Of a DNA stretch of 57,725 nucleotides, positions 1 through 57,725 are shown piece after piece. The position numbers and the translations under genes are program-made. The stretch is from the IMG/VR virus record IMGVR_UViG_3300044974_001269, positions 1 to 57,725 of that record. The stretch is one strand, 5' to 3'. Each line of letters begins with the position of its first letter. Within the stretch, counting starts at the first letter, position 1. The notes under the pieces are model-generated. The model was not told where the DNA came from, made no database searches, and saw only the letters and a list, made by a program, of their open reading frames with translations. This DNA is from a virus.

Positions 1-74
1 TTGGTTTGACAAGATTTAGCAACTTTTTCTAACCAAATGATAACGTCTCCCCAATGATTACTTTGTTTATCCAT
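1..74 (-). CDS. partial CDS at window edge, unknown
   Basis: An ATG on the minus strand at 74 opens a frame that runs off the window start. The visible N-terminus begins MDKQSNHWGDVIIWLEK. It is too short to assign. It lies upstream of the hairpin at 109-140, so that hairpin separates it from the endolysin gene. Confidence 0.45.
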   Translation of the reverse strand, partial: MDKQSNHWGDVIIWLEKVAKSCQT

Positions 75-108
75 TTTTATAGTTTGAACAAAGATAAGAA
101 AAAAATAA

Positions 109-140
109 GACCCGACAAAATAATTTTTGACGGGTCTTTT
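109..140. terminator. bidirectional rho-independent terminator
   Basis: Inverted repeat GACCCG/CGGGTC extended by CAAAA/TTTTG, with T-rich tails on both sides. It most likely ends the long minus-strand lysis/surface operon after the endolysin. Confidence 0.75.
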
Positions 141-151
141 GGAAAGGATAT

Positions 152-247
152 ATGAGAACACCTTACGGTGATGTCATTTATAAATATAATAAAGAACCAA
201 AAATTATCAAATTCAGACACAACCAGAGGGGTTATTTTAATAAATGA
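152..247 (+). CDS. candidate 31-aa small protein
   Basis: ATG at 152 preceded by GGAAAGGA, a good Shine-Dalgarno-like stretch, followed by 31 codons rich in Lys, Tyr and Arg and a TGA. It overlaps the 3' end of the endolysin gene on the other strand by 16 bases. No family is recognised. The RBS is the main support; it could be chance. Confidence 0.3.
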   Translation: MRTPYGDVIYKYNKEPKIIKFRHNQRGYFNK

Positions 248-1065
248 TAATATTCTTTAAAATGTTTCAATCTATCAGCAAGTCCTATGGTTCCACCATT
301 TACACATTTTGTAACGGAAGTTACAGTTGCGTTGGAATCATCAACACATCTTTTCAAACAATTTTTACTGAAAAACCATGCCGCTGAGAGTAAAGGGTAT
401 TTTGTTGAAACCAAATCAGGATTTGAAACAATGTCTTCATTTATTGCTTTTCCAAATGCGGTGTAATTGTCTTTACCTGTGAGTTGAATATAACCTCTAC
501 CACGAAATTTGAAACCTTCTCCTGTTGATTCAGGACCGTTACCCATTCTTCCTCCGTACACCTTTGATGCAATTTTCTGAGGATTTCTTGCGTAAGATTC
601 AGAAAGATTTCCCGGAAAATATTTTGGGAAAATGTTTTTGAGACCCTGAGCGGAATAATTTAAATTCTCTTGAGTAAGTCTAAATCCTCCTGATTCGTGA
701 CCACACTGTGCAAGAAAGTGAGCAAGTTTTAAAGGTGTATCGATACCGAATTTTTTTGCGGTATCAGGAATTTGAGCGATAACATTATCAGGAATGTGAC
801 CCTTCAGATTTTCTAATTTCAAAGAACCAGTGTTTACAATTGGAGCTTGTTGTACAGGAGCGGGTTCAGTAATTAGAACTCCTTGTCCCATAATTTTTTG
901 CCATGTTTGTTCCCCCACGATACCATCGGGACTTAAACCATTTTTTGTTTGGAAATTTTTTACTGCTTGCTCAGTTCCATTACCGAAGATTCCATCGGCA
1001 CCTAAGCCCAATTTTTGTTGAAGTTTTTTAACGTCTTCTCCTTTAGACCCAACTTTTAGTAGCAT
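232..1065 (-). CDS. endolysin: PG-binding domain + GH19 lysozyme/chitinase-like
   Basis: 277 aa. Residues ~2-60 form a PG_binding_1 domain (two repeats of the type GxDGIFGxxTxxAVKxFQ). From ~95 on there is a glycoside hydrolase 19-like domain with the HESGGF segment carrying the expected catalytic Glu, then the conserved GRGYIQLTG stretch. GH19 phage enzymes cut the glycan chain of peptidoglycan. There is no signal peptide, so release would need a holin; a holin-like gene lies upstream in the same operon (4739-5296). It is the last gene of the operon, before a strong terminator, and has its own TATTTAT box 15 bp before the ATG, so it can be expressed separately. This is the clearest lysis gene in the window. 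Confidence 0.9.
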   Translation of the reverse strand: MLLKVGSKGEDVKKLQQKLGLGADGIFGNGTEQAVKNFQTKNGLSPDGIVGEQTWQKIMGQGVLITEPAPVQQAPIVNTGSLKLENLKGHIPDNVIAQIPDTAKKFGIDTPLKLAHFLAQCGHESGGFRLTQENLNYSAQGLKNIFPKYFPGNLSESYARNPQKIASKVYGGRMGNGPESTGEGFKFRGRGYIQLTGKDNYTAFGKAINEDIVSNPDLVSTKYPLLSAAWFFSKNCLKRCVDDSNATVTSVTKCVNGGTIGLADRLKHFKEYYHLLK

Positions 1066-1080
1066 AGTAATTTACTTTTT

Positions 1081-1091
1081 CAATAAATATT
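1081..1091 (-). promoter_or_regulatory. TATTTAT-box promoter candidate (endolysin)
   Basis: Minus-strand AATATTTATTG 15 bp before the endolysin ATG. Member of the recurrent box described in the findings. Confidence 0.5.
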
Positions 1092-1093
1092 TT

Positions 1094-2539
1094 CTACTGT
1101 GAAGAATGTGATAGATTAACATCACCTAATATACAATACTTGATGTTTTGAGTAACGTTCGAAGTTGTCACATTTATTGTAAAAAATGTGACGGGTGATA
1201 TAGAACCAAAGTTTGTTCTATTGATGGAGTCATAATTTGTTGCAGTGAACCAAAGCACTTCCGTAATAGGTCTGAGTCCTGTAATATGTGCTAAGATTAG
1301 ATATGCGTCACCTAAATCAATAATACCATTTTTATTTGCGTCAGCGGCTTTCCACTGCTTTGTTCCCGTTAGAAATAAACCTGAGGGAGTATTATTAGGT
1401 GTATTTACGTTTTGAATTTCGTTAAATAGTGGGGTAAAATCGGCGGTTGTTATCCCTTGAATCGAAAGAGAGGGGACTAATTTATAGGTCGAATTTTGTT
1501 GAGGTAAAGTAAAGGTGTAAGTTCCACTTGAAGTTAAAGTTTTATAATCGACCAAGGTTTCAACTCCGTTTACCACCCTATATAATGTCAAAGTTGGATA
1601 AGGGCTCAGTGTCGGAACTGAAACTGTACCCGAAAGTGTATTTGTAATTGCAACAGTATTAGTTGTGTTTGCTGCGTAGTATCCTGTAAAAGTTGCATCC
1701 TGAGGATTTGACCACGTACCAAACTCAATTACGTAAGGATTGGACCAATCAGGTAAATCATTCCAACATCCACCACCACCCCATTTTGTTACTGCAAAAT
1801 CTTCACCACCAGCATCATTAGGTTCACCACCACACCAATTTTGATATGTTCCTGGTTGAGGGTTCCCATTAAAGTTTCCAATATTGACCAAAGTTCCATT
1901 TTCAGGACCCGCATCAACTCTCCAATAACCCTCTTGTAGTCTGTCTGAGAGAGCAAACCATATATTATTCTGAGGAACGTTTGCAATAATAAAGTTTTGT
2001 TCATCCGCAGACGTAATTGTCACCAAATAACCAGTTTGACCTTTGAAGGTTTGTTGAGCAGCTAAAACCTTTGAATTTGTGTAAGTCGCGGTGGTCGAAA
2101 TTGGTCTATAAAAGTGACCATTTGTTGCGTTGTAATAATATCCCACAGGGTTTATTGTTGTTGAAACTGAGATTTGAACACTTCCCAATGCAGAACCTGT
2201 GTTGATTTTGAGTGAGGCAAGTGCGTTATTTACGTTTGCTTGAGTTCCTGTGAAACTTATTCTTGTGATATTTGACCAAGTGTTATATCCTGTGGCAAAA
2301 GATAAACCTGTAGTTGTTGTGATTGAAAATGTTGTTCCTGCGGGGGGATTAACAAGACCTATTGAAGTTAATAAAGTTTCAGATGTGAATCCGTTGATTA
2401 CAAATCCACTTGCATCTTGACCTGAGGTACTCACCTGATAAGTTCTTCCTGGAGGTGCCGTTACACTTTGTGCGAAACAAAAATCATGCGAAACAAACTG
2501 TGCGAAACAAAATAAAAATATGGTAAGGAATATTTTCAT
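1094..2539 (-). CDS. secreted C-type lectin protein with dockerin-like end
   Basis: 481 aa. It has an N-terminal signal peptide (hydrophobic residues ~3-22, FCFAQ cleavage region). Residues ~40-125 are beta-rich. Residues ~140-275 form a C-type lectin fold with the sugar-binding EPN motif (CGGEPNDAGGE) and the WND motif (CWNDLPDW). The C-terminus (~395-481) carries a calcium-loop segment DANKNGIIDLGDAYLILAHI, LRPI, and a GDVNLSHSS end. The same module occurs inside the 634-aa protein at 5613-7517, where it is followed by cohesin-like and T9SS domains; here the protein stops directly after it. Its start overlaps the end of the upstream gene by 4 bases (ATGA). It is probably exported and binds glycans on the host surface or on a virion. 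Confidence 0.8.
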   Translation of the reverse strand: MKIFLTIFLFCFAQFVSHDFCFAQSVTAPPGRTYQVSTSGQDASGFVINGFTSETLLTSIGLVNPPAGTTFSITTTTGLSFATGYNTWSNITRISFTGTQANVNNALASLKINTGSALGSVQISVSTTINPVGYYYNATNGHFYRPISTTATYTNSKVLAAQQTFKGQTGYLVTITSADEQNFIIANVPQNNIWFALSDRLQEGYWRVDAGPENGTLVNIGNFNGNPQPGTYQNWCGGEPNDAGGEDFAVTKWGGGGCWNDLPDWSNPYVIEFGTWSNPQDATFTGYYAANTTNTVAITNTLSGTVSVPTLSPYPTLTLYRVVNGVETLVDYKTLTSSGTYTFTLPQQNSTYKLVPSLSIQGITTADFTPLFNEIQNVNTPNNTPSGLFLTGTKQWKAADANKNGIIDLGDAYLILAHITGLRPITEVLWFTATNYDSINRTNFGSISPVTFFTINVTTSNVTQNIKYCILGDVNLSHSSQ

Positions 2540-4020
2540 AGATTTACTTTACTACCAATCAAGAAAAATGATAAAATAGGAAACTCAGGATTGGTACTCA
2601 GATTGGCTTTATAATTTACATTAAATTTGAATCTTCTTGAGATTTGGTAATCAAATCCACTTCCTATGAACGCACTGAATGTTCTGTCTGTTACAGTTAC
2701 TTTATCTACTGAAGAATAAACCACAGGTGTTGAAATTAAATAAATCTCAGGGGAGATGGTAAGTTTTTTATTTGCAACAATTGGCTTGGTATAAAATGCA
2801 GTGAATGATGGACTGATAAATAAGTTACTATCTTCAGGAAGTTTGGCAACAGCTCCACTTATATTAAATCCTGTAATTCCCCACTTCTTGGCGTTTATTA
2901 TCATACTATAACCCAAAAATGAAAATAGGTTTCCGTATGAATAAGCACCCGTTAGATTTACATTATGAACGAATTTAAGGGTTCCTGATTGGTTAATTTT
3001 TATTTTTGTATATCTTGAATTGATAGCAAATTGTTTGAAATTAAACCAAATCATTCCTGTTACACCCCAAGAACTTGTTCCCATTAGAGAGGTTCTTGAT
3101 ACACCGACATTTGCAATTCCTGTAAAACTTTTGTCTAAGTTTTGAGCGGAAGTAAGGTCAGATGAGACTATCATGGGGTTCGAATTTCCTGATTTTGATG
3201 AACCTTTTTTTCCTCCACCTCCACCACTTGAACCACCACTTTCTGAACCACGGTCGTTCCTTACATCAACGTTCATTACCGTTGTCGCCACCACCTCTGA
3301 ACCTTTTTCTTTATCTTTCTCACCGCTTCCCGTAGAAGAAGATGTAGAAACGCCACTATTATTATTACCCCCACTATTAGGAGAATTACTGTTCCCCCCG
3401 ACACCACTGCCACCGCTTGTAGGGTTATTTGAAGTCCCTTGAGAAGAAGTTTGACCCCCTTGGTTAGAACTTCCCACAGGTACAGAACTGTTGCCCTGAC
3501 CGCCTGATACACCTGAGCCCCCATTTGGAGAAGTCCCACTACTATTAGTATTAGAAACGGAATTATTAGAGTTAGAATTAGTATTTTCATTTCTATTTCT
3601 TGTTTTTTCGGACCTATTGTCTTTTGAACCCGCATCATTTCCACCCATAGATGAACCTTGCATCACGGATGAGTTTATTTGACCAACAACACTACTTACC
3701 ACATTTCCGATTACTTGTGCGGTTATTTGATTTCTTGTGACACCTACGGATTGAACCGAGCAAGGTGTCAATTTTCTGTAGTCCACATAAGCTTGATTGA
3801 CCCAAGAGGCAAAAGCACCACTCGCCACGTCAGCCGCGGTGAATGATGCCGATTTTCCATAAAAATAAATTATTGTTCCTCCCTGAATAGGGATTGAAAA
3901 GTTTGTGACAGCTTTTGTGCAAGGGTCTATAAACTCGTAATTAATGGTTTGAGCATCAACTTTCAAGCTGAGAAAGAAGATACAAACAATACTTAAAAAA
4001 ATTTTTAACCCTTTCCACAT
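2536..4020 (-). CDS. secreted low-complexity protein with C-terminal beta-barrel
   Basis: 494 aa. Signal peptide at residues ~1-23 (ends KVDA). Residues ~25-120 are a globular region with two Cys. Residues ~125-290 are extreme Ser/Gly/Asn low complexity. Residues ~290-494 are alternating hydrophobic/polar strands typical of an outer-membrane beta-barrel (ends LIGSKVNL). It starts one base after the CsgG-like gene stops and overlaps the lectin gene by 4 bases, so the three are translationally coupled. No family name can be given. By position after a CsgG-like pore it could be a surface partner of that secretion module; this is inference. Confidence 0.7.
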   Translation of the reverse strand: MWKGLKIFLSIVCIFFLSLKVDAQTINYEFIDPCTKAVTNFSIPIQGGTIIYFYGKSASFTAADVASGAFASWVNQAYVDYRKLTPCSVQSVGVTRNQITAQVIGNVVSSVVGQINSSVMQGSSMGGNDAGSKDNRSEKTRNRNENTNSNSNNSVSNTNSSGTSPNGGSGVSGGQGNSSVPVGSSNQGGQTSSQGTSNNPTSGGSGVGGNSNSPNSGGNNNSGVSTSSSTGSGEKDKEKGSEVVATTVMNVDVRNDRGSESGGSSGGGGGKKGSSKSGNSNPMIVSSDLTSAQNLDKSFTGIANVGVSRTSLMGTSSWGVTGMIWFNFKQFAINSRYTKIKINQSGTLKFVHNVNLTGAYSYGNLFSFLGYSMIINAKKWGITGFNISGAVAKLPEDSNLFISPSFTAFYTKPIVANKKLTISPEIYLISTPVVYSSVDKVTVTDRTFSAFIGSGFDYQISRRFKFNVNYKANLSTNPEFPILSFFLIGSKVNL

Positions 4021-4737
4021 TTATTTTGGGAACACGCCCTTTTTAATCATCCTTACAAGAATTCTACTACAAGCAATTTCAAGTGCTTTCTTTGTAGTAA
4101 TTCCTATTGTAGATTGATTGAATTTAACGTCACTCAAATTATCATCATTTAAAAGAGATAATTCTCTGACAGTCTTTGCCTCACCAAGACCTGATGCTGC
4201 AATAATTTCACCTGTTTCTGCGTTTGTAAATCTAACCTGAAGACCGAGTCTTGTGTTTACAATATTTTTAACTCCATCTTTTAAATTTACAGTCTCATCT
4301 TCAGAAACAGAAAAGTCATAAACTTCGATTGTAACGAAATAATGAGCAAGTCTAATCTTACCTCTTCCGTCCAATTTGTCTTGACTGATTCCTGCTTGGG
4401 ATGCCTGAAACTGTTTAACCATACGGTTTTTTATTTCGGTTTTATCTTCAGTAAAAGTAAATCTGTTTAGTTCAGACAAAAACTCCAAACTGATATTTGC
4501 AACACCAAGACCAACTTTCTTTTCTTTGAGTTCAGGATACTGTTCATATACCTCATCACTAATTCCAATTGTTAAGATTTGAATTGGAATTTGTGGACCA
4601 TCATAGTCCATAAGTGAATCGATATTAATCTTTGTTTCAAAACTCGCTTTATACTGCTCAGTTTTTGTTGTCCCCACAACTTGTGCGTTGACAAATGAGC
4701 ATGCAAGTAGAAATACAGGTAATAAAATTTTCTTCAT
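4021..4737 (-). CDS. CsgG-like outer-membrane secretion protein
   Basis: 238 aa from ATG 4737, chosen because it gives a signal peptide (MKKILLPVFLLACSFVNAQ); an upstream in-frame extension would run into the previous gene. The body matches the CsgG/curli assembly pattern: LSELNRFTFTEDK, GLGVANISLEFL, YFVTIEVYDF, LGLQVRFTNAETGEIIAAS, and a C-terminal helix. CsgG forms an outer-membrane pore for export of curli subunits. CsgG homologues are known in several marine myoviruses, but their role is not settled. The Cys in LLACSF could be a lipobox, as in CsgG, with SFVNAQ following; the cleavage type is ambiguous. Confidence 0.7.
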   Translation of the reverse strand: MKKILLPVFLLACSFVNAQVVGTTKTEQYKASFETKINIDSLMDYDGPQIPIQILTIGISDEVYEQYPELKEKKVGLGVANISLEFLSELNRFTFTEDKTEIKNRMVKQFQASQAGISQDKLDGRGKIRLAHYFVTIEVYDFSVSEDETVNLKDGVKNIVNTRLGLQVRFTNAETGEIIAASGLGEAKTVRELSLLNDDNLSDVKFNQSTIGITTKKALEIACSRILVRMIKKGVFPK

Positions 4738-4738
4738 T

Positions 4739-5296
4739 TTAAACTTGTTTAATAAGACCACATTTAAGACACTCTTCATCTCCATCACCATCAGCGTCAC
4801 CCCAAACGTGTTCACACTGACGATGTTCGAAATACATGTCTATAATACCGTCACCATCCTCATCGATACCATCCATTGTACCATCACCATCTTCATCGAT
4901 TTCGACACCGACTTGAGGGGCGACCTGAGGGGTTACTTGAGGGGTGGATACCACAATAGGTTCATTATGTTGAGCCGATGCAAAATCTTTCATATCTAAA
5001 GTAGATGAGAAAGATACACCATCCTCTTCGTCCATTTTTTGAACTAACATCTTGTCCTTATCTGTATCACTGAACCAATAGTCAATAATCTTACCATAAG
5101 AACCGATAAAAGCACCAAGTAATAAAAGTAGAAGCTCTTTCCACTCTCCACTGATAGCACTTTGTTCAAAAATAGCCAAAAAAATTGCGCCCATGATTAC
5201 AACAAATCCTCCAAGAACAAGAGCGGTAATCCACCATCTCTTTTTCATCATGGAGTTTAATAAATCTTTAAATCCTGTTGGTGTTTGTTGACTCAT
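4739..5296 (-). CDS. holin-like membrane protein with calcium-loop tail
   Basis: 185 aa. Two to three membrane segments lie near the N-terminus (residues ~20-46 and ~53-72). The stretch GEWKELLLLLLGAFIGSYG followed by YWFSDTD resembles the phage/GTA 3-TM holin family, where LLGAxxGxxGxxxDYWF is typical. The tail is acidic and holds repeated DxDGDGxxD loops (DEDGDGTMDGIDEDGDG, then DADGDGDE) and a CEHVW...CLKCG pair of Cys motifs that could bind zinc. In the same operon as the endolysin, a holin is the natural reading. The calcium/zinc tail is not usual for holins. Confidence 0.6.
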   Translation of the reverse strand: MSQQTPTGFKDLLNSMMKKRWWITALVLGGFVVIMGAIFLAIFEQSAISGEWKELLLLLLGAFIGSYGKIIDYWFSDTDKDKMLVQKMDEEDGVSFSSTLDMKDFASAQHNEPIVVSTPQVTPQVAPQVGVEIDEDGDGTMDGIDEDGDGIIDMYFEHRQCEHVWGDADGDGDEECLKCGLIKQV

Positions 5297-5299
5297 AAA

Positions 5300-5608
5300 T
5301 TACCATTTTGGTTCCTCTGAAAAAGGTTTAGGTTTTGGAGCAGGTTCAGCTGGTTTAGCAGCAGGTTGCGACGCTTTTTCTTTGATAATCACAGTTTTCT
5401 CAGGTGCTGCTTGCTGTTGTTGAGAATTGTTAATTACGATTGTTGGTTGAGGAGGAGGTGCTTGTTCTTGTTTTTCTTCATGACCGCCAAACAACAAAGT
5501 GCTTAGCCATACGCCACCACCCGCAACAACAGTTCCGAGTGTTCCTACGATGGTCTTCTTTAGTCCTGACCAAGACCCATCATTTTGTTCTAATTGTTCT
5601 TCTGACAT
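5300..5608 (-). CDS. small single-pass membrane protein, Pro/Ala-rich tail
   Basis: 102 aa. Residues ~17-42 form one Gly/Val-rich membrane segment; residues ~48-102 are Pro-, Gln-, Ala- and Lys-rich and probably extended (repeats of PAxKPAEPAPKPKP type). It sits 3 bases upstream of the holin-like gene. A periplasm-spanning or spanin-like role is possible from size and shape, but no family is recognised. Confidence 0.6.
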   Translation of the reverse strand: MSEEQLEQNDGSWSGLKKTIVGTLGTVVAGGGVWLSTLLFGGHEEKQEQAPPPQPTIVINNSQQQQAAPEKTVIIKEKASQPAAKPAEPAPKPKPFSEEPKW

Positions 5609-5612
5609 AGTT

Positions 5613-7517
5613 TTAAATTTTTACAAATGGTTTAGTTATTCTTTCATTATTATTCGCCATCACTAACAAATATTTACCTTGTGCTAGATTTTTGGCGTTA
5701 ATGGCTCTTGTGATTACGTTTGTAAACTCATCGGTTTTGAAATCTCCTAAATCCAAAACCTTTCTTCCGTTGTAATCATAAACATAACCCTTCATCCAAT
5801 AATTATTCGGAAATGTAACAGTTAATTCAAATTGTCCCGAATTTGGATTTGGTCTGATTTCTGCAATAGGCTTCGTTACGGCTAATACTGGCCCTGCCGC
5901 TCTATAAGTTAAAACTATTCTTTCAGATGCTAATTCAATATTGAAATGTTCACCTTCAGAATTGGAGGCGTCCATTAGTTGTCTAACAAAAACATAAGAA
6001 GAAATATCTTCCGAAGGGTCAATTGGCGTAAATTTTAAATTAAAGGGGGTGGATAAACCACTTATCCCCCCCTTTTTTTGATTATTCATTCCACCGAATC
6101 TGATGATTCCATTTTGGTCATCATGAGTTACATATTGTAACCACTCATTCGGAACTTTTGATATTATTTCTGCGAATCTAACTTTTGTTGGGTCATATTT
6201 CATTTCGAATTGTAATCCATAATTTACTAGTCCGTTTGTGGATACATTAAATGGTACAAACATGGGTTGACCTACAGAATATGAGTTCGGAATATTAACA
6301 GAATATCTTCCAGTATAAACAGGACCTCTTACAAGGTTCCCGTTTGCGTCATAAACAGGTGAAGAGTGACTTCTGTCAACATCTCCTTGTACATAATATT
6401 TCAAATCTAATGACAAATTAGAAGTAAGAACCGTATCTAGTACGAAATTTTGTCTACTTGTATAAGTTGTCCAATCTGACCACTGATTTGTACCTAAAGC
6501 CAAACTATCAAACTCGTTTTTGGTGAAAACTTTAATCAAGTTATTTGTTGCAATCGGTCTAAGTCCAGAAACGGAAGCGTAAATACCATAAGGGTCACCA
6601 CCATCAAACTTTTGGTTCCAATTTATATCTGCAATCAAATATGCCAACCCATTTTGTAAATGAGTGCGAGGGTAAGTTTGAGAAATGTCAGCGTTTACAA
6701 ATTCGTTGAACGCTTTTACTGCGTCAGTAACAGTAACTGAATTGTCTCTAATTGAAACTAAACTATCAGGATTGAATCTTAATTCGATTTTATACCTTGT
6801 GTTTTCATCGATATTATCCAAAACATATAAACCTGTGTTTATATCTGGAACTGTAGTTGAAACAAGATTTCCTGTTGCATTTTCATAACAATATAATGTC
6901 GGAACCCAACCTCTTGTAATCACTGATGGTGGAAGCCAAACCTTACCTGAAATTGTAAGGTTTCCAAGTAATTTCACTGCGAGTTTGTTATAATTCAAAA
7001 CCGCCACGTTGTCTCCAATTGTTGTTCCGTCAACTTTGAACATTCTTGCCCAATTAAGGGTTACAGTATCTGATACGAAGTTTGGAATTACGTTGTTAAT
7101 TCTATATTTGTTGTGAATTATGTAACCATTAGAGGAAACCTGTGAACCATTTGATAAAACCAAATAGTTTCTTGCTATAGTCCAGTTTGTATCGGACACA
7201 TAAGTGTAATTTCCACTTGAGTAGGATTGATATTTGTAATCATCCCAACTTCTGTAGGAAATTTCGGGACCGTTTCCACTAACCGCAGCGTCAACAGTTG
7301 TGGATATGTGTGTAAAAAGTCGTTTTTTATATTGCCAGTCCACTTGAAAACTTCTCACATCCGTACCAGTCGCTGGTTTGTAATACCAAGCAACATCTAA
7401 CGTGTCACCTCTCCTTACAGTTTTCAATTGTTGGAAGTGACCGATTTCTGGTGTTTGTGAAAAACCTAAAAATGGGAATGACAATAATGAAATAAATGCC
7501 AATAATTTTTTCATCAT
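5613..7517 (-). CDS. secreted cohesin/dockerin-like protein with T9SS sorting domain
   Basis: 634 aa. Signal peptide at residues ~1-20. Beta-rich N-terminal half. Residues ~265-390 hold a dockerin-like module (ADINWNQKFDGGDPYGIYA, LRPI, GDVDRSHSS) homologous to the lectin protein's C-terminus. Residues ~405-510 look cohesin-like: SYSVGQPMFVPFNVS, then YGLQFEMKYDPTKVRF. The last ~80 residues are a type A T9SS C-terminal domain: IRPNPNSGQFELTVTFP, GYVYDYNGRKVLDL, LAQGKYLLVM, ending KPFVKI. T9SS exists only in Bacteroidota and relatives; it exports cargo across the outer membrane and usually anchors it. A phage protein with this signal would be carried to the host surface by host machinery. It overlaps the upstream gene by 4 bases. 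Confidence 0.82.
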   Translation of the reverse strand: MMKKLLAFISLLSFPFLGFSQTPEIGHFQQLKTVRRGDTLDVAWYYKPATGTDVRSFQVDWQYKKRLFTHISTTVDAAVSGNGPEISYRSWDDYKYQSYSSGNYTYVSDTNWTIARNYLVLSNGSQVSSNGYIIHNKYRINNVIPNFVSDTVTLNWARMFKVDGTTIGDNVAVLNYNKLAVKLLGNLTISGKVWLPPSVITRGWVPTLYCYENATGNLVSTTVPDINTGLYVLDNIDENTRYKIELRFNPDSLVSIRDNSVTVTDAVKAFNEFVNADISQTYPRTHLQNGLAYLIADINWNQKFDGGDPYGIYASVSGLRPIATNNLIKVFTKNEFDSLALGTNQWSDWTTYTSRQNFVLDTVLTSNLSLDLKYYVQGDVDRSHSSPVYDANGNLVRGPVYTGRYSVNIPNSYSVGQPMFVPFNVSTNGLVNYGLQFEMKYDPTKVRFAEIISKVPNEWLQYVTHDDQNGIIRFGGMNNQKKGGISGLSTPFNLKFTPIDPSEDISSYVFVRQLMDASNSEGEHFNIELASERIVLTYRAAGPVLAVTKPIAEIRPNPNSGQFELTVTFPNNYWMKGYVYDYNGRKVLDLGDFKTDEFTNVITRAINAKNLAQGKYLLVMANNNERITKPFVKI

Positions 7518-8005
7518 TCAAATAGATTTTTGATTAATGTCTCACAGGATTTTTTTATCACATTAGAGACGGATTGTTGATTAATTTTACCACCTTCCGA
7601 AATTATCAGGGAAGACATAGAAATTTCCGAAGACTTTTCAGTTACTATCGTTTCTTTTATTTTTTTTCCTTTTGAGTCCAAAAGTTTTGCTCTCACTCTG
7701 AGAACCGTTTCATCATTTTCTTTATGAATTACAGAAAATCCTGTCTTGGTGTTAAGAACATCAAAGAAAATCAATTCAATTTGCAATTTATTCTCAGATA
7801 AATTACAACTGTCTACTAGTTGAAACTCCCTGTCTTGAAGGTATTCAAGTAAGATGTTCTTGAAACCAAATGTTAGGTTTCTATTACCCAACATTTGTCC
7901 AATTTGGATTTTATTTTCAATAGATGAAATACAAACCTTTTTATCTTGTGAATAAGAAAAAAGGGTGCTAAAAAGCAATAATAAAGTAACGAAAATTTTT
8001 CTCAT
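7514..8005 (-). CDS. small exported CsgG-like protein
   Basis: 163 aa. Signal peptide at residues ~1-19 (LLLFSTLFSYSQ). The remainder resembles a CsgG-type periplasmic domain: CISSIENK, GFKNILLEYLQDREFQLVD, LQIELIFFDVL, VLRVRAKLLDSKGKKI, then a terminal helix. It is shorter than the other CsgG-like protein in the operon (238 aa) and lacks an obvious pore-forming insertion, so it may be a periplasmic partner. It is the first gene of the minus-strand operon, behind a TATTTAT box. Confidence 0.55.
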   Translation of the reverse strand: MRKIFVTLLLLFSTLFSYSQDKKVCISSIENKIQIGQMLGNRNLTFGFKNILLEYLQDREFQLVDSCNLSENKLQIELIFFDVLNTKTGFSVIHKENDETVLRVRAKLLDSKGKKIKETIVTEKSSEISMSSLIISEGGKINQQSVSNVIKKSCETLIKNLFE

Positions 8006-8019
8006 TTTTCGGTAGTATC

Positions 8020-8048
8020 TTGGTATTCATAAATATATCTTATCTTTG
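8020..8048 (+). promoter_or_regulatory. host-type promoter candidate (PPK2)
   Basis: TTG, 18 bp, TATCTTTG, matching the Bacteroidota -33/-7 consensus TTTG-N19-TAnnTTTG. It would start transcription about 25 bp before the PPK2 ATG. Confidence 0.4.
8028..8038 (-). promoter_or_regulatory. TATTTAT-box promoter candidate (surface/lysis operon)
   Basis: Minus-strand ATATATTTATG, 22 bp before the first gene of the 8005-232 operon. It is divergent to the PPK2 promoters. Confidence 0.5.
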
Positions 8049-8054
8049 TTCCCG

Positions 8055-8063
8055 ATATTTATT
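8055..8063 (+). promoter_or_regulatory. TATTTAT-box promoter candidate (PPK2)
   Basis: ATATTTATT 15 bp before the ATG at 8079. PPK2 thus has both promoter classes in front of it. Confidence 0.5.
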
Positions 8064-8078
8064 TTAAATTAATTTTTT

Positions 8079-9182
8079 ATGCGGTTATTGACAGAAATAG
8101 ATAGGATAAAATCGGTCATGGGGATTTTGAACGAACAAGATGAAGAATCTTCAGCTCCAAAGATGAATCGTAATCTCAAATCTGTTGTTGAAACATTACA
8201 ATTTTTGAAAATCTACGGTGGCAAAATTGAGAAAATGTTGGTTGATATTTCTGACTACGCAAACAATCAAATTATAGATTTTGATTTGATGAATAGAGGA
8301 TTGAGAAAAGTACTTTTGAAAAAAGGTGACAAAAAAAAGAATATTGAAGATTACTTAGGTAAAATTCTAACATCTCTCAAATATAGAGAAAGAGATGGTT
8401 ATGGTGTTGAACCTGAAAGTGAAGATTATGGTTTTGAAATTGAGGAGCCTTCCTTGATACCAAAAAAAGTTTATAAAAAAGAACTTTATGAACTTCAGGT
8501 AGAGTTACTAAAACTACAGGAGTGGTTGAAAAAAACTGGAAAAACTGTAATAGTTGTTTTCGAAGGAAGAGACTCTGCGGGTAAAGGTTCTACAATCAAA
8601 AAATTCACTGAGAACTTGAACCCAAGATATTATAATGTGGTTGCGTTGGGTGTACCAACACCAGAAGATAGAAAAGATTGGTGGAACAGATACAGAAAAC
8701 AAATAAGACCAGGAGTAATCAATCTTTTTGACCGTAGTTGGTATAATAGAGGACTTGTTGAGCCCGTTATGGGATATGGAACGCCTGAAGAATATGCTGA
8801 TTTCATGGAAAATGTTGAGGACTTTGAAAATGATTTAGTTAAAGACGGAGACTATCTTTTCAAATTATGGTTTTCAATTGATAAAGACACTCAAAAAAGA
8901 AGATTTGATATTCGTCAGAAATCACCTTTGAAATATTGGAAATATTCTCCAAACGATGCAAAAATGCAAGACCTTTGGGATAGGTTCACTGAATTCAAAG
9001 AAAAACTTTTTGATAAGACCTCAACGGTAAACAATCCTTGGGTTGTAATTGACTCTGAAGACAAAAGAATATCAGGACTTAACGCAATTAGATACGTTTT
9101 ACAAAACATTCCTTATGAAGGGAAGAATACGAAAGTTTTGGATGTAGAATACCCAGAAGTTTTAGCTGTTTTGAAACCTTAA
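8079..9182 (+). CDS. ppk2: polyphosphate kinase 2 family protein with N-terminal leader
   Basis: 367 aa. Residues ~125-350 are a PPK2 domain: Walker A GRDSAGKG at 163-170, the lid-region segment NPRYYNVVALGVPTPEDR, Walker B-type FDRSWYNRGLVEPVMG at ~217, and SPLKYWKYSP. PPK2 enzymes move phosphate between polyphosphate and nucleotides; the direction here cannot be read from the sequence. Before the catalytic domain lies a ~125-residue extension that starts with a short leader (LLTEIDRIKSVMGILNE, residues 3-19) followed by Gln and an acidic stretch. The leader matches those of several neighbours and ends in LNE, a T4-type prohead protease site. The enzyme may be packaged in the capsid and delivered at infection. 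Confidence 0.9.
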   Translation: MRLLTEIDRIKSVMGILNEQDEESSAPKMNRNLKSVVETLQFLKIYGGKIEKMLVDISDYANNQIIDFDLMNRGLRKVLLKKGDKKKNIEDYLGKILTSLKYRERDGYGVEPESEDYGFEIEEPSLIPKKVYKKELYELQVELLKLQEWLKKTGKTVIVVFEGRDSAGKGSTIKKFTENLNPRYYNVVALGVPTPEDRKDWWNRYRKQIRPGVINLFDRSWYNRGLVEPVMGYGTPEEYADFMENVEDFENDLVKDGDYLFKLWFSIDKDTQKRRFDIRQKSPLKYWKYSPNDAKMQDLWDRFTEFKEKLFDKTSTVNNPWVVIDSEDKRISGLNAIRYVLQNIPYEGKNTKVLDVEYPEVLAVLKP

Positions 9183-9367
9183 TTTTCCTCGTTGAATTGT
9201 TTTGAAGAAATTACAATCCAAATATCCAAAAGGAGATAAACGAGATATTGTTGAATTTCTGAAATTGGATGATTTGTAGAGTAATTTTGTTGGAAAAGCC
9301 AAATTAGAATTTTTACCATACAAAATACTCTCACTGATAGCAAAAGTATACCCGTTAATGTTTTCAT
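9179..9367 (-). CDS. candidate 62-aa membrane protein
   Basis: Convergent to PPK2 (4-base overlap) in a 225-bp gap. It starts MKTLTGILLLSVRVF and contains two hydrophobic stretches (residues ~4-25 and ~43-54). An overlapping frame 5 bases upstream gives a less protein-like sequence. No TATTTAT box lies in the right orientation, so this is only a plausible gene. Confidence 0.35.
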   Translation of the reverse strand: MKTLTGILLLSVRVFCMVKILIWLFQQNYSTNHPISEIQQYLVYLLLDIWIVISSKQFNEEN

Positions 9368-9383
9368 TATCCAAAATTACAAC

Positions 9384-9391
9384 TATTTATT
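9384..9391 (+). promoter_or_regulatory. TATTTAT-box promoter candidate
   Basis: TATTTATT, 15 bp before the ATG at 9407; same spacing as for PPK2 and the 25671 gene. Confidence 0.5.
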
Positions 9392-9406
9392 TACAAAGAC
9401 AACGCC

Positions 9407-10027
9407 ATGGTAAATTTACGAGACTTGATAAAAGAGGCATTGGAAGAACACTTAGATAAATCTCTTATTTTAAAAGAGAATACTGAAATTTCAGAGTCCT
9501 TACAATATCACATTGATAATGATTTAACTCTAACAAATAATATTTTCAGAGTATATTCAAAAAGTTATTTTGACTTGGTAAATGAAGTGAGAAATTTGTG
9601 GAAAGAAGGTAAGATTGAGTTGAATGAGGAGGATACTCTAATGGTTGAATCAGATTTAGGACAAAGAGTTAAAATCCGTGGTGAAATCGTTTATTTGGAT
9701 GCTCCTTACATTGTGGAAGAGGAAGAAGATATTATTGAGGAAGCGGAACACAGAGGTAAAAAAGTAAATTTGAACAAACCCTTCAGAACACCAGGTGGTC
9801 CCAAAAAGTTTGCGGTCTATGTGAAAAGTCCCGGTGGTGGAGTAAAAAAGGTAACATTCGGTGACCCAAATCTTAGAGTCAGAAATAGAAATAAAGTGGC
9901 TGCAAAATCTTTCAGAGCTAGACACAAATGTGACCAAAAAAAAGATAGAACCACAGCGGGTTATTGGTCATGTAATGTAGGAAGATATGCTAAACAACTT
10001 GGTTTGTCCTCAAAAAATTCTTGGTAA
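9407..10027 (+). CDS. phage protein with C-terminal basic Cys domain, possible virion protein
   Basis: 206 aa. The N-terminus (VNLRDLIKEALEEHLDKSL) is a leader-like amphipathic helix with IKE and ISE sites. The middle is acidic. Residues ~115-206 form a compact basic domain: PGGPKKFAVYVKSPGGGVKK, VTFGDPNLRVRNRNK, KSFRARHKCDQKKDRTTAGY, WSCNVGRYAKQLGL. That FGDPN...RARHxCD...YWSC pattern recurs in tailed-phage structural and prohead-associated proteins and is of unknown function (possibly a DUF5872-type family; the name is uncertain). The two Cys and one His could bind a metal. The next gene starts on its stop codon (TAATG). Confidence 0.7.
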   Translation: MVNLRDLIKEALEEHLDKSLILKENTEISESLQYHIDNDLTLTNNIFRVYSKSYFDLVNEVRNLWKEGKIELNEEDTLMVESDLGQRVKIRGEIVYLDAPYIVEEEEDIIEEAEHRGKKVNLNKPFRTPGGPKKFAVYVKSPGGGVKKVTFGDPNLRVRNRNKVAAKSFRARHKCDQKKDRTTAGYWSCNVGRYAKQLGLSSKNSW

Positions 10028-10371
10028 TGGATTTGGAAGTTTTGAAAACATATTTACAGAATTACTTCAACTCTGTTTTGAATACAAGATATAGTAAAAT
10101 TACTGAGGAAAAAGGTATGGGTCCGATAGAGTTTACCCTTTATGACATTATAAAAGGGAGTTACCAACCTCCAATATTTCATATTTTTTTAGATTCAGAA
10201 CCCATGATGAAAAAATCTCACACTAACAGGCCTTGGGCCATTATGTTTATGAGTAATGTGGAAGATGATATTAAAAATTTTATGAAAGCACTTTCTATAA
10301 ATTTCCCAATAAAGATACATTGGAATAAAAGACCAATTTTCAAAAATGCAACCCTATCAGCAGACTATTAA
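10027..10371 (+). CDS. hypothetical protein, 114 aa
   Basis: ATG at 10027 overlaps the previous stop (TAATG), which favours it over the TTG two codons upstream. The protein has N-terminal helices and a mixed alpha/beta body (PPIFHIFLDSEPMMKKSH, RPWAIMFMSNVEDDIKNFMK). No family is recognised. Translationally coupled to the gene before it; it overlaps the next gene by 26 bases. Confidence 0.6.
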   Translation: MDLEVLKTYLQNYFNSVLNTRYSKITEEKGMGPIEFTLYDIIKGSYQPPIFHIFLDSEPMMKKSHTNRPWAIMFMSNVEDDIKNFMKALSINFPIKIHWNKRPIFKNATLSADY

Positions 10372-10609
10372 TGACGGCAAAATTTTACGTACATTTAGTC
10401 CCAATATCGATTCCGAAGAACTGAAATGGCACCAAGATTTGAAGGATAGAAAAGTAACTGTTTTGGAATCCGGTGGATGGTCTTTCCAAATGGATGACAG
10501 TTTGCCAAGCAAATTACAAATTGCCGAACAAATTTTTATTCCAAAATTTGTTTGGCACAGAGTAATAAAAGGTCACTCTGATTTAATTGTTGAAATCGAG
10601 GAATTTTGA
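10346..10609 (+). CDS. small cupin-like protein, 87 aa
   Basis: The pattern ELKWHQDLKDRKVTVLES, WSFQMDDSLP, IFIPKFVWHRVIKG and a final IVEIEEF strand is that of a small cupin-type beta sandwich seen in several tailed phages. Two His (WHQD and WHRV) could be metal ligands. No signal peptide. Last gene of the plus-strand cluster 9407-10609; role unknown. Confidence 0.6.
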   Translation: MQPYQQTINDGKILRTFSPNIDSEELKWHQDLKDRKVTVLESGGWSFQMDDSLPSKLQIAEQIFIPKFVWHRVIKGHSDLIVEIEEF

Positions 10610-11557
10610 TTAGTTGACAGTAGGAGGAGAAATTTCTGAGGTTACTGTTGTTGTCCAAGTCATTTCAGGGATTTCTGATGTTATCCCCTCAGCCACATAG
10701 ACTCTCTGCTCTGGTACATCGACACGACATTTTAATTCCATTCCCCCTAAACACTCTTGATGAACCTTTTCCTGTAGTTCATCACTACACAAATTTTTAT
10801 TTGTATCTTTTGATTTGAATATTTTTCTAACAATTGGAAACAGGTACTCGTCTGCTTCAACATCTAAATAATCGACTCTACTATCTTCAGCATTCCAAAA
10901 ACTCATATCATTTTCACTGAGTGATTTGAAACCTGCAAACTTGTAACCCGTGTATTTGTTTATAAAATAAACTAAAATTCCTTGACGCCAGTATCTTTCG
11001 AAATATTGTTTGTCAGTTTGATAAGTGGTGCACCATCTTGTTGACGCTCCGTATCTCGCAGATGATGCAAATGTGAGAGGTCTAACAATGACCCATTTCT
11101 CATCTTCATATTCTTTTATCACTTGACCTTCTAATTCACGATTCAATTCTTTGATACTTGCTAAGGAGACCGCATTTCTGATGTCCTCAATTGTACTGTA
11201 AGAAGTTACATCATTGTTGTCAATTCTTTTATTTTCCATCAAAGAGACAAAATCTCTCAAAGTTTCGAAATGACTATTTGGATAGAAATCCATCAAGTAC
11301 CTCACGAAATAATTTTGATTTTCACTGAAACCTTTGGTGTTAATACCTAAATTAGTAAGCAAGGTTCTATATTCCATAATCACTTTGGGTACTTGGTCTT
11401 TTGGATATTGCTCATTAATTCTCCATCTTTTACTAAAAATTTTACAGAGTAATGGGAAATATTTGTATGAACTTGTAGGGTCAATAGCTTTGAATACATC
11501 AAACATCGTAACATTGAGTTCCGGATATTGTTTTTTTAATTCATCTAATCGAGACAT
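10610..11557 (-). CDS. YGxxTxWCTT-domain phage protein (copy 1)
   Basis: About 315 aa from ATG 11557 (MSRLDELKKQYPE); in-frame ATG 11596 would add 13 residues. The core at ~185-260 has VIVRPLTFASSARYGASTRWCTT, then YFERYWRQGILVYFINK, FAGFKSL, and FWNAEDSRVD (shown here in pieces). The same order of motifs (Ser/Cys, YGxGTxWCTT, YxxGxLYYIxxK, WxAxD) occurs in the 489-aa protein at 42369-43838, so the two are paralogues around this domain. The conserved Cys-Thr-Thr and aromatic residues suggest an active site, but the function is unknown. It follows tRNA-Ser and a terminator on the same strand. Confidence 0.7.
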   Translation of the reverse strand: MSRLDELKKQYPELNVTMFDVFKAIDPTSSYKYFPLLCKIFSKRWRINEQYPKDQVPKVIMEYRTLLTNLGINTKGFSENQNYFVRYLMDFYPNSHFETLRDFVSLMENKRIDNNDVTSYSTIEDIRNAVSLASIKELNRELEGQVIKEYEDEKWVIVRPLTFASSARYGASTRWCTTYQTDKQYFERYWRQGILVYFINKYTGYKFAGFKSLSENDMSFWNAEDSRVDYLDVEADEYLFPIVRKIFKSKDTNKNLCSDELQEKVHQECLGGMELKCRVDVPEQRVYVAEGITSEIPEMTWTTTVTSEISPPTVN

Positions 11558-11610
11558 AAATGAGTTTTTTTGAAAAATAGTTGAAATAAAATTCATCGTC
11601 AAATAAAAAA

Positions 11611-11633
11611 AAGGTGAGTTATTCACCTTTTTT
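11611..11633. terminator. terminator between tRNA-Ser and minus-strand gene
   Basis: AAGGTGA/TCACCTT stem, T runs on both sides. It lies directly 3' of tRNA-Ser on the minus strand. Confidence 0.7.
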
Positions 11634-11636
11634 CTG

Positions 11637-11724
11637 CGGAAGAGGTAGGATTCGAACCCACGATACGGTCACCCGTATGACTGATTTCAAGTCAGTTGCC
11701 GTACAACCACTTGGCTACTCTTCC
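11637..11724 (-). tRNA. tRNA-Ser(UGA)
   Basis: Acceptor GGAAGAG/CTCTTCC, anticodon loop CTTGAAA (anticodon TGA), long variable arm typical of Ser, canonical T-loop TTCGAAT. The discriminator G is followed by CA, not CCA. Confidence 0.92.
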
Positions 11725-11725
11725 A

Positions 11726-11757
11726 TTTGTTTGATTTATATAAAAATACTATATTTG
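11726..11757 (+). promoter_or_regulatory. host-type promoter (TTTG-N20-TATATTTG)
   Basis: Perfect fit to the Bacteroidota -33/-7 consensus. The -7 box ends 4 bp before the ATG at 11762, so the mRNA would be leaderless or nearly so, or an internal start is used. Confidence 0.5.
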
Positions 11758-11761
11758 TGGA

Positions 11762-12196
11762 ATGAAAACAACATTAATTTCAATTTTTTTGGTTTTGTCC
11801 ATGAACTGTTTTTCACAAACAACGGACTTACTTTATATTCCCAAACAGAAGTCTCTTTTGTTAACTTACAAGAATTGGAGTCCACTAGGATTTTATGTGG
11901 GAGGATATTTTGTTACCAACTTTCCTCAACCTTACATTTATACCACTCCAATATCCATCATCAATCGAGCAGGTATAAACTTAAATTATGATAATAAAAT
12001 TTCTGTTATGGGTGGTTTTTTCATTCAATCATATTCAGACAGTCTTACGCTAAAACCGGATTTGTGGATTAAAATTAACCCTTTGAGAACAATTCTTAAA
12101 ACTGACCGTGGTTTTGATTTTTCTATTGGAATAAATTACATGGAAGAGTTTCGATATGCGATAGGTTTATCAATCCCAATCCGTGGTATTTATTGA
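11762..12196 (+). CDS. exported barrel-like protein, 144 aa
   Basis: Signal peptide at residues ~1-19 (LVLSMNCFSQ). The rest is built of amphipathic beta strands (SPLGFYVGGYFVTN, GINLNYDNKISVMGGFF, FDFSIGINYMEEFRYAIGL), as in small outer-membrane barrels. The Cys in MNCFSQ is not a clear lipobox. Single gene, host-type promoter, divergent from tRNA-Ser. No named family; it could modify the outer membrane during infection. Confidence 0.65.
   Translation: MKTTLISIFLVLSMNCFSQTTDLLYIPKQKSLLLTYKNWSPLGFYVGGYFVTNFPQPYIYTTPISIINRAGINLNYDNKISVMGGFFIQSYSDSLTLKPDLWIKINPLRTILKTDRGFDFSIGINYMEEFRYAIGLSIPIRGIY
12187..12194 (+). promoter_or_regulatory. TATTTAT-box promoter candidate inside preceding gene end
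   Basis: TATTTATT inside the last codons of the upstream gene, 4 bp before the ATG at 12199. It may be chance. Confidence 0.3.
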
Positions 12197-12198
12197 TT

Positions 12199-12948
12199 AT
12201 GGAAGAAGAGGTTCTCAAATACCTTCAAAAAAAATTCAAGGGAAAAACTATTGAATATGAAGGATATGAATACGAATTTTTGGATGTTTATATCGAAGAC
12301 TATCATTTCACCTTTGTAGTAAACACCATTTTACCTGTGAAAGGTGGTGCATACCTTTTGGAAAAAATTTATGAAAACATAGGGGATATTGTTGGAGACT
12401 TTTTTTATTCTATAGGAAAACAGTTTACTATCTCCGTAGATGTTTTAGTTGACGGTAAGGATGTAAAATCTAGTTATCTACCGTGGGAAGACGTGGTAAA
12501 AATATTTGAGTTAGCAAATCTTAATGCAAACACAGACACTTTTTCTATTTCTGATAAAGATTATAAACACAACTTTGAAATAAAAGCCAAGTTTTATCCG
12601 CCAATAAAAATCTCAAGCGCAGTTCAATTTGATGATGGAGTTGGACTTATCGTTTACATAGAAATTATTGAAATAAAAATGGATGGAGATGAAGTAATGC
12701 CAAATTTAGATACCGAAAGAAATGTTGGTGTTTTCAGGGAGATTATCGAAGAATATAATGATTTTCATAACAAGATTGAAAATATAATGTATGATGTTTT
12801 GGAACCTCAATTACAATTTGGTAGTAATGAATCTTTCTATTATAATGCTTACGTCAGATTCAAGAAATATAAGGAAATTCCGTTAGAAACTAAAAGCGGT
12901 TACGTCGGTGATAAAGAAATTTTTGTTCAATTATTTAATTCTCTTTGA
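12199..12948 (+). CDS. hypothetical acidic protein, 249 aa
   Basis: ATG at 12199 preferred over TTG 12193. The protein is acidic and rich in Tyr, Asp, Glu and Lys, with beta-rich segments (YEYEFLDVYIEDYHFTFVV, FTISVDVLVDGKDV, GVGLIVYIEIIEIKM). No signal peptide, membrane segment or known motif. It ends convergently inside the 3' end of the minus-strand gene (18-base overlap). Confidence 0.6.
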   Translation: MEEEVLKYLQKKFKGKTIEYEGYEYEFLDVYIEDYHFTFVVNTILPVKGGAYLLEKIYENIGDIVGDFFYSIGKQFTISVDVLVDGKDVKSSYLPWEDVVKIFELANLNANTDTFSISDKDYKHNFEIKAKFYPPIKISSAVQFDDGVGLIVYIEIIEIKMDGDEVMPNLDTERNVGVFREIIEEYNDFHNKIENIMYDVLEPQLQFGSNESFYYNAYVRFKKYKEIPLETKSGYVGDKEIFVQLFNSL

Positions 12949-13551
12949 TATTTTTCGCAGTACTTCATTCAAAATTTCGGCACTTACTAAAACCAATCCT
13001 GAAGCTACAATTCTTTCAGTTATGTTTTCGGCTGTCTTTTCAAAATCACCCGAGCTCCGAACCAAATTTTGAATATCAAGAATTATTGGAATTAAAAAAG
13101 AATAACTTATTAGTTCTGAAATACTTGTAATAGATAGTTGTAGAGAATTTAAAAAACCTAAGAAAGCTTCTCTTAATTTTAGACCTTTCGTATAAACTTT
13201 CAGAAAAATTTGTTCTAATCCTTCTTCTTTTATTTTGGAATATATCTTTTCAAATAAAGATTTATTGTCGAAATATATGATTGATACAACACCTAATAAT
13301 ATGAGAGCTGCCTGATTTTCATCAACTTTGAACTCATTAGTTCTTATATATTCATCCAAAGGTAACACCAAACCACCCACAGAGGTTCCCCAAGTTGAAA
13401 GTAACTTTAAATTTAATGCAAATTTTCTTTTTACCTTATTAATCAAACTATTGGTGAACGCGTTTAGAATTCTCATGTTTTCCGCAAAAAAACTTTTGTA
13501 TCCCTCGTTCATCAAAATTTTTAGTTGCCCTTCGGTGATTAAAAAATTCAT
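12931..13551 (-). CDS. leader-bearing membrane-associated protein, 206 aa
   Basis: Start chosen at ATG 13551 (MNFLITEGQLKILMNEG); a TTG two codons upstream gives the same frame. Residues 3-15 match the shared leader (FLITEGQLKILMNE). Further on there are two or three hydrophobic helices (~68-92 ALILLGVVSIIYF, ~130-165, ~185-200 ASGLVLVSAEIL). The ATG lies only 3 bp after a TATTTATTG box, so the mRNA would be almost leaderless. By leader and membrane segments it may be a virion protein that acts on the cell envelope. No family recognised. Confidence 0.6.
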   Translation of the reverse strand: MNFLITEGQLKILMNEGYKSFFAENMRILNAFTNSLINKVKRKFALNLKLLSTWGTSVGGLVLPLDEYIRTNEFKVDENQAALILLGVVSIIYFDNKSLFEKIYSKIKEEGLEQIFLKVYTKGLKLREAFLGFLNSLQLSITSISELISYSFLIPIILDIQNLVRSSGDFEKTAENITERIVASGLVLVSAEILNEVLRKISKRIK

Positions 13552-13554
13552 ATT

Positions 13555-13563
13555 CAATAAATA
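13555..13563 (-). promoter_or_regulatory. TATTTAT-box promoter candidate (divergent pair, left)
   Basis: Minus-strand TATTTATTG, 3 bp before ATG 13551. With the plus-strand box at 13569 it fills a 31-bp divergent intergenic gap. Confidence 0.5.
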
Positions 13564-13568
13564 CCTCG

Positions 13569-13580
13569 TATATTTATTTA
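13569..13580 (+). promoter_or_regulatory. TATTTAT-box promoter candidate (divergent pair, right)
   Basis: TATATTTATTTA, 2 bp before the ATG at 13583. Confidence 0.5.
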
Positions 13581-13582
13581 GT

Positions 13583-14185
13583 ATGAGTAAAGGTCTTAAT
13601 CCTGAATTGAATGTTGGTGATAAGGTTGTTTGTTACCACATGGAGGGTGAAATGAGTGTGCCGCCTGGTACAAAGGGTGTTGTTACAAATAAAAGTATTG
13701 ACCCATTTGTGAAGGATGGGTTTTTGTATAAAGTTGAATGGGAAAATGGTTCAAAATTACCTTTACTAACAGATACAGACACTTGGAAAAAACTCGAACA
13801 AGAAATCCGAGAGGAAAAATCTTTTGACCCGATGATGGAATTATTCAAAAAAAACAAATCATTATTCAAACATTTCGATTTGGACTTTTTCAGAGAGTTT
13901 TTATTAAAATTAAGAGAATCAGGGATTACAAATATGTACGGCTCATCACCTCTTATCTATGCGGGAAAAGACCACATTGAAAGATATTATGGTGAAGGAA
14001 AAGAGGACGATGAAAATTTTCAGGAGTTGTTGGATATTGCCGACCAATCAAGGGACAAACTTGTTTCAGGATTAGTTAGTTTTGCAAAGGAACAAAACAT
14101 TGATTTGGAAGACGAAAACAAACTAAACCAATTAGCAAGACAATTTGCAAAAGATATACTTGTTATGTATATCAACACCTTTTAA
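13583..14185 (+). CDS. hypothetical protein with SH3/KOW-like N-terminus
   Basis: 200 aa from ATG 13583, chosen because it follows the TATTTAT box; the open frame extends upstream but only across the opposite gene. Residues ~8-60 look like a small SH3/KOW-type barrel (VGDKVVCYHMEGEMSVPPGT, KGVVTNKS, FLYKVEWENGSKLPLL). The remainder is helical and acidic. No enzyme motif. It ends 4 bases into the convergent thyA gene. Confidence 0.6.
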   Translation: MSKGLNPELNVGDKVVCYHMEGEMSVPPGTKGVVTNKSIDPFVKDGFLYKVEWENGSKLPLLTDTDTWKKLEQEIREEKSFDPMMELFKKNKSLFKHFDLDFFREFLLKLRESGITNMYGSSPLIYAGKDHIERYYGEGKEDDENFQELLDIADQSRDKLVSGLVSFAKEQNIDLEDENKLNQLARQFAKDILVMYINTF

Positions 14186-15339
14186 TTACTCAGTGGTGCT
14201 TTTATTGGTGGGTGTGATTTATAATTGATAAGTTCAATTTGTGAGACATTGATTTTATCCCATAAGATTTTATATCCCTCTTGATATTGATATTCAAAAT
14301 TCAATGAGATTTTGGGTAAAGAGTAAGGTTCTCTTGTTGTTTTTGGTGTTGGTGTCCAATATGGGTTATCGAAATCAACTTTTTCTGATTCATTATATTC
14401 AAAACCTGTTTCGTAGTTGTTTGCAAACCAAATGTGATATCTTTCTTCATAACCTAATTCACGACCAATTTGTTGTTTTGCCTGTTCAATATGGTTCAAA
14501 TATAGATGAACGTCGCCTAAGTTTCCTATTAGTTGGTCAGGGACCATGTTAACTTCCTTAGCGATTAGTGAAAGTAAAAGTCCGTAAGATGCGATATTGA
14601 AAGGTAAACCTAAGAATGTATCCACTGAACGTTGATTCCACATTAAAGAAATTGCTCTTGATGGTGCGTAATCCAAAGGGTCGATATTTTTGATATATCC
14701 CCTTTTTTCATATTCAGCAACCCTCTCTTCAACCGATAGCTCTCTTGTATAAACTTGAAATCCGTAGTGACATGGAGGTAAAACCATTTCATCAAGTTCG
14801 GCGACATTCCACGCAGAAACCATTAGTCTTCTTGAATCAGGATTAGTTTTCAATTGATAGATTAATGTCTGAATTTGGTCATACCAAATCGAACCTCGCC
14901 TATCGTTATCGTGTAAATCCATCCAACCCTGCCATTTTCTCCACTGTTTACCATATATAGGTCCCAATTCACCCCACTTTTTTGCAAATTCATCATTTGT
15001 TTTTATCTCATTGATGAACCATTCTTTTGTTGGAATGTCTTCGTGTCCAACAAAATGATTAGAATAATTTTTATAAGCGTCCCCGTCCCAAATATGACAA
15101 TCATTATCAACAAGATATTTGATATTGGTATCACCACGTAAAAACCATAACAATTCGGTAACCAAAGTTTTCCAAGCCATTTTTTTTGTTGTCAGAAGAG
15201 GAAAACCTTCTTTCATATTGTGTCTAATCGTGTAACCGAAGATAGACTTTGTACCAGTACCGGTTCTGTCCGTCTTTTCTACTCCGTAGTCAATAATATC
15301 TTGTAGAAGTCGTCGATATTGTTTGTCTATATTATTCAC
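14182..15339 (-). CDS. thyA: thymidylate synthase
   Basis: 385 aa, longer than the ~264 aa of E. coli ThyA because of insertions (notably ~75-130 and ~225-245). Motifs: DRTGTGTKSIFG near the N-terminus, ELLWFLRGDTNIKYL, LGPIYGKQWR, catalytic Cys in LPPCHYGFQVY (~190), RSVDTFLGLPFNIASYGLLL and a SHPPIKAP end. The Asn in LPFNIASY marks dUMP rather than dCMP as substrate. It makes dTMP from dUMP and methylene-THF in the cytoplasm for phage DNA synthesis. It is the last gene of a minus-strand operon with three small genes and overlaps the preceding one by 8 bases. Confidence 0.95.
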   Translation of the reverse strand: MNNIDKQYRRLLQDIIDYGVEKTDRTGTGTKSIFGYTIRHNMKEGFPLLTTKKMAWKTLVTELLWFLRGDTNIKYLVDNDCHIWDGDAYKNYSNHFVGHEDIPTKEWFINEIKTNDEFAKKWGELGPIYGKQWRKWQGWMDLHDNDRRGSIWYDQIQTLIYQLKTNPDSRRLMVSAWNVAELDEMVLPPCHYGFQVYTRELSVEERVAEYEKRGYIKNIDPLDYAPSRAISLMWNQRSVDTFLGLPFNIASYGLLLSLIAKEVNMVPDQLIGNLGDVHLYLNHIEQAKQQIGRELGYEERYHIWFANNYETGFEYNESEKVDFDNPYWTPTPKTTREPYSLPKISLNFEYQYQEGYKILWDKINVSQIELINYKSHPPIKAPLSN

Positions 15340-15517
15340 TTTGATAATTTAATCCAGCATGAAGTTTAACGTTATCCATCGAAAGTCTATAAGCCTCCAC
15401 TCTATCCATTTTGGGGTTGAGTTCCAAAATACGTCTTGCATTTTCTAAAACTTCTTCTCTTACTCTTAATTTTTCTGCTTCATGAAGAAGCTCGTCCACA
15501 ATTTCTTCGTTAGTCAT
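15332..15517 (-). CDS. small helical protein upstream of thyA
   Basis: 61 aa from ATG 15517, which overlaps the upstream stop as ATGA; an ATG six codons earlier is possible. All-helical and charged (EEIVDELLHEAEKLRVREEV, LNPKMDRVEAYRLSMDNVK). Unknown function; coupled to thyA by an 8-base overlap. Confidence 0.6.
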   Translation of the reverse strand: MTNEEIVDELLHEAEKLRVREEVLENARRILELNPKMDRVEAYRLSMDNVKLHAGLNYQSE

Positions 15518-15726
15518 TTTTTTTGATTTTTCCATTCTTGAATCATATAGTTTATGTTGTCAGAAAGGTAATCCATTTTGGATAACCATTCGAGAAGCTC
15601 GTCTTGACCATCATATTTTCCCTTTTCATAACATTTCTGCATGGCATCAACTAAACCCTCCTGATTTAATAAGACACTATGAACATTATGTTCACGAATT
15701 AGGTCGATATAATTTTCTTTTGTCAT
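15514..15726 (-). CDS. small hypothetical protein, 70 aa
   Basis: Helical, soluble and charged (ENYIDLIREHNVHSVLLNQE, WLSKMDYLSDNINYMIQEWK). Coupled to both neighbours by ATGA overlaps, which supports it as a real operon member. No family recognised. Confidence 0.6.
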   Translation of the reverse strand: MTKENYIDLIREHNVHSVLLNQEGLVDAMQKCYEKGKYDGQDELLEWLSKMDYLSDNINYMIQEWKNQKK

Positions 15727-15938
15727 TTTTCAATAAACATTACGGTGTTTGCAATTGGAAGTCTTGCAACAGGTAATCTACCAACTTCAGGTAGTTCCTG
15801 TAAAACTTCATAATAACCTCTATCATCTACTTTTACGGTCGGTACAGACCCGAAGTTGGAAATAATTTTTGAGTCACCAACAGGTCCATCAAGTACCTTA
15901 ACTGTTTTTTCGGTTGTGTTGAATACTAGTGTGTGCAT
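15723..15938 (-). CDS. small hypothetical protein, 71 aa
   Basis: First gene of the thyA operon. Beta-rich (HTLVFNTTEKTVKVLDGPVG, YYEVLQELPEVGRLPVARLP). No known domain. The upstream region carries TAAATTTA after a T-rich stretch, one base off the host -7 consensus. Confidence 0.6.
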   Translation of the reverse strand: MHTLVFNTTEKTVKVLDGPVGDSKIISNFGSVPTVKVDDRGYYEVLQELPEVGRLPVARLPIANTVMFIEK

Positions 15939-16138
15939 TTGTTTGTTTTTGTATTGTAAATTTAAGAAAAAAAGAGCATAAAAAAAACAAGTGAACTCAT
16001 AAAAATTTTTGGCGAATAGTAAATTACCAAGATACTATCAAAAATTGAGAGGTTCACTTGTCTAATTAATTCTATCGTTTTAAAACGCCAAAGTCAACTC
16101 AAATGTAAAAATTAAACTATTTATAAAGAAAAATTACT
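15939..16138. other. 200-bp divergent intergenic region with a long-loop inverted repeat
   Basis: Between the thyA operon (minus) and the 500-aa gene (plus). It contains ACAAGTGAAC at 15987-15996 and its complement GTTCACTTGT at 16052-16061, enclosing ~55 bases. Neither arm is followed by a T run, so it is not a plain terminator. No gene seen. Confidence 0.6.
16118..16126 (+). promoter_or_regulatory. TATTTAT-box promoter candidate
   Basis: TATTTATAA, 12 bp before the ATG at 16139. Confidence 0.5.
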
Positions 16139-17641
16139 ATGCAGTATTGGAGTTTAGGACAAATGTCAAATGAGGAGAAAGAAAATATCTTATCCAAACA
16201 CAAAGAGGTTTATAATGGTTACCAAACAATGCAACCAAAAGTTAATAACACACAACCCCTTTATGTTCAAGACTTTGCAAAAGATAAGTTGGGTGCAACT
16301 ATCACAAATGATGGTACTGTAAAACCTTATACTGATTATAGAATCAATGAGTCACATGTTATGGATACTTGTGAACAATGTGGAGGAACGATGAATGAAG
16401 GTGAATGTTCTGAATGTGGTTGGGGTGGACAAATGAACGAAAAAGTTGATATAGAAAAGGTTATAAAAAAAGGGGTTAAGAAAGCTAAGGAATTTGTCTA
16501 TGGTAAACAAAAAGACTCTAAAAAACCTTACACGGCGGAAGCGGTTGATAAAATTATATCATCAATCAAAGGTTCAAAAAACGAAGAGCAACTCAAAAGT
16601 ACTTTGAAAATGTTCGAAAATATTTTGGACACTAATGATGACCTTTTAGACGTTTATAAAGATAGAATAATTAATGCTTTTAAGAGGAAAGCCCAAGAAC
16701 TCGATTTCTATTTGGATAAATCCATGTTAAAAAAACTGGACATCAAGGAATATAAAACAGGCAAATTATCTGACATTTATCATCAGGAAGATTTAAATCC
16801 ATCAGACGATTTCGATTATGTAGAAGGTGGTGGAAATGATTACGGTACTTTTGAAAAAATGCACCATATGAAAGATATAAAAAACGAGGAAACTGCAACA
16901 TCAAATGCTCCTTTGTCATATGGAAAACATTACAACGAAATTGAACCTCCTTATGATTTTAAATCCAATGGACCTGTCGGGGATGGTGGAACTCTAAGAC
17001 AAAAAGATGTGAATGAAGGCAGTTACACTGGCGGTGGAAATTCTCCAGATTTTGAGGCCGATATTGACCCAGCTTTTGATTTTGAAACGGATGGTCCAAT
17101 TGAGGATACTTACACAGAACCAGCAGATGATATGGATTTGGATGAAAAACAGTCTTGGAAAGCTTATGACTTCATGTCAGGTGGACCTGATAATGGAGGA
17201 GATGCGTATCCGATGAACGAAGAGGGTGAGTGTGAAGAATGTTGGGAAAAAATGGAATCAGCATGGACTGAAGAAGTAGATGAACAAGATGTTTCTGGTG
17301 TACAAGGAATATATGGGGCGGCAGAAAAACCATACGCGTTCGTTAGCACGGGTCCTGGTAAAGCAGGTCCATACCAAACTCATAGCTGGGGTGGAGAACA
17401 ATTAAGTGAAGAAGGTTATGAGTCAGAAGATGAAGATGTTTATTGGGAGGAAGATTTGGAACCTAACGAACTTAATTTAGACCTTACAAAGTTCAATCCT
17501 GAAGACAAGTCTTGGGAAGAAATAACCGCACATACAGGTGAAGATGAATTTGCACACTTGAATGAAGATGTGAAAGAAAAGCTAGAAAAACAGCAAGGTA
17601 AAATTCTTGAAATGTTCGAGAGGTTCAAAAGATTTCAGTAA
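16139..17641 (+). CDS. acidic repeat protein with zinc-ribbon motif, possible virion protein
   Basis: 500 aa. The N-terminus (MSNEEKENILSKHKEVYNGY) resembles that of the 101-aa protein at 37896 (ISSEEKEFIIESHMRAGYN), a second type of shared leader. Residues ~82-100 hold CEQCGG...CSECGW, a zinc-ribbon-like pair. Residues ~275-420 contain four spaced copies of a short motif: YDFKSNGP, FDFETDGP, YDFMSGGP and YAFVSTGP, each in an acidic, Gly-rich linker. The C-terminus is a charged helix (KEKLEKQQGKILEMFERFKR). No enzyme signature. Composition and leader suggest a structural or scaffold-like role. Confidence 0.65.
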   Translation: MQYWSLGQMSNEEKENILSKHKEVYNGYQTMQPKVNNTQPLYVQDFAKDKLGATITNDGTVKPYTDYRINESHVMDTCEQCGGTMNEGECSECGWGGQMNEKVDIEKVIKKGVKKAKEFVYGKQKDSKKPYTAEAVDKIISSIKGSKNEEQLKSTLKMFENILDTNDDLLDVYKDRIINAFKRKAQELDFYLDKSMLKKLDIKEYKTGKLSDIYHQEDLNPSDDFDYVEGGGNDYGTFEKMHHMKDIKNEETATSNAPLSYGKHYNEIEPPYDFKSNGPVGDGGTLRQKDVNEGSYTGGGNSPDFEADIDPAFDFETDGPIEDTYTEPADDMDLDEKQSWKAYDFMSGGPDNGGDAYPMNEEGECEECWEKMESAWTEEVDEQDVSGVQGIYGAAEKPYAFVSTGPGKAGPYQTHSWGGEQLSEEGYESEDEDVYWEEDLEPNELNLDLTKFNPEDKSWEEITAHTGEDEFAHLNEDVKEKLEKQQGKILEMFERFKRFQ

Positions 17642-18761
17642 AAACGTTCTCAAAAGAAAATTTTTTCAATTCTTCAAAAGAAAATGTCATTTTTGATTCG
17701 GATTCAATATCATCTTTGAAAACAATCAAATCTACAAGTCGATTATTCATTAAATTTGAGTTTTTCAATAATCTTTTGAGTTCATTCACTTTATATGTAA
17801 TCCAAAAGTCCTCCAAATTATTCCGTTGATAAAGTTGGTACTTTGGTAAAAAAATATTGTAGGTCTCCAAGTTATTTTCCAAAGACAATTCTGAAAATCT
17901 ATAATCTTCAGTAAAATTGAAATTTAAAACTCTTTGATATGGTTCGCACCACTCACTAAGTACTTTTTTTTGATATACGTTCAAAATAATTAAAATCTTT
18001 TTTTCAGTATTTTCATGAAAAAAGAATTCTTTGAGATTTGAGACGTCGAAAGATATATCTCCTTCATAATCTGTGAAATAACTTTTTTTCTTATTTTCGA
18101 AGAAATTGGGGTGGAAGTTATTTGAGATACAATTATCAAATTCATTTTCATCAACATCTAAGTTTTTTGTGTGGAAGTAATCTAAAATTTTGGATTTTTC
18201 TAAGAAAAAACTAAAATTGTTTCCATTATCAACAACATAAAAACTATCTCCAATTATATTTTTCTTGACCTGACGAATTTCTGTAACAAGATTATTGTTT
18301 TTAAGTAAATTTGAATATGAAACACAAATACTACCCATGTGTCTATTTTTACAATAAATTTTGGTGTTAAAAACAAAATCTGTCATTCTTAAAATAACAG
18401 GTTCAAACTTTAAGTGTTCAGAAACCTTTTCAAAAATTCGAAAATCTGGGACTTCTGATGCTTCGGAAAAACAAATTATATCTTCAAAATCCAATAATAA
18501 CTCAGAAAAAATATCAAATAAACTTTGGGAGTTTACTGATAGCCAAGTGTCGTTATTGTCCGTTTCAATAATCGTAATTTTATCTATCCATTCAGAGCAA
18601 ATTTTTTTTAATCTATTAATTTCTGAAAAACTATTTGGTGTTGTTATGATTATGTGATAAAGGTCTTTATAAACATTTTTTAGATGATGTTTGAGTATTT
18701 CCAAATCTTCAGTGAGATTGATTACCTCAACAATTTTATTTTTTTTTAGTTGACTAATCAT
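17625..18761 (-). CDS. possible GT17-like glycosyltransferase
   Basis: 378 aa. The central region reads DIICFSEASEVPDFRIFEKV, then PVILRMTDFVFNTKIYC and HMGSICVSYSNLLK. Order and spacing recall glycosyltransferase family 17 (nucleotide-sugar acidic motif in a D.DE.P context, followed by MxxFxYN and GxxxCxY). The acidic motif is SEASEVPD, not a clean DxD. The rest is AT-rich, Asn/Phe/Lys-heavy sequence with no membrane segment. If correct it would add a sugar to a surface glycan, a virion protein or modified DNA. The 3' end overlaps the convergent 500-aa gene by 17 bases. Low-to-moderate certainty. Confidence 0.45.
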   Translation of the reverse strand: MISQLKKNKIVEVINLTEDLEILKHHLKNVYKDLYHIIITTPNSFSEINRLKKICSEWIDKITIIETDNNDTWLSVNSQSLFDIFSELLLDFEDIICFSEASEVPDFRIFEKVSEHLKFEPVILRMTDFVFNTKIYCKNRHMGSICVSYSNLLKNNNLVTEIRQVKKNIIGDSFYVVDNGNNFSFFLEKSKILDYFHTKNLDVDENEFDNCISNNFHPNFFENKKKSYFTDYEGDISFDVSNLKEFFFHENTEKKILIILNVYQKKVLSEWCEPYQRVLNFNFTEDYRFSELSLENNLETYNIFLPKYQLYQRNNLEDFWITYKVNELKRLLKNSNLMNNRLVDLIVFKDDIESESKMTFSFEELKKFSFENVFTEIF

Positions 18762-18816
18762 ATTTGTTGAAATCAGTTTCTTTTTTCTTATAATTAAGAT
18801 ATAAAAATTTTTTCAA

Positions 18817-19413
18817 ATGTCACTATCAAGATATTTTCTAAACGAACATCGTGGAACTATGAACCACTTGAATTATTACTATTTTACAGACGCTTTCACA
18901 AAAGATGAACTGATAGAAATAAGAAGATTAGGTGATGCATTACCCAAAATGTCTGGCACTACTGTTGCCGACTATGATGAACACGTTTCAGATTACAGAA
19001 AGAGTGAGATTGCGTGGATAGGAGATAACGATGATACAAGGTGGTTATTTGAAAAAATGGCAGACCTTTGTAAGATTGCAAATAAAAATATGTGGAACTT
19101 TGATATATGGGGATATCAGGACGGTTTTCAATACACTGTTTATTACGGAGATGGTGGTCACTATGACTGGCACGCTGATTTAGGTCCGGGTATTTCAAAC
19201 AGAAAAATATCTTGTGTTCTACAACTTTCTGACCCAGGTGAGTATGAAGGTGGTGATTTACAAATGAACCCAGGAGGAAATATTTTGACAGTTCCAAAAG
19301 GTTTAGGAACCCTTTGTTTTTTTCCATCGTTTCTTCTTCACCGAGTTACCCCATTGAATGGTGGTGTTAGGAAATCTTTAGTAAATTGGTTTTGTGGTGC
19401 AAATTTCAGATAA
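18817..19413 (+). CDS. 2-oxoglutarate/Fe(II) oxygenase (PKHD type)
   Basis: 198 aa; an internal ATG at 18859 is an alternative start. The fold is that of prolyl/lysyl-hydroxylase-like enzymes. Iron ligands appear as HxD in GGHYDWHADLGPG and the distal His in PSFLLHRVTP, and the 2OG-binding Arg in GGVRKSLVNWF. YEGGDLQM is the usual strand before the distal His. Such enzymes hydroxylate proteins, small molecules or nucleobases. T4-like marine phages often carry several. The next gene overlaps its end by 20 bases. Confidence 0.88.
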   Translation: MSLSRYFLNEHRGTMNHLNYYYFTDAFTKDELIEIRRLGDALPKMSGTTVADYDEHVSDYRKSEIAWIGDNDDTRWLFEKMADLCKIANKNMWNFDIWGYQDGFQYTVYYGDGGHYDWHADLGPGISNRKISCVLQLSDPGEYEGGDLQMNPGGNILTVPKGLGTLCFFPSFLLHRVTPLNGGVRKSLVNWFCGANFR

Positions 19414-19867
19414 TAAAGTTCCGAGAGAAGTTATTACAATAAAAGACTTCCATAGAGTTGCTAGAGAAAATGAATTTTTCATTTGGCATTTCTTAAAAAA
19501 AAATCAATGTGCTGGTCAACATGAATTATGTTCCTATTTCGATAATTACACAGGAGGATTGAGTCAAATCACCCATACAATAAAATACATCTTCAACTCC
19601 ATAGATATTCCTTACTTTGAATCCTACACAGAGGAAAGCATGGATTTTTTACTCGATTTAGGTTTCAAAGAAAATTTCTTGTATCAAAGAAATTTCAATG
19701 ATAAGTTTTACATAACCAAAGAACAGAAATTTTCACCATTATTCATTACATTCAATCGTTTTATGATGGTTGGTTCTTCACCTCAGAAATGTTACTGCTC
19801 TGATTATTTGATAGAATTGATAATGGAACTCAATCCAAAATTCATTTTGAATTCACATTTTGACTAA
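19394..19867 (+). CDS. hypothetical protein, 157 aa
   Basis: Starts at GTG 19394 (or GTG 19397), inside the end of the oxygenase gene. Mixed alpha/beta (EVITIKDFHRVARENEFFIW, FLLDLGFKENFLYQRNFNDK). Contains CAGQHELC and CYCSD Cys groups. No domain recognised. Overlap suggests co-expression with the oxygenase. It ends convergently against another oxygenase-fold gene (4-base overlap). Confidence 0.55.
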   Translation: MVQISDNKVPREVITIKDFHRVARENEFFIWHFLKKNQCAGQHELCSYFDNYTGGLSQITHTIKYIFNSIDIPYFESYTEESMDFLLDLGFKENFLYQRNFNDKFYITKEQKFSPLFITFNRFMMVGSSPQKCYCSDYLIELIMELNPKFILNSHFD

Positions 19868-20460
19868 CGTTCAGTGTTGAAGAAAAACACTTGGAATAGT
19901 CTTCCGTCAAACATATCTCTTCCGAAATAATCTAGTGATACGTGGTAATTGTCGGCACGATACATAATCATTCTATTGAATACATTTCCAATTCTGTCAA
20001 CCAAGTCCCACTTGGTCATATCCTGACAGTCAAAACCTGGAGGTGCTAGCTCTTTATATCCTGGCTCATTTTCTCTTTTATAGTCATAATGCATCCATCC
20101 TGTTGCCTTGTGTCTGAAAATTCCTGTACCTGAACTTAATGGTGCATCGGGTGTTAGATAAAGAACCGCGGCCCAATCCGTTGTAGAATCGGCATGTATC
20201 CAAGACCTATCAGCGGCGACTGTGTATTGAAAAGAACCTGTATAATTATTTTCTGGGTCATCACTACCCCAATATGTGATTTCACCAGCAAAGGGGTATA
20301 GAATGTCTCTTAATCTTTTTTTCAAAGCAGGATTGAGAAACGACTTGGTTCTTTGACCAGGGTAGTTTCCACGAACTTTGAATTCTTGTTTAAGCGCAAA
20401 ATCTCTGACCTCCATTGGGTTTTCATAAAAATCATCTATAGTTAGGGAATTGAATCTCAT
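19864..20460 (-). CDS. DUF6445-like 2OG-oxygenase-fold protein
   Basis: 198 aa. Full-length match in pattern to a phage/marine family of 2OG-oxygenase-like proteins: NPMEVRDFAL near the N-terminus, WIHADSTTDWAAVLYLTPDA (HxD), GTGIFRHKATG, DRIGNVFNRMIMYRADNYHV (distal His) and DGRLFQVFFF (Arg). All candidate iron and 2OG ligands are present, so it is likely active. Substrate unknown. It stands alone on the minus strand between plus-strand genes. Confidence 0.78.
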   Translation of the reverse strand: MRFNSLTIDDFYENPMEVRDFALKQEFKVRGNYPGQRTKSFLNPALKKRLRDILYPFAGEITYWGSDDPENNYTGSFQYTVAADRSWIHADSTTDWAAVLYLTPDAPLSSGTGIFRHKATGWMHYDYKRENEPGYKELAPPGFDCQDMTKWDLVDRIGNVFNRMIMYRADNYHVSLDYFGRDMFDGRLFQVFFFNTER

Positions 20461-20562
20461 ATCAATCTTTTTGATAAAACTAATGCAAAAATTTATGAAA
20501 TCAAATTAAAATTTTTTTGACTTTTCATACATTTTATAATATTTCTATATAAATTAATTGAA

Positions 20563-20862
20563 ATGGAAATCAAAGAGATAGTATCATATTTTTTAAATCC
20601 CGACTCCAATATGTTGGAGGTTTCTTTCAGAACTATTGAGGACAATGATGAAGTTTTGAGAACTGACAACATTGAAGGCTCGGTTATTGAAGATTATGGT
20701 TTTGATTTAGTCACCGAAAGCTTTGATTTTTTCGACGACGAATTCGAAAACGATGAAGTCGAGGAAGTAAAAATTGAACTTGATGAAGATGAACTTATAA
20801 CATTCTTGAATGAATATTATACGGTTAACCCTCATTCATTACCAGCTGCGGATTTTTATTAA
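20563..20862 (+). CDS. small acidic protein, 99 aa
   Basis: Very acidic (stretches FFDDEFENDEVEEVKIELDE). N-terminal beta strands (IKEIVSYFLNPDSNMLEVSF), C-terminal helix. Size and charge would suit a DNA-mimic or inhibitor protein, but that is speculation. It ends convergently with a 4-base overlap. Confidence 0.6.
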   Translation: MEIKEIVSYFLNPDSNMLEVSFRTIEDNDEVLRTDNIEGSVIEDYGFDLVTESFDFFDDEFENDEVEEVKIELDEDELITFLNEYYTVNPHSLPAADFY

Positions 20863-21389
20863 GGACCAACTCTTGTCCAAACGAATGTAAGGACTTGTTT
20901 TTCACCAAATTTTCCTCTTGCCCAACTACCTGTACTTTGGAGTTGTAAGGTCTCAATTCCATCTTCTTCAATATGAAAAGTTAGGGTTTTGGAACCTGTT
21001 TGATTTTCATAGTCGAATTGTAAATAACCGTGATTGTACGTGGTGTTATTAAGAACTCTATAAAAGATAAAATTTGGAGATGAACCATATTCCCAAATGT
21101 CATTTCCAGACGAGCTAACACCCAAAAGATTCATTCTGAGCGTTGAGTAATCTAAGTGAATATAAAATCGATTCAAAACAATACTATCAAATGGTTTTGG
21201 TAAAGTTGGATTCAAGTAGACAGAACCTGTCCGATAAAGTGAATCTTTTGAAACGTTTTGGTCAACAGAGGTAACATCCAAAAGGGTAAGTTTATATTTT
21301 CCACTAAGTGTTAAATCTGAAATAGGTAAAGCATACCTTTCACAAGAACTTAGTAGAATAATAAGTAAAGAGAAAATTAGGTGTCTCAT
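20859..21389 (-). CDS. lipoprotein, 176 aa
   Basis: N-terminus MRHLIFSLLIILLSSC gives a clear lipobox (LSSC) with Cys at ~16. The mature part is beta-rich (LSGKYKLTLLDVTSV, FYIHLDYSTLRMNLLGV, GYLQFDYENQTGSKTLTFHI). Probably anchored in the inner or outer membrane. Phage lipoproteins often block superinfection, but no homology supports that here. Confidence 0.7.
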   Translation of the reverse strand: MRHLIFSLLIILLSSCERYALPISDLTLSGKYKLTLLDVTSVDQNVSKDSLYRTGSVYLNPTLPKPFDSIVLNRFYIHLDYSTLRMNLLGVSSSGNDIWEYGSSPNFIFYRVLNNTTYNHGYLQFDYENQTGSKTLTFHIEEDGIETLQLQSTGSWARGKFGEKQVLTFVWTRVGP

Positions 21390-21436
21390 TTGAAAAAAAT
21401 AAAAAAACTATTTCATTTTTCAAAATAATTATAGGT

Positions 21437-21688
21437 ATGAATCTTAATACTGATTTTCTTATAGATTTTTTTAGGAAATACACCACATCAGAAAAAAAGG
21501 AGATGGACGAACAAGATGAAGCCGGAGGAGCCGGTGGTGGAAAAGGAAATAACCCGTCAAAATGGGCAGACACAGTTGGTGGACCGACAAGAGGTGTTGC
21601 AAACAGTTTACCAAAAAAGGGACAGTATTGGGCTTCAATACACGGAGGTCCTAAAAGAGGCGTTGCAAATAAGTTAGGAACTGCTTAA
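21437..21688 (+). CDS. small Gly-rich repeat protein, 83 aa
   Basis: N-terminal helix (NTDFLIDFFRKYTTSEKKEM), acidic DEQDE, a Gly-rich stretch, and two copies of GGPxRGVANxL (GGPTRGVANSL, GGPKRGVANKL) separated by ~20 residues. The stop overlaps the next start (TAATG). No family known; it may be a structural accessory of the following protein. Confidence 0.6.
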   Translation: MNLNTDFLIDFFRKYTTSEKKEMDEQDEAGGAGGGKGNNPSKWADTVGGPTRGVANSLPKKGQYWASIHGGPKRGVANKLGTA

Positions 21689-22986
21689 TGAAAAAAAATA
21701 TCCAAAATATCAGTAAAGGAGAAAATATTTCTTTTTTGACTCAAAGAAACTACTTCGGAGAAAAAAAAAGTCTATCAAAATTATTTGAACAGGGTGGATT
21801 TGGTGGTGTTGGTACCTCACCTGAACAAGTAAAAAAAATGGAAGACAAAATTACTCAATCTGAACTAGAGAAAACTAGACAGAATAACTTGAAATCATCT
21901 TTTGATGAAAGATTTGAAATTTATGATATTCCCTATCCAAACTCACACGATAATGATAAAACGATAATTTTACCAATTAAGAGTAGGGTTTCATTTTTTG
22001 AAGGGGTTGAGGATTTGAGAAAAGTTTTTTTCAAGGGATGGGAAGGAACACAGTATGCCAATCAAATTCCAAAAGATTTCCAATTACCAAAAGTTCAACC
22101 TGGAACTTTGAGAACATTTGTCACCCCCGACGAAAAATGGTACAAATTAACCCTAGTCAGAAATGAAGATGGGTACTGGAAATTCGATTGGTTTTTTGAT
22201 GAAAACAATCAACCATTTATACAACAAAATTACTTCGATGAGGAACTTCCAAAAATATACCTTAAGGAGGAGGAAACATGGTGGGATTTATGGAGTGGGT
22301 GGACATTAACCTTGTTATCGATTGCTGCGGCAGCTTTAATTCCTGGTATGCAAGGTTTATTATTATCTGCGGCAATAGATTTAGTTGTGGCAGGTAATGC
22401 TTTAGTAGAAGGAGACGGATTGGGTGCGATAATTTCAACCCTTTTAGCTTTTGCCCCTTTCCTTTCGTATTCAGTAAAAGGGTTGGGAAGATTTTCATCT
22501 CAGGAAGTTAAAGCTGTAAGTTCAAAATTCGCAAGAGCTGAGACTGAGGCGGAAGTGAAAGCAATTTACAAAAGGTTGAGTGATAAGGAAAAAATATTAG
22601 TCAGAGGAGTGATGTCTCAAGAGCCAAAACAGTTTTTAAAACTTCTTGATGAAAACATTTGGAAAGTTTATGAAGAGGGATTGAAAAGAGGTACATGGAA
22701 TGCTAAAGATGTTGTTAATTCTGTGAACAAACTCATAAGTGAAAAAAAATTACCAATGCCTGAGCTGGCTAAATGGTGGCAAAAAAATCCAAATCTTACA
22801 AGATTTGGTATTGATTTAGGTACCACTGGTTTAATTCTTGCAGGTTCAACCCCTTTTGTACTGAAACAAGAATTAGAAAAAACTCTTTCGAAAACTAAAG
22901 AGATGATAAGCACTGGAGAAAAAAGGTCCTTGACTCCTGAAGAACTGAAAAATCTCAAAAACAACTTCTGGGAGGAAAATAATTAG
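21688..22986 (+). CDS. large membrane-active protein, possible virion ejection protein
   Basis: 432 aa. The N-terminus ends in SLSKLFEQGGFGG, with LFE matching an (L/I)xE cleavage site. Residues ~75-200 are a soluble beta-rich domain. Residues ~205-265 are strongly hydrophobic and Gly/Ala-rich (WTLTLLSIAAAALIPGMQG, DGLGAIISTLLAFAPFLSY), with a further membrane segment at ~370-390 (IDLGTTGLILAGSTPFVL). Between and after are charged helices. Same layout as the next gene (soluble part, hydrophobic helices near the C-terminus). Together they could be internal virion or pilot-like proteins; no named family. Confidence 0.6.
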   Translation: MKKNIQNISKGENISFLTQRNYFGEKKSLSKLFEQGGFGGVGTSPEQVKKMEDKITQSELEKTRQNNLKSSFDERFEIYDIPYPNSHDNDKTIILPIKSRVSFFEGVEDLRKVFFKGWEGTQYANQIPKDFQLPKVQPGTLRTFVTPDEKWYKLTLVRNEDGYWKFDWFFDENNQPFIQQNYFDEELPKIYLKEEETWWDLWSGWTLTLLSIAAAALIPGMQGLLLSAAIDLVVAGNALVEGDGLGAIISTLLAFAPFLSYSVKGLGRFSSQEVKAVSSKFARAETEAEVKAIYKRLSDKEKILVRGVMSQEPKQFLKLLDENIWKVYEEGLKRGTWNAKDVVNSVNKLISEKKLPMPELAKWWQKNPNLTRFGIDLGTTGLILAGSTPFVLKQELEKTLSKTKEMISTGEKRSLTPEELKNLKNNFWEENN

Positions 22987-23011
22987 TAAAAATAAAACTA
23001 ACAACTGACCT

Positions 23012-23023
23012 TATATTTATAAA
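23012..23023 (+). promoter_or_regulatory. TATTTAT-box promoter candidate
   Basis: TATATTTATAAA, 8 bp before the ATG at 23032. Confidence 0.55.
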
Positions 23024-23031
23024 GAAAAGAA

Positions 23032-24180
23032 ATGAAGAAAGTATTATTATCAGAGGTTAATAGAATTAACGAATTAATGGGATTATCTTTATTAAATGAA
23101 GCCACTGGCAACCCACTTTTGACAATAATAAAAAGACTCGGAGCGGGTTTGGAAAGAGAAATATTGGCAGTCACAGGAGAAGAACTTAGTAATCTTAGTG
23201 CTAAAGGAGTTTCGAAACTATTAGGTTCTAAAAGCACTGCGTTGAAACCATTGATTATTTCAATATATCAAGAGTTGATTCCAGGTATGACCAAGGCAAT
23301 GTTTAATGCTAAAACTTTCGATGAATTAGTTGATGAGTTAGCACTCCAAGGGGTTTCTACCAACAATATCAAAAGTTTAATGAAAAGAGCCGGTGAGGAT
23401 TGGGGTGAACCAAGGGGAGGTTTTCCTGCTAACCCAAAACTCGGGACTTCCAAAACCAAACCAAAGCCAGTTGATGGACCGAAACCTCCCAAACCTCAAG
23501 AATTGACACCTACAAGTATGGATTTGGCAACTTTGATGGCGGAAGGGGCTTCAGCAGAGCAAGCTGTAGTTTCTTGGTTTTCAAAAAGATTAAAAACTCT
23601 TAATTTACCCAAAATTCCAGCCGACCAAGTGGATGATTTTTTAACAGAGGTTGTTGCTCAAGTAAAAGCAAAAATACCTCAAATAAGCAGATTGGAAGTA
23701 GACTCAAAAAGAATTTTGCAAGAGTTTCAAACTCTACCAAGAGAACAACAAAGGGAAATTTTAATAAAAGTCCAGAAAGAAATGTATAGAGGAGGGATTT
23801 GGTCTGATTTTGCAAATTCGTTCAAATTATTTGATAACCCTAATCTTAAACTTTATGGATACAAAGAAATAATGAAAAAAACTTTGGGGTTAAACATAGC
23901 TTTAACGATTTCTACAATAATCTCTGACGTAATCAGAGCTATATATGATTTCAAAGAAGATATTAATTGGAGAGGACACTTCGGATTGAATTGGTTCCCA
24001 GCGTTGTTGGCTAAATTAAGCGTGAATTTTGTTCCCTATTTCAACGTCGCGGCTAATTTTCTTTTATTTTTAGAATCAATAATTCAAGGTTTCATAGATT
24101 ATGGACTTAGGAGTGGAAAAAAAGATGAAACAGATGGATTGGATAATCTGATGCAACAAGGAGGTTCTGGAAATAAGTAA
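23032..24180 (+). CDS. leader-bearing protein with C-terminal membrane helices
   Basis: 382 aa. Best example of the shared leader: VLLSEVNRINELMGLSLLNE at residues 4-23, followed by Ala, i.e. an LNE|A site. Then helices, a Pro/Lys-rich linker (~130-160, KPKPVDGPKPPKPQELTP), a long helical region, and hydrophobic helices at ~285-305 (LNIALTISTIISDVIRAI) and ~320-355 (WFPALLAKLSVNFVPYFN). No known domain. Likely an internal virion protein delivered to the membrane. Confidence 0.65.
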   Translation: MKKVLLSEVNRINELMGLSLLNEATGNPLLTIIKRLGAGLEREILAVTGEELSNLSAKGVSKLLGSKSTALKPLIISIYQELIPGMTKAMFNAKTFDELVDELALQGVSTNNIKSLMKRAGEDWGEPRGGFPANPKLGTSKTKPKPVDGPKPPKPQELTPTSMDLATLMAEGASAEQAVVSWFSKRLKTLNLPKIPADQVDDFLTEVVAQVKAKIPQISRLEVDSKRILQEFQTLPREQQREILIKVQKEMYRGGIWSDFANSFKLFDNPNLKLYGYKEIMKKTLGLNIALTISTIISDVIRAIYDFKEDINWRGHFGLNWFPALLAKLSVNFVPYFNVAANFLLFLESIIQGFIDYGLRSGKKDETDGLDNLMQQGGSGNK

Positions 24181-24201
24181 TAGTTCAAAATAATATGAAT
24201 T

Positions 24202-25641
24202 GTGGCAATAGACTATAACATACAAAGAAATAAACTTTACACGACTTTGTTGTCAACGGAGACAAGTAAAGGGAACCCTTTTTTAGATAAAAAGTATTCA
24301 TTTACTGATTTTTACAAAAGATTTTTTTCTGCGGACCAAGGTGTAAAAGATTTATACAATGCTTTGACCACAACAAAAAAAAAGTCAGGTGAATTTTTTT
24401 TAGACCCAAAAAAATACACTTTAGCAAATTTTTATTTTTCGTTTGGATGTGATTTGACATTTGCACCAAAGGAATTCTGTGAAGCTCAAAAATCCAAGTT
24501 TTCAGGAAATTATGTTGATGGGAAAGCCAAACTTTCAATTACAGACATATCAGGTAACTTGAGTTATATTTTAAAATCTGACAAAGATATTACAATTCCG
24601 GTCATTAATAAGAAAATCGACCCTGAAATCAAAGGAAACCTCACAAACAAAGTTGGTGATGTATACGTAGATAAAAAATCTTGGGGAGAAACTAGATTTA
24701 ATTTTATAGATGACGGTAAAGGGAATATAATTCAGATAAATGTAGAGGTTGTTGCAAGTGCAATGAATAAAGAATTGAAATTAGCATCATATAATTTCAC
24801 CAAAAATGACTCTGAGGTTAGTCCTGAGGAGGATAAAGAAAAGGAAGAAGATGGAGAGTGGACTTGGAGGGAGGTTCCAAAAGCCGCTTGGGAAGCACTC
24901 AAGAAAGCGGGTAAATGGGTTAAAGAAGAAGGTGGAAAGTTTTGGGCATATTTAAATGCTGAAGGTGAGGCAAGAGATGCTGAAGAAAATATTTGGGGTT
25001 GTATCAATAAATACAATGAAAATTGGGGTTATTATAAGTTACTTCGTGGTGGCACAGGTACTGGACCTGATTATTTTTATGAGTTTAGTACTTATAAAAT
25101 TGATGGTAAAAAAACAATATTTGTTTACTTTGAAGATGGTAAATTCGTTCTTAGAAGTTTTGATACCAACCAAAATATACCAGGACAATCTGGTAAATGG
25201 AGTTGTCTTGAAGGCGGTGGGTATAAATTAGATTATGATGATGGAAGGAAAGCTGTTTTCGGTATGAATGAAAAAGAATCGAAAATCCAATCATCATCCG
25301 ACCAAGAAGGTAATGAAAAATCAAATCAACCAATCTCCGCTTGTAAGAGCATGATTAGTTGTCCAAGTTTTGTTGATTATGTAAATAAAAACTTGGAATA
25401 TAAAGTTTGTATGAAATGTCCTGAAATACAAAATTTTCAAAATAACCCTGTTCTGAAAGTAATTTATTTTAGAAAATTGAAACAAAATAACCTTCCCGAA
25501 AGAACTGATGATATTTTTGGACCAATTATGAAATCAGCGATTGAGGAATATCAAGAAATGAATGGTATTACAAAAACCGGTACTATCAATCACAATACTT
25601 ACATTGCATTGAAAAAGGATAGTAAAGGAAGAGGTGCATAA
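24202..25641 (+). CDS. large protein with C-terminal peptidoglycan-binding domain
   Basis: 479 aa from GTG 24202 (MAIDYNIQRNKLYTTLL); an ATG upstream is in another frame. Residues ~205-250 are charged and Trp-rich (EWTWREVPKAAWEALKKAGK). The last ~75 residues (VLKVIYFRKLKQNNLPERTD, FGPIMKSAIEEYQEMNGITK) form a PG_binding_1 domain. The middle has a CxxxISCPSF...CMKCPE Cys group. A wall-binding domain in a cluster of membrane-active proteins suggests a role in crossing the envelope, as part of the virion. Confidence 0.65.
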   Translation: MAIDYNIQRNKLYTTLLSTETSKGNPFLDKKYSFTDFYKRFFSADQGVKDLYNALTTTKKKSGEFFLDPKKYTLANFYFSFGCDLTFAPKEFCEAQKSKFSGNYVDGKAKLSITDISGNLSYILKSDKDITIPVINKKIDPEIKGNLTNKVGDVYVDKKSWGETRFNFIDDGKGNIIQINVEVVASAMNKELKLASYNFTKNDSEVSPEEDKEKEEDGEWTWREVPKAAWEALKKAGKWVKEEGGKFWAYLNAEGEARDAEENIWGCINKYNENWGYYKLLRGGTGTGPDYFYEFSTYKIDGKKTIFVYFEDGKFVLRSFDTNQNIPGQSGKWSCLEGGGYKLDYDDGRKAVFGMNEKESKIQSSSDQEGNEKSNQPISACKSMISCPSFVDYVNKNLEYKVCMKCPEIQNFQNNPVLKVIYFRKLKQNNLPERTDDIFGPIMKSAIEEYQEMNGITKTGTINHNTYIALKKDSKGRGA

Positions 25642-25646
25642 ATAAG

Positions 25647-25655
25647 ATATTTATT
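25647..25655 (+). promoter_or_regulatory. TATTTAT-box promoter candidate
   Basis: ATATTTATT, 15 bp before the ATG at 25671. Confidence 0.5.
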
Positions 25656-25670
25656 TTATATAAAACGTTC

Positions 25671-26912
25671 ATGATGACTAAGAAAAAAAATATTTCAGAA
25701 CAAAACATTAATGACCCAAACGCGGAGTTTTTGAAAAAAGCTATGGAATTAGGTTGTTTCAGGCAATTTACCGAAGCTTTGGCTCCAAAGGGTCTTAGAA
25801 TAGACCCTACACCAATTCAAGATAAAAATGGTGAATTTGTGTTAAAAGCCATAGGAAAAAAGTCTGGTAAGACTTATTATGTACATGCAAATCCTCAAAG
25901 AATTGTGGATGAAAAAAATCCCTCAGAATTTTTTGAATGGGAATGCCCAAGTCTTGGTGATAAATCTGTTAGAGTTCAATCCGATATTGAAAGACTACGT
26001 GCAAGTAGAGAAGAACAAAGTGGTATAGATTGTGTTAACACTTTCAGAGAACTTTATGAAAATTATTTAGCTGTAAGTAAAGGTGGCGCCACATTAGATA
26101 CTACAGTTATTGATAGATTGAGAAAAAATGCTCAAGCCTGTTTGATTAAGCCCGAAGTGAAAAGAAAATTATTTCTGAGTAAAATTCCAGGTATTAATCA
26201 AAGATTTGAAAAAATATTTAATGAACTCAAATCAATTAACCCTGCTGATACAAGATTGAAATTTTTTAGATTGGTTGAAAATGAAAACATATCCAAGTTA
26301 ATAAAAAAAACATTAAAAGAATTCAAACAAGTAAAAGAAACCAAGAAAATTGAAAAGAAAATATTCGAGTCGAGAATTAACATGGTGTTTGAAGGATTTG
26401 ATAAGTTTGAAAAACTAAACCAACAAAAAAAAGTTAAAACAGGTTTCAAAACTCTAAAAGAAATTCGTGAAATTCAAAAATCTACCTTGATGACCGAGAC
26501 TTTAGGTAGTTTGTTCAAAGGTATTTACGGAAAATCTTTTGAGTCATCAATAGGTTCAATTTCTGAACCATTATTCAATATGATTTTCACAAAGATTTCT
26601 TTGGACGAGGATTTGAAAGGTAAAATCATGGATAATTTACAATCAAAAACAGAACAATTGATTGCGAGTATGGATAGTTGTTTAGATTTTTCGAAATTTT
26701 TGACCGACATCATCAGTGAAGAGTATGCAAAAAAATTGGACAATGAAAAAAAATCAGGTATGAATGTTTTACAATCTGCTTTGATGGATGCTGTTGACGA
26801 CGAAATGTTCAGGAAAAATTTACAAACAAAAATAGAATCTGAAGTTTGTAGGCTTTATGAAAAATTTACAGAAAATGCAAAAAATTTGATGGTTAGAATG
26901 AACGCACTTTAA
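25671..26912 (+). CDS. helical protein, possible virion protein, 413 aa
   Basis: Begins with two Met codons, then KKKNISEQN, where ISE could be a short leader cleavage site. Residues ~10-85 are mixed (PKGLRIDPTPIQDKNGEFVL, SGKTYYVHANPQRI). From ~150 the protein is long amphipathic helices rich in Lys and Phe (QRFEKIFNELKSINPADTRL, KKIEKKIFESRINMVFEGFDK). No membrane segment, no recognised domain. It closes the plus-strand block 21437-26912 and ends against a bidirectional terminator. Confidence 0.6.
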   Translation: MMTKKKNISEQNINDPNAEFLKKAMELGCFRQFTEALAPKGLRIDPTPIQDKNGEFVLKAIGKKSGKTYYVHANPQRIVDEKNPSEFFEWECPSLGDKSVRVQSDIERLRASREEQSGIDCVNTFRELYENYLAVSKGGATLDTTVIDRLRKNAQACLIKPEVKRKLFLSKIPGINQRFEKIFNELKSINPADTRLKFFRLVENENISKLIKKTLKEFKQVKETKKIEKKIFESRINMVFEGFDKFEKLNQQKKVKTGFKTLKEIREIQKSTLMTETLGSLFKGIYGKSFESSIGSISEPLFNMIFTKISLDEDLKGKIMDNLQSKTEQLIASMDSCLDFSKFLTDIISEEYAKKLDNEKKSGMNVLQSALMDAVDDEMFRKNLQTKIESEVCRLYEKFTENAKNLMVRMNAL

Positions 26913-26965
26913 TCATCAATATAAAAGAAAAGAACAAAAAGGGGGTGTTCTAAAATCTAAAAAAA

Positions 26966-26991
26966 AGAAGGGTTATTTACCCTTCTTTTTT
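26966..26991. terminator. convergent bidirectional terminator
   Basis: GAAGGGT/ACCCTTC stem, A run on the left and T run on the right; serves the 413-aa gene and clpP. Confidence 0.8.
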
Positions 26992-27653
26992 GTTTTAACT
27001 ACTTCATCGATTATTCCGTATTCCACAGATTCTTCTGCTGTTAACCAGAAATCTCTTGAGGCGTCTTCTGTGACTTGTTCGGACGTTTTTCCACAGAACT
27101 CACCTAACAACTCGAATAAAATTTTATTCGTTTTTTCCCACTCTATGAAGTTTATACGAGCGTCTTGAATATTTCCACCAGCACCACCTGAAGTTTGGTG
27201 TAACATGGTCTTTGAAAATCTCAAAGAAGAACGTTTACCTTTTGTTCCGGCGCCTAAAAGAACCGAACCCATAGATGCCGCCATACCTGTGTTTACTGTT
27301 CTGATATCGCATGAAATATATTGCATCACGTCAACCATAGAAAGACCTGATTTAACACTACCACCGGGTGAGTCGATATGCATAGTTATATCAGATTTAT
27401 CGGAAGAGTCCAAAAACATCAATTGTGCTTGAACAATTGTGGACATACGGTCATCAACGGGTCCCGCAACCCATAAAAGTCGGTCTCTCATCAAACGAGA
27501 GAAAATGTCCATTTGAGTAACACGTAATTCTCTTTCTTCTAAAATGTAGGGTGTCATTGAAGATTCAATCTTCAAACCTTCATAATGTAAATCGAGAGAG
27601 TTTTTACCGAGGTGTTTAACGTAGTAGTTCTGAAATTCTTTTCCAATTTCCAT
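26973..27653 (-). CDS. clpP: ATP-dependent Clp protease proteolytic subunit ClpP
   Basis: 226 aa. Complete ClpP: catalytic Ser in MAASMGSVLL (~127), His in SKTMLHQTSGG (~152) and Asp in DASRDFWLT (~200), with the 25-residue Ser-His spacing of E. coli ClpP. The IDSPGGSVKSGLSMVD region is intact. The N-terminus is ~30 residues longer than mature bacterial ClpP (MEIGKEFQNYYVKHLGKNSL), possibly a propeptide. It forms the degradation chamber with a Clp ATPase; a ClpC-like partner with an IGF loop is at the right edge of the window. It has its own host-type promoter. Confidence 0.95.
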   Translation of the reverse strand: MEIGKEFQNYYVKHLGKNSLDLHYEGLKIESSMTPYILEERELRVTQMDIFSRLMRDRLLWVAGPVDDRMSTIVQAQLMFLDSSDKSDITMHIDSPGGSVKSGLSMVDVMQYISCDIRTVNTGMAASMGSVLLGAGTKGKRSSLRFSKTMLHQTSGGAGGNIQDARINFIEWEKTNKILFELLGEFCGKTSEQVTEDASRDFWLTAEESVEYGIIDEVVKTKKKGK

Positions 27654-27668
27654 ATTTGTGATTTTTCA

Positions 27669-27700
27669 CAAAAATAGAAATTATTTATGACAATCCCAAA
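27669..27700 (-). promoter_or_regulatory. host-type promoter (TTTG-N20-TATTTTTG) for clpP
   Basis: Minus-strand TTTG, 20 bp, TATTTTTG, 15 bp upstream of the clpP ATG; matches the Bacteroidota consensus. Confidence 0.55.
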
Positions 27701-28326
27701 ATATCATCAGCAATTTCTTGAGACGAAAGTTCGGTCCATTTTCTCGGGTGTTGATAAGACCAAAAAGTCTTCCAATTACCAAACCAAATTAAATCTTTTT
27801 TTCTGGTGTCTAAAGTTCTAAAGTCAGTGCTGTCTTTTGGAAATCTTCCGATGTTATACGTTTTATATACATCTATGTATGGAATGTTATAGTAAGTGAT
27901 AAAAGATTTATTTATGTCATCGAAAGGAGTTTCTACAATTGGAGTACAACCATGGATTCTAACATATTCTTGAACTCTTTTTACCCAAAGTTTGCATTCC
28001 TCATAACTTTCGGTTTTCAAAATAAATCGAACTAATTTACCGTAATCATTGAATCGGTGTGAAAAAATCCTGTTCATACCGTGTTCAGGAACATATTTGT
28101 ATATAAGAATTTCCCAATCACCATAAAATTCTATAGGTAGTTTGAAATATGGACAAAAAGATTTTTTGGGAGATATAGGATAAGACTCTACTGTGTATGG
28201 AGTTTCATCATTTTGAAGATACTCTTTGACTTCGACGTAGTAAGATTCGTCAGGACCTGACATTCTAACAAGAATACCTTTATCGAAATTATAAATTATA
28301 CGTTCATTATTCAGTGCTATATACAT
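27685..28326 (-). CDS. hypothetical protein downstream of carbamoyltransferases
   Basis: 213 aa. Starts inside the end of the carbamoyltransferase gene (20-base overlap), so they are translated together. Soluble, aromatic-rich; FGDWEILIYKYV-type strands (YGDWEILIYKYVPEHGMNRI), then ECKLWVKRVQEYVRIHGCTP and a C-terminal LIWFGNWKTFWSYQHPRKW. No named domain. Genetic coupling suggests it handles the same substrate as the carbamoyltransferases. Confidence 0.65.
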   Translation of the reverse strand: MYIALNNERIIYNFDKGILVRMSGPDESYYVEVKEYLQNDETPYTVESYPISPKKSFCPYFKLPIEFYGDWEILIYKYVPEHGMNRIFSHRFNDYGKLVRFILKTESYEECKLWVKRVQEYVRIHGCTPIVETPFDDINKSFITYYNIPYIDVYKTYNIGRFPKDSTDFRTLDTRKKDLIWFGNWKTFWSYQHPRKWTELSSQEIADDILGLS

Positions 28327-29899
28327 AATCCTCTATGACTAATTTATCAATTATTTTTTTATTTAGAGCTCTGAAGGCTTGATTTGGATTTTCAATAATA
28401 GGTTCGTTGTGAGAATTAAAAGATGTATTCAATAAAACAGGAATTCCTGACAATTTATAATACTCGTTCAAAATTTCCCAAAACTTAGGTAAATTATCTT
28501 TGACAACAATTTGTGGTCTAGCAGTTTTATCAGATTTTTGAATTACGGCAGGAATTTCACTTATCCATTCCTCTTTCGTTGAATAACATAACGTCATGAA
28601 TTCTGATGTATATTTTGATTTTGAACAGGTGAAAATTTCATCAAATTTTTCTTCCAAAACGATGGGTGCGAAAGGCATTGTTTCGTATCTATTTAACCTT
28701 TGATTCAAAATACCATGTGTTCCTACATCTGTGGGACGTACTAAAATACTTCTTGCCCCCAAAGCTCTTGGACCGTGTTCAGAACCTCCTTGGAACCAAC
28801 CAATTATTTTACCTTCATTCAAATCTTTAGCAATTTCCTCTACATTATATGGTGATTTGAAAAAATTGTAGTTTTTAGAAATATTTGAAATTTTTTCATT
28901 TGTATAAGAGGGTCCTAACAATACGTTTTTGAGTTTTTTAGGTAATGGCCATTCACCAAGTTCATGTGACTTTTTTATGCAAGCACCTAATGCTAAACCC
29001 TCATCTCCCATAGGAGGAATTACGTAAATTTCTTCAACCCAATCCAATTCGTTTATCTGTTGATTGAGTTTTACATTGGCAAATAAACCACCCGCAAAAC
29101 AAAATTTTTTGTAATCAGGATAAAGTAAATGTAAGTCTTCGATAAAACGTAACATTAAGTCGTTAGTAAGTTTTTGAAGATTGTAACAGTATATTTCTCT
29201 TTTTTCTTTTGTAGAAAAATAACCGTCCTTGAACATCATATCACAAACAAATTTTGTTTTCCACGCTGTTGTTGTTGGATAGAAGTTTAAATTTTTATAA
29301 TTGATGAGGGAATTTAAAACATCATAAATTTTTTGGTCGAAATGACCATCTGCTGCCATTCCCATAAGTTTTCCTTCATCTTTACACATTCTCCAAATCC
29401 CTTCATTATATGCATCATAACCCATAATAGAGGACGTGCTAAAACCCCACAAATGAGACAAACTACCACAAGAATTATATGGGTATTGTCTCAAAAGTTG
29501 CATTTTTCCATCTTCACATAAATAAATTTTCATTACTGTATTTTCTCCACCTCCATCGTAAGTAATGGTAATTACTTTACCCATCATACCACTTGTGAAA
29601 TAAGCTCCGTAGGCATGAGCATCGTGATGAGAACATTTTTCGTAATCTAAATCTGTAATTTCTTTTACATATTTTTCACTAACAGGTGCGGCAAAAACTC
29701 TGTAATCTGAATTTTCAACTTTATAACCTGTGGTTTCTTCAATTTTCTTTGTAGATAAAAGTGCAGAGGTCTCATGTATGTCACCAGCTTTTTTTCTTGA
29801 CATTCTTTCTTCTTCTAATGCTGATACTATTTCGCCGTCTTTTACAACCGCACAACAACCACTATGTGAACCACAATAAAAACCAAAAATTAAACTCAT
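28307..29899 (-). CDS. carbamoyltransferase (NodU/CmcH family), copy 2
   Basis: 530 aa. N-terminal ASKHA-type ATPase-like domain: FYCGSHSGCCAVVKDGEIVS, ALEEERMSRKK, the metal-site HHDAHAYGAYFTSG and TITYDGGGENTVM. C-terminal domain: WFQGGSEHGPRALGARSILV and MPFAPIVLEE. Family members transfer carbamoyl from carbamoyl phosphate (via carbamoyl-adenylate) to hydroxyls of sugars, antibiotics or hydroxymethylated bases. Overlaps the upstream paralogue by 4 bases (ATGA). Substrate unknown. Confidence 0.9.
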   Translation of the reverse strand: MSLIFGFYCGSHSGCCAVVKDGEIVSALEEERMSRKKAGDIHETSALLSTKKIEETTGYKVENSDYRVFAAPVSEKYVKEITDLDYEKCSHHDAHAYGAYFTSGMMGKVITITYDGGGENTVMKIYLCEDGKMQLLRQYPYNSCGSLSHLWGFSTSSIMGYDAYNEGIWRMCKDEGKLMGMAADGHFDQKIYDVLNSLINYKNLNFYPTTTAWKTKFVCDMMFKDGYFSTKEKREIYCYNLQKLTNDLMLRFIEDLHLLYPDYKKFCFAGGLFANVKLNQQINELDWVEEIYVIPPMGDEGLALGACIKKSHELGEWPLPKKLKNVLLGPSYTNEKISNISKNYNFFKSPYNVEEIAKDLNEGKIIGWFQGGSEHGPRALGARSILVRPTDVGTHGILNQRLNRYETMPFAPIVLEEKFDEIFTCSKSKYTSEFMTLCYSTKEEWISEIPAVIQKSDKTARPQIVVKDNLPKFWEILNEYYKLSGIPVLLNTSFNSHNEPIIENPNQAFRALNKKIIDKLVIEDYVYSTE

Positions 29900-31566
29900 G
29901 TAGGTCTTTTGATTAAAAAATTATTTATGACTAAATAATCTAACTTTCTATTGATAGTTGTTGCTATCGCGTCTGAAGGGGTCTCAACTATCGGTTCGGA
30001 AGGTCCGTTGAAACTTGTGTTCAAAAGGACTGGTACCCCTGTTCTTTCGTAAAAACTTGAAATTAATTCGTAGAATTTGGGGTTAGATTCTTGTGTCACA
30101 GATTGGTGTCTCGCAGAGTTATCAATGTGAACAACTGATGGGATTTTTTCTCTCCATTCCTCTTTCACCTCTGTTGTGACGAGCATAAATGGTGAATAAA
30201 CAGAAGATTCAAAAATTTCAGATTGATGTTCGAATAAAACGGCAGGTGCGAAGGGTCTGTACCACTCTCTACCTTTTATGTCCGAATTGATATGTCCAAT
30301 CATCCATTTAGTTATTGGTGAAGCAATGATTGACCTATTACCTAAAGCTCTTGGTCCGATTTCTGAACCCCCTTGAAACCAACCTATAACTCTATTCTGA
30401 GTGAGCCAATGAGAAACTTCATTTATAAGGTCTGAGAAATTTTCATATTCTTTGAATTCAATTTCAGGATGATTATTGAGTGCCAATAAAATTTCCCCCC
30501 TTTCGTATGATTTACCAAAATATGGGTTAATCAAAGAAGTTTCAGAGATATCGGTAATTTGTTGATATCCATACCACGCACAACCTAAAGGTATTCCTGA
30601 GTCATCAGAAGGTGGTAAGAAAAAACAATTTTTATATAAACCAGATTCTAAAATTAATTGATTGGAGTTACAATTCAAAAAAGAACCGCCAGCAACACAA
30701 ACATTATCAGAATTGGTAAACTTTTTTGCTAATTTTGCCAATATTAGGGAGGATTTTTCTTGCCCTTTTTGGTACATACCTGCGACACATGCTCTTGAAA
30801 AAAAGTCAGATTTCCAAGTAACCTTCGGATAGATAAAATTGTTATAAATTCTAATATCATCCTCTAATTCTTCCACAAAGCTGGGACCCTCGTCAACAAT
30901 ACTTTGGTCTGCAAAAGAGGCTAAACCCATCAGTTTTCCAGCACTCCAAGTATGTGTCTTTTCTTCGTAAACCAATTGTAAAGTTGCTTCAGCATAAACT
31001 GTACCTAATGAGACGTCATCATTGGTTGCCCAAGGTGTGGGAAATTTTATCCACTTTTTGTAAATCTCTTCGTAAGAATTTTTTTTGAAATGATAAATTG
31101 ATATTCCTTCTGCCCAATCTTGATTAGGGTCTAAAGACCATTTTTTTGGGTCGTACCATTTGTGTGTTGTATTCTTGTAAGATATTACACTCCCTGATGC
31201 GTCTGCAACAATTACTGCTGCTTCATCAAATCCTGAACTAAAAAAAGTTGAATAAGCGTGAGCTAAATGGTGAGGTATAAACAATAAATTTTCTCTTTTC
31301 AAGTTAGGAAAAACTCTGAAAAATTTTTCGGGAGCATCATCAATTATTTCAGTTGTTGAATATACCCAAAGGTTGATGTCTTGATGTGAAATTCCTAATG
31401 CATTCAAACAATAATTTATTGACTCAAGTGGGATTAGTCCCCCTTGGTAAGCACCGTCATGTTTGATGCGTGACAAACGTTCTTGAGTAATACCCACAAG
31501 AACTTTACCATTTTCAATTATTACCGCACCTTTATCATGACCTACTGAGAAGCCTAATACTTTCAT
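29896..31566 (-). CDS. carbamoyltransferase (NodU/CmcH family), copy 1
   Basis: 556 aa, same family as the next gene: FSVGHDKGAVIIENGKVLVG, ITQERLSRIKHDG, HHLAHAYSTFFSSGFDEA, VIVADASGS, and the C-terminal WFQGGSEIGPRALGNRSIIA with RPFAPAVLFEH. The two copies are diverged, which suggests two acceptors or a heteromeric enzyme. Third of six genes in the operon that starts with the HNH nuclease at 32637. Confidence 0.9.
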   Translation of the reverse strand: MKVLGFSVGHDKGAVIIENGKVLVGITQERLSRIKHDGAYQGGLIPLESINYCLNALGISHQDINLWVYSTTEIIDDAPEKFFRVFPNLKRENLLFIPHHLAHAYSTFFSSGFDEAAVIVADASGSVISYKNTTHKWYDPKKWSLDPNQDWAEGISIYHFKKNSYEEIYKKWIKFPTPWATNDDVSLGTVYAEATLQLVYEEKTHTWSAGKLMGLASFADQSIVDEGPSFVEELEDDIRIYNNFIYPKVTWKSDFFSRACVAGMYQKGQEKSSLILAKLAKKFTNSDNVCVAGGSFLNCNSNQLILESGLYKNCFFLPPSDDSGIPLGCAWYGYQQITDISETSLINPYFGKSYERGEILLALNNHPEIEFKEYENFSDLINEVSHWLTQNRVIGWFQGGSEIGPRALGNRSIIASPITKWMIGHINSDIKGREWYRPFAPAVLFEHQSEIFESSVYSPFMLVTTEVKEEWREKIPSVVHIDNSARHQSVTQESNPKFYELISSFYERTGVPVLLNTSFNGPSEPIVETPSDAIATTINRKLDYLVINNFLIKRPT

Positions 31567-31577
31567 TTTTGAATTTT

Positions 31578-31829
31578 TTAATTTTGTTGTTCAGGAACGT
31601 CTGTATCCAAAAGCACTGCAGTTCCCTCTACCAAATCATCGTCACACTTATATATGTGAACTCTGTCGTTAAATTTAAAAACAACGACTTTTTGAATCAT
31701 TTCATGAACTTTCGATTCTTGGGGGACATCAACGATAATTCCTTGTTTATCTTGAAGTATGAACCCCAAAGCTTTTGCGAAAATGATGGACGCATCAAGA
31801 GCGTCTTGTAAATCTATTTTATTTTCCAT
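31578..31829 (-). CDS. small hypothetical protein, 83 aa
   Basis: Helix then beta strands (DALDASIIFAKALGFILQDK, KVVVFKFNDRVHIYKCDDDL), acidic end. Two bases after the upstream gene and 11 before the carbamoyltransferase. No family recognised. Confidence 0.55.
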   Translation of the reverse strand: MENKIDLQDALDASIIFAKALGFILQDKQGIIVDVPQESKVHEMIQKVVVFKFNDRVHIYKCDDDLVEGTAVLLDTDVPEQQN

Positions 31830-31831
31830 TT

Positions 31832-32125
31832 TTATTCTGTTTCATCTGCGATTATGTCGTTAAATTCCGACGCGGCAATTGGATATCTTTCCTCAAAAAT
31901 TTCATACGCCCTTTCCCTTCTGAATAATTCAATTTCTTTTTGAAACAACTCATCGTGTAAGGTGTCTATTTTATTCTGGAGATATTCATTTTGATTTTTT
32001 AATTTGTTCAATTCAATGGCCATTTGATGGTACTTTGTAAGTTTAGAGTTTAACATCATTAATACCCCAAGAAAACTTAGACAAATAACAACAAAAGCAA
32101 TTCTTAAACTTTTATCGGAAATCAT
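31832..32125 (-). CDS. small membrane-anchored coiled-coil protein
   Basis: 97 aa. One N-terminal membrane helix (~8-26, IAFVVICLSFLGVLMML), then a heptad-like coiled coil (ELNKLKNQNEYLQNKIDTLH, DELFQKEIELFRRERAYEIF) and an acidic tail. The topology resembles an i-spanin or an FtsL/FtsB-like protein, but neither can be claimed. Confidence 0.55.
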   Translation of the reverse strand: MISDKSLRIAFVVICLSFLGVLMMLNSKLTKYHQMAIELNKLKNQNEYLQNKIDTLHDELFQKEIELFRRERAYEIFEERYPIAASEFNDIIADETE

Positions 32126-32148
32126 AAGATTAATTTTAATAAATTTTT

Positions 32149-32637
32149 TTAATAAACAAATGAATTTTGAAAATCATTCCATATTTTGGAAAGGGTATGA
32201 TTTTCATTCACTAAGGTTGGTGCAAAAGGTCTATGCCTCATTCTCATTCTTGCTTCTTCAGGAGTTCTATCAGCTTTTCTCAAATTACATTTCTGACAAG
32301 ATGTAACGAGGTTTGTCCAATTATTTGTTCCACCTCTTGATTTGGGCACAACGTGGTCCAAAGTCAAATCCTTGGAGGAACCACAATAAACACATTCATA
32401 GCCATCTCTTTTATATATTCTGTTTCTGTTTGCCCGTAGTTGACGAGTATAGTGTCTAATGTATCTCAATAACCGAATAATTACTGGACGCACATAAGTT
32501 TTGTATCCTGAAACAATTGGATTTTCATCGGATTTAACAATTTCCGCTTTTCCTTTGTCCACAAGAATGAAACCACGTTGAACCGAAGTGACGTTCAAAG
32601 GGGTATAATCATAGTTCAAAACAAGCACGTGACTCAT
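32149..32637 (-). CDS. HNH endonuclease
   Basis: 162 aa. HNH core at ~80-135: YKRDGYECVYCGSSKDLTLD, HVVPKSRGGTNNWTNLVTSC, QKCNLRKADRTPEEA, with the two CxxC zinc pairs and the H-N-H residues in place. The N-terminal VLVLNYDYTPLNVTSVQRGF is typical of a common bacterial and phage HNH family that is not intron-borne. It cuts DNA; in phages it may act on host DNA or assist packaging. First gene of the carbamoyltransferase operon, behind a host-type promoter. Confidence 0.9.
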   Translation of the reverse strand: MSHVLVLNYDYTPLNVTSVQRGFILVDKGKAEIVKSDENPIVSGYKTYVRPVIIRLLRYIRHYTRQLRANRNRIYKRDGYECVYCGSSKDLTLDHVVPKSRGGTNNWTNLVTSCQKCNLRKADRTPEEARMRMRHRPFAPTLVNENHTLSKIWNDFQNSFVY

Positions 32638-32651
32638 ACAAAAAATTTTTA

Positions 32652-32683
32652 CAAAAATAAGTTGTTAATGTCAAAAAAACAAA
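32652..32683 (-). promoter_or_regulatory. host-type promoter (TTTG-N20-TATTTTTG) for HNH/carbamoyltransferase operon
   Basis: Minus strand; the -33 TTTG lies in the T run of the terminator at 32681-32708, so terminator and promoter overlap. Confidence 0.55.
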
Positions 32684-32708
32684 AAAGGGTCAGTAATTTC
32701 CGACCCTT
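32681..32708 (-). terminator. rho-independent terminator
   Basis: AAGGGTC/GACCCTT stem followed on the minus strand by TTTTTTG; ends the 33-aa gene. Confidence 0.75.
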
Positions 32709-32722
32709 GTATATTTGAAGTT

Positions 32723-32824
32723 TTAATAGTTGTTTATGGCTCGAGATTTTCCACGTCTCAACATGCCGACTTTCTCATTTATCATTTTAGATTCCAAAAG
32801 ACAATTATTTTGGTCCTGTTTCAT
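32723..32824 (-). CDS. 33-aa small protein
   Basis: ATG 3 bp after TAATATTTATG, the same near-leaderless layout as larger genes nearby. Reads MKQDQNNCLLESKMINEKVG then a basic end (MLRRGKSRAINNY). Followed at once by a terminator. Promoter and terminator framing make it credible despite its size. Confidence 0.45.
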   Translation of the reverse strand: MKQDQNNCLLESKMINEKVGMLRRGKSRAINNY

Positions 32825-32827
32825 ATT

Positions 32828-32838
32828 CATAAATATTA
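32828..32838 (-). promoter_or_regulatory. TATTTAT-box promoter candidate (divergent pair, left)
   Basis: Minus-strand TAATATTTATG, 3 bp before ATG 32824. Confidence 0.45.
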
Positions 32839-32850
32839 CATAATCAAACA

Positions 32851-32860
32851 TATTTATAAA
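32851..32860 (+). promoter_or_regulatory. TATTTAT-box promoter candidate (divergent pair, right)
   Basis: TATTTATAAA, 9 bp before the ATG at 32870. Confidence 0.5.
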
Positions 32861-32869
32861 TAAAATTGG

Positions 32870-33556
32870 ATGAAGTTTTTACTCTTTTATAGTGATTTGT
32901 TGTCTGAAGCGAGAATGATGGGGAACGAAAAGTTTGATTGGGTTGCCTCCAACATGGGAAATTGGTTATTTGACGAGTTATTTGCAAATCCTGATAAAAT
33001 CCAATCTTTACCTAACATGGACCAATTTTCTACGTGGGTAAGTTCAAAAATCAAAAAAACACCAACTTCTACTGACTTAGTTGACAATTTGGATTTGATG
33101 GAAACATTTCTCCATAGACTTGACCCGAAAGAATCTTCTGCCTTCATTAAATCTGTAATTTCAACTTTTCCAATAATCTTGAATAAAATCACAAGATATG
33201 GTAAACCTGAAGTTATGGGAAAAAGAGGAAGACCAATGGGTTCAAAAAACAAACCTAAACCTGATATGTTGGGTGTAGACATATTGAAAACCGTAAGACC
33301 TGTCAAAACAACCACCCAAATTCCACAAGAACCTCAACCTGAAATGGAAACAAAAAGGAGAGGGAGACCAAAACAATATGACGACGACCTCACCGCGATT
33401 GAAAGAAGTAAGTTCAGAAGAGAGGGACCAGCAATGATACAAAGTTTGGAAGCAAAAGCTCAATCACTTGATAACGAAGTGACATTCATAATTCAAAGGA
33501 TAAAAAAAATTATGGGTGATATTGAGAAAAGAAAAAAGTTTTTCGGTATATCTTAA
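32870..33556 (+). CDS. AT-hook DNA-binding protein with leader
   Basis: 228 aa. The N-terminus MKFLLFYSDLLSEARMMGNE has an LSE|A site like the shared leaders. Two AT-hook motifs: GKRGRPMGSKNKPKP (~116-130) and TKRRGRPKQYDD (~160-171), which bind the minor groove of AT-rich DNA. N-terminal half helical, C-terminal coiled coil (ESLEAKAQSLDNEVT-like, RIKKIMGDIEKRKKFFG). An AT-hook protein packaged with DNA would resemble the internal DNA-binding proteins of T4-like phages. Confidence 0.72.
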   Translation: MKFLLFYSDLLSEARMMGNEKFDWVASNMGNWLFDELFANPDKIQSLPNMDQFSTWVSSKIKKTPTSTDLVDNLDLMETFLHRLDPKESSAFIKSVISTFPIILNKITRYGKPEVMGKRGRPMGSKNKPKPDMLGVDILKTVRPVKTTTQIPQEPQPEMETKRRGRPKQYDDDLTAIERSKFRREGPAMIQSLEAKAQSLDNEVTFIIQRIKKIMGDIEKRKKFFGIS

Positions 33557-33589
33557 ATTTTTAATAATTTAGCTTTATATTTCAATGTT

Positions 33590-33663
33590 CGGGAAATAGT
33601 ACAGTCCGGTAGTATGCTTGGTTTGGGACCAAGAGGTCGTAGGTTCGAATCCTGCTTTCCCGA
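33590..33663 (+). tRNA. tRNA-Pro(UGG)
   Basis: Acceptor CGGGAAA/TTTCCCG, anticodon loop TTTGGGA (TGG), T-loop TTCGAAT. Ends A-CA. Confidence 0.92.
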
Positions 33664-33668
33664 CAAAT

Positions 33669-33742
33669 GTCTTCTTAGCTCAGTCGGTTAGAGCGAGTGA
33701 CTGTTAATCACTAGGTCCTTGGTTCGAGCCCAAGAGAGGACG
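33669..33742 (+). tRNA. tRNA-Asn(GUU)
   Basis: Acceptor GTCTTCT/AGAGGAC, anticodon loop CTGTTAA (GTT). Of the 14 tRNA genes here, the only one followed by a full encoded CCA (33743-33745). Confidence 0.92.
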
Positions 33743-33748
33743 CCACAA

Positions 33749-33821
33749 GCGGAAGTAGCTCATTTGGTAGAGCAACTGATTTGTAATCAGTAGGTCGCAG
33801 GTTCGATTCCTGTCTCTGGCT
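33749..33821 (+). tRNA. tRNA-Thr(UGU), imperfect acceptor stem
   Basis: Anticodon stem ACTGA/TCAGT with loop TTTGTAA (TGT); T-loop TTCGATT. Acceptor GCGGAAG pairs with CTCTGGC only with two mismatches (G3-G70, A5-C68). Confidence 0.85.
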
Positions 33822-33835
33822 CAATTTTATTCGGC

Positions 33836-34339
33836 ATGTCTTTATTCAAACAAGAAGTCATAATGACCAAAGATGAATGTGATTTAGTATTGAAAAAATA
33901 TAAATCACAATCTCAAGAATATGAAACCGGACCTGACAAAAACTTTGGGTATGTCTCTATTAATGTTTTTGAGGATGAATGGCTATTGAGAATATTATTG
34001 TCATTTGTGGAAAAAGAAACAAACCTGAAAGTTGAATGGCACAAACCCACAAAAGATTTTTTTAAGGAATTTTGGTTACAAACATATCAGGAGGGTGATA
34101 GGTTCAATAAACATATGGACAAGTATCACGGAAGAAAATATGCCCTTGGTGTTTTGTTAAACACTGAATTTGAAGGAGGTGATTTTATATGTTACAAAGA
34201 AAATGAAATTCACAAATTTGATAAAATAATTGGTAATTGTTATATTTTTTCAGTAGAATTAGTTCACGAAGTAACAAAAATTACCTCGGGTGAACGGAAC
34301 GTACTGGTTATGTTTGTGAATGAAAATCAAATAGCGTAA
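33836..34339 (+). CDS. 2OG-Fe(II) oxygenase-like protein, 167 aa
   Basis: PKHD-type pattern: FWLQTYQEGDRFNKHMDKYH gives the HxD pair (KHMD), LGVLLNTEFEGGDFICY the strand before the distal His (VELVHEVT), and SGERNVLVMFV the Arg. Short but complete. Third 2OG-oxygenase-fold protein in the window; start only 15 bp after tRNA-Thr. Substrate unknown. Confidence 0.8.
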   Translation: MSLFKQEVIMTKDECDLVLKKYKSQSQEYETGPDKNFGYVSINVFEDEWLLRILLSFVEKETNLKVEWHKPTKDFFKEFWLQTYQEGDRFNKHMDKYHGRKYALGVLLNTEFEGGDFICYKENEIHKFDKIIGNCYIFSVELVHEVTKITSGERNVLVMFVNENQIA

Positions 34340-34342
34340 ATT

Positions 34343-34576
34343 ATGGGAATTTTTGGAACTTATTACTTAATCTGTTTAGTTTATTGCGTGTTAATGTTCA
34401 TAAAAAGTTGGACTAGAGAATCTAGAGAAGGAGGATTGGGTATTAGTCCAGGTTTGGATACATTAGCAATTTTAATCATATGTTGGGCTTTAGCTCCCGT
34501 TGACATTTATCTAAGATGGGTAAAATTATACCGTGAAGCTGAAGAAGCAAGAAGAAGAAATGATAAAATTCTATAA
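34343..34576 (+). CDS. small two-helix membrane protein, 77 aa
   Basis: Two hydrophobic helices (~4-21 GTYYLICLVYCVLMFI, ~40-58 LDTLAILIICWALAPVDIY) and a charged C-terminal helix (KLYREAEEARRRNDK). Its stop is directly followed by the next ATG. Unknown role. Confidence 0.6.
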   Translation: MGIFGTYYLICLVYCVLMFIKSWTRESREGGLGISPGLDTLAILIICWALAPVDIYLRWVKLYREAEEARRRNDKIL

Positions 34577-34930
34577 ATGGCACATCCAAACTTACACGCA
34601 AAATCTTCGGCAAAGAAATTTGGAGGAAAACCTGAAGATTACATTCATCTTCACGAATGGTTAGATGAAACAAAAAGTTGGATTGGAGATTCTTTACACA
34701 GAGCCTTCAGACACCACAGTGAAGGTATTTTCGAAATGGAACAAAAATTTGGTACGGAGTTTGTCAACAGTGATGGAAAAGTCGTTTATACGAGATATGT
34801 TGGAGAACAACACGTTAAAGAGGACTGTAACGATTATATTCCTTCGGCAAAAGAATGGATTATAAACATAGGGAATGGAACAAGGCCAAAGTGGATGTTG
34901 AAAACAGTCAACTTAGAGTTCCAAGATTGA
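34577..34930 (+). CDS. DUF6915-like protein, 117 aa
   Basis: Full-length match in pattern to a small phage/bacterial family: HPNLHAKSSAKKFGGKPEDY, IHLHEWLDETKSWIGDSLHR, AFRHHSEGIFEMEQKFG, RYVGEQHVKEDC and IPSAKEWI. It has many conserved His (HPNLH, HLHE, HRAFRHH, EQHV) that suggest a metal site. Function not known. Confidence 0.75.
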   Translation: MAHPNLHAKSSAKKFGGKPEDYIHLHEWLDETKSWIGDSLHRAFRHHSEGIFEMEQKFGTEFVNSDGKVVYTRYVGEQHVKEDCNDYIPSAKEWIINIGNGTRPKWMLKTVNLEFQD

Positions 34931-34940
34931 TATTTATTTA
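34931..34940 (+). promoter_or_regulatory. TATTTAT-box promoter candidate
   Basis: TATTTATTTA starting right after the upstream stop, 13 bp before ATG 34954. Confidence 0.5.
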
Positions 34941-34953
34941 GTAAAGGTTCAAA

Positions 34954-35664
34954 ATGGAAGAAATACTAACTCCCGAAGATAAAAAAGTTCTGAATTTAAT
35001 TTCAAACTATATAAGGTCCAATGGTTTAAGAGAGGGTCAAATTGAAATTGATATGGACTACGGCGATTTGGATATTGAACGGATAAAGAATGTCACAATT
35101 TTTTCAAATTCCTACAATGTAGAAATACCTGAAGAGTTAATCGAAATATGTTATAAAATTCTCAAACACATTGATGAGAACCAAGGTTTGGATGTCGATG
35201 TAGACGATTTGAATTATGAAAAGTTAGAAATGGAAATTGATACTATACAAAAATCAATTACGGCTTCACATTTTATTTCCTATTTTGACCAATCTGATTC
35301 CACCTCTACTGAGTGGACTGAAGATGATTATGAAGATTCGGATGAAAACCCAATCACCAAAATGTTCAATGAATTGGAAAACGAACCAGACATAATTCCG
35401 GTCGATGGTCAATTACAACTCAGATATAATGGTTCTGGTGATAGTGGTTACCTTGAAGATTATTTTGAGTCTGGAGGTGCGGTCCCTGCAAGTGTATCTG
35501 ATTGGTGTTATGAGCAATTACAAAGTCTTCACGGTGGATGGGAAATTAATGAAGGTTCACAAGGATATTTTATTTTTGATTTGAACAACAAAACAGTTGA
35601 ATTGAACCATACTATGAATGTTGAAGAATCGGAATCAAAAACTTTGTATGAGGAAAAATTTTAA
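34954..35664 (+). CDS. acidic hypothetical protein, 236 aa
   Basis: N-terminal helical and acidic part (EDKKVLNLISNYIRSNGLRE), acidic linker around 110-130, and a compact C-terminal domain at ~145-236: LQLRYNGSGDSGYLEDYFES, VPASVSDWCYEQLQSLHGGW, EINEGSQGYFIFDLNNKTVE. That GSGDSG...DWCY...GGWEINEGSQG pattern is a recurrent phage/bacterial domain of unknown function. The next gene follows within 3 bases. Confidence 0.62.
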   Translation: MEEILTPEDKKVLNLISNYIRSNGLREGQIEIDMDYGDLDIERIKNVTIFSNSYNVEIPEELIEICYKILKHIDENQGLDVDVDDLNYEKLEMEIDTIQKSITASHFISYFDQSDSTSTEWTEDDYEDSDENPITKMFNELENEPDIIPVDGQLQLRYNGSGDSGYLEDYFESGGAVPASVSDWCYEQLQSLHGGWEINEGSQGYFIFDLNNKTVELNHTMNVEESESKTLYEEKF

Positions 35665-35667
35665 ACT

Positions 35668-35883
35668 ATGGAAAGATTGTTTTCACCCGTAAGTTTGATT
35701 TCAATAACTCATGAATTGAAAGAAAGAGCATTGCAAATTCAATACATTGGAGATATGTCTGATTTGGGAAATGAGATTGGACTTTGTGTTTCTAAATATT
35801 ATGAAAATATGAACGAAAACGAAATAGAACTTTTCGTTCAAGGTTTCAAACATGGTGCTAGAATTCCCAAAAAAATTGATTGA
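35668..35883 (+). CDS. small hypothetical protein, 71 aa
   Basis: Helical (ISITHELKERALQIQYIGDM, EIELFVQGFKHGARIPKKID). No known domain. Coupled to the upstream gene. Confidence 0.55.
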   Translation: MERLFSPVSLISITHELKERALQIQYIGDMSDLGNEIGLCVSKYYENMNENEIELFVQGFKHGARIPKKID

Positions 35884-35902
35884 CAATTTATTAAAAAAGG
35901 AA

Positions 35903-35913
35903 TATATTTATTG
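35903..35913 (+). promoter_or_regulatory. TATTTAT-box promoter candidate
   Basis: TATATTTATTG, 3 bp before an ATG at 35917; opens the transcript ending at 36065. Confidence 0.45.
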
Positions 35914-36065
35914 TAGATGAAAAATGCGAACTATCATATAGAGTTTGTTCAACAACAAGAGATTTGTTGGGAGACTAACCTATGCGTAGTTCGGTAAAGA
36001 ATAAACTCCTGAAGAGTTATATATACAACCTCGGACTACGCAAGTGGTTCGGGGTTTTTTTTTTG
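35914..36065 (+). ncRNA. candidate structured RNA or 26-aa leader peptide unit
   Basis: A ~150-nt unit framed by a TATTTAT box and a terminator. It holds a 26-codon frame (35917-35997, starts MKNANYHIEFVQQQE, ends LCVVR), but also paired segments: GCGTAGT at 35983-35989 with ACTACGC at 36035-36041. The frame ends inside that stem. It could be a small RNA, or a leader peptide with attenuator-like structure before the tRNA cluster. Confidence 0.4.
36028..36065 (+). terminator. rho-independent terminator before tRNA cluster
   Basis: ACCTCG/CGGGGT stem followed by ten T. Its T run also supplies the -33 TTTG of the tRNA promoter. Confidence 0.7.
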
Positions 36066-36092
36066 TGGTATGAAATATTGGTCGTAAATTTG
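36062..36092 (+). promoter_or_regulatory. host-type promoter (TTTG-N19-TAAATTTG) for tRNA cluster
   Basis: Exact match to the Bacteroidota vegetative consensus; -7 box ends 7 bp before tRNA-Glu. Confidence 0.7.
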
Positions 36093-36099
36093 CTTCATG

Positions 36100-36170
36100 C
36101 TCGGTTCGACTAGTGGTTAGGTCACCACCCTTTCACGGTGGTTGCACGGGTTCGAATCCCGTACCGAGTA
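36100..36170 (+). tRNA. tRNA-Glu(UUC)
   Basis: Acceptor GCTCGGT/ACCGAGT with a terminal G-U pair, anticodon loop CTTTCAC (TTC), T-loop TTCGAAT. Ends A-CA. Confidence 0.9.
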
Positions 36171-36175
36171 CATCT

Positions 36176-36248
36176 GGTAATCAAGCTAACTTAGTAGAAG
36201 CGTAGGACTGAAAATCCTGAGGAGTTGGAGCGTAACCAACGATTACCA
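36176..36248 (+). tRNA. atypical tRNA-Phe(GAA)
   Basis: Acceptor GGTAATC/GATTACC, anticodon stem-loop TAGGA-CTGAAAA-TCCTG (GAA), T-stem GTTGG/CCAAC. Position 8 is A rather than U, the D-loop AACTTAGTAGA lacks GG, and the T-loop is AGCGTAA instead of TTCRANY. The core tertiary contacts of a normal tRNA are therefore missing. Confidence 0.75.
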
Positions 36249-36254
36249 CAACAA

Positions 36255-36326
36255 GGTCGGGTGGCCGAGTGGCTTAGGCGGAGGTCTGCAAAACCTTCTA
36301 CGTAGGTTCGATTCCTACTCTGACCT
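36255..36326 (+). tRNA. tRNA-Cys(GCA)
   Basis: Acceptor GGTCGGG/TCTGACC, anticodon loop CTGCAAA (GCA), T-loop TTCGATT. Ends T-CA. Confidence 0.92.
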
Positions 36327-36334
36327 CAAACACG

Positions 36335-36405
36335 GTGGTTGTAGCCTAATGGTAGGGCGGAAGTTTGTGGTACTTCATGTGAGAGTTCGATTCTCTCCAA
36401 TCACA
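36335..36405 (+). tRNA. tRNA-His(GUG)
   Basis: Acceptor GTGGTTG/CAATCAC with G at -1, anticodon loop TTGTGGT (GTG). Discriminator is A, not the usual C opposite G-1. Ends A-CA. Confidence 0.9.
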
Positions 36406-36411
36406 CACAAC

Positions 36412-36485
36412 GGAAGTATAGCTCAGCTGGTCAGAGCGCTATTCTGATACGATAGATGCCAGTGGTTCGAATCCACTTACTTCCA
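36412..36485 (+). tRNA. tRNA-Ile(GAU)
   Basis: Acceptor GGAAGTA/TACTTCC, anticodon loop CTGATAC (GAT). The A of its CA tail is the A of the next gene's ATG. Confidence 0.92.
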
Positions 36486-36486
36486 C

Positions 36487-37008
36487 ATGAGACGGAAAAT
36501 TATTTTCATAGATGTTGATGGTCCTTTATCTTGGGGAACATGGGGTGATGGAAAAGTTACGCTCAACTGTGGCTCCGAACTATTCAAGATGCCTTATCCA
36601 TGGGTAGAAGAAGATTGCCAAGCTCTCCGTAAAATTCTCGACGAAAGTAATGCTAAATTAGTTTTGAGTTCTGATTGGAAAAAACATTTTAGTTTCAGAC
36701 AAATGAAAACTATCTTCGAACGATATGGTATGTCAGGTCACCACCTTATCGATACAACTACTCATCAGGATTTATGGACAAAATTGAGTAGACCCTCTAT
36801 TGATTGGGAAAGAGCTGCAGAGATTGTGAAGTGGGTAAAGGATAATAAGATTTCCAATTGGATTGCGATTGATGACCTTAATTTAGCAAACGAGTTCAAA
36901 TGGATGAAGATACCACAATGGAGACATGTACAGGTTGATGGAGATTGGGGACAAGGTGGTAGACTCAGAGATAAAATTGATGAATGTATAAAAAAACTTG
37001 AAAGATGA
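36487..37008 (+). CDS. HAD-like phosphatase/5'-nucleotidase-type protein, 173 aa
   Basis: N-terminal IIFIDVDGPLSWG gives the DxD motif of HAD enzymes; LVLSSDWKK is motif II (S) and WIAIDDLNL the acidic motif III/IV. Matches the HAD family found near nucleic-acid repair genes in phages. Its ATG shares bases with the tRNA-Ile tail, so it is transcribed with the tRNAs. Likely acts on nucleotides or RNA/DNA ends; substrate not certain. Confidence 0.75.
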   Translation: MRRKIIFIDVDGPLSWGTWGDGKVTLNCGSELFKMPYPWVEEDCQALRKILDESNAKLVLSSDWKKHFSFRQMKTIFERYGMSGHHLIDTTTHQDLWTKLSRPSIDWERAAEIVKWVKDNKISNWIAIDDLNLANEFKWMKIPQWRHVQVDGDWGQGGRLRDKIDECIKKLER

Positions 37009-37559
37009 AAATTGACAGAAATAGACTAGCATGGTTTTTGAAAAACATAAGGGTTGATGACCCAGGAGAACTTACAGATGAAGTTCTTGTGGATAAGCTT
37101 GCAAATTATATGGAAGTTAATCCTGATTTTGTTGATATTCACGGTGTCAGTCACCCTGGTCGTTTCAGTTATCATACTGTTGGGTATGGTGTTTTTTCTC
37201 TTCTTGGAGAAAGATATAGAATGGGAAGAGTTGAAATATTTGACCGACAAGAAGATACAGGATATGCTGTTAGTGAAGGCGCTTATTGTATGCCGTTTGT
37301 TGCAGCAAGTCAATTCGAGGATTTTATTGAATCTTTGGAAACAGACCTTCCGATAAACATAGAAATTGGTTCCCACAAATGGTGTGAATATGAATGTGCA
37401 AAAGACCTCGGTTTCGAAAACGTTGAAGAGATGAGAAACCCTGAAAAAGTCAAAGAATATCGTAAAAAGAAAAACGATATCCACGCACAAGAACAAGGAT
37501 ATAAAGATTTTGATGATTTGTTGAAAAATAGTAAATTTGGAAATCTTTTGGTTAAATGA
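37005..37559 (+). CDS. hypothetical protein, 184 aa
   Basis: Overlaps the HAD gene by 4 bases (ATGA). N-terminal helices, then HGVSHPGRFSYHTVGYGVFS and a beta-rich core, ending in charged helices (KVKEYRKKKNDIHAQEQGYK). No family recognised. Co-transcribed with the HAD gene and flanking tRNAs. Confidence 0.6.
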   Translation: MKIDRNRLAWFLKNIRVDDPGELTDEVLVDKLANYMEVNPDFVDIHGVSHPGRFSYHTVGYGVFSLLGERYRMGRVEIFDRQEDTGYAVSEGAYCMPFVAASQFEDFIESLETDLPINIEIGSHKWCEYECAKDLGFENVEEMRNPEKVKEYRKKKNDIHAQEQGYKDFDDLLKNSKFGNLLVK

Positions 37560-37565
37560 TTACCC

Positions 37566-37638
37566 GCGTGTGTAGCTCAATTGGTAGAGTACTGGCTTCC
37601 AAACCCAGTTGTTTTAGGTTCGAGTCCTAACATACGTG
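37566..37638 (+). tRNA. tRNA-Trp(CCA)
   Basis: Acceptor GCGTGTG/CATACGT, D-arm GCTC/GAGT, T-loop TTCGAGT. The standard 73-nt layout puts CCA at 34-36 with a C31-C39 mismatch. A shifted reading would give TCC (Gly), but with poor stem pairing. Confidence 0.8.
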
Positions 37639-37647
37639 CAAATAGGT

Positions 37648-37727
37648 TGATTGGGGAAGGGATATACGTTAACCTGATGATGGTGGTGGTATATTCGGAG
37701 TTGAAATCATCATAGTAATGCCAATCA
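37648..37727 (+). ncRNA. tRNA-sized structured element
   Basis: 80 nt closed by TGATTGG/CCAATCA, with inner pairs ATATAC/GTATAT and TGATGAT/ATCATCA that cannot all form at once. It sits between tRNA-Trp and tRNA-Met. No tRNA anticodon arm can be defined. Followed by an AAAGGAG/CTCCTTT hairpin at 37730-37763. Confidence 0.35.
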
Positions 37728-37769
37728 TAAAAGGAGTTGTCCACTCGACCATCTTCTCCTTTCCTATAA

Positions 37770-37843
37770 GGACCCCTAGCTCAGCAGGTTAGAGCAACTG
37801 ACTCATAATCAGTAGGTCCACGGTTCGAGCCCGTGGGGGTCCA
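37770..37843 (+). tRNA. tRNA-Met(CAU)
   Basis: Acceptor GGACCCC/GGGGTCC, anticodon loop CTCATAA (CAT), T-loop TTCGAGC. The paired 1-72 end argues for elongator rather than initiator; an Ile lysidine tRNA cannot be excluded. Ends A-CA. Confidence 0.9.
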
Positions 37844-37871
37844 CAAGGTCTGTCTCTGTTTAGGTTCTTGG

Positions 37872-37880
37872 ATATTTATT
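37872..37880 (+). promoter_or_regulatory. TATTTAT-box promoter candidate
   Basis: ATATTTATT, 15 bp before the ATG at 37896. Confidence 0.5.
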
Positions 37881-37895
37881 AATAAATTATTAATC

Positions 37896-38201
37896 ATGTC
37901 AAGAAATAAAATTTCCTCCGAAGAAAAAGAGTTCATAATCGAAAGTCACATGAGGGCTGGTTATAACACATTTGATTGGTCAGTAATCGAAGAAGATGTT
38001 GACCCTGAATTCGAAATGACTGAAAGAAAAATGGAGAGTGTTGAAGATTTGGAAAAACAAATTAAAGAACTTGAGAAAAAAATTGAGGAACTCAAAGCGA
38101 AAAAATCAAAGAAAAAAGAAACCAAAGAAGACGAGTTTGATAGTTTAGTCGATGCGGATATTGATGTAGAAGACGAAAGAGATTCCTTGGAACAATCTTA
38201 A
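37896..38201 (+). CDS. coiled-coil acidic protein, 101 aa
   Basis: ATG 37896 chosen for its TATTTAT box; the frame is open further upstream but only across the tRNA region. N-terminus ISSEEKEFIIESHMRAGYN resembles that of the 500-aa protein at 16139. Residues ~45-75 form a Lys/Glu coiled coil (EDLEKQIKELEKKIEELKAK). Acidic tail. Possibly scaffold- or core-like; no family. Confidence 0.6.
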   Translation: MSRNKISSEEKEFIIESHMRAGYNTFDWSVIEEDVDPEFEMTERKMESVEDLEKQIKELEKKIEELKAKKSKKKETKEDEFDSLVDADIDVEDERDSLEQS

Positions 38202-38761
38202 ACTAAGTTTCCTGGTGTTATTACAATTATTTGACCAACATACATGTTTTCAGGTGATATTGGTACTTCAGTAAAATCGAACCAACACCTTGTAAAATCA
38301 ACTTTGTTTACAACTCTCATATCTTCTAAAAAAGGGTCCAAAATAAATAAGTTTTTGTTGTCATACCCAATCACAACGGAAGAGTGTCCTTCAGGCGGGT
38401 CCCCACAGAACCAATCTACAACAACAGGGATTTCACTATCGATATAACTTATTATTTCATCAATTGTAGAATTATTTTTCAAAAATACATTGAAACCCAA
38501 GGTTTCTGCTGCACAGACCATATCTTCACTCTTACATCCCATTTCGTAAGTGTGGTCACAGATTTGGGCGATTAATGCTTCATCATAAAACTTTCCGTAG
38601 TAAGCAAAAATCATTCTGAGAGAAGCTGGCCCACAGGTACTATCATCTGATTGCAGATAGTGAGGTACATCCAAAATTTTGGATTTACCCTCCATTTCGT
38701 TAATAATTTTTTTTACCAAAGAAATTAATTCAACTTCGGACAATAAAATTTTTTTCTGCAT
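38198..38761 (-). CDS. leader-bearing C39-like cysteine peptidase
   Basis: 188 aa from ATG 38761; a TTG two codons upstream is possible. Leader KILLSEVELISLVKKIINE (residues 4-22), ending INE|M. Then a C39-type papain-fold domain: DVPHYLQSDDSTCGPASLRM with the catalytic Cys, EGHSSVVIGYD with the His and LFILDPFLED with the Asp. It lacks an ABC transporter, as do C39-like domains in phages. It could cleave a host protein or peptide after delivery, or act on leaders; neither is shown. Convergent overlap of 4 bases with the coiled-coil gene. Confidence 0.75.
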   Translation of the reverse strand: MQKKILLSEVELISLVKKIINEMEGKSKILDVPHYLQSDDSTCGPASLRMIFAYYGKFYDEALIAQICDHTYEMGCKSEDMVCAAETLGFNVFLKNNSTIDEIISYIDSEIPVVVDWFCGDPPEGHSSVVIGYDNKNLFILDPFLEDMRVVNKVDFTRCWFDFTEVPISPENMYVGQIIVITPGNLV

Positions 38762-38764
38762 ATC

Positions 38765-38778
38765 CAATAAATATATTA
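38765..38778 (-). promoter_or_regulatory. TATTTAT-box promoter candidate
   Basis: Minus-strand TAATATATTTATTG, 3 bp before ATG 38761. Confidence 0.5.
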
Positions 38779-38803
38779 ATTTTACACTTTGAATATTTAA
38801 GTT

Positions 38804-39091
38804 ATGACAATTGGATTAGTAGGAAGTTTGATGTTAACGTTCTGTGGTGTACCAGAGCTAATAAGAACCCTCAAAAATGGACGATGTGATTTAGGTTGGG
38901 GGTTTCTCTTAATGTGGTTCATCGGAGAGGTTCTGTGTACATTATATGGTTTTGATTTGAACGAGGTCCCTCTTATCATAAATTATACCTTCAATTTATT
39001 AGTTTCGGGTATTATGGTCTATTACAAGATACAAGGAGAGTTGCCTGAGCGGTTAAAGGAGCAGTTTGCTAAACTGTGGTCGAGTAATTGA
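38804..39091 (+). CDS. PQ-loop/SemiSWEET-like membrane protein ending in a tRNA gene
   Basis: 95 aa. Three hydrophobic helices with a PQ-loop-type segment: TFCGVPELIRTLKNGRCDLG (PE in place of PQ), WGFLLMWFIGEVLCTLYGF, NYTFNLLVSGIMVYY. SemiSWEETs are ~85-95-aa sugar transporters that work as dimers. The last 18 residues (from GELPERLKEQ) are encoded by the tRNA-Ser gene that starts at 39035, and the stop TGA is inside the tRNA. Either the protein gained a tail by tRNA insertion, or the tRNA arose in its 3' end. Confidence 0.65.
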   Translation: MTIGLVGSLMLTFCGVPELIRTLKNGRCDLGWGFLLMWFIGEVLCTLYGFDLNEVPLIINYTFNLLVSGIMVYYKIQGELPERLKEQFAKLWSSN

Positions 39092-39119
39092 CCCATTGGT
39101 TCGAATCCAATACTCTCCG
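39035..39119 (+). tRNA. tRNA-Ser(GCU)
   Basis: Acceptor GGAGAGT/ACTCTCC, anticodon loop TTGCTAA (GCT), long variable arm, T-loop TTCGAAT. Ends G-CA. Overlaps 57 bases of the upstream coding region. Confidence 0.92.
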
Positions 39120-39145
39120 CATGTTGACTCTTTCAAAACCTTTTG

Positions 39146-39155
39146 ATATATTTAT
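39146..39155 (+). promoter_or_regulatory. TATTTAT-box promoter candidate
   Basis: ATATATTTAT, 41 bp before the lipoprotein ATG. Confidence 0.4.
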
Positions 39156-39196
39156 CAATGATACGTTTGTAAAACATTAACCTAAAACAAAAAAAA

Positions 39197-39376
39197 ATGA
39201 AAAAAATTTTCGCTTTGATGTTATTGGCATCTACAATGGTTGCTTGTAACGGAAACGGTGAGTCGGCTGAAGTGAAAGCTGATTCTGCTGTGGTTGCTGT
39301 TGATTCTACAGTTGTTGCTGATTCTGCACTTGTTGTAGATACTGTAAAAGTTGAAGCTCCAGCTGAAGTAAAGTAA
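39197..39376 (+). CDS. 59-aa lipoprotein
   Basis: Signal MKKIFALMLLASTMVAC with a good lipobox (MVAC) and Cys at 17. The mature part is a short Ala/Val/Asp-rich repeat chain (ADSAVVAVDSTVVADSALVV) ending EAPAEVK. The A-rich stretch before the ATG is typical of Bacteroidota translation starts. Followed by a strong terminator. Function unknown; a surface or superinfection role is only a guess. Confidence 0.75.
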   Translation: MKKIFALMLLASTMVACNGNGESAEVKADSAVVAVDSTVVADSALVVDTVKVEAPAEVK

Positions 39377-39394
39377 TTCAGTTCTTCTGAGAGT

Positions 39395-39427
39395 TAAAAA
39401 AACCCATCAAATGATGGGTTTTTTTAT
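39395..39427. terminator. bidirectional terminator
   Basis: AACCCATCA/TGATGGGTT stem flanked by A and T runs; serves the lipoprotein and the convergent M23 gene. Confidence 0.85.
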
Positions 39428-40056
39428 TTTATGAGTTGTTTTATTCTTTTTACTTCTTCTGCAAAAGGACCTAAAATACTTTTTTGAAACAATTTCTGAA
39501 CCTCAGCAGTATCCAAATTTTTCAAATATTCATCAAAGGAAAGTGGAGATTTCGTACCCAACTTTGATACAATTTTTTTTACTTCATCACCATCACCACC
39601 ATTTTCAACGGAGTTTGTGTCACCTTCAATAAAGTCTTTATTGATAAATTTAAGAGGGTCCACTAAATTATTGTTTTTTTTCAATGCGAAATGAAGGTGG
39701 GGTCCTGTTGTTTTTCCTGCCCCAGGTTCACCAACTTTTCCACCGCTCAATCCAACAATTTGCCCTTGTTCGACCTTGTCTCCCTGTTTTACATCAATTC
39801 TACTCATGTGACAAAATCTACTCCAAAATCCATTTTTATAATCTATATCTATAGTAGCACCACATTTTGGATTGAAGTTAAAGTCCGCAAGCACAACTTC
39901 CCCATTCATAGGAGCTAAAACCTTTGTTCCAACAGGCACAGGAATGTCAACTCCGGGATGAACTTCATCCGGTCTTTTTTCTCCAAAATTTGATTTCAAT
40001 CCCGAGGGAATTGGAACAGGTTCTAAGATGCTTACTTCCGAAAGTATTTTTTTCAT
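39424..40056 (-). CDS. M23 metallopeptidase with leader
   Basis: 210 aa. The N-terminus MKKILSEVSILEP matches a short form of the shared leader (ILE|P). Then an M23/LytM domain: FGEKRPDEVHPGVDIPVPVG (HxxxD zinc ligands), APMNGEVV, GFWSRFCHMSRIDVKQGDKV, GQIVGLSGG and GPHLHFAL (HxH). M23 enzymes cut peptide cross-links of peptidoglycan. With no signal peptide but a virion-type leader, it may be a capsid- or tail-borne wall hydrolase. C-terminal ~65 residues are helical. Confidence 0.88.
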   Translation of the reverse strand: MKKILSEVSILEPVPIPSGLKSNFGEKRPDEVHPGVDIPVPVGTKVLAPMNGEVVLADFNFNPKCGATIDIDYKNGFWSRFCHMSRIDVKQGDKVEQGQIVGLSGGKVGEPGAGKTTGPHLHFALKKNNNLVDPLKFINKDFIEGDTNSVENGGDGDEVKKIVSKLGTKSPLSFDEYLKNLDTAEVQKLFQKSILGPFAEEVKRIKQLIK

Positions 40057-40064
40057 TGTATGAT

Positions 40065-40076
40065 AAAATAAATATT
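40065..40076 (-). promoter_or_regulatory. TATTTAT-box promoter candidate
   Basis: Minus-strand AATATTTATTTT, 8 bp before the M23 ATG. Confidence 0.5.
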
Positions 40077-40096
40077 TTCGAAAAGGAAAAACTTTA

Positions 40097-40432
40097 TTAT
40101 TTCGGTTTTGTATAACTCAATCTTTTCCCTTTCTTTTTCTCTGAAGGAGTGGGTAAAGGTTTTTTGGGTTCTTTGATGGTATCCAATATTTCTTTTTTTT
40201 GGTTTTTTTTCTGATTGGAGACTAAACCAAACTTGATAAATTTATACCAAATTCTTTCATGTATATAGTATTGAATTGGTTTGTAAACAAGTTCGGCGAC
40301 ACCAAAGGCGGCTCCTAATTTGATAGAACCAGTTGCCCACCACATAGCTAAAAAACCAATGGTGGTACTTAAAATTCTATAACTTATGGTTTTTGCAAGA
40401 TGTCTCTTATAAGATACTTTAAATTGATTCAT
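40097..40432 (-). CDS. DUF2061-like membrane protein, 111 aa
   Basis: Residues ~8-70 match DUF2061: KRHLAKTISYRILSTTIGFL, ATGSIKLGAAFGVAELVYKP, IQYYIHERIWYKF. Two membrane helices; Lys-rich cytoplasmic tail. The role is unknown, though the family is common near lipid and sulfur genes. Overlaps the HAD gene upstream by 14 bases. Confidence 0.75.
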   Translation of the reverse strand: MNQFKVSYKRHLAKTISYRILSTTIGFLAMWWATGSIKLGAAFGVAELVYKPIQYYIHERIWYKFIKFGLVSNQKKNQKKEILDTIKEPKKPLPTPSEKKKGKRLSYTKPK

Positions 40433-40814
40433 ATGAACTAATAAATAGTGGTATCTCTATATCTTGTAAACCTTTGTCTCGGGTGAAATTGATACCCCAA
40501 GCCCTCGGTAATTCTGGCATTTCAGGGTCTTTGTCGTTTAACACAACACGAGTACCACGACCTATACCCATAATCATCTGATGATATTTTACTCCGAGTT
40601 TTTCGAGTTCTTGTTTTGTAAAAAGTTCATATTGTGGGGGTCGAGCCGTTGTGATTACAATGTGGGCTCCTTCATCATATGATTTATTTAAAAAATCAAT
40701 CACATCCTGAATCGGAGTTAGAACTGCTGTTGATAGTTCACTAAATTTTCTGTACTTAACAATAGTACCATCAATGTCCACAAAAAATGTGGGGTTTTTT
40801 GTTATTTTTTCCAT
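40419..40814 (-). CDS. HAD-family hydrolase, 131 aa
   Basis: TFFVDIDGTIVKY gives the DxD nucleophile motif and IVITTARP motif II with Thr; LNDKDPEMP supplies acidic residues. Short, like phosphatases of the polynucleotide-kinase-phosphatase or capsule-associated type. Starts right after tRNA-Gly on the minus strand, so probably transcribed with it. Confidence 0.75.
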   Translation of the reverse strand: MEKITKNPTFFVDIDGTIVKYRKFSELSTAVLTPIQDVIDFLNKSYDEGAHIVITTARPPQYELFTKQELEKLGVKYHQMIMGIGRGTRVVLNDKDPEMPELPRAWGINFTRDKGLQDIEIPLFISSYESI

Positions 40815-40816
40815 AG

Positions 40817-40889
40817 AGCAGAAGACGAGGGTCGAACCCGCTACCTACAGCTTGGAAGGCTGTCGCTCTACCAAATGAGCTACTTCTGC
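40817..40889 (-). tRNA. tRNA-Gly(UCC)
   Basis: Acceptor GCAGAAG/CTTCTGC, anticodon loop CTTCCAA (TCC), T-loop TTCGACC. Tail is T-CT, the only tRNA here without CA or CCA. Confidence 0.92.
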
Positions 40890-40898
40890 TTAAAAGAT

Positions 40899-40973
40899 GG
40901 TCAGGGGTTGGTGGAATTAATACCTCGGAGTCGACTTCCTTTCACCGCTGCAGACGGTTACACCAACATGACC
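40899..40973 (-). ncRNA. tRNA-like element, possibly a decayed or atypical tRNA
   Basis: 75 nt. On the minus strand GGTCATG pairs with CCTGACC (one mismatch), then TTGGTG pairs with CACCAA, and ACCG/CGGT and GGA/TCC hairpins lie inside. The stretch GTTGGTGTAACCG looks like a tRNA D-arm entry, but no loop has a U33-type anticodon. It lies just upstream of tRNA-Gly in the same orientation. Confidence 0.4.
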
Positions 40974-41079
40974 ACCGATTCTTCAAAAAGAAATGTTGTC
41001 GTTATGTTGTTCCCAATTATGACTATCGGGATACTGTTTATGAGTAACGTTAGTTACAATTGTTTTTTTCGAAAATAAC

Positions 41080-41271
41080 CTATTCATTTTCGAAATTATT
41101 CTTGTTAAGATGTTTGATAGATATTTCATTGTTTTTCCAACTTTTCCAAATGTCAAAATCTTTTAAGTCTTCTAAAGTTTTTTCGTGAACTAATATGAAA
41201 CCCTCAGGTGCACACCCCTCAAATTTACGAACAAGACCATCTTCTTCCAATATTTTTTTTATATCAATCAT
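41080..41271 (-). CDS. small hypothetical protein, 63 aa
   Basis: Starts MIDIKKILEEDGLVRKFEGC; EGFILVHEKTLEDLKDFDIW follows. Overlaps the RmlC-like gene by 4 bases (ATGA), so translated with it. No family. Confidence 0.6.
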   Translation of the reverse strand: MIDIKKILEEDGLVRKFEGCAPEGFILVHEKTLEDLKDFDIWKSWKNNEISIKHLNKNNFENE

Positions 41272-41732
41272 TTTCCGATGGCATCTTTGTCAGATATAAC
41301 AAAATTATCAAAATTCTCAACATATGCCTCAACAACTTCTTTAACTTTTGGAACTTTATTCCAAACTATACTTTTTTCACATTGTTGATTGTAAACATCA
41401 TCAATCATGTAAACCACTAATGTGTTTGGTTCCAAAGTCAAAAAACCGTGGGCTTTGTTGTTAGGAATTAAAACCGCTTTATCACTATCTAATATTGCAA
41501 AATCAACTTCTTGAGTTTCTAAGTCTAACATGAAATCTACAATTTTTCCTCTAACTACTTTTACGTATTTAGTTTGGGGATTTTCAGTTTGATAGTGTAA
41601 TCCACGGAAGGTGAATGGTTTTTCATTGACACTCACTGAACATTGAATCCAATTTTTATCTAATAAATTGGTATCTATAGGCGTATAGGACCCTCTATGG
41701 TCGGTGAAAGTTGGATGAGCAATTATTTGCAT
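41268..41732 (-). CDS. rfbC: dTDP-4-dehydrorhamnose 3,5-epimerase-like protein (RmlC)
   Basis: 154 aa, shorter than the ~180 of RmlC. Cupin pattern: DHRGSYTPIDTN, FRGLHYQTENPQTKYVKVVR, GKIVDFMLDL, NNKAHGFLTLEPNTLVVYMI (catalytic-type His). Acts in nucleotide-sugar pathways making rhamnose or other deoxysugars. No other rml genes are in the window, so it may modify a host-made sugar. The truncated C-terminus may reflect another specificity. Confidence 0.82.
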   Translation of the reverse strand: MQIIAHPTFTDHRGSYTPIDTNLLDKNWIQCSVSVNEKPFTFRGLHYQTENPQTKYVKVVRGKIVDFMLDLETQEVDFAILDSDKAVLIPNNKAHGFLTLEPNTLVVYMIDDVYNQQCEKSIVWNKVPKVKEVVEAYVENFDNFVISDKDAIGK

Positions 41733-41735
41733 AAA

Positions 41736-42092
41736 TTATTTTTTTCCGTGTGGTTTAGGTTTTCCAAATTCGTCCAAATGTACAAAAACAATTTTATCAA
41801 TTCTAATAATTGAGACTTTTGTTTTTTTATTTCTTACATCACAACTAAAGGTGATTGAAGTATTACCTACCTCAACAAGTTCCATTCCTAATTCAATGAC
41901 GTCACCAACTTTTGCAGAAGATACAAAGTTTATTTCTGACATTGCTTTAGTAACAATATTAGGGTTGTCTAGTTGACATATTGCAAAAATTGCAGCTTCT
42001 TCATCAATCCACTCCAAAACCCTACCTCCAAACAATGTACCCCGGGAATTAAGGTCTCCGGGTTTAATCAACTTTCTCGTTCTATAATTCAT
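41736..42092 (-). CDS. hotdog-fold acyl-CoA thioesterase
   Basis: 118 aa. PGDLNSRGTLFGGRVLEWID is the ACOT/YciA signature (Asp-rich helix with EEAA following), then VTKAMSEINFVSSAKVGDVI and SITFSCDVRNKKT. Family members hydrolyse acyl-CoAs in the cytoplasm. Placed 3 bases before the RmlC-like gene. Unusual cargo for a phage; may alter lipid or CoA pools. Confidence 0.82.
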   Translation of the reverse strand: MNYRTRKLIKPGDLNSRGTLFGGRVLEWIDEEAAIFAICQLDNPNIVTKAMSEINFVSSAKVGDVIELGMELVEVGNTSITFSCDVRNKKTKVSIIRIDKIVFVHLDEFGKPKPHGKK

Positions 42093-42157
42093 TGATAAAG
42101 TATTTATCTATGAATATAAGTCTTCGGACCTAAACATTAAATAGTAATAAATGGCAG

Positions 42158-42382
42158 ATGGTGAGAAAAATAAGCACTTGGAAAAGTGCGTTACAAGACA
42201 ACCTTTCACAGGTTTTTTTAATGTTGGCATTGTTTTTCAATCCATTTGGGTTCGATGCCGTTCAATATTCCCTCATATTACTGACAGGAAGTTTATGGAA
42301 AGCGAACTTCGTTTTGTATTGTATTGCGGGGCTATTTTTTGGTTTGTATATCTACTTTCGAAAGTTATCTAAAGAGCCTTAA
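42158..42382 (+). CDS. small membrane protein, 74 aa
   Basis: Of two overlapping frames (ATG 42151 and ATG 42158), the second is preferred: two clean hydrophobic helices (~18-30 LSQVFLMLALFFNPFG, ~50-66 FVLYCIAGLFFGLYIYF) and basic ends. Overlaps the convergent gene by 14 bases. Unknown. Confidence 0.5.
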   Translation: MVRKISTWKSALQDNLSQVFLMLALFFNPFGFDAVQYSLILLTGSLWKANFVLYCIAGLFFGLYIYFRKLSKEP

Positions 42383-43838
42383 GTTCACCTTTCTTGAAGG
42401 CTTCAAAATTTGGTCCTGGTTTAATTAAAAATTTTGAACCTTCTTTTACGTAATCAATTATTCCTGCGTGTTTCGCAGATGCAAAAAATGATGCAAAATG
42501 TCCTCTGAATTGTTTTGATGGATGATAAACATCAGAATGAGAGTGAGCGTATTCTTTTTTTCCATTCACAACTCGAGTTTTCAATTTTCCAATATATTCA
42601 AGAAAATCTAACTTGGTTCCATTGTCGTAACCTGAATCCAAATAATTAACCAACTTTTTTATCAGACCTTTGTTCTTACCAAAAGTATATCCATAATTTA
42701 CTCTTGGTTTCCATACAGGACCTGTAATCCCTTTAACATATTTTTCAAAATTTTGGTCTTCCCGAATTTTCTTAGAAACCCTATCAAGTACAAACCTATC
42801 AAAGACCATTCTTGATTCGCTCGTCAAATTTATAGTAAGGTCAAAACCCCAACCTTCCCAAAGTTTAAAATCGTATTTTGGTTCTTCGTCAAAATCTTCA
42901 CTGAAACCTACTGAAGCACTCCACTTATTGTTATCTCTAGAAGAGTAATTTACAAAAACGTCATACTCATCGAGTATTTCATCGTTCAAATAAATTTTCA
43001 GATTACCAATCGCCTTTCCTTCCATATTGGGAATTACATCATAACCTGTAATTAGGAGTTTTAAGTCTTGATTTACAACATTGTGAAAATTTTTGTAAAT
43101 GCCGAGAGATTGGTCTTTGACTTCGAAAATCCTATCTAAATCCTTTAGGGAAATTTTCTTATTTTCTTCATAATGTTTTGATATTGCCTCCCATAGTTGA
43201 GGAAAATATTCTTTGAAAAGTTCGATGGAACTATCGGTCATAGGTCGGTCTTTTGCATCCCACCATTTTTCACTTCCAATATCATTAAAATGCACTGCAA
43301 CTTTATAATGTGGCTCAGTTTGTTTTCCTTTCTTTCTAATGATGTAATAGAGTCCTTGTTTCCCTCTTGTATATCTTTGGAAATGGTCTGCATCTCTTAC
43401 TGTTGTACACCATTTTGTTCCTGCGCCATATTTACAAGAAGCCTCAATTGTTTTTGGAACTAAGACCAAAAAGTTTTCATCTTCGTAAATTTTTTCAGTT
43501 TGGCTTTCTAATTCTTTTTCCTTTTCTTTTCCTTTGAAAGATTCTAAAACTTTTTCTAATTCTTCAATACTGAGATATTGATTAATATCCTTTTTTTCCA
43601 AATTTTTTTGATACTTGTCAAAATCTTTGACCAAGCGTACCGCTATCTCGGCCACCTCGATAACATCGGCATATTCCAGTAGATGTTTCAAAACCCAATC
43701 TGTATATTTGTGATTGAAATCTTGTAAATCGGAAATACTCAATATAAAATCCAAGTCTTCTTGGTCGTATTTGTCGGAATATTTTTTCTTTAGGTCTTCT
43801 TTTCTACCTTCCTTCAATAAAATATCGAGAAACTTCAT
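42369..43838 (-). CDS. YGxGTxWCTT-domain phage protein (copy 2)
   Basis: 489 aa from ATG 43838 (MKFLDILLKEGRKEDLKKKY), which follows a TATTTAT box by 4 bp; the open frame upstream runs into the tRNA-Arg area. Core ~115-210: FLVLVPKTIEASCKYGAGTK, WCTTVRDADHFQRYTRGKQG, LYYIIRKKGKQ, VAVHFNDIGSEKWWDAKDRP. Same core as the ~315-aa protein at 10610. The C-terminal ~150 residues differ and read like a small helical DNA/RNA-binding domain. Function unknown. Confidence 0.7.
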   Translation of the reverse strand: MKFLDILLKEGRKEDLKKKYSDKYDQEDLDFILSISDLQDFNHKYTDWVLKHLLEYADVIEVAEIAVRLVKDFDKYQKNLEKKDINQYLSIEELEKVLESFKGKEKEKELESQTEKIYEDENFLVLVPKTIEASCKYGAGTKWCTTVRDADHFQRYTRGKQGLYYIIRKKGKQTEPHYKVAVHFNDIGSEKWWDAKDRPMTDSSIELFKEYFPQLWEAISKHYEENKKISLKDLDRIFEVKDQSLGIYKNFHNVVNQDLKLLITGYDVIPNMEGKAIGNLKIYLNDEILDEYDVFVNYSSRDNNKWSASVGFSEDFDEEPKYDFKLWEGWGFDLTINLTSESRMVFDRFVLDRVSKKIREDQNFEKYVKGITGPVWKPRVNYGYTFGKNKGLIKKLVNYLDSGYDNGTKLDFLEYIGKLKTRVVNGKKEYAHSHSDVYHPSKQFRGHFASFFASAKHAGIIDYVKEGSKFLIKPGPNFEAFKKGELKAL

Positions 43839-43842
43839 ATGG

Positions 43843-43852
43843 TATAAATATA
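43843..43852 (-). promoter_or_regulatory. TATTTAT-box promoter candidate
   Basis: Minus-strand TATATTTATA, in the T-tail of the terminator at 43854-43879 and 4 bp before ATG 43838. Confidence 0.5.
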
Positions 43853-43853
43853 C

Positions 43854-43879
43854 AAAAAGGGAGATATTAATCTCCCTTT
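43854..43879 (-). terminator. terminator after tRNA-Arg, fused to next promoter
   Basis: AAAGGGAGAT/ATCTCCCTTT stem with TTTTTGTA on the minus strand. Confidence 0.8.
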
Positions 43880-43880
43880 G

Positions 43881-43952
43881 TAGTCCCGCGTGGACTCGAA
43901 CCACGAATAACTGCTTAGAAGGCAGTGGTTATATCCCTTTAACTACAGGACC
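43881..43952 (-). tRNA. tRNA-Arg(UCU)
   Basis: Acceptor GGTCCTG/CGGGACT, anticodon loop CTTCTAA (TCT), T-loop TTCGAGT. Ends A-CA. Confidence 0.92.
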
Positions 43953-43953
43953 A

Positions 43954-44304
43954 TCATTTCCAAAACAATTGAATCAAAAGTATAACAAAACTTAGAGACA
44001 AACAAATTAAAGTTTTTGTTGTCATAGGTTCTTTCAATATGAGCCAAGCCATAATACTGAATACAATTACACCAATACTGAATCCAATGATACGGTTGGG
44101 CCAAGTTTCACCATTATAAAGACTTACCATTTCTCTACTTGCGAGAATAACCATGTAACCGACAGGTACACCCATCAAAGTCATTAGAAATGGATTATTC
44201 TTAATCCACTTACTCCAAAGATGTCCTTGAAGTTGATAGAAAGTAAAAGCTTGAGAAAATAGATAAACTGTTAAGATAAAAATAATTGAACCAACCTTGT
44301 TCAT
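43954..44304 (-). CDS. small four-helix membrane protein, 116 aa
   Basis: Four hydrophobic helices (~4-22, ~38-58, ~70-90, ~97-115), as in small multidrug or EamA-half proteins; pattern IGFSIGVIVFSIMAWLILKE then TTKTLICLSLSFVILLIQLF. Ends at the tRNA-Arg 5' end. Host-type promoter upstream. Specific function unknown. Confidence 0.6.
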   Translation of the reverse strand: MNKVGSIIFILTVYLFSQAFTFYQLQGHLWSKWIKNNPFLMTLMGVPVGYMVILASREMVSLYNGETWPNRIIGFSIGVIVFSIMAWLILKEPMTTKTLICLSLSFVILLIQLFWK

Positions 44305-44311
44305 AATGAAA

Positions 44312-44319
44312 CAAATATA
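44312..44319 (-). promoter_or_regulatory. host-type -7 box TATATTTG
   Basis: Minus strand, 7 bp before ATG 44304, with a T-rich -33 region that is one base off TTTG at N19. Confidence 0.4.
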
Positions 44320-44334
44320 GAAAATTTTTGTTAC

Positions 44335-44363
44335 AAAAAAAACCCTCGTGAGAGGGTTTTTAT
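44335..44363 (-). terminator. rho-independent terminator
   Basis: AACCCTC/GAGGGTT hairpin with long T run on the minus strand; ends the 71-aa gene. Confidence 0.8.
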
Positions 44364-44579
44364 TTATCCGTTCATTTCTTCTAAAAAGTTATGAACAATT
44401 TCTTGTTTTTCATCCTCAGAACCTTCTTCGTCGTCCCACATTATTGAATCAGGGTCTGCAGACCAATCGTCCCATTCGTCCCAATTTGCAATAATTGTAA
44501 ACTTTTTACCATCTTCAGTTTCTCCGTTATACCAAACGGTCTTAGATGTTGTCTTTGGTGATTCGTAATCAATAAACAT
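44364..44579 (-). CDS. small acidic Trp-rich protein, 71 aa
   Basis: Acidic and Trp-rich (IANWDEWDDWSADPDSIMWD), beta strands followed by a C-terminal helix (EKQEIVHNFLEEMNG). A near-consensus TATATTTC box lies upstream. No family. Confidence 0.55.
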   Translation of the reverse strand: MFIDYESPKTTSKTVWYNGETEDGKKFTIIANWDEWDDWSADPDSIMWDDEEGSEDEKQEIVHNFLEEMNG

Positions 44580-44646
44580 ATTTCAAATTTTAAAGTGTAT
44601 TGGAAATATAACCTAAAACCGCAAATAATTCAACTAAAACAAAAAA

Positions 44647-44787
44647 TTAGTTGTTGTTCCACCCATCTATAACACCTTGTTTTATGTCCGCCCAATCAAT
44701 TACTAAGTAAATAATAACTATAACACATAGAATTGTCCATTTGTGTTTAAGAACGAGTGTTTTGATATTTTTTAGTAATTCTTTCAT
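44647..44787 (-). CDS. 46-aa single-helix membrane protein
   Basis: MKELLKNIKTLVLKHKW followed by the helix TILCVIVIIYLVIDWAD and a polar end. Its start overlaps the PspC gene stop by 4 bases (ATGA), which strongly supports it. Confidence 0.6.
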   Translation of the reverse strand: MKELLKNIKTLVLKHKWTILCVIVIIYLVIDWADIKQGVIDGWNNN

Positions 44788-44987
44788 ATTTTTTGCCCTA
44801 TAAGTGAGTTATCTTTAGGTATTACCAACCAAGCTAAGAAATAAAAGAAAATAATTGGTACTGGTGCAAATATCAAAGCTAAAAATATCAATCTCCAAAG
44901 TGTGGAGTCTGTATTTGTATACTCACCGAGTCCACCACAAATTCCTGCAATTTTTTTATCTATCTGACTTCTAAATAATTTTTTCAT
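44784..44987 (-). CDS. PspC-domain protein, 67 aa
   Basis: KKIAGICGGLGEYTNTDSTL followed by WRLIFLALIFAPVPIIFFYF, LAWLVIP: a complete minimal PspC domain with one membrane helix. PspC proteins sense or stabilise membranes under stress. Coupled to the 46-aa gene. Confidence 0.85.
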   Translation of the reverse strand: MKKLFRSQIDKKIAGICGGLGEYTNTDSTLWRLIFLALIFAPVPIIFFYFLAWLVIPKDNSLIGQKI

Positions 44988-44998
44988 AATATCTTTTT

Positions 44999-45373
44999 TT
45001 ATATTTTATTGAATGTTAAATTGATATCTCCTCCTTGTTCGAATTCATTCCACGCAAGTAGTGTTTCTCCGCCATTAGATGTTTGAGTCCAAGATTTCCC
45101 GTTTGCAACTGCAATCATTTCGATTGTTTGGTCGTTATCAGCCATCCATCCTCTGTCAACATATACACCAGCTTCGGGACCAAATGAACAGTTACCTTGC
45201 ATGTACCATACATTTGGAGTGACCCAAAAAAGTAGTGATTTAGTATTATGAACTTCTTCAGAAGACCATGAAGATTGTGAGTTGGGACCTATAGTATTAT
45301 TACCTGGTCCAACACCGTCAATTGTTAAGTTGTATTCGGTGTTATTGTTGATTGTTACGTTTGCTTGCCACAT
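44999..45373 (-). CDS. small beta-rich protein, 124 aa
   Basis: No signal peptide. NVTINNNTEYNLTIDGVGPG, then SQSSWSSEEVHNTKSLLFWV, NCSFGPEAGVYVDRGW, INLTFNKI: a compact beta sandwich, loosely like aegerolysin-type or similar lectin-like folds, but not assignable. Own promoter fused to the terminator at 45392-45418. Confidence 0.6.
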   Translation of the reverse strand: MWQANVTINNNTEYNLTIDGVGPGNNTIGPNSQSSWSSEEVHNTKSLLFWVTPNVWYMQGNCSFGPEAGVYVDRGWMADNDQTIEMIAVANGKSWTQTSNGGETLLAWNEFEQGGDINLTFNKI

Positions 45374-45382
45374 AGTTTTTTC

Positions 45383-45392
45383 TATAAATATA
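45383..45392 (-). promoter_or_regulatory. TATTTAT-box promoter candidate
   Basis: Minus-strand TATATTTATA, 9 bp before ATG 45373, inside the terminator T-tail. Confidence 0.55.
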
Positions 45393-45418
45393 AAACCCCC
45401 ACCGTGAGGTGAGGGTTT
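45392..45418 (-). terminator. terminator of repeated type (AACCCTCACC...GGTGGGGGTT), copy 1
   Basis: Hairpin CCCTCACC/GGTGGGGG, near-identical to copies 2 and 3; follows the 299-aa lipoprotein gene. Confidence 0.85.
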
Positions 45419-45436
45419 ATCTCTTATTTTTAACTT

Positions 45437-46336
45437 CTATCTTAGAGTGATTGTCTGAGTTTGACCATTTACAGTGAGAAAAGCGAGATTATCACACTGA
45501 CCGTTTCCAAAGTCTAATACTCCAACCCAAGGACTTGTGTTTGTCAAGTTTCTTCTGACTGTTCTAATTTTACCTTTTACAATCCAACGACAAGTAAATC
45601 TTTTGAAAAGTGGTTCGACTGTTTCAGAGTTCCAAAAAGTAGATAGTGTATTTCTAACGGATGCTCCGTTGGAATTACCGATGATTTTGAAAATATCATC
45701 AATAGGAAGTGGGGTATGAGAACCTTCAATTTGTTCAATAGTTTTTTGTGAGTTCCATTCTATAACATTACCATTTGGGTGACCCAATCTTCCGCCAACT
45801 ACTTTCACTAACCATTTATGGTTATATTGAGGAGGAAAAATTGTAATTTGGATTGGTTCTGTAATATTTTTGATGGTGTGTGTTCCTCCCACTGTTACTC
45901 CATCAACGCTATAGTTCATGAATGTAGTGGTAGCTTCAGCGCCAGGGACCAATAATCTGTTTGTGTAAATTGTTTTGATTTGTCCACGTCTTACTCTACC
46001 ATCAGGTCCTATACAACCTGTTTGTGGAAAACTAATAACGACCATTACAGGAAATGGGTTTGGTGGAGACATACGTTCAACTCTTACAGTAAAACATCTC
46101 TGAGCCGTGTCCAAATTTTCACCTCTTCCGAAAACACCAGAACCGTAAACACCAACCTCATCATTTGTACCCATAACATCGTCAAAAATTTGACTGTAGG
46201 ATTGTTCTGATTGGGCATCACCTTCAGAGGCCACAGTTGAAAGTTCTATTTCTTGAGGGTCAAGATTTGTATTATTTTCTTTTGTACAAGAAAACAACAA
46301 AACCGAAAATAGGAAAGAAAAAATTATTTTTTTCAT
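45437..46336 (-). CDS. lipoprotein, 299 aa
   Basis: Signal MKKIIFSFLFSVLLFSC with lipobox LFSC and an acidic linker typical of surface lipoproteins (TKENNTNLDPQEIE). Mature part is all-beta (RCFTVRVERMSPPNPFPVMV, FMNYSVDGVTVGGTHTIKN). It resembles chromosomal Bacteroidota lipoproteins more than phage proteins. Likely acquired from a host; function unknown. Confidence 0.7.
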   Translation of the reverse strand: MKKIIFSFLFSVLLFSCTKENNTNLDPQEIELSTVASEGDAQSEQSYSQIFDDVMGTNDEVGVYGSGVFGRGENLDTAQRCFTVRVERMSPPNPFPVMVVISFPQTGCIGPDGRVRRGQIKTIYTNRLLVPGAEATTTFMNYSVDGVTVGGTHTIKNITEPIQITIFPPQYNHKWLVKVVGGRLGHPNGNVIEWNSQKTIEQIEGSHTPLPIDDIFKIIGNSNGASVRNTLSTFWNSETVEPLFKRFTCRWIVKGKIRTVRRNLTNTSPWVGVLDFGNGQCDNLAFLTVNGQTQTITLR

Positions 46337-46360
46337 AAAAATTTATTTAAGGTTTAATAT

Positions 46361-46370
46361 AATAAATATT
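46361..46370 (-). promoter_or_regulatory. TATTTAT-box promoter candidate
   Basis: Minus-strand AATATTTATT, 24 bp before ATG 46336. Confidence 0.5.
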
Positions 46371-46378
46371 TCCCAAAT

Positions 46379-46405
46379 AAAAAACCCCCACCGTTAGGTG
46401 AGGGT
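46379..46405 (-). terminator. terminator of repeated type, copy 2
   Basis: ACCCTCACC/GGTGGGGGT hairpin then T run on the minus strand; follows the 288-aa gene. Confidence 0.85.
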
Positions 46406-46427
46406 CTAGTAAGATTTTGATAAAAAA

Positions 46428-47294
46428 TTATTTAATTGCGGGTTGGGGGTCAGCTGTAAATCCAATAAATCTACAAATAATTTGACCTCCTTGTCCTGGT
46501 CTGTTGAGTTGAGAAGTGTTTATTTGTCCAAACTTATCAGAACATTTCACAGGGTAGGAAGGATTTGTGCAAGGTGTTGGTGGTTGGAAACTTTTATATC
46601 CCCAATCGCAACCATAAGGGAAAACACCAGGTAGGTTAACACAACCCTCTAACGTTGTGCCGTTTGTTACTGTCTTAAATGGAACAAGTCCTGTGGAGTC
46701 TGTATATCCGAAGTCCCAAAAAGCACCGAAGTTAGTTGATAAAGAATCGGCTCTTGGTCCTGTTGATGTTACTGACATTGATAAAATAGAGTGTAATCCA
46801 TCTACACAAGTTATGTCTGCAGACTCATTAGCACCCTCAATTATTCCATTTTGCCACCATGTATTTACGGTAAATTCAAAGTTGTTTATACCGAATTGGA
46901 ATCCCGCATTTTGTGCTGCTGTACAAGCCTGATTTTGAACCCCCCAAGTGACAATAGCACCTGATAAGGTATTGGTATCACCCAAATGATATTCAAATCC
47001 TTTTTTAGCCCAAAAACTTCCAACACAAGGTGTGCTGTCAGTACAATAGGTTACAATGTTTAAAGAATCCATTCCAAAAAGTCCAATTATTGACTCATTT
47101 CCCTGAAGTGTTAGGAATACTTGAACTGAATCAAGCTCAGAATCGTTTATCAATACAACGTCCGTATATTTGGTTGTATCCACTAAAGGTGTTGGTGTTG
47201 GATTTGGTTTATTACAGTGCCAGTCATATAAAATAACACCAGCGACTAATAATCCAATACCCAAAGCAATTAAAATTTTAGCAATTTTTTTCAT
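46428..47294 (-). CDS. membrane-anchored exported protein, 288 aa
   Basis: One N-terminal membrane helix (~4-24, ILIALGIGLLVAGVILY) then a Pro/Thr linker and an all-beta, Cys- and Gly-rich domain (DVVLINDSELDSVQVFLTLQ, GCVNLPGVFPYGCDWGYKSF). Cys pairs suggest disulfides outside the cytoplasm. Follows the 202-aa gene by 18 bases. No family assigned. Confidence 0.62.
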   Translation of the reverse strand: MKKIAKILIALGIGLLVAGVILYDWHCNKPNPTPTPLVDTTKYTDVVLINDSELDSVQVFLTLQGNESIIGLFGMDSLNIVTYCTDSTPCVGSFWAKKGFEYHLGDTNTLSGAIVTWGVQNQACTAAQNAGFQFGINNFEFTVNTWWQNGIIEGANESADITCVDGLHSILSMSVTSTGPRADSLSTNFGAFWDFGYTDSTGLVPFKTVTNGTTLEGCVNLPGVFPYGCDWGYKSFQPPTPCTNPSYPVKCSDKFGQINTSQLNRPGQGGQIICRFIGFTADPQPAIK

Positions 47295-47312
47295 AATGTC
47301 TTTTTTTATGTT

Positions 47313-47921
47313 TTATTTCTTTTTCTTTAGTTCACTCAGTGCGTTTACAGGAATAATTGTTCCTACAGGATATGAAGACCCCACAGGTGCCTGAGTTACA
47401 GATGTTTCACCTGGATGAGCTCGTAATGCTCTTCTCATCGGAAACGCTAATTCATTAAGTGGACCAAAACATTCTGCAAGTGTTACACCATTAACCTTAT
47501 TAGGTAATACAACACAAGGCATACACCACATATTACTCATTCCACCTTCAGGTCCTTTAGATATCACGAATGTTCTATTCACCGTGGGTAAATTTTCCCA
47601 AGTTGGTGCTTGAGGAACACTATCATAGTACCAAAAGTAAGACCATACAGTTTTATCTGTTCCATCAGGTGTAAGTGAAGGGTTCGGAACCAAAATTTTG
47701 TTTGCAACTGAAGGACCATCCATAACAGGACAAACTGCAACACCTTCCAAGAACTTTTTACCTTCTACAGTAATAGTTTTACCCGTTGCCTTAGCAGAAG
47801 AAGCCCCACAAAAAGCAAATTTTCCCTCAACAATTGTGAGTGCTTTCCCTCTATGAAGTTTCTGAGTGAATGATGTTGTTCCTAATCCCAACATCGCAAG
47901 TAATAATAGTAGTTTTTTCAT
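47313..47921 (-). CDS. exported protein, 202 aa
   Basis: Signal peptide MKKLLLLLAMLGLGTTSFTQ. Mature part with several Cys (CGASSAKATG, WCMPCVVLPN) and a Lys-rich end (LSELKKKK). No domain recognised. First gene of a two-gene cassette with the 288-aa gene. Confidence 0.62.
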   Translation of the reverse strand: MKKLLLLLAMLGLGTTSFTQKLHRGKALTIVEGKFAFCGASSAKATGKTITVEGKKFLEGVAVCPVMDGPSVANKILVPNPSLTPDGTDKTVWSYFWYYDSVPQAPTWENLPTVNRTFVISKGPEGGMSNMWCMPCVVLPNKVNGVTLAECFGPLNELAFPMRRALRAHPGETSVTQAPVGSSYPVGTIIPVNALSELKKKK

Positions 47922-47933
47922 AATATATTTTAT

Positions 47934-47943
47934 TATAAATATA
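47934..47943 (-). promoter_or_regulatory. TATTTAT-box promoter candidate
   Basis: Minus-strand TATATTTATA, 12 bp before ATG 47921, inside the terminator T-tail. Confidence 0.55.
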
Positions 47944-47969
47944 AAACCCCCACCATAAGGTGAGGGTTT
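47943..47969 (-). terminator. terminator of repeated type, copy 3
   Basis: ACCCTCACC/GGTGGGGGT hairpin after the TonB-dependent receptor gene. Confidence 0.85.
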
Positions 47970-47990
47970 GTATAAACTGCGGAATGAAAA

Positions 47991-50900
47991 TTAGTTTCCG
48001 AATGTGTATCTCAAACCAAGTTGTGCTTGCCATACGTCAAACACAGAAGAGTTCCACTGATAAGTGTCCTTGATAAGTGAAGTAGAACCGTCGTAGTTTC
48101 TCTGTGTAGATAATCTATAGACAGGTTCGCCTGCTGTGTTGATTGATGAATAGCTAAGGATTGCTGGGTTTGTTGCTCTTTGAGAAACACCCCAATCATT
48201 ATTCAACATGTTTCCGAAGTTGAGGATATCTAAACGAATTTGGAAATTGTTGTTGATACCTTTTACTTTCACTACGAAATCTTGTTGAACTGAAAGGTCA
48301 AATCTGTGAAGAACAGGGATTGTAGAAGCGTTTCTCTCAGCGTATTGTCCTCTTCTTGTGGAGAGGTATTTGTCTTGAGCGATGTAAGCTTCAAAAGCCG
48401 CTTGTTGTTCAGCTTCTGTGAATGTGTAACTTCCAAGAGTACCATTTGGTAATCTTACTCCTGATGCTGTGAAAGATGCGAATTTGATATCAGAACCTTT
48501 TTGAGGAACGAAAATCATTTCGTTGTTGTTTACTCTATCACCGTTGAGGTCACCAGCTACGAAATAACCGAAAGGATTACCTTGTTGTCCTACATAACCT
48601 AATGTGATTGTTGTAGCACCAGCACCTTTCTTTGCACCGTTTTCAATCTTGTAACCGAGAAGTCCAACAAATCTGTTTGGAATCCAGTTATCAGAGAATG
48701 AAAGAGGTAAGTCGTTATTTCCGTTGATTGACCTTGCACTCTGCCAAGAACCTGATGCGATTGAACCCGCACTCATGTAATCTTTAGCCATAGATGTTGT
48801 CCAAGCCATAGAACCCCAAAGACCCTTTTGTGCAGGGTATTTAAGTTCAAATGTTGCTGAACGGAAGTTAGCACCGTTTCTGTTTGTTAAAACAGCTGCC
48901 ATAGATACGTTGTCATTTACTCTGACACCAGCATCGTTTCTTGCGAATAGAGCTCTTTTGTCAGGACCTTGTAAAGTTCCCACAGGAACATCAAGGTTTG
49001 CGTTGTAGTAATGAACAGCGTTTAAAAATCTGTTGTAAAGAAGTTCCACAGTACCTACAAAACCATAAGGTAGTTTTTGGTCTACCGCCAAGTTTGATTT
49101 CCATACTTGAGGGAATTTGTAGTTAGGGTCTGTGAAAGCTAAATCAAACGTAGAAGGAAGTGTTGGAGTTGAAGGAATGAAGTATTGGTTTGGATTTGCA
49201 GTGAAACCGTAGTTTGCCGCCGCCGCACCTGATACATCAATAAATCCTGTCAATACACCGTTGTTTCCTACTTGGTTTGATACAAACACATAAGGAGGTC
49301 TACCTGTGAAAATACCTGTACCACCTCTTACTTGTGTTTTGTTCTGACCTTTGTGGTTGTAATTAAATCCAAATCTTGGTTCCCACAAAAGTTGTGTCTT
49401 TGGAAGTGTACCTGTATTGAATTTTTCACCACCAGCGAAAGTCATTGCAGTTACTGCAGCGTTTTCAATTGCGGTATTCTCAAATCCAATTACAGCAACT
49501 CTCAGACCACCAGTGAGTTTCAAATTTTGAGTATACTGATACTCATCTTGAACATAAAGGTCAAGACGTGATGTCTTTAACACTTGCATAGGTTCAATAC
49601 CACCAGGAAGAGCTGAATATCTCAACTGAAATCTCGCTGGTGCAAGTGTTGAAGGTATTCCACCGTTTGCTAATGATTGATTAGCTGCTGTGTAGAAATC
49701 TGCAAGTGAATTGAAGATATACACACCGTTTGAAGCGGGGAAGAATAAGTTGTTAGAACGATATTTTTCAAAATTAACACCAGCAACCACTGTGTGCTTG
49801 TCCATAAACTTGGTCAAGTTGTTTGTGATGTGGAAAGTGTTATAATCCAACTTATTACCTGGTGTGAATGGGTCGAAACCTACTGATGTGTAAGTTGCAT
49901 TACCATTCATAATGTCAATAGTTGGAAACATTTGTGAAAGATACGCTCTGTTCTCAATTTGTTTGTCATAACCAACAATCAAGTTGTTATGTAAAGTGTT
50001 AGAAAACTTACTATTCAATTCCAATACACTTGAACGAGTGTTGTCCATAATGATGTATCCACTGTTCTTAAATGACATTGCGTTGAACTGAGTAGTTCTG
50101 TTTCCTGCACCTGCAGATTGAGAGTTTGAGATGTTGATTTCAGCGTCAGAGTTGTGCCAAACATAACGAGCAGTCAATTTGTGTTTGTCGTTAATGTTCC
50201 AGTCAGCTCTTACGAGAAATTTCTCAGATTTGTTTGCGTTGTTGTACCCTTCCCAAGGACCCGTCTCATAATTGAAATTTGTTCTCATGTAATCAGAAAG
50301 TGTCTTCATATCAGAGTAAAGAACTCTTGATACTTGTGACCCTGTGAGAGGAGAACCTGTTGAAATCCAAGTTGTACCTGGTTCAGTTCTTTCCAAAGTT
50401 TCGTAGTTTCCGAAGATGAACAATTTGTTCTTGATAATCGGAGCACCAAGTCTGAAACCTCTCATAGTTTCTTCAAACTTCGAAGCAGTTACAGTAGTTC
50501 CTTTTGCGTTGTTTCCAACATAACGGACGTTGTCTCTGCTTGACTGATAATAAGAACCATCAATTTTGTTCGTACCACTTCTTGTGACTGCGTTGATACC
50601 AGCACCAACGAAACCACTTTGACGAATGTCAAACGGTGCTACGTTGATTTGAAGTTGGTCAATCGCATCCAAAGAAATCGCAGTGGAACCTGTTCTACCA
50701 CCAGCTTGTGCTGAAGAACCAAGACCGAAACCGTTGTTGAATTGAGAACCGTCGATAGTGAAATTGTTTAATCTACTATCAGCAGCACCAAAAGAACGAC
50801 CATCACCCATTGGATTGTACTTGGTGATTCCGTCGATAGTTCTAGCACCTGTGATGGGAACTGAAGTAAGTTCTCTTCTACCAAATTGCTGAGACGCACC

Positions 50901-51296
50901 AGTTCTATCCTTACTGAATGTGTTGTTTCTGTTTGAACCGACAACTACTTCAGACAAGGTCTTAACATCAGAAATCAACACAATTTCCAAGGTGGTTGTA
51001 ATACCGAGGTTTGTGTTAATGTCAGTGAGTTCTTGTTTTTTGTAGCCAACGTTAGAAACGCTAATCACATAAGGACCACCTGGACGCACAGCAGGAATGG
51101 TAAATGTACCAACTTTGTTTGTAGTTGAACGATAAACCGAACCTGTTGGTTGGTGAACCGCTTCAACTGACGCTCCCACTAAAGCATCTCCTTTTTCATT
51201 TTTCACTACACCAGACAGGGCAGAAGTTGTGATTTGCCCGAAAGATGCAAGCGTCACGAATAAGGATAAAAGTGACGTCATGATTGTTTTTTTCAT
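47991..51296 (-). CDS. Oar-type TonB-dependent outer-membrane receptor
   Basis: 1101 aa from ATG 51296, chosen because it gives a signal peptide (MKKTIMTSLLSLFVTLASFG). Residues ~25-110: carboxypeptidase-regulatory-like domain (ALSGVVKNEKGDALVGASVE, YVISVSNVGYKKQELTD). Residues ~125-250: plug domain (VVVGSNRNNTF, GARTIDGITKYNPMGDG, RLNNFTIDGSQFNNGFGL, GINAVTRSGTNKIDGSYY). The rest is a 22-strand-type barrel ending WQAQLGLRYTFGN. Complete and uninterrupted. It is visibly less AT-rich (about 42% GC in sampled lines against under 30% elsewhere), which suggests recent transfer from a host. Such receptors import large substrates and serve as phage receptors. Confidence 0.9.
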   Translation of the reverse strand: MKKTIMTSLLSLFVTLASFGQITTSALSGVVKNEKGDALVGASVEAVHQPTGSVYRSTTNKVGTFTIPAVRPGGPYVISVSNVGYKKQELTDINTNLGITTTLEIVLISDVKTLSEVVVGSNRNNTFSKDRTGASQQFGRRELTSVPITGARTIDGITKYNPMGDGRSFGAADSRLNNFTIDGSQFNNGFGLGSSAQAGGRTGSTAISLDAIDQLQINVAPFDIRQSGFVGAGINAVTRSGTNKIDGSYYQSSRDNVRYVGNNAKGTTVTASKFEETMRGFRLGAPIIKNKLFIFGNYETLERTEPGTTWISTGSPLTGSQVSRVLYSDMKTLSDYMRTNFNYETGPWEGYNNANKSEKFLVRADWNINDKHKLTARYVWHNSDAEINISNSQSAGAGNRTTQFNAMSFKNSGYIIMDNTRSSVLELNSKFSNTLHNNLIVGYDKQIENRAYLSQMFPTIDIMNGNATYTSVGFDPFTPGNKLDYNTFHITNNLTKFMDKHTVVAGVNFEKYRSNNLFFPASNGVYIFNSLADFYTAANQSLANGGIPSTLAPARFQLRYSALPGGIEPMQVLKTSRLDLYVQDEYQYTQNLKLTGGLRVAVIGFENTAIENAAVTAMTFAGGEKFNTGTLPKTQLLWEPRFGFNYNHKGQNKTQVRGGTGIFTGRPPYVFVSNQVGNNGVLTGFIDVSGAAAANYGFTANPNQYFIPSTPTLPSTFDLAFTDPNYKFPQVWKSNLAVDQKLPYGFVGTVELLYNRFLNAVHYYNANLDVPVGTLQGPDKRALFARNDAGVRVNDNVSMAAVLTNRNGANFRSATFELKYPAQKGLWGSMAWTTSMAKDYMSAGSIASGSWQSARSINGNNDLPLSFSDNWIPNRFVGLLGYKIENGAKKGAGATTITLGYVGQQGNPFGYFVAGDLNGDRVNNNEMIFVPQKGSDIKFASFTASGVRLPNGTLGSYTFTEAEQQAAFEAYIAQDKYLSTRRGQYAERNASTIPVLHRFDLSVQQDFVVKVKGINNNFQIRLDILNFGNMLNNDWGVSQRATNPAILSYSSINTAGEPVYRLSTQRNYDGSTSLIKDTYQWNSSVFDVWQAQLGLRYTFGN

Positions 51297-51315
51297 GTTT
51301 GTTTTGTTTATTGGT

Positions 51316-51327
51316 TTATAAATAAAA
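51316..51327 (-). promoter_or_regulatory. TATTTAT-box promoter candidate (receptor)
   Basis: Minus-strand TTTATTTATAAA, 19 bp before ATG 51296. The leader that follows (CCAATAAACAAAACAAAC) is almost the same as that of the 149-aa gene. Confidence 0.5.
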
Positions 51328-51329
51328 AA

Positions 51330-51354
51330 TCCCGAAGACAGGGCGTCAACGGGA
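51330..51354 (-). terminator. hairpin before receptor promoter
   Basis: TCCCG/CGGGA arms followed on the minus strand by ATTTTTTATTTATAAA; terminator-promoter fusion. The stem is short. Confidence 0.5.
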
Positions 51355-51507
51355 CTATTGTATTTTTCTGAGTTGATAAAGTAATACAGTCGATATAAAA
51401 AATTCATATAAAAAATCTCCCCAACTTTCATAATTAGCCCTCGAAATACAAAAAACCCAATCGACTGAACAAACTTAATAATTTCTTAATTGAAAATCAA
51501 TAGGCGA

Positions 51508-51536
51508 AAAAAAACCCCCGATTTCTCGGGGGCTTT
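51508..51536 (-). terminator. strong terminator
   Basis: CCCCCGA/TCGGGGG stem and long T run on the minus strand, after the 37-aa gene. Confidence 0.88.
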
Positions 51537-51539
51537 GGA

Positions 51540-51653
51540 TTACTTCTTAAGTTTTCCAAGAAGTTTAGAAATATGTGGTCCTACCACAAATCCGACAACA
51601 ACACCTAATAAAAAGTGCCACTGCCATAAAAATTCAAAATTTTCCATACTCAT
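51540..51653 (-). CDS. 37-aa single-helix membrane protein
   Basis: MSMENFEFLWQWHFLLGVVV then GFVVGPHISKLLGKLKK. One membrane helix and a basic end, followed at once by a strong terminator. Sits 19 bases after the 149-aa gene. Confidence 0.55.
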   Translation of the reverse strand: MSMENFEFLWQWHFLLGVVVGFVVGPHISKLLGKLKK

Positions 51654-51672
51654 TTTGATTTTTTTTTAACTT

Positions 51673-52122
51673 TTAAAGATGATACTTCAATCCAAATCCA
51701 ACAAGACTCGAATGTTTGCCATCCTTAACAGTTCTTAGAATTGATTGTTCTAAGCACCATTTTTTGTTTATCCTGTATCCAATGGAAGGAACATAAGTTA
51801 GTTGCCCTTTTTGTCCATTGAAGAAGGTAACACCACCGTCAAGTCCAACATGTAGACCTTTCTTTAGGTGCTTACGGAACCCAACTAAAGCAGGAATTCT
51901 TGCGAACCCGTCTTTATCTTGCATAAAACCAAGAGAGACATTCCAGTTTTTCTTTGAGAAATCTACTCTTTGACCCCATGCTTTGGAATCCCAATCAACA
52001 TTTTTTGCAATTGGTGCCATAGCTGTTGCTCCTACGGAAATATCCCATCCACCGTCTTTTTTCTGAGCAAATGTTGCTAATGAGAACACTGTAGCAAAAA
52101 ATAACAAAATGTGTTTTTTCAT
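51673..52122 (-). CDS. small outer-membrane barrel-like protein, 149 aa
   Basis: Signal peptide MKKHILLFFATVFSLATFAQ. Mature part is short amphipathic strands (WDISVGATAMAPIAKNVDWD, GLHVGLDGGVTFF, SLVGFGLKYHL), as in 6-8-stranded barrels. Shares its 5' leader with the TonB-dependent receptor gene downstream, so they are probably co-regulated. Confidence 0.65.
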   Translation of the reverse strand: MKKHILLFFATVFSLATFAQKKDGGWDISVGATAMAPIAKNVDWDSKAWGQRVDFSKKNWNVSLGFMQDKDGFARIPALVGFRKHLKKGLHVGLDGGVTFFNGQKGQLTYVPSIGYRINKKWCLEQSILRTVKDGKHSSLVGFGLKYHL

Positions 52123-52140
52123 TTGTGTTTTGTTTATTGA

Positions 52141-52152
52141 TTTATAAATAAA
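52141..52152 (-). promoter_or_regulatory. TATTTAT-box promoter candidate
   Basis: Minus-strand TTTATTTATAAA, 18 bp before ATG 52122. Confidence 0.5.
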
Positions 52153-52154
52153 AA

Positions 52155-52190
52155 TCCCATCACAAAATTCTTTCGAAAATGCGGATGGGA
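52155..52190 (-). terminator. terminator fused to promoter
   Basis: TCCCATC/GATGGGA arms then TTTTTATTTATAAA on the minus strand; follows the YkgJ-like gene. Confidence 0.65.
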
Positions 52191-52231
52191 CTGATATTTC
52201 TGTATTATAAATATCTTTTAAAAAAGGAAAA

Positions 52232-52627
52232 TTAACTTTTTTGTTGTGTGTTATCTATAAGATATTGACACTCAAATAATTGACAAGTTGTGGGTCTTAT
52301 CTCATAGACCATACACGCCCTTAAATTCATGTTGTAAAATATACATGGTCTAATTGAATTGTTTGTATCGACCCTGAGGGCGGGATAGTTTTGAGGTTGT
52401 TGCCAAGTCGCTTTATCAGGGAACAACTTTGAACCTTCTTGATGATTTATAAAAACATCATCATAATGTATTTTTCGTCCGAGTTTATTGGACAAGTCAG
52501 AAATAAATCTATCAGGGTCTGAGTGTGGACCGATTATGAAATCTCTATCTGCTACGGTACAACAACCGCCATGATTGTTGTCAAAACCCAAACATTTGTT
52601 ACTACATATATTGCAATCAGCTCCCAT
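52232..52627 (-). CDS. YkgJ-family Cys-cluster protein
   Basis: 131 aa. Cys layout CNICSNKCLGF, GGCCTVADRDF, RPCIFYNMNLRACMVYEIRP and TTCQLFECQYL matches the YkgJ zinc/iron-chelating family. The bound metal and function are unknown. Follows the tmRNA on the same strand by 11 bases. Confidence 0.8.
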   Translation of the reverse strand: MGADCNICSNKCLGFDNNHGGCCTVADRDFIIGPHSDPDRFISDLSNKLGRKIHYDDVFINHQEGSKLFPDKATWQQPQNYPALRVDTNNSIRPCIFYNMNLRACMVYEIRPTTCQLFECQYLIDNTQQKS

Positions 52628-52637
52628 AATGTGAAAG

Positions 52638-53036
52638 TGGTGGAGAAGACGGGAGTCGAACCCGTTTCTTGTTCGCGATGACTATAAGTGACTACACGTT
52701 TATTACAACATTGTTTCTCAATGTTCCGAAATATTAAGTTTGATATATGTGGGAACCAAACTTACAAACAACCTGGTCTCAGAGTTATTTTAAAGGAGCT
52801 CTGACCTGTGACCCCTATAACGGACTTCTGTTCCTAGGTTTTATGTCCTTCCCGACCCGAATATTGAGTTCTTAATTCAATTAAGCCTCAACAACAGCTT
52901 CCTCAGCAATTAGACCGAGAGCAGCCATTTTAGCAAAAGTATTGCCAGTTGTGTTTCGAACCAGTTTTTAAGGAGTTAATTCAGCTCCTACGTGCCACCT
53001 ATACCCACACACGCCAATCAATGCCGTGACTTCCCC
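52638..53036 (-). ncRNA. ssrA: tmRNA (transfer-messenger RNA)
   Basis: 399 nt on the minus strand. The tRNA-like ends pair: GGGGAAG at the 5' end with CTTCTCC, then A and an encoded CCA (52638-52640); T-arm ACGGG-TTCGACT-CCCGT. The 5' end has no normal anticodon arm. The tag frame at 52946-52881 begins at GGC and encodes 21 residues starting GNTFAKMAAL and ending EEAVVEA, then TAA and a second in-frame TAA. Pseudoknot-like pairs follow. It rescues stalled ribosomes and tags the product. The tag end VVEA differs from the usual (A)LAA. Confidence 0.93.
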
Positions 53037-53055
53037 ATAGTTCAAATAACTTTCA

Positions 53056-53085
53056 CAAATATAGGATAAATATTTTAATTTACAA
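53056..53085 (-). promoter_or_regulatory. host-type promoter (GTTG-N19-TATATTTG) for tmRNA
   Basis: Minus strand; -7 box ends 19 bp before the mature 5' end. A TATTTAT sequence also lies between the two boxes. Confidence 0.6.
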
Positions 53086-53089
53086 CTTG

Positions 53090-53097
53090 TATTTATT
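53090..53097 (+). promoter_or_regulatory. TATTTAT-box promoter candidate
   Basis: TATTTATT, 3 bp before the ATG at 53101. Confidence 0.5.
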
Positions 53098-53100
53098 GTT

Positions 53101-54141
53101 ATGGGTAAGTTTGATTTTTTTATTGGTCTGAAAAACTTCATTACGGGAAAAATTGATAAAAGTGATTTGATAGGTTTGGATGATAAAATTTATAAAATCG
53201 AAACCACAAGAGACGGAAAATCTATTATTTTTTACGATTTCGATTATGACTCTAATGTCTTAGAAAATGCCGGATACACGCAAGATGATATTTCAGTTTA
53301 TTCCAACATGACATCTCACTATGGTAATAGTTATGAATTTTACTCAGATTATAGCGGGATGGAGGATTTCGAATCAGGTTACGGTCCTTGGAATGAACTT
53401 GATGACGATAATTGGGAAAAATTAAAATACATTTCTCATTTCCTCATGAAGGAGCCTTTTTCTATGGACAATAGTTTTTTGGAAAGGTTTGCAAATAAAT
53501 TACTCAACACTTTCCCAACAGAAACAAAAGAAATAGTCTACGACTACTCAAGAGAAAGAAATGAACAGATAAGCAATTCCGTAGCGGAACACGTTGAAAA
53601 AGAAGTAAAAGAATTTTTTGAAACAATTCCTGTAAAATTTGTTGGAGATGGAATAGTTTCGGTTGATGCAAGAGAAGTATTCGATTACTACGTAGAGAGT
53701 GGAAATCTTAATTTTCCTCTCGGAAAAATTATTAAAGGAATAATGCGAAAAGGGGAACCTATGGGTGGATGGTCTGAAAATATTTGGGAATATGAAAACG
53801 ATGAAGGTTTTGATAAAATTTACTATAATAAAGAGGTTGAGAAAGAACTCGACAGTATTATAGATAAATTGACTGAAAACGAAGAAGAAGCCAGAAAATT
53901 CACTTCGATGGTAGAAAGGGTCAGTAGAAAATTCAAACAAGGAACATGGTTTCCTTTACCAAAAGATAAATCAAACTCTGTAAGGTTTAGAATTGACGGT
54001 TTTGATTTTCCATCTCAAAAATTGGTTGTGAGTCTTCAAAAAGAACTCAAAAGGAAAGAATTCAAAATGACCGAAGAGAACTTCTATAATTTACTTTATC
54101 AACCTGAATTATTTAAAATTGGAGAATTACACGATTTTTAA
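53101..54141 (+). CDS. hypothetical protein, 346 aa
   Basis: Starts MGKFDFFIGLKNFITGKI. Acidic and aromatic-rich N-terminal half (TSHYGNSYEFYSDYSGMEDF), long helices around 150-190 and 240-290 (SNSVAEHVEKEVKEFFETIP, ELDSIIDKLTENEEEARKF). No signal, membrane helix or known motif. Possibly structural; no evidence for an enzyme. Confidence 0.6.
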   Translation: MGKFDFFIGLKNFITGKIDKSDLIGLDDKIYKIETTRDGKSIIFYDFDYDSNVLENAGYTQDDISVYSNMTSHYGNSYEFYSDYSGMEDFESGYGPWNELDDDNWEKLKYISHFLMKEPFSMDNSFLERFANKLLNTFPTETKEIVYDYSRERNEQISNSVAEHVEKEVKEFFETIPVKFVGDGIVSVDAREVFDYYVESGNLNFPLGKIIKGIMRKGEPMGGWSENIWEYENDEGFDKIYYNKEVEKELDSIIDKLTENEEEARKFTSMVERVSRKFKQGTWFPLPKDKSNSVRFRIDGFDFPSQKLVVSLQKELKRKEFKMTEENFYNLLYQPELFKIGELHDF

Positions 54142-54153
54142 TATCTTTGTGTA

Positions 54154-54981
54154 ATGAACCAAAATTTAGAACTACTTAAAGAAGTTTTATCCGTACCCAC
54201 CTCTACTTATAACGAAGATTTGATGATTTCATATCTTCAAAAATGGTTGGACGAAAAAAATATTCCAAATTATACTGATAGTCATGGCAACGTTTATGCA
54301 ACAAAAAAAATTCAAGAAGTACCTGATGATTTTTATTATCCTTGCGTTATATCTCATACTGATACTGTTCACGGATTGGGGAGTATAAATGTTCATGAAG
54401 AACAACTGCCAAACGCACAAGGTGAGACAAAACTATCTCTCAAGGCTTATGATGACAAAGGTAAACCAACAGGGATTGGAGGGGATGATAAATGTGGTGT
54501 TTTTGCTTGTTTAACTCTACTCGAAGAACTCCCTTACTTGAAAGCGGCATTTTTCGTTTCTGAAGAAACTGGATGTCATGGTTCGAGAAAAGCGGACAAA
54601 TCATTCTTTCATGATGTGGGTTATGCAATTCAATTTGACGCACCAGAAAACTGGATGATTACAGAAAAATGTTTCGGTCATGTTTTGTTTGACAGAGACA
54701 CTGATTTTTTCAAAAGTTGTGATGAGGTTCTCTGTGAGGGAATGAATGCTGACTACATGAGATACATGGTTCATCCTTATACTGATGTCTATGCTTTAAG
54801 AAGTCAATTTGATTTTTCTTGTATCAATTTTTCAATTGGATATTACGATTACCACACAAAAGACGAATACGTCGTGGTTGAAGATGTTTTCAATGGAATT
54901 AAAATGGGTAAAAAGATGATTGAGAAATTGGGAAATAAACTTCACTATAAAGCACTTGCTACAGATTGGAGATACGCTTAA
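54154..54981 (+). CDS. M20/M42-like zinc peptidase
   Basis: 275 aa. Zinc-site motifs in order: VISHTDTVHG (HxD), GGDDKCGVFACL (bridging Asp), FFVSEETGCHGSRKAD (Glu pair) and INFSIGYYDYHTKDEYVVVE near the C-terminus (His). Matches peptidase-T/M20-type deacylases without the dimerisation domain, hence short. Likely cleaves small peptides or amide metabolites in the cytoplasm; might supply amino acids. Overlaps the convergent metallopeptidase gene by 4 bases. Confidence 0.8.
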   Translation: MNQNLELLKEVLSVPTSTYNEDLMISYLQKWLDEKNIPNYTDSHGNVYATKKIQEVPDDFYYPCVISHTDTVHGLGSINVHEEQLPNAQGETKLSLKAYDDKGKPTGIGGDDKCGVFACLTLLEELPYLKAAFFVSEETGCHGSRKADKSFFHDVGYAIQFDAPENWMITEKCFGHVLFDRDTDFFKSCDEVLCEGMNADYMRYMVHPYTDVYALRSQFDFSCINFSIGYYDYHTKDEYVVVEDVFNGIKMGKKMIEKLGNKLHYKALATDWRYA

Positions 54982-55730
54982 AAGAGATTTTCTAAATTCT
55001 TAAGAAACGGTTTAACTACGGGGTGGTCTTGTATGTCATCATACTTTTCACCCCTTCTTTTCATTTGTTTAATTTCTTCTGTTATTTTTCTGAGATTTTG
55101 TTCAATCATTTTGGACATAGATGGGTAATTCACAATATATGGTGATAGTACAAGTTCTTTTTTAGCAATATCCATAGGAATTCCCAAATCTCTTACTAAT
55201 TTTGCAACCATATTTTTTGCAAATTGGTCTGCGTCGAGTTCCATCTCCCAATATTGTTTGTATAGGTTTTCGAAATCTTCGAGGTCAAAATCACTCAAAG
55301 GGTTTGACATTTTTATTTTAGAAATTTGAGACTCGTGTCTCATTTCGTGAAAGAGAGTATAAATAAAATCACCAAGTGTTTGCATCTCGTTGGGTGAACA
55401 GATAATAATTTGGTCTTTGGTTCTTACACCACTGAAACCTGTGTAACAAGATTTTAATAATTTAATTTTAAAACCATTTTTAGAAATATATTTAATGATA
55501 AAATCTTTTATAATGTCGAGTTTATCAACATATTGTGCAGGAAATTTAGTTTTGAATTGGTCAAAAATTGTATCTAAATTAGATTTTGGTGTGTTATCAT
55601 GACCACATTTGTGACAAACGTATTTGTCTTTACCACCATCAGATAAATCCCAACTCCAACCACAACTATCACAAATGACTTTGCCGTCTTTGATTTCTTC
55701 TTTAATAAGTCTTTTGATTAAATCTCTCAC
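54978..55730 (-). CDS. zinc-ribbon + HExRH metallopeptidase with leader-like N-terminus
   Basis: 250 aa from GTG 55730. N-terminal helix MRDLIKRLIKEEIKDG (IKE site). Residues ~20-46: zinc ribbon CDSCGWSWDLSDGGKDKYVC then HKCGHDN, a module very common in phage virion proteins. Residues ~120-180: zincin site FHEMRHESQ (HExxH-like HEMRHE) and downstream YWEMELDADQFAKN supplying the third ligand. Unknown substrate. Sits between ClpC and the M20-like gene. Confidence 0.78.
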   Translation of the reverse strand: MRDLIKRLIKEEIKDGKVICDSCGWSWDLSDGGKDKYVCHKCGHDNTPKSNLDTIFDQFKTKFPAQYVDKLDIIKDFIIKYISKNGFKIKLLKSCYTGFSGVRTKDQIIICSPNEMQTLGDFIYTLFHEMRHESQISKIKMSNPLSDFDLEDFENLYKQYWEMELDADQFAKNMVAKLVRDLGIPMDIAKKELVLSPYIVNYPSMSKMIEQNLRKITEEIKQMKRRGEKYDDIQDHPVVKPFLKNLENLF

Positions 55731-55744
55731 AATATTAAATATAA

Positions 55745-55770
55745 AAAAAAGGGGATTAAATCCCCTTTTC
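55745..55770 (-). terminator. terminator after clpC-like gene, fused to next promoter
   Basis: AAAGGGGAT/ATCCCCTTT stem then TTTTTTTATATTTAATATTGTG on the minus strand, which runs into the start of the 250-aa gene. Confidence 0.85.
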
Positions 55771-57725
55771 AGTTTTTGATTTTTTTACGAGTTTAATTTC
55801 CTCGTCTTGAAGTTTCAATTCATAGGATTTGTTTTCTAAAACATTTCCTGTTAGTACTTCTTCGGAAATCAAATCTTCGATTTTGTCTTGGATTGCTCTT
55901 TTGAGAGGTCTTGCCCCATAAATTTCGTCAAAACCGACTTTTGCTAGATAGTCAACAATGGTCTCATCAAAAGAAATTTTGTACTTGATTTCCTTCAATC
56001 TTTCAACCAATTTATTCAATTCGATTGAGGTAATTTTTTTGATATGTTCCTCGTTGAGTGTGTTGAACACAATCGTATCATCAATACGGTTTAAGAACTC
56101 GGGTGAAAAGAAATTTTTCATTTCTTTGAGTAACGTTTGTTTTTTTGCTTCTTCATTACCATACTGATTGGTGAAACCAATGCCAGAACCGAAGTCTTGA
56201 AGTTTCTTAACACCTAAATTGGTTGTAAGAATAATTAGGGTGTTTTTGAAATTGATTTTTCTTCCGAGACTATCTGTAACGTGACCATCATCCATCATTT
56301 GGAGAAGAATTGTGAAAACGTCTTTATGTGCTTTTTCTACCTCATCGAACAAAATTACGGAGTAAGGTTTGTTTTTCACTTTCTCTGTGAGTTGTCCACC
56401 CTCCTCATATCCAACATAACCTGGAGGAGCACCAACTAATTTGGATACAGTGTGTTTTTCTTGATATTCACTCATATCTACACGAATAAGTGATTCTTCT
56501 GACCCGAAAATTTCTTTTGCTAACTGTTTCGCTAAGTGAGTTTTTCCGACACCAGTTGAACCCAAGAAAATAAAACTACCGATTGGACGATTTGGGTCTT
56601 TGATTCCAAGTCTATTTCTCTTAATAGATTTAACAATCTTTTTGACTGCCTCATCTTGACCAATAACCTTACCCATCAATTCTTTATCCAAATTGAGCAA
56701 ATTTTTGGTGTCATCGATGGTCATTTTACTAACGGGGATTTTGGTCATATTTGAAACGACATCATAAACATTTTCAAGAATAACAATTTGTTTTTGTTTT
56801 TCCATTTCGTCATCAAACTTTTTCTTCTCGGAGTCTAACTTGTCCAAAAGTTTTTTCTCCTTGTCACGAAGTTGTGCTGCCTGCTCATAATTCTGTTTTT
56901 TTACAACATCGATTTTTTGTTGTTTGATTTCTGCCGCTTTCTTTTTCAAGTCCTCAATTACTTCCGGTATTTTCACTTCAGTTTGCATTCTGGCACCCAC
57001 TTCATCCAAGATATCAAAAGCTTTATCGGGGAATTCTCTGTCTGTGATATATCTTTCAGCGAGTTTCACACAGGTTTCAATTATTTCATCTGAATATTTC
57101 ACTTTGTGGAACGACTCATATTTTGGTCGAATATTCTTTAGAATTTCAATTGTTTCTTGAACTGAAGATGGTTCAACAATCACTTTCTGAAATCTTCTTT
57201 CAAGCGCTCCGTCCTTTTCAATATTTTTTCTGAATTCGTCTAAGGTTGTTGCACCGACAACTTGAATTTCTCCTCTCGAAAGGGCGGGTTTGAAAATGTT
57301 TGAACCGTCCATAGAACCGGCAGAATTACCTGAACCCACGAGTGTGTGAATTTCATCAATGAATACAATAATGTTTGGATTATCCTGTAATTCTTCAATG
57401 ATTACTTTCATCCTTTCTTCGAACTGTCCACGGTACTTGGTACCAGCAACCACAGAGGTCAAATCTAAATTGACAATTCTTTTATCAATTAAGTTTTTAG
57501 GACAATTCCCTTGAACAATCTTGATTGCTAAACCTTCCACGATTGCAGTTTTACCACAACCAGGTTCACCCACAATGATAGGGTTATTCTTTTTTCTACG
57601 AGATAGAATTTGAGCAATCCTCATAATTTCTCTATCTCTTCCAATTACAGGGTCAAGTTTACCCTCTTCGGCAAGTTTATTTAGGTCCCGACTGAAATTA
57701 TCTAACACAGGTGTGTTACTATCAG
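55756..57725 (-). CDS. clpC: ClpC-like AAA+ unfoldase (partial)
   Basis: At least 656 aa; the frame is still open at the window edge and reads [20 protein letters not shown] there, so the Clp_N domain lies outside. D1: Walker A GEPGCGKT and Walker [19 protein letters not shown]-type coiled segment follows ([17 protein letters not shown]), diagnostic of ClpC over ClpB and ClpA. D2: [30 protein letters not shown], and a [11 protein letters not shown] segment whose IGF is the ClpP-docking loop. So it should feed substrates to ClpP, encoded at 26973. Confidence 0.93.

What the first reader, a model, noticed from the sequence alone, without database searches (positions are those of the whole stretch)
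52638..53036. tmRNA with an unusual tag, together with ClpP and a ClpC-like unfoldase
Seen: a complete tmRNA whose tag (21 codons, GNTFAKMAAL...EEAVVEA) ends in VVEA rather than ALAA; a ClpP with full triad (26973-27653); and a ClpC-like ATPase with an IGF ClpP loop (55756-57725). Known: host tags ending in LAA are read by ClpXP/ClpAP. Inference: the phage may run its own rescue-and-degrade route whose degron is read by the phage unfoldase and not by host ClpX, or it uses a tag that spares proteins from host proteases.
Basis: partly seen in the sequence, partly recalled or inferred. Interest (0 to 1): 0.85.

Follow-up and report, generated by a model that had tools for sequence, protein, structure and literature searches.

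The report
Phage tmRNA with its own tag
A group of giant lake viruses that probably infect Bacteroidetes bacteria carries its own ribosome-rescue RNA, which adds an unusual 21-residue tail not ending in the common bacterial 'LAA', beside genes for its own protein-shredding machine, suggesting a private route for tagging and recycling failed proteins.

Summary
A complete one-piece tmRNA lies at 52638-53036(-) (ARAGORN; Rfam 82.5 bits). Its tag, GNTFAKMAALGLIAEEAVVEA, is in the only consistently open frame and starts four bases below the conserved A. It is not a one-off: 59 distinct tmRNAs of one huge-phage clade encode 20-22-residue tags of the same family (55 exactly 21; consensus GNTFAKMAALGL[TI][RA]E[EA][AV]VVxA). 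None ends in LAA; 34 of 40 canonical tmRNAs in other viral contigs end [LIM]AA. The window's 'VEA' is one variant: the penultimate residue is free and VAA is a common ending. The clade (about 290-326 kb, bS21-encoding) matches published freshwater Bacteroidetes phages; neither of two papers on such phages mentions a tmRNA. ClpC, ClpP and tmRNA occur together in all five near-complete genomes. ClpC and tmRNA are neighbours, same strand, in 28 of 30 loci. This ClpC naturally lacks the N-terminal adaptor domain but keeps the ClpP loop; an M20/PepT-like peptidase and an HExxH protein lie between. SmpB was not found, so host SmpB is probably borrowed. Best reading: a phage-specific rescue-and-degrade module read by its own ClpC-ClpP. 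Degradation and host evasion are untested; host ClpXP may also read these tails.

The parts
52638..53036 (-). one-piece tmRNA (ssrA)
   Evidence: ARAGORN; Rfam RF00023 82.5 bits; 36 of 70 consensus pairs with compensatory changes and G3.U70 in 24/24 relatives
52881..52946 (-). tag reading frame: resume codon GGC (52946-52944), 21 codons, stop TAA (52883-52881)
   Evidence: A at -4 in 59/59; other frames closed
53101..54141 (+). 346-aa protein of unknown function, divergent from the tmRNA, fast-evolving
   Evidence: present beside most clade tmRNAs; no Pfam, PHROG or NCBIfam match; confident model (pLDDT 88) without a PDB match
54154..54981 (+). M20/PepT-like metallopeptidase, 275 aa
   Evidence: PHROG 4191 'peptidase' E 1.4e-34; weak M20/PepT matches; putative metal ligands invariant in 22 relatives
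54978..55730 (-). protein with an HExxH motif (HEMRH), possible metalloprotease
   Evidence: sequence; weak PHROG match of unknown function; present in many clade loci
55756..57723 (-). ClpC-like unfoldase without the N-terminal adaptor domain (about 20 N-terminal residues beyond the window edge)
   Evidence: aligns with S. aureus ClpC from residue 158, E 1.8e-217; relatives 668-695 aa in stop-to-stop frames
56173..56181 (-). IGF loop for docking on ClpP
   Evidence: conserved 31/31
26973..27653 (-). ClpP peptidase, Ser/His/Asp triad context
   Evidence: Pfam PF00574 E 6.7e-57; nearest solved chains are true ClpP; clade ClpPs 78/78 with triad context

Best explanation
The tmRNA is a working phage gene. 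Charged with alanine by the host enzyme and carried by host SmpB, it enters stalled ribosomes, swaps in its own frame and adds Ala plus a 21-residue clade-specific tail (consensus GNTFAKMAALGL..E..VVxA). The tail is a degron read directly by the pore of the phage's N-domain-less ClpC, which docks through its IGF loop on phage (or host) ClpP and degrades the aborted chain; the neighbouring M20/PepT-like peptidase may finish the products to amino acids. Shown: the RNA, its conserved structure, the tag frame, conservation of the tail, gene linkage, and ClpC/ClpP sequence competence. Inferred: expression, tagging, recognition by ClpC, and degradation.
For: Structure and G3.U70 conserved. Tail length and residues conserved in 59 tmRNAs, dN/dS about 0.47. 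ClpC within about 2-4.4 kb on the same strand in 28/30 loci; ClpC present in 32/37 tmRNA-baited records, against 4/40 HSP100 in other tmRNA-bearing viral contigs. tmRNA, ClpC and ClpP in all five records of 286-326 kb. ClpC lacks the N-domain and keeps pore loops and IGF in 31/31. Precedents: S. aureus N-domain-deleted ClpC-R443A degrades GFP-SsrA without adaptor (PMC12521514); Mollicutes paired a non-LAA tag with a different protease, Lon (PMC9382460).
Against: No direct evidence of expression or degradation. The R443-equivalent that represses ClpC is retained. ClpP lies 25 kb away, not in the same cluster. No SmpB found. Many tails end VAA/VVA, so host ClpXP might read them. In one subclade (L241, L221) ClpC is not beside the tmRNA. 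Co-inheritance in one clade need not mean function together.
Confidence: 0.5

Rival explanations
1. The tail is an ordinary degron for the host's ClpXP. The phage tmRNA only raises the dose of ribosome rescue; the phage ClpC and ClpP serve other substrates, such as host proteins.
For: Most tails end in Ala with a small or hydrophobic residue before it (VAA, VVA, VGA). Variants of LAA such as LVA and AAV are used as ClpXP tags in E. coli (PMC9382460).
Against: 0 of 59 tails is LAA although [LIM]AA is usual in other viral-contig tmRNAs; E and K occur at the penultimate position; tight linkage to an N-domain-less ClpC.
Confidence: 0.25
2. Rescue only, or a protective tag: what matters is freeing ribosomes, and the tail lets tagged proteins escape host proteases.
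For: In E. coli, ribosome release alone supports growth of the lambda-immP22 test phage; degradation is not needed (PMC2481249). The window's own tail has Glu before the last Ala.
Against: Residues and length of the tail are conserved, unexpected if only release mattered; unfoldase and peptidase genes are linked.
Confidence: 0.15
3. The tail is chiefly a binding or targeting peptide, recognised by a phage protein such as the neighbouring 53101-54141 product, not a degron in itself.
For: The most conserved tail block is internal (K6, G11-L12), not only C-terminal; the unknown neighbour is usually divergently adjacent to the tmRNA.
Against: No fold or family hint for the neighbour; it evolves much faster than tail or ClpC.
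Confidence: 0.07

Closest known systems
Bacterial one-piece tmRNA (ssrA, RF00023)
   Same: tRNA-like domain with G3.U70, P2, hairpins/pseudoknot region, resume codon four bases below a conserved A, one short frame
   Different: divergent (82.5 bits; some relatives below the Rfam cut-off); tail of 21 residues, no LAA
Phage-encoded tmRNAs (mycobacteriophage Bxz1 group, Bacillus phage G, Melnitz, huge phages; PMC4131195, PMC9004378, PMC7162821)
   Same: complete tmRNA in a phage genome; some huge phages also have SmpB
   Different: here a conserved clade-wide tail family linked to an N-domain-less ClpC and a peptidase; SmpB not found
Mollicutes ssrA tag and Lon (PMC9382460)
   Same: long non-LAA tag associated with a protease other than ClpXP
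   Different: cellular, Lon-based; recognition there is experimental, here inferred
ClpC/MecA/ClpP of Firmicutes (PMC12521514)
   Same: two AAA+ rings, M-domain, R443 equivalent, IGF-type ClpP loop
   Different: phage protein lacks the N-domain to which MecA binds
bS21-encoding freshwater Bacteroidetes phages (PMC9723584) and moraphages (PMC12619734)
   Same: bS21 phages: size, bS21, Clp protease noted, predicted Bacteroidetes hosts; moraphages: ClpA-type ATPase and a putative peptidase among core genes
   Different: neither paper's main text mentions a tmRNA (0 occurrences in each)

Membership tests
tmRNA (RF00023) | covariance-model match over the whole model | tested here: met
   82.5 bits, cut-off 47, positions 1-374
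tmRNA (RF00023) | alanine identity pair G3.U70 | tested here: met
   24/24 relatives
tmRNA (RF00023) | resume codon set by A at -4 and a closed short frame | tested here: met
   59/59
tmRNA (RF00023) | charging and tagging activity | not testable with these tools
   needs experiment
canonical LAA-type ssrA degron | C-terminal LAA | tested here: not met
   0 of 59
ClpC | two AAA+ modules, M-domain, ClpP loop | tested here: met
ClpC | N-terminal Clp_N domain | tested here: not met
   homology starts at residue 158; short leader only. Hence ClpC-like, not typical ClpC
ClpP | family match and catalytic triad | tested here: met
   below NCBIfam equivalog cut-offs, far above the prohead-protease match
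complete trans-translation set | own SmpB | tested here: not met
   none in the window or in four tmRNA-bearing records of 317-326 kb; the only SmpB among 41 records is in a fragment without a detected tmRNA
M20 metallopeptidase | family match and metal ligands | tested here: inconclusive
   ligand pattern invariant, but Pfam M20 just below cut-off and NCBIfam matches weak
bS21 freshwater Bacteroidetes phages | bS21 gene, about 293-331 kb genome | tested here: inconclusive
   bS21 in 10 of 13 relatives, including all five records of 286-326 kb; the window fragment itself has none; TerL phylogeny not tested

The most novel reading that the evidence does not exclude
A viral clade has evolved an orthogonal trans-translation system: its own degron family and an adaptor-free ClpC-ClpP tuned to it, insulated from the host degradation route and feeding a dedicated peptidase, with only SmpB borrowed.
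Probability: 0.25. Interest if true: 0.85.

Novelty: new variant of a known kind. Interest (0 to 1): 0.62.

Why it matters
It gives a concrete, testable answer to why phages carry tmRNA: not merely spare rescue capacity but a tag of their own, possibly with their own protease. If recognition is specific, it adds an orthogonal degron-protease pair and a natural adaptor-free ClpC, and shows viruses rewriting the fate of aborted proteins during infection.

Tried and rejected
Other tag frames: rejected (stops, -4 A rule). Host contamination: rejected (tmRNA and neighbours recur in dozens of viral contigs; the one bacterial hit of a 19-base tmRNA pattern holds no tmRNA). Absence of tmRNA in some relatives (G018, G019, G020, G039): an Rfam sensitivity artefact; a clade profile finds it. 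Nucleotide search of named phages with the tmRNA: only short 3'-end matches. The 634 and 642 kb phages that share ClpC similarity: ClpC-like without an IGF loop, SmpB present, no tmRNA over the Rfam cut-off, so not the same module. Phage proteins with tail-like C-termini in one 317 kb genome: none found, uninformative. Structure of the 53101 protein: confident but no PDB match. Prohead-protease identity for ClpP: far weaker match than true ClpP.

Full report
Observation. ARAGORN and Rfam both call a complete one-piece tmRNA at 52638-53036 on the minus strand. The window is a 57.7 kb linear virus record. The tag frame begins at GGC (52946) and reads GNTFAKMAALGLIAEEAVVEA-stop; ARAGORN's AEEAVVEA is its C-terminal part. 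ClpP and the ClpC-like ATPase are genuine.

Relatives. Scans with the ClpP and with the protein next to the tmRNA brought 86 viral loci. Rfam found tmRNA in 35 of 50 records tested; a profile built from these also found it in G018, G019, G020 and G039, which Rfam had missed, when they were read around ClpC. A tmRNA-only DNA pattern brought 53 matches, many in new contigs. In all 59 distinct tmRNAs were compared.

The tag. 55 of 59 encode exactly 21 residues, two 20 and two 22. Among 43 distinct 21-codon ORFs G11 and L12 are invariant, K6 is 41/43, E15 38/43, V19 38/43 and the last Ala 40/43; the penultimate residue is the freest (A, V, T, G, E, K). None ends in LAA. A lies four bases above the resume codon in 59/59, as expected from the A86 rule (PMC2481249). 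Other frames carry stops. Pooled Nei-Gojobori dN/dS is 0.47 (0.41 for codons 6-21): purifying selection on the peptide, moderate in strength; the estimate is rough because the RNA is itself constrained and pairs are not independent.

The RNA. Of 70 consensus pairs 36 show compensatory changes in at least one sequence, spread over acceptor, T arm, P2 and hairpins, and G3.U70 is present in 24/24. This is the signature of a chargeable, functional tmRNA.

Baseline. A canonical tmRNA pattern in viral contigs gave 40 ARAGORN tmRNAs; 28 end in LAA and 34 in LAA, IAA or MAA. Many are probably prophage or host-derived, so this is a contrast, not a matched control. A separate lineage (L271, L290, L344) has AKNVIAYDFIPVEEEVLVVA or a close variant, so non-LAA phage tags arose more than once. 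Only 4 of these 40 records hold any HSP100 and 2 a ClpP-family match; many of these contigs are short.

Neighbourhood. In 28 of 30 loci examined the ClpC lies upstream on the tmRNA's strand, its near end about 2-4.4 kb away, with the M20/PepT-like gene and, in most loci, the 53101 gene between them on the opposite strand. In the tmRNA-baited set 32 of 37 records hold the ClpC. Of the other five, one is a 4 kb contig, two appear to have the tmRNA near a contig end, and two are fragments from the subclade whose tags begin GNVY; in another member of that subclade (L241, record G051) ClpC is present but not beside the tmRNA. All five records of 286-326 kb (G014, G016, G021, G039, G051) have tmRNA and ClpC, and a ClpP was found in each of them. 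SmpB is absent from G014, G016, G021 and G039 and found in only one of 41 records, a fragment in which no tmRNA was found.

ClpC. The stop-to-stop frames are 668-695 aa in the clade; homology starts at residue 158 of S. aureus ClpC. The N-domain is replaced by a short leader, while both Walker sites, pore loops and the IGF loop are present in 31/31. S. aureus ClpC lacking its N-domain and carrying R443A degrades GFP-SsrA without MecA (PMC12521514). The phage protein is naturally N-domain-less but keeps the R443 equivalent, so it may still be switched.

Peptidase. The 54154-54981 protein aligns with 55-79% identity over 21 relatives, with H68, D70, D111, D112, E137, E138, D162 and H234 invariant, the pattern of M20 di-metal sites (assignment of ligands from general knowledge of the family); family matches are weak apart from PHROG 4191 'peptidase'. 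Its role in trimming Clp products is inference.

Identity of the clade. bS21 is present in 10 of 13 relatives, and sizes fit the published bS21-encoding freshwater phages predicted to infect Bacteroidetes. The window also has a T9SS sorting-domain protein and an outer-membrane barrel, consistent with such hosts. Moraphages, another aquatic lineage, list a ClpA-type ATPase and a putative peptidase among core genes. Neither paper's main text mentions a tmRNA. The tags of the actual hosts were not measured here; that they end in LAA is the general bacterial rule (PMC9382460).

Mechanism. The best-supported reading is trans-translation with a private tail followed by ClpC-ClpP degradation, with host SmpB and alanyl-tRNA synthetase. 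Recognition and proteolysis are inferred. Host ClpXP reading is the main rival, because VAA and VVA resemble LAA. The Mollicutes tag/Lon pair is the precedent for tag and protease changing together (PMC9382460).

Noticed in passing
L271, L290, L344: Another phage lineage has a 20-residue tmRNA tag AKNVIAYDF[IT]PVEEEVL[VA]VA, also acidic then V-rich and ending VA; looks convergent.
   Followed up: partly
L006 (LR756508.1, 92434-92880): A 484 kb phage has a tmRNA whose likely tag is 35 residues ending KPAAV, and its own N-domain-less ClpC with an IGF loop; a possible independent case.
   Followed up: partly
LR745206.1 and LR756502.1 (L018, L019): 634 and 642 kb phages encode SmpB and several ClpPs, but no tmRNA passed the Rfam cut-off and their ClpC-like protein lacks the IGF loop.
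   Followed up: partly
tmRNA 3' domain, alignment: The region after the tag occurs in two or more unrelated-looking forms that do not follow the tag type, as if pseudoknot modules were exchanged.
   Followed up: no
28307-31566(-): Two adjacent carbamoyltransferase genes beside ClpP.
   Followed up: no
5613-7517(-) and 47991-51431(-): A protein with a T9SS sorting domain and a large outer-membrane beta-barrel in a phage contig, pointing to a Bacteroidota host.
   Followed up: no
36487-37008(+): HAD domain of the Swiss Army Knife RNA-repair kind inside the tRNA cluster (14 tRNAs in the window), possibly tRNA repair.
   Followed up: no
Rfam RF00023 misses real tmRNAs of this clade; phage tmRNA counts made with standard tools are probably too low.
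   Followed up: yes
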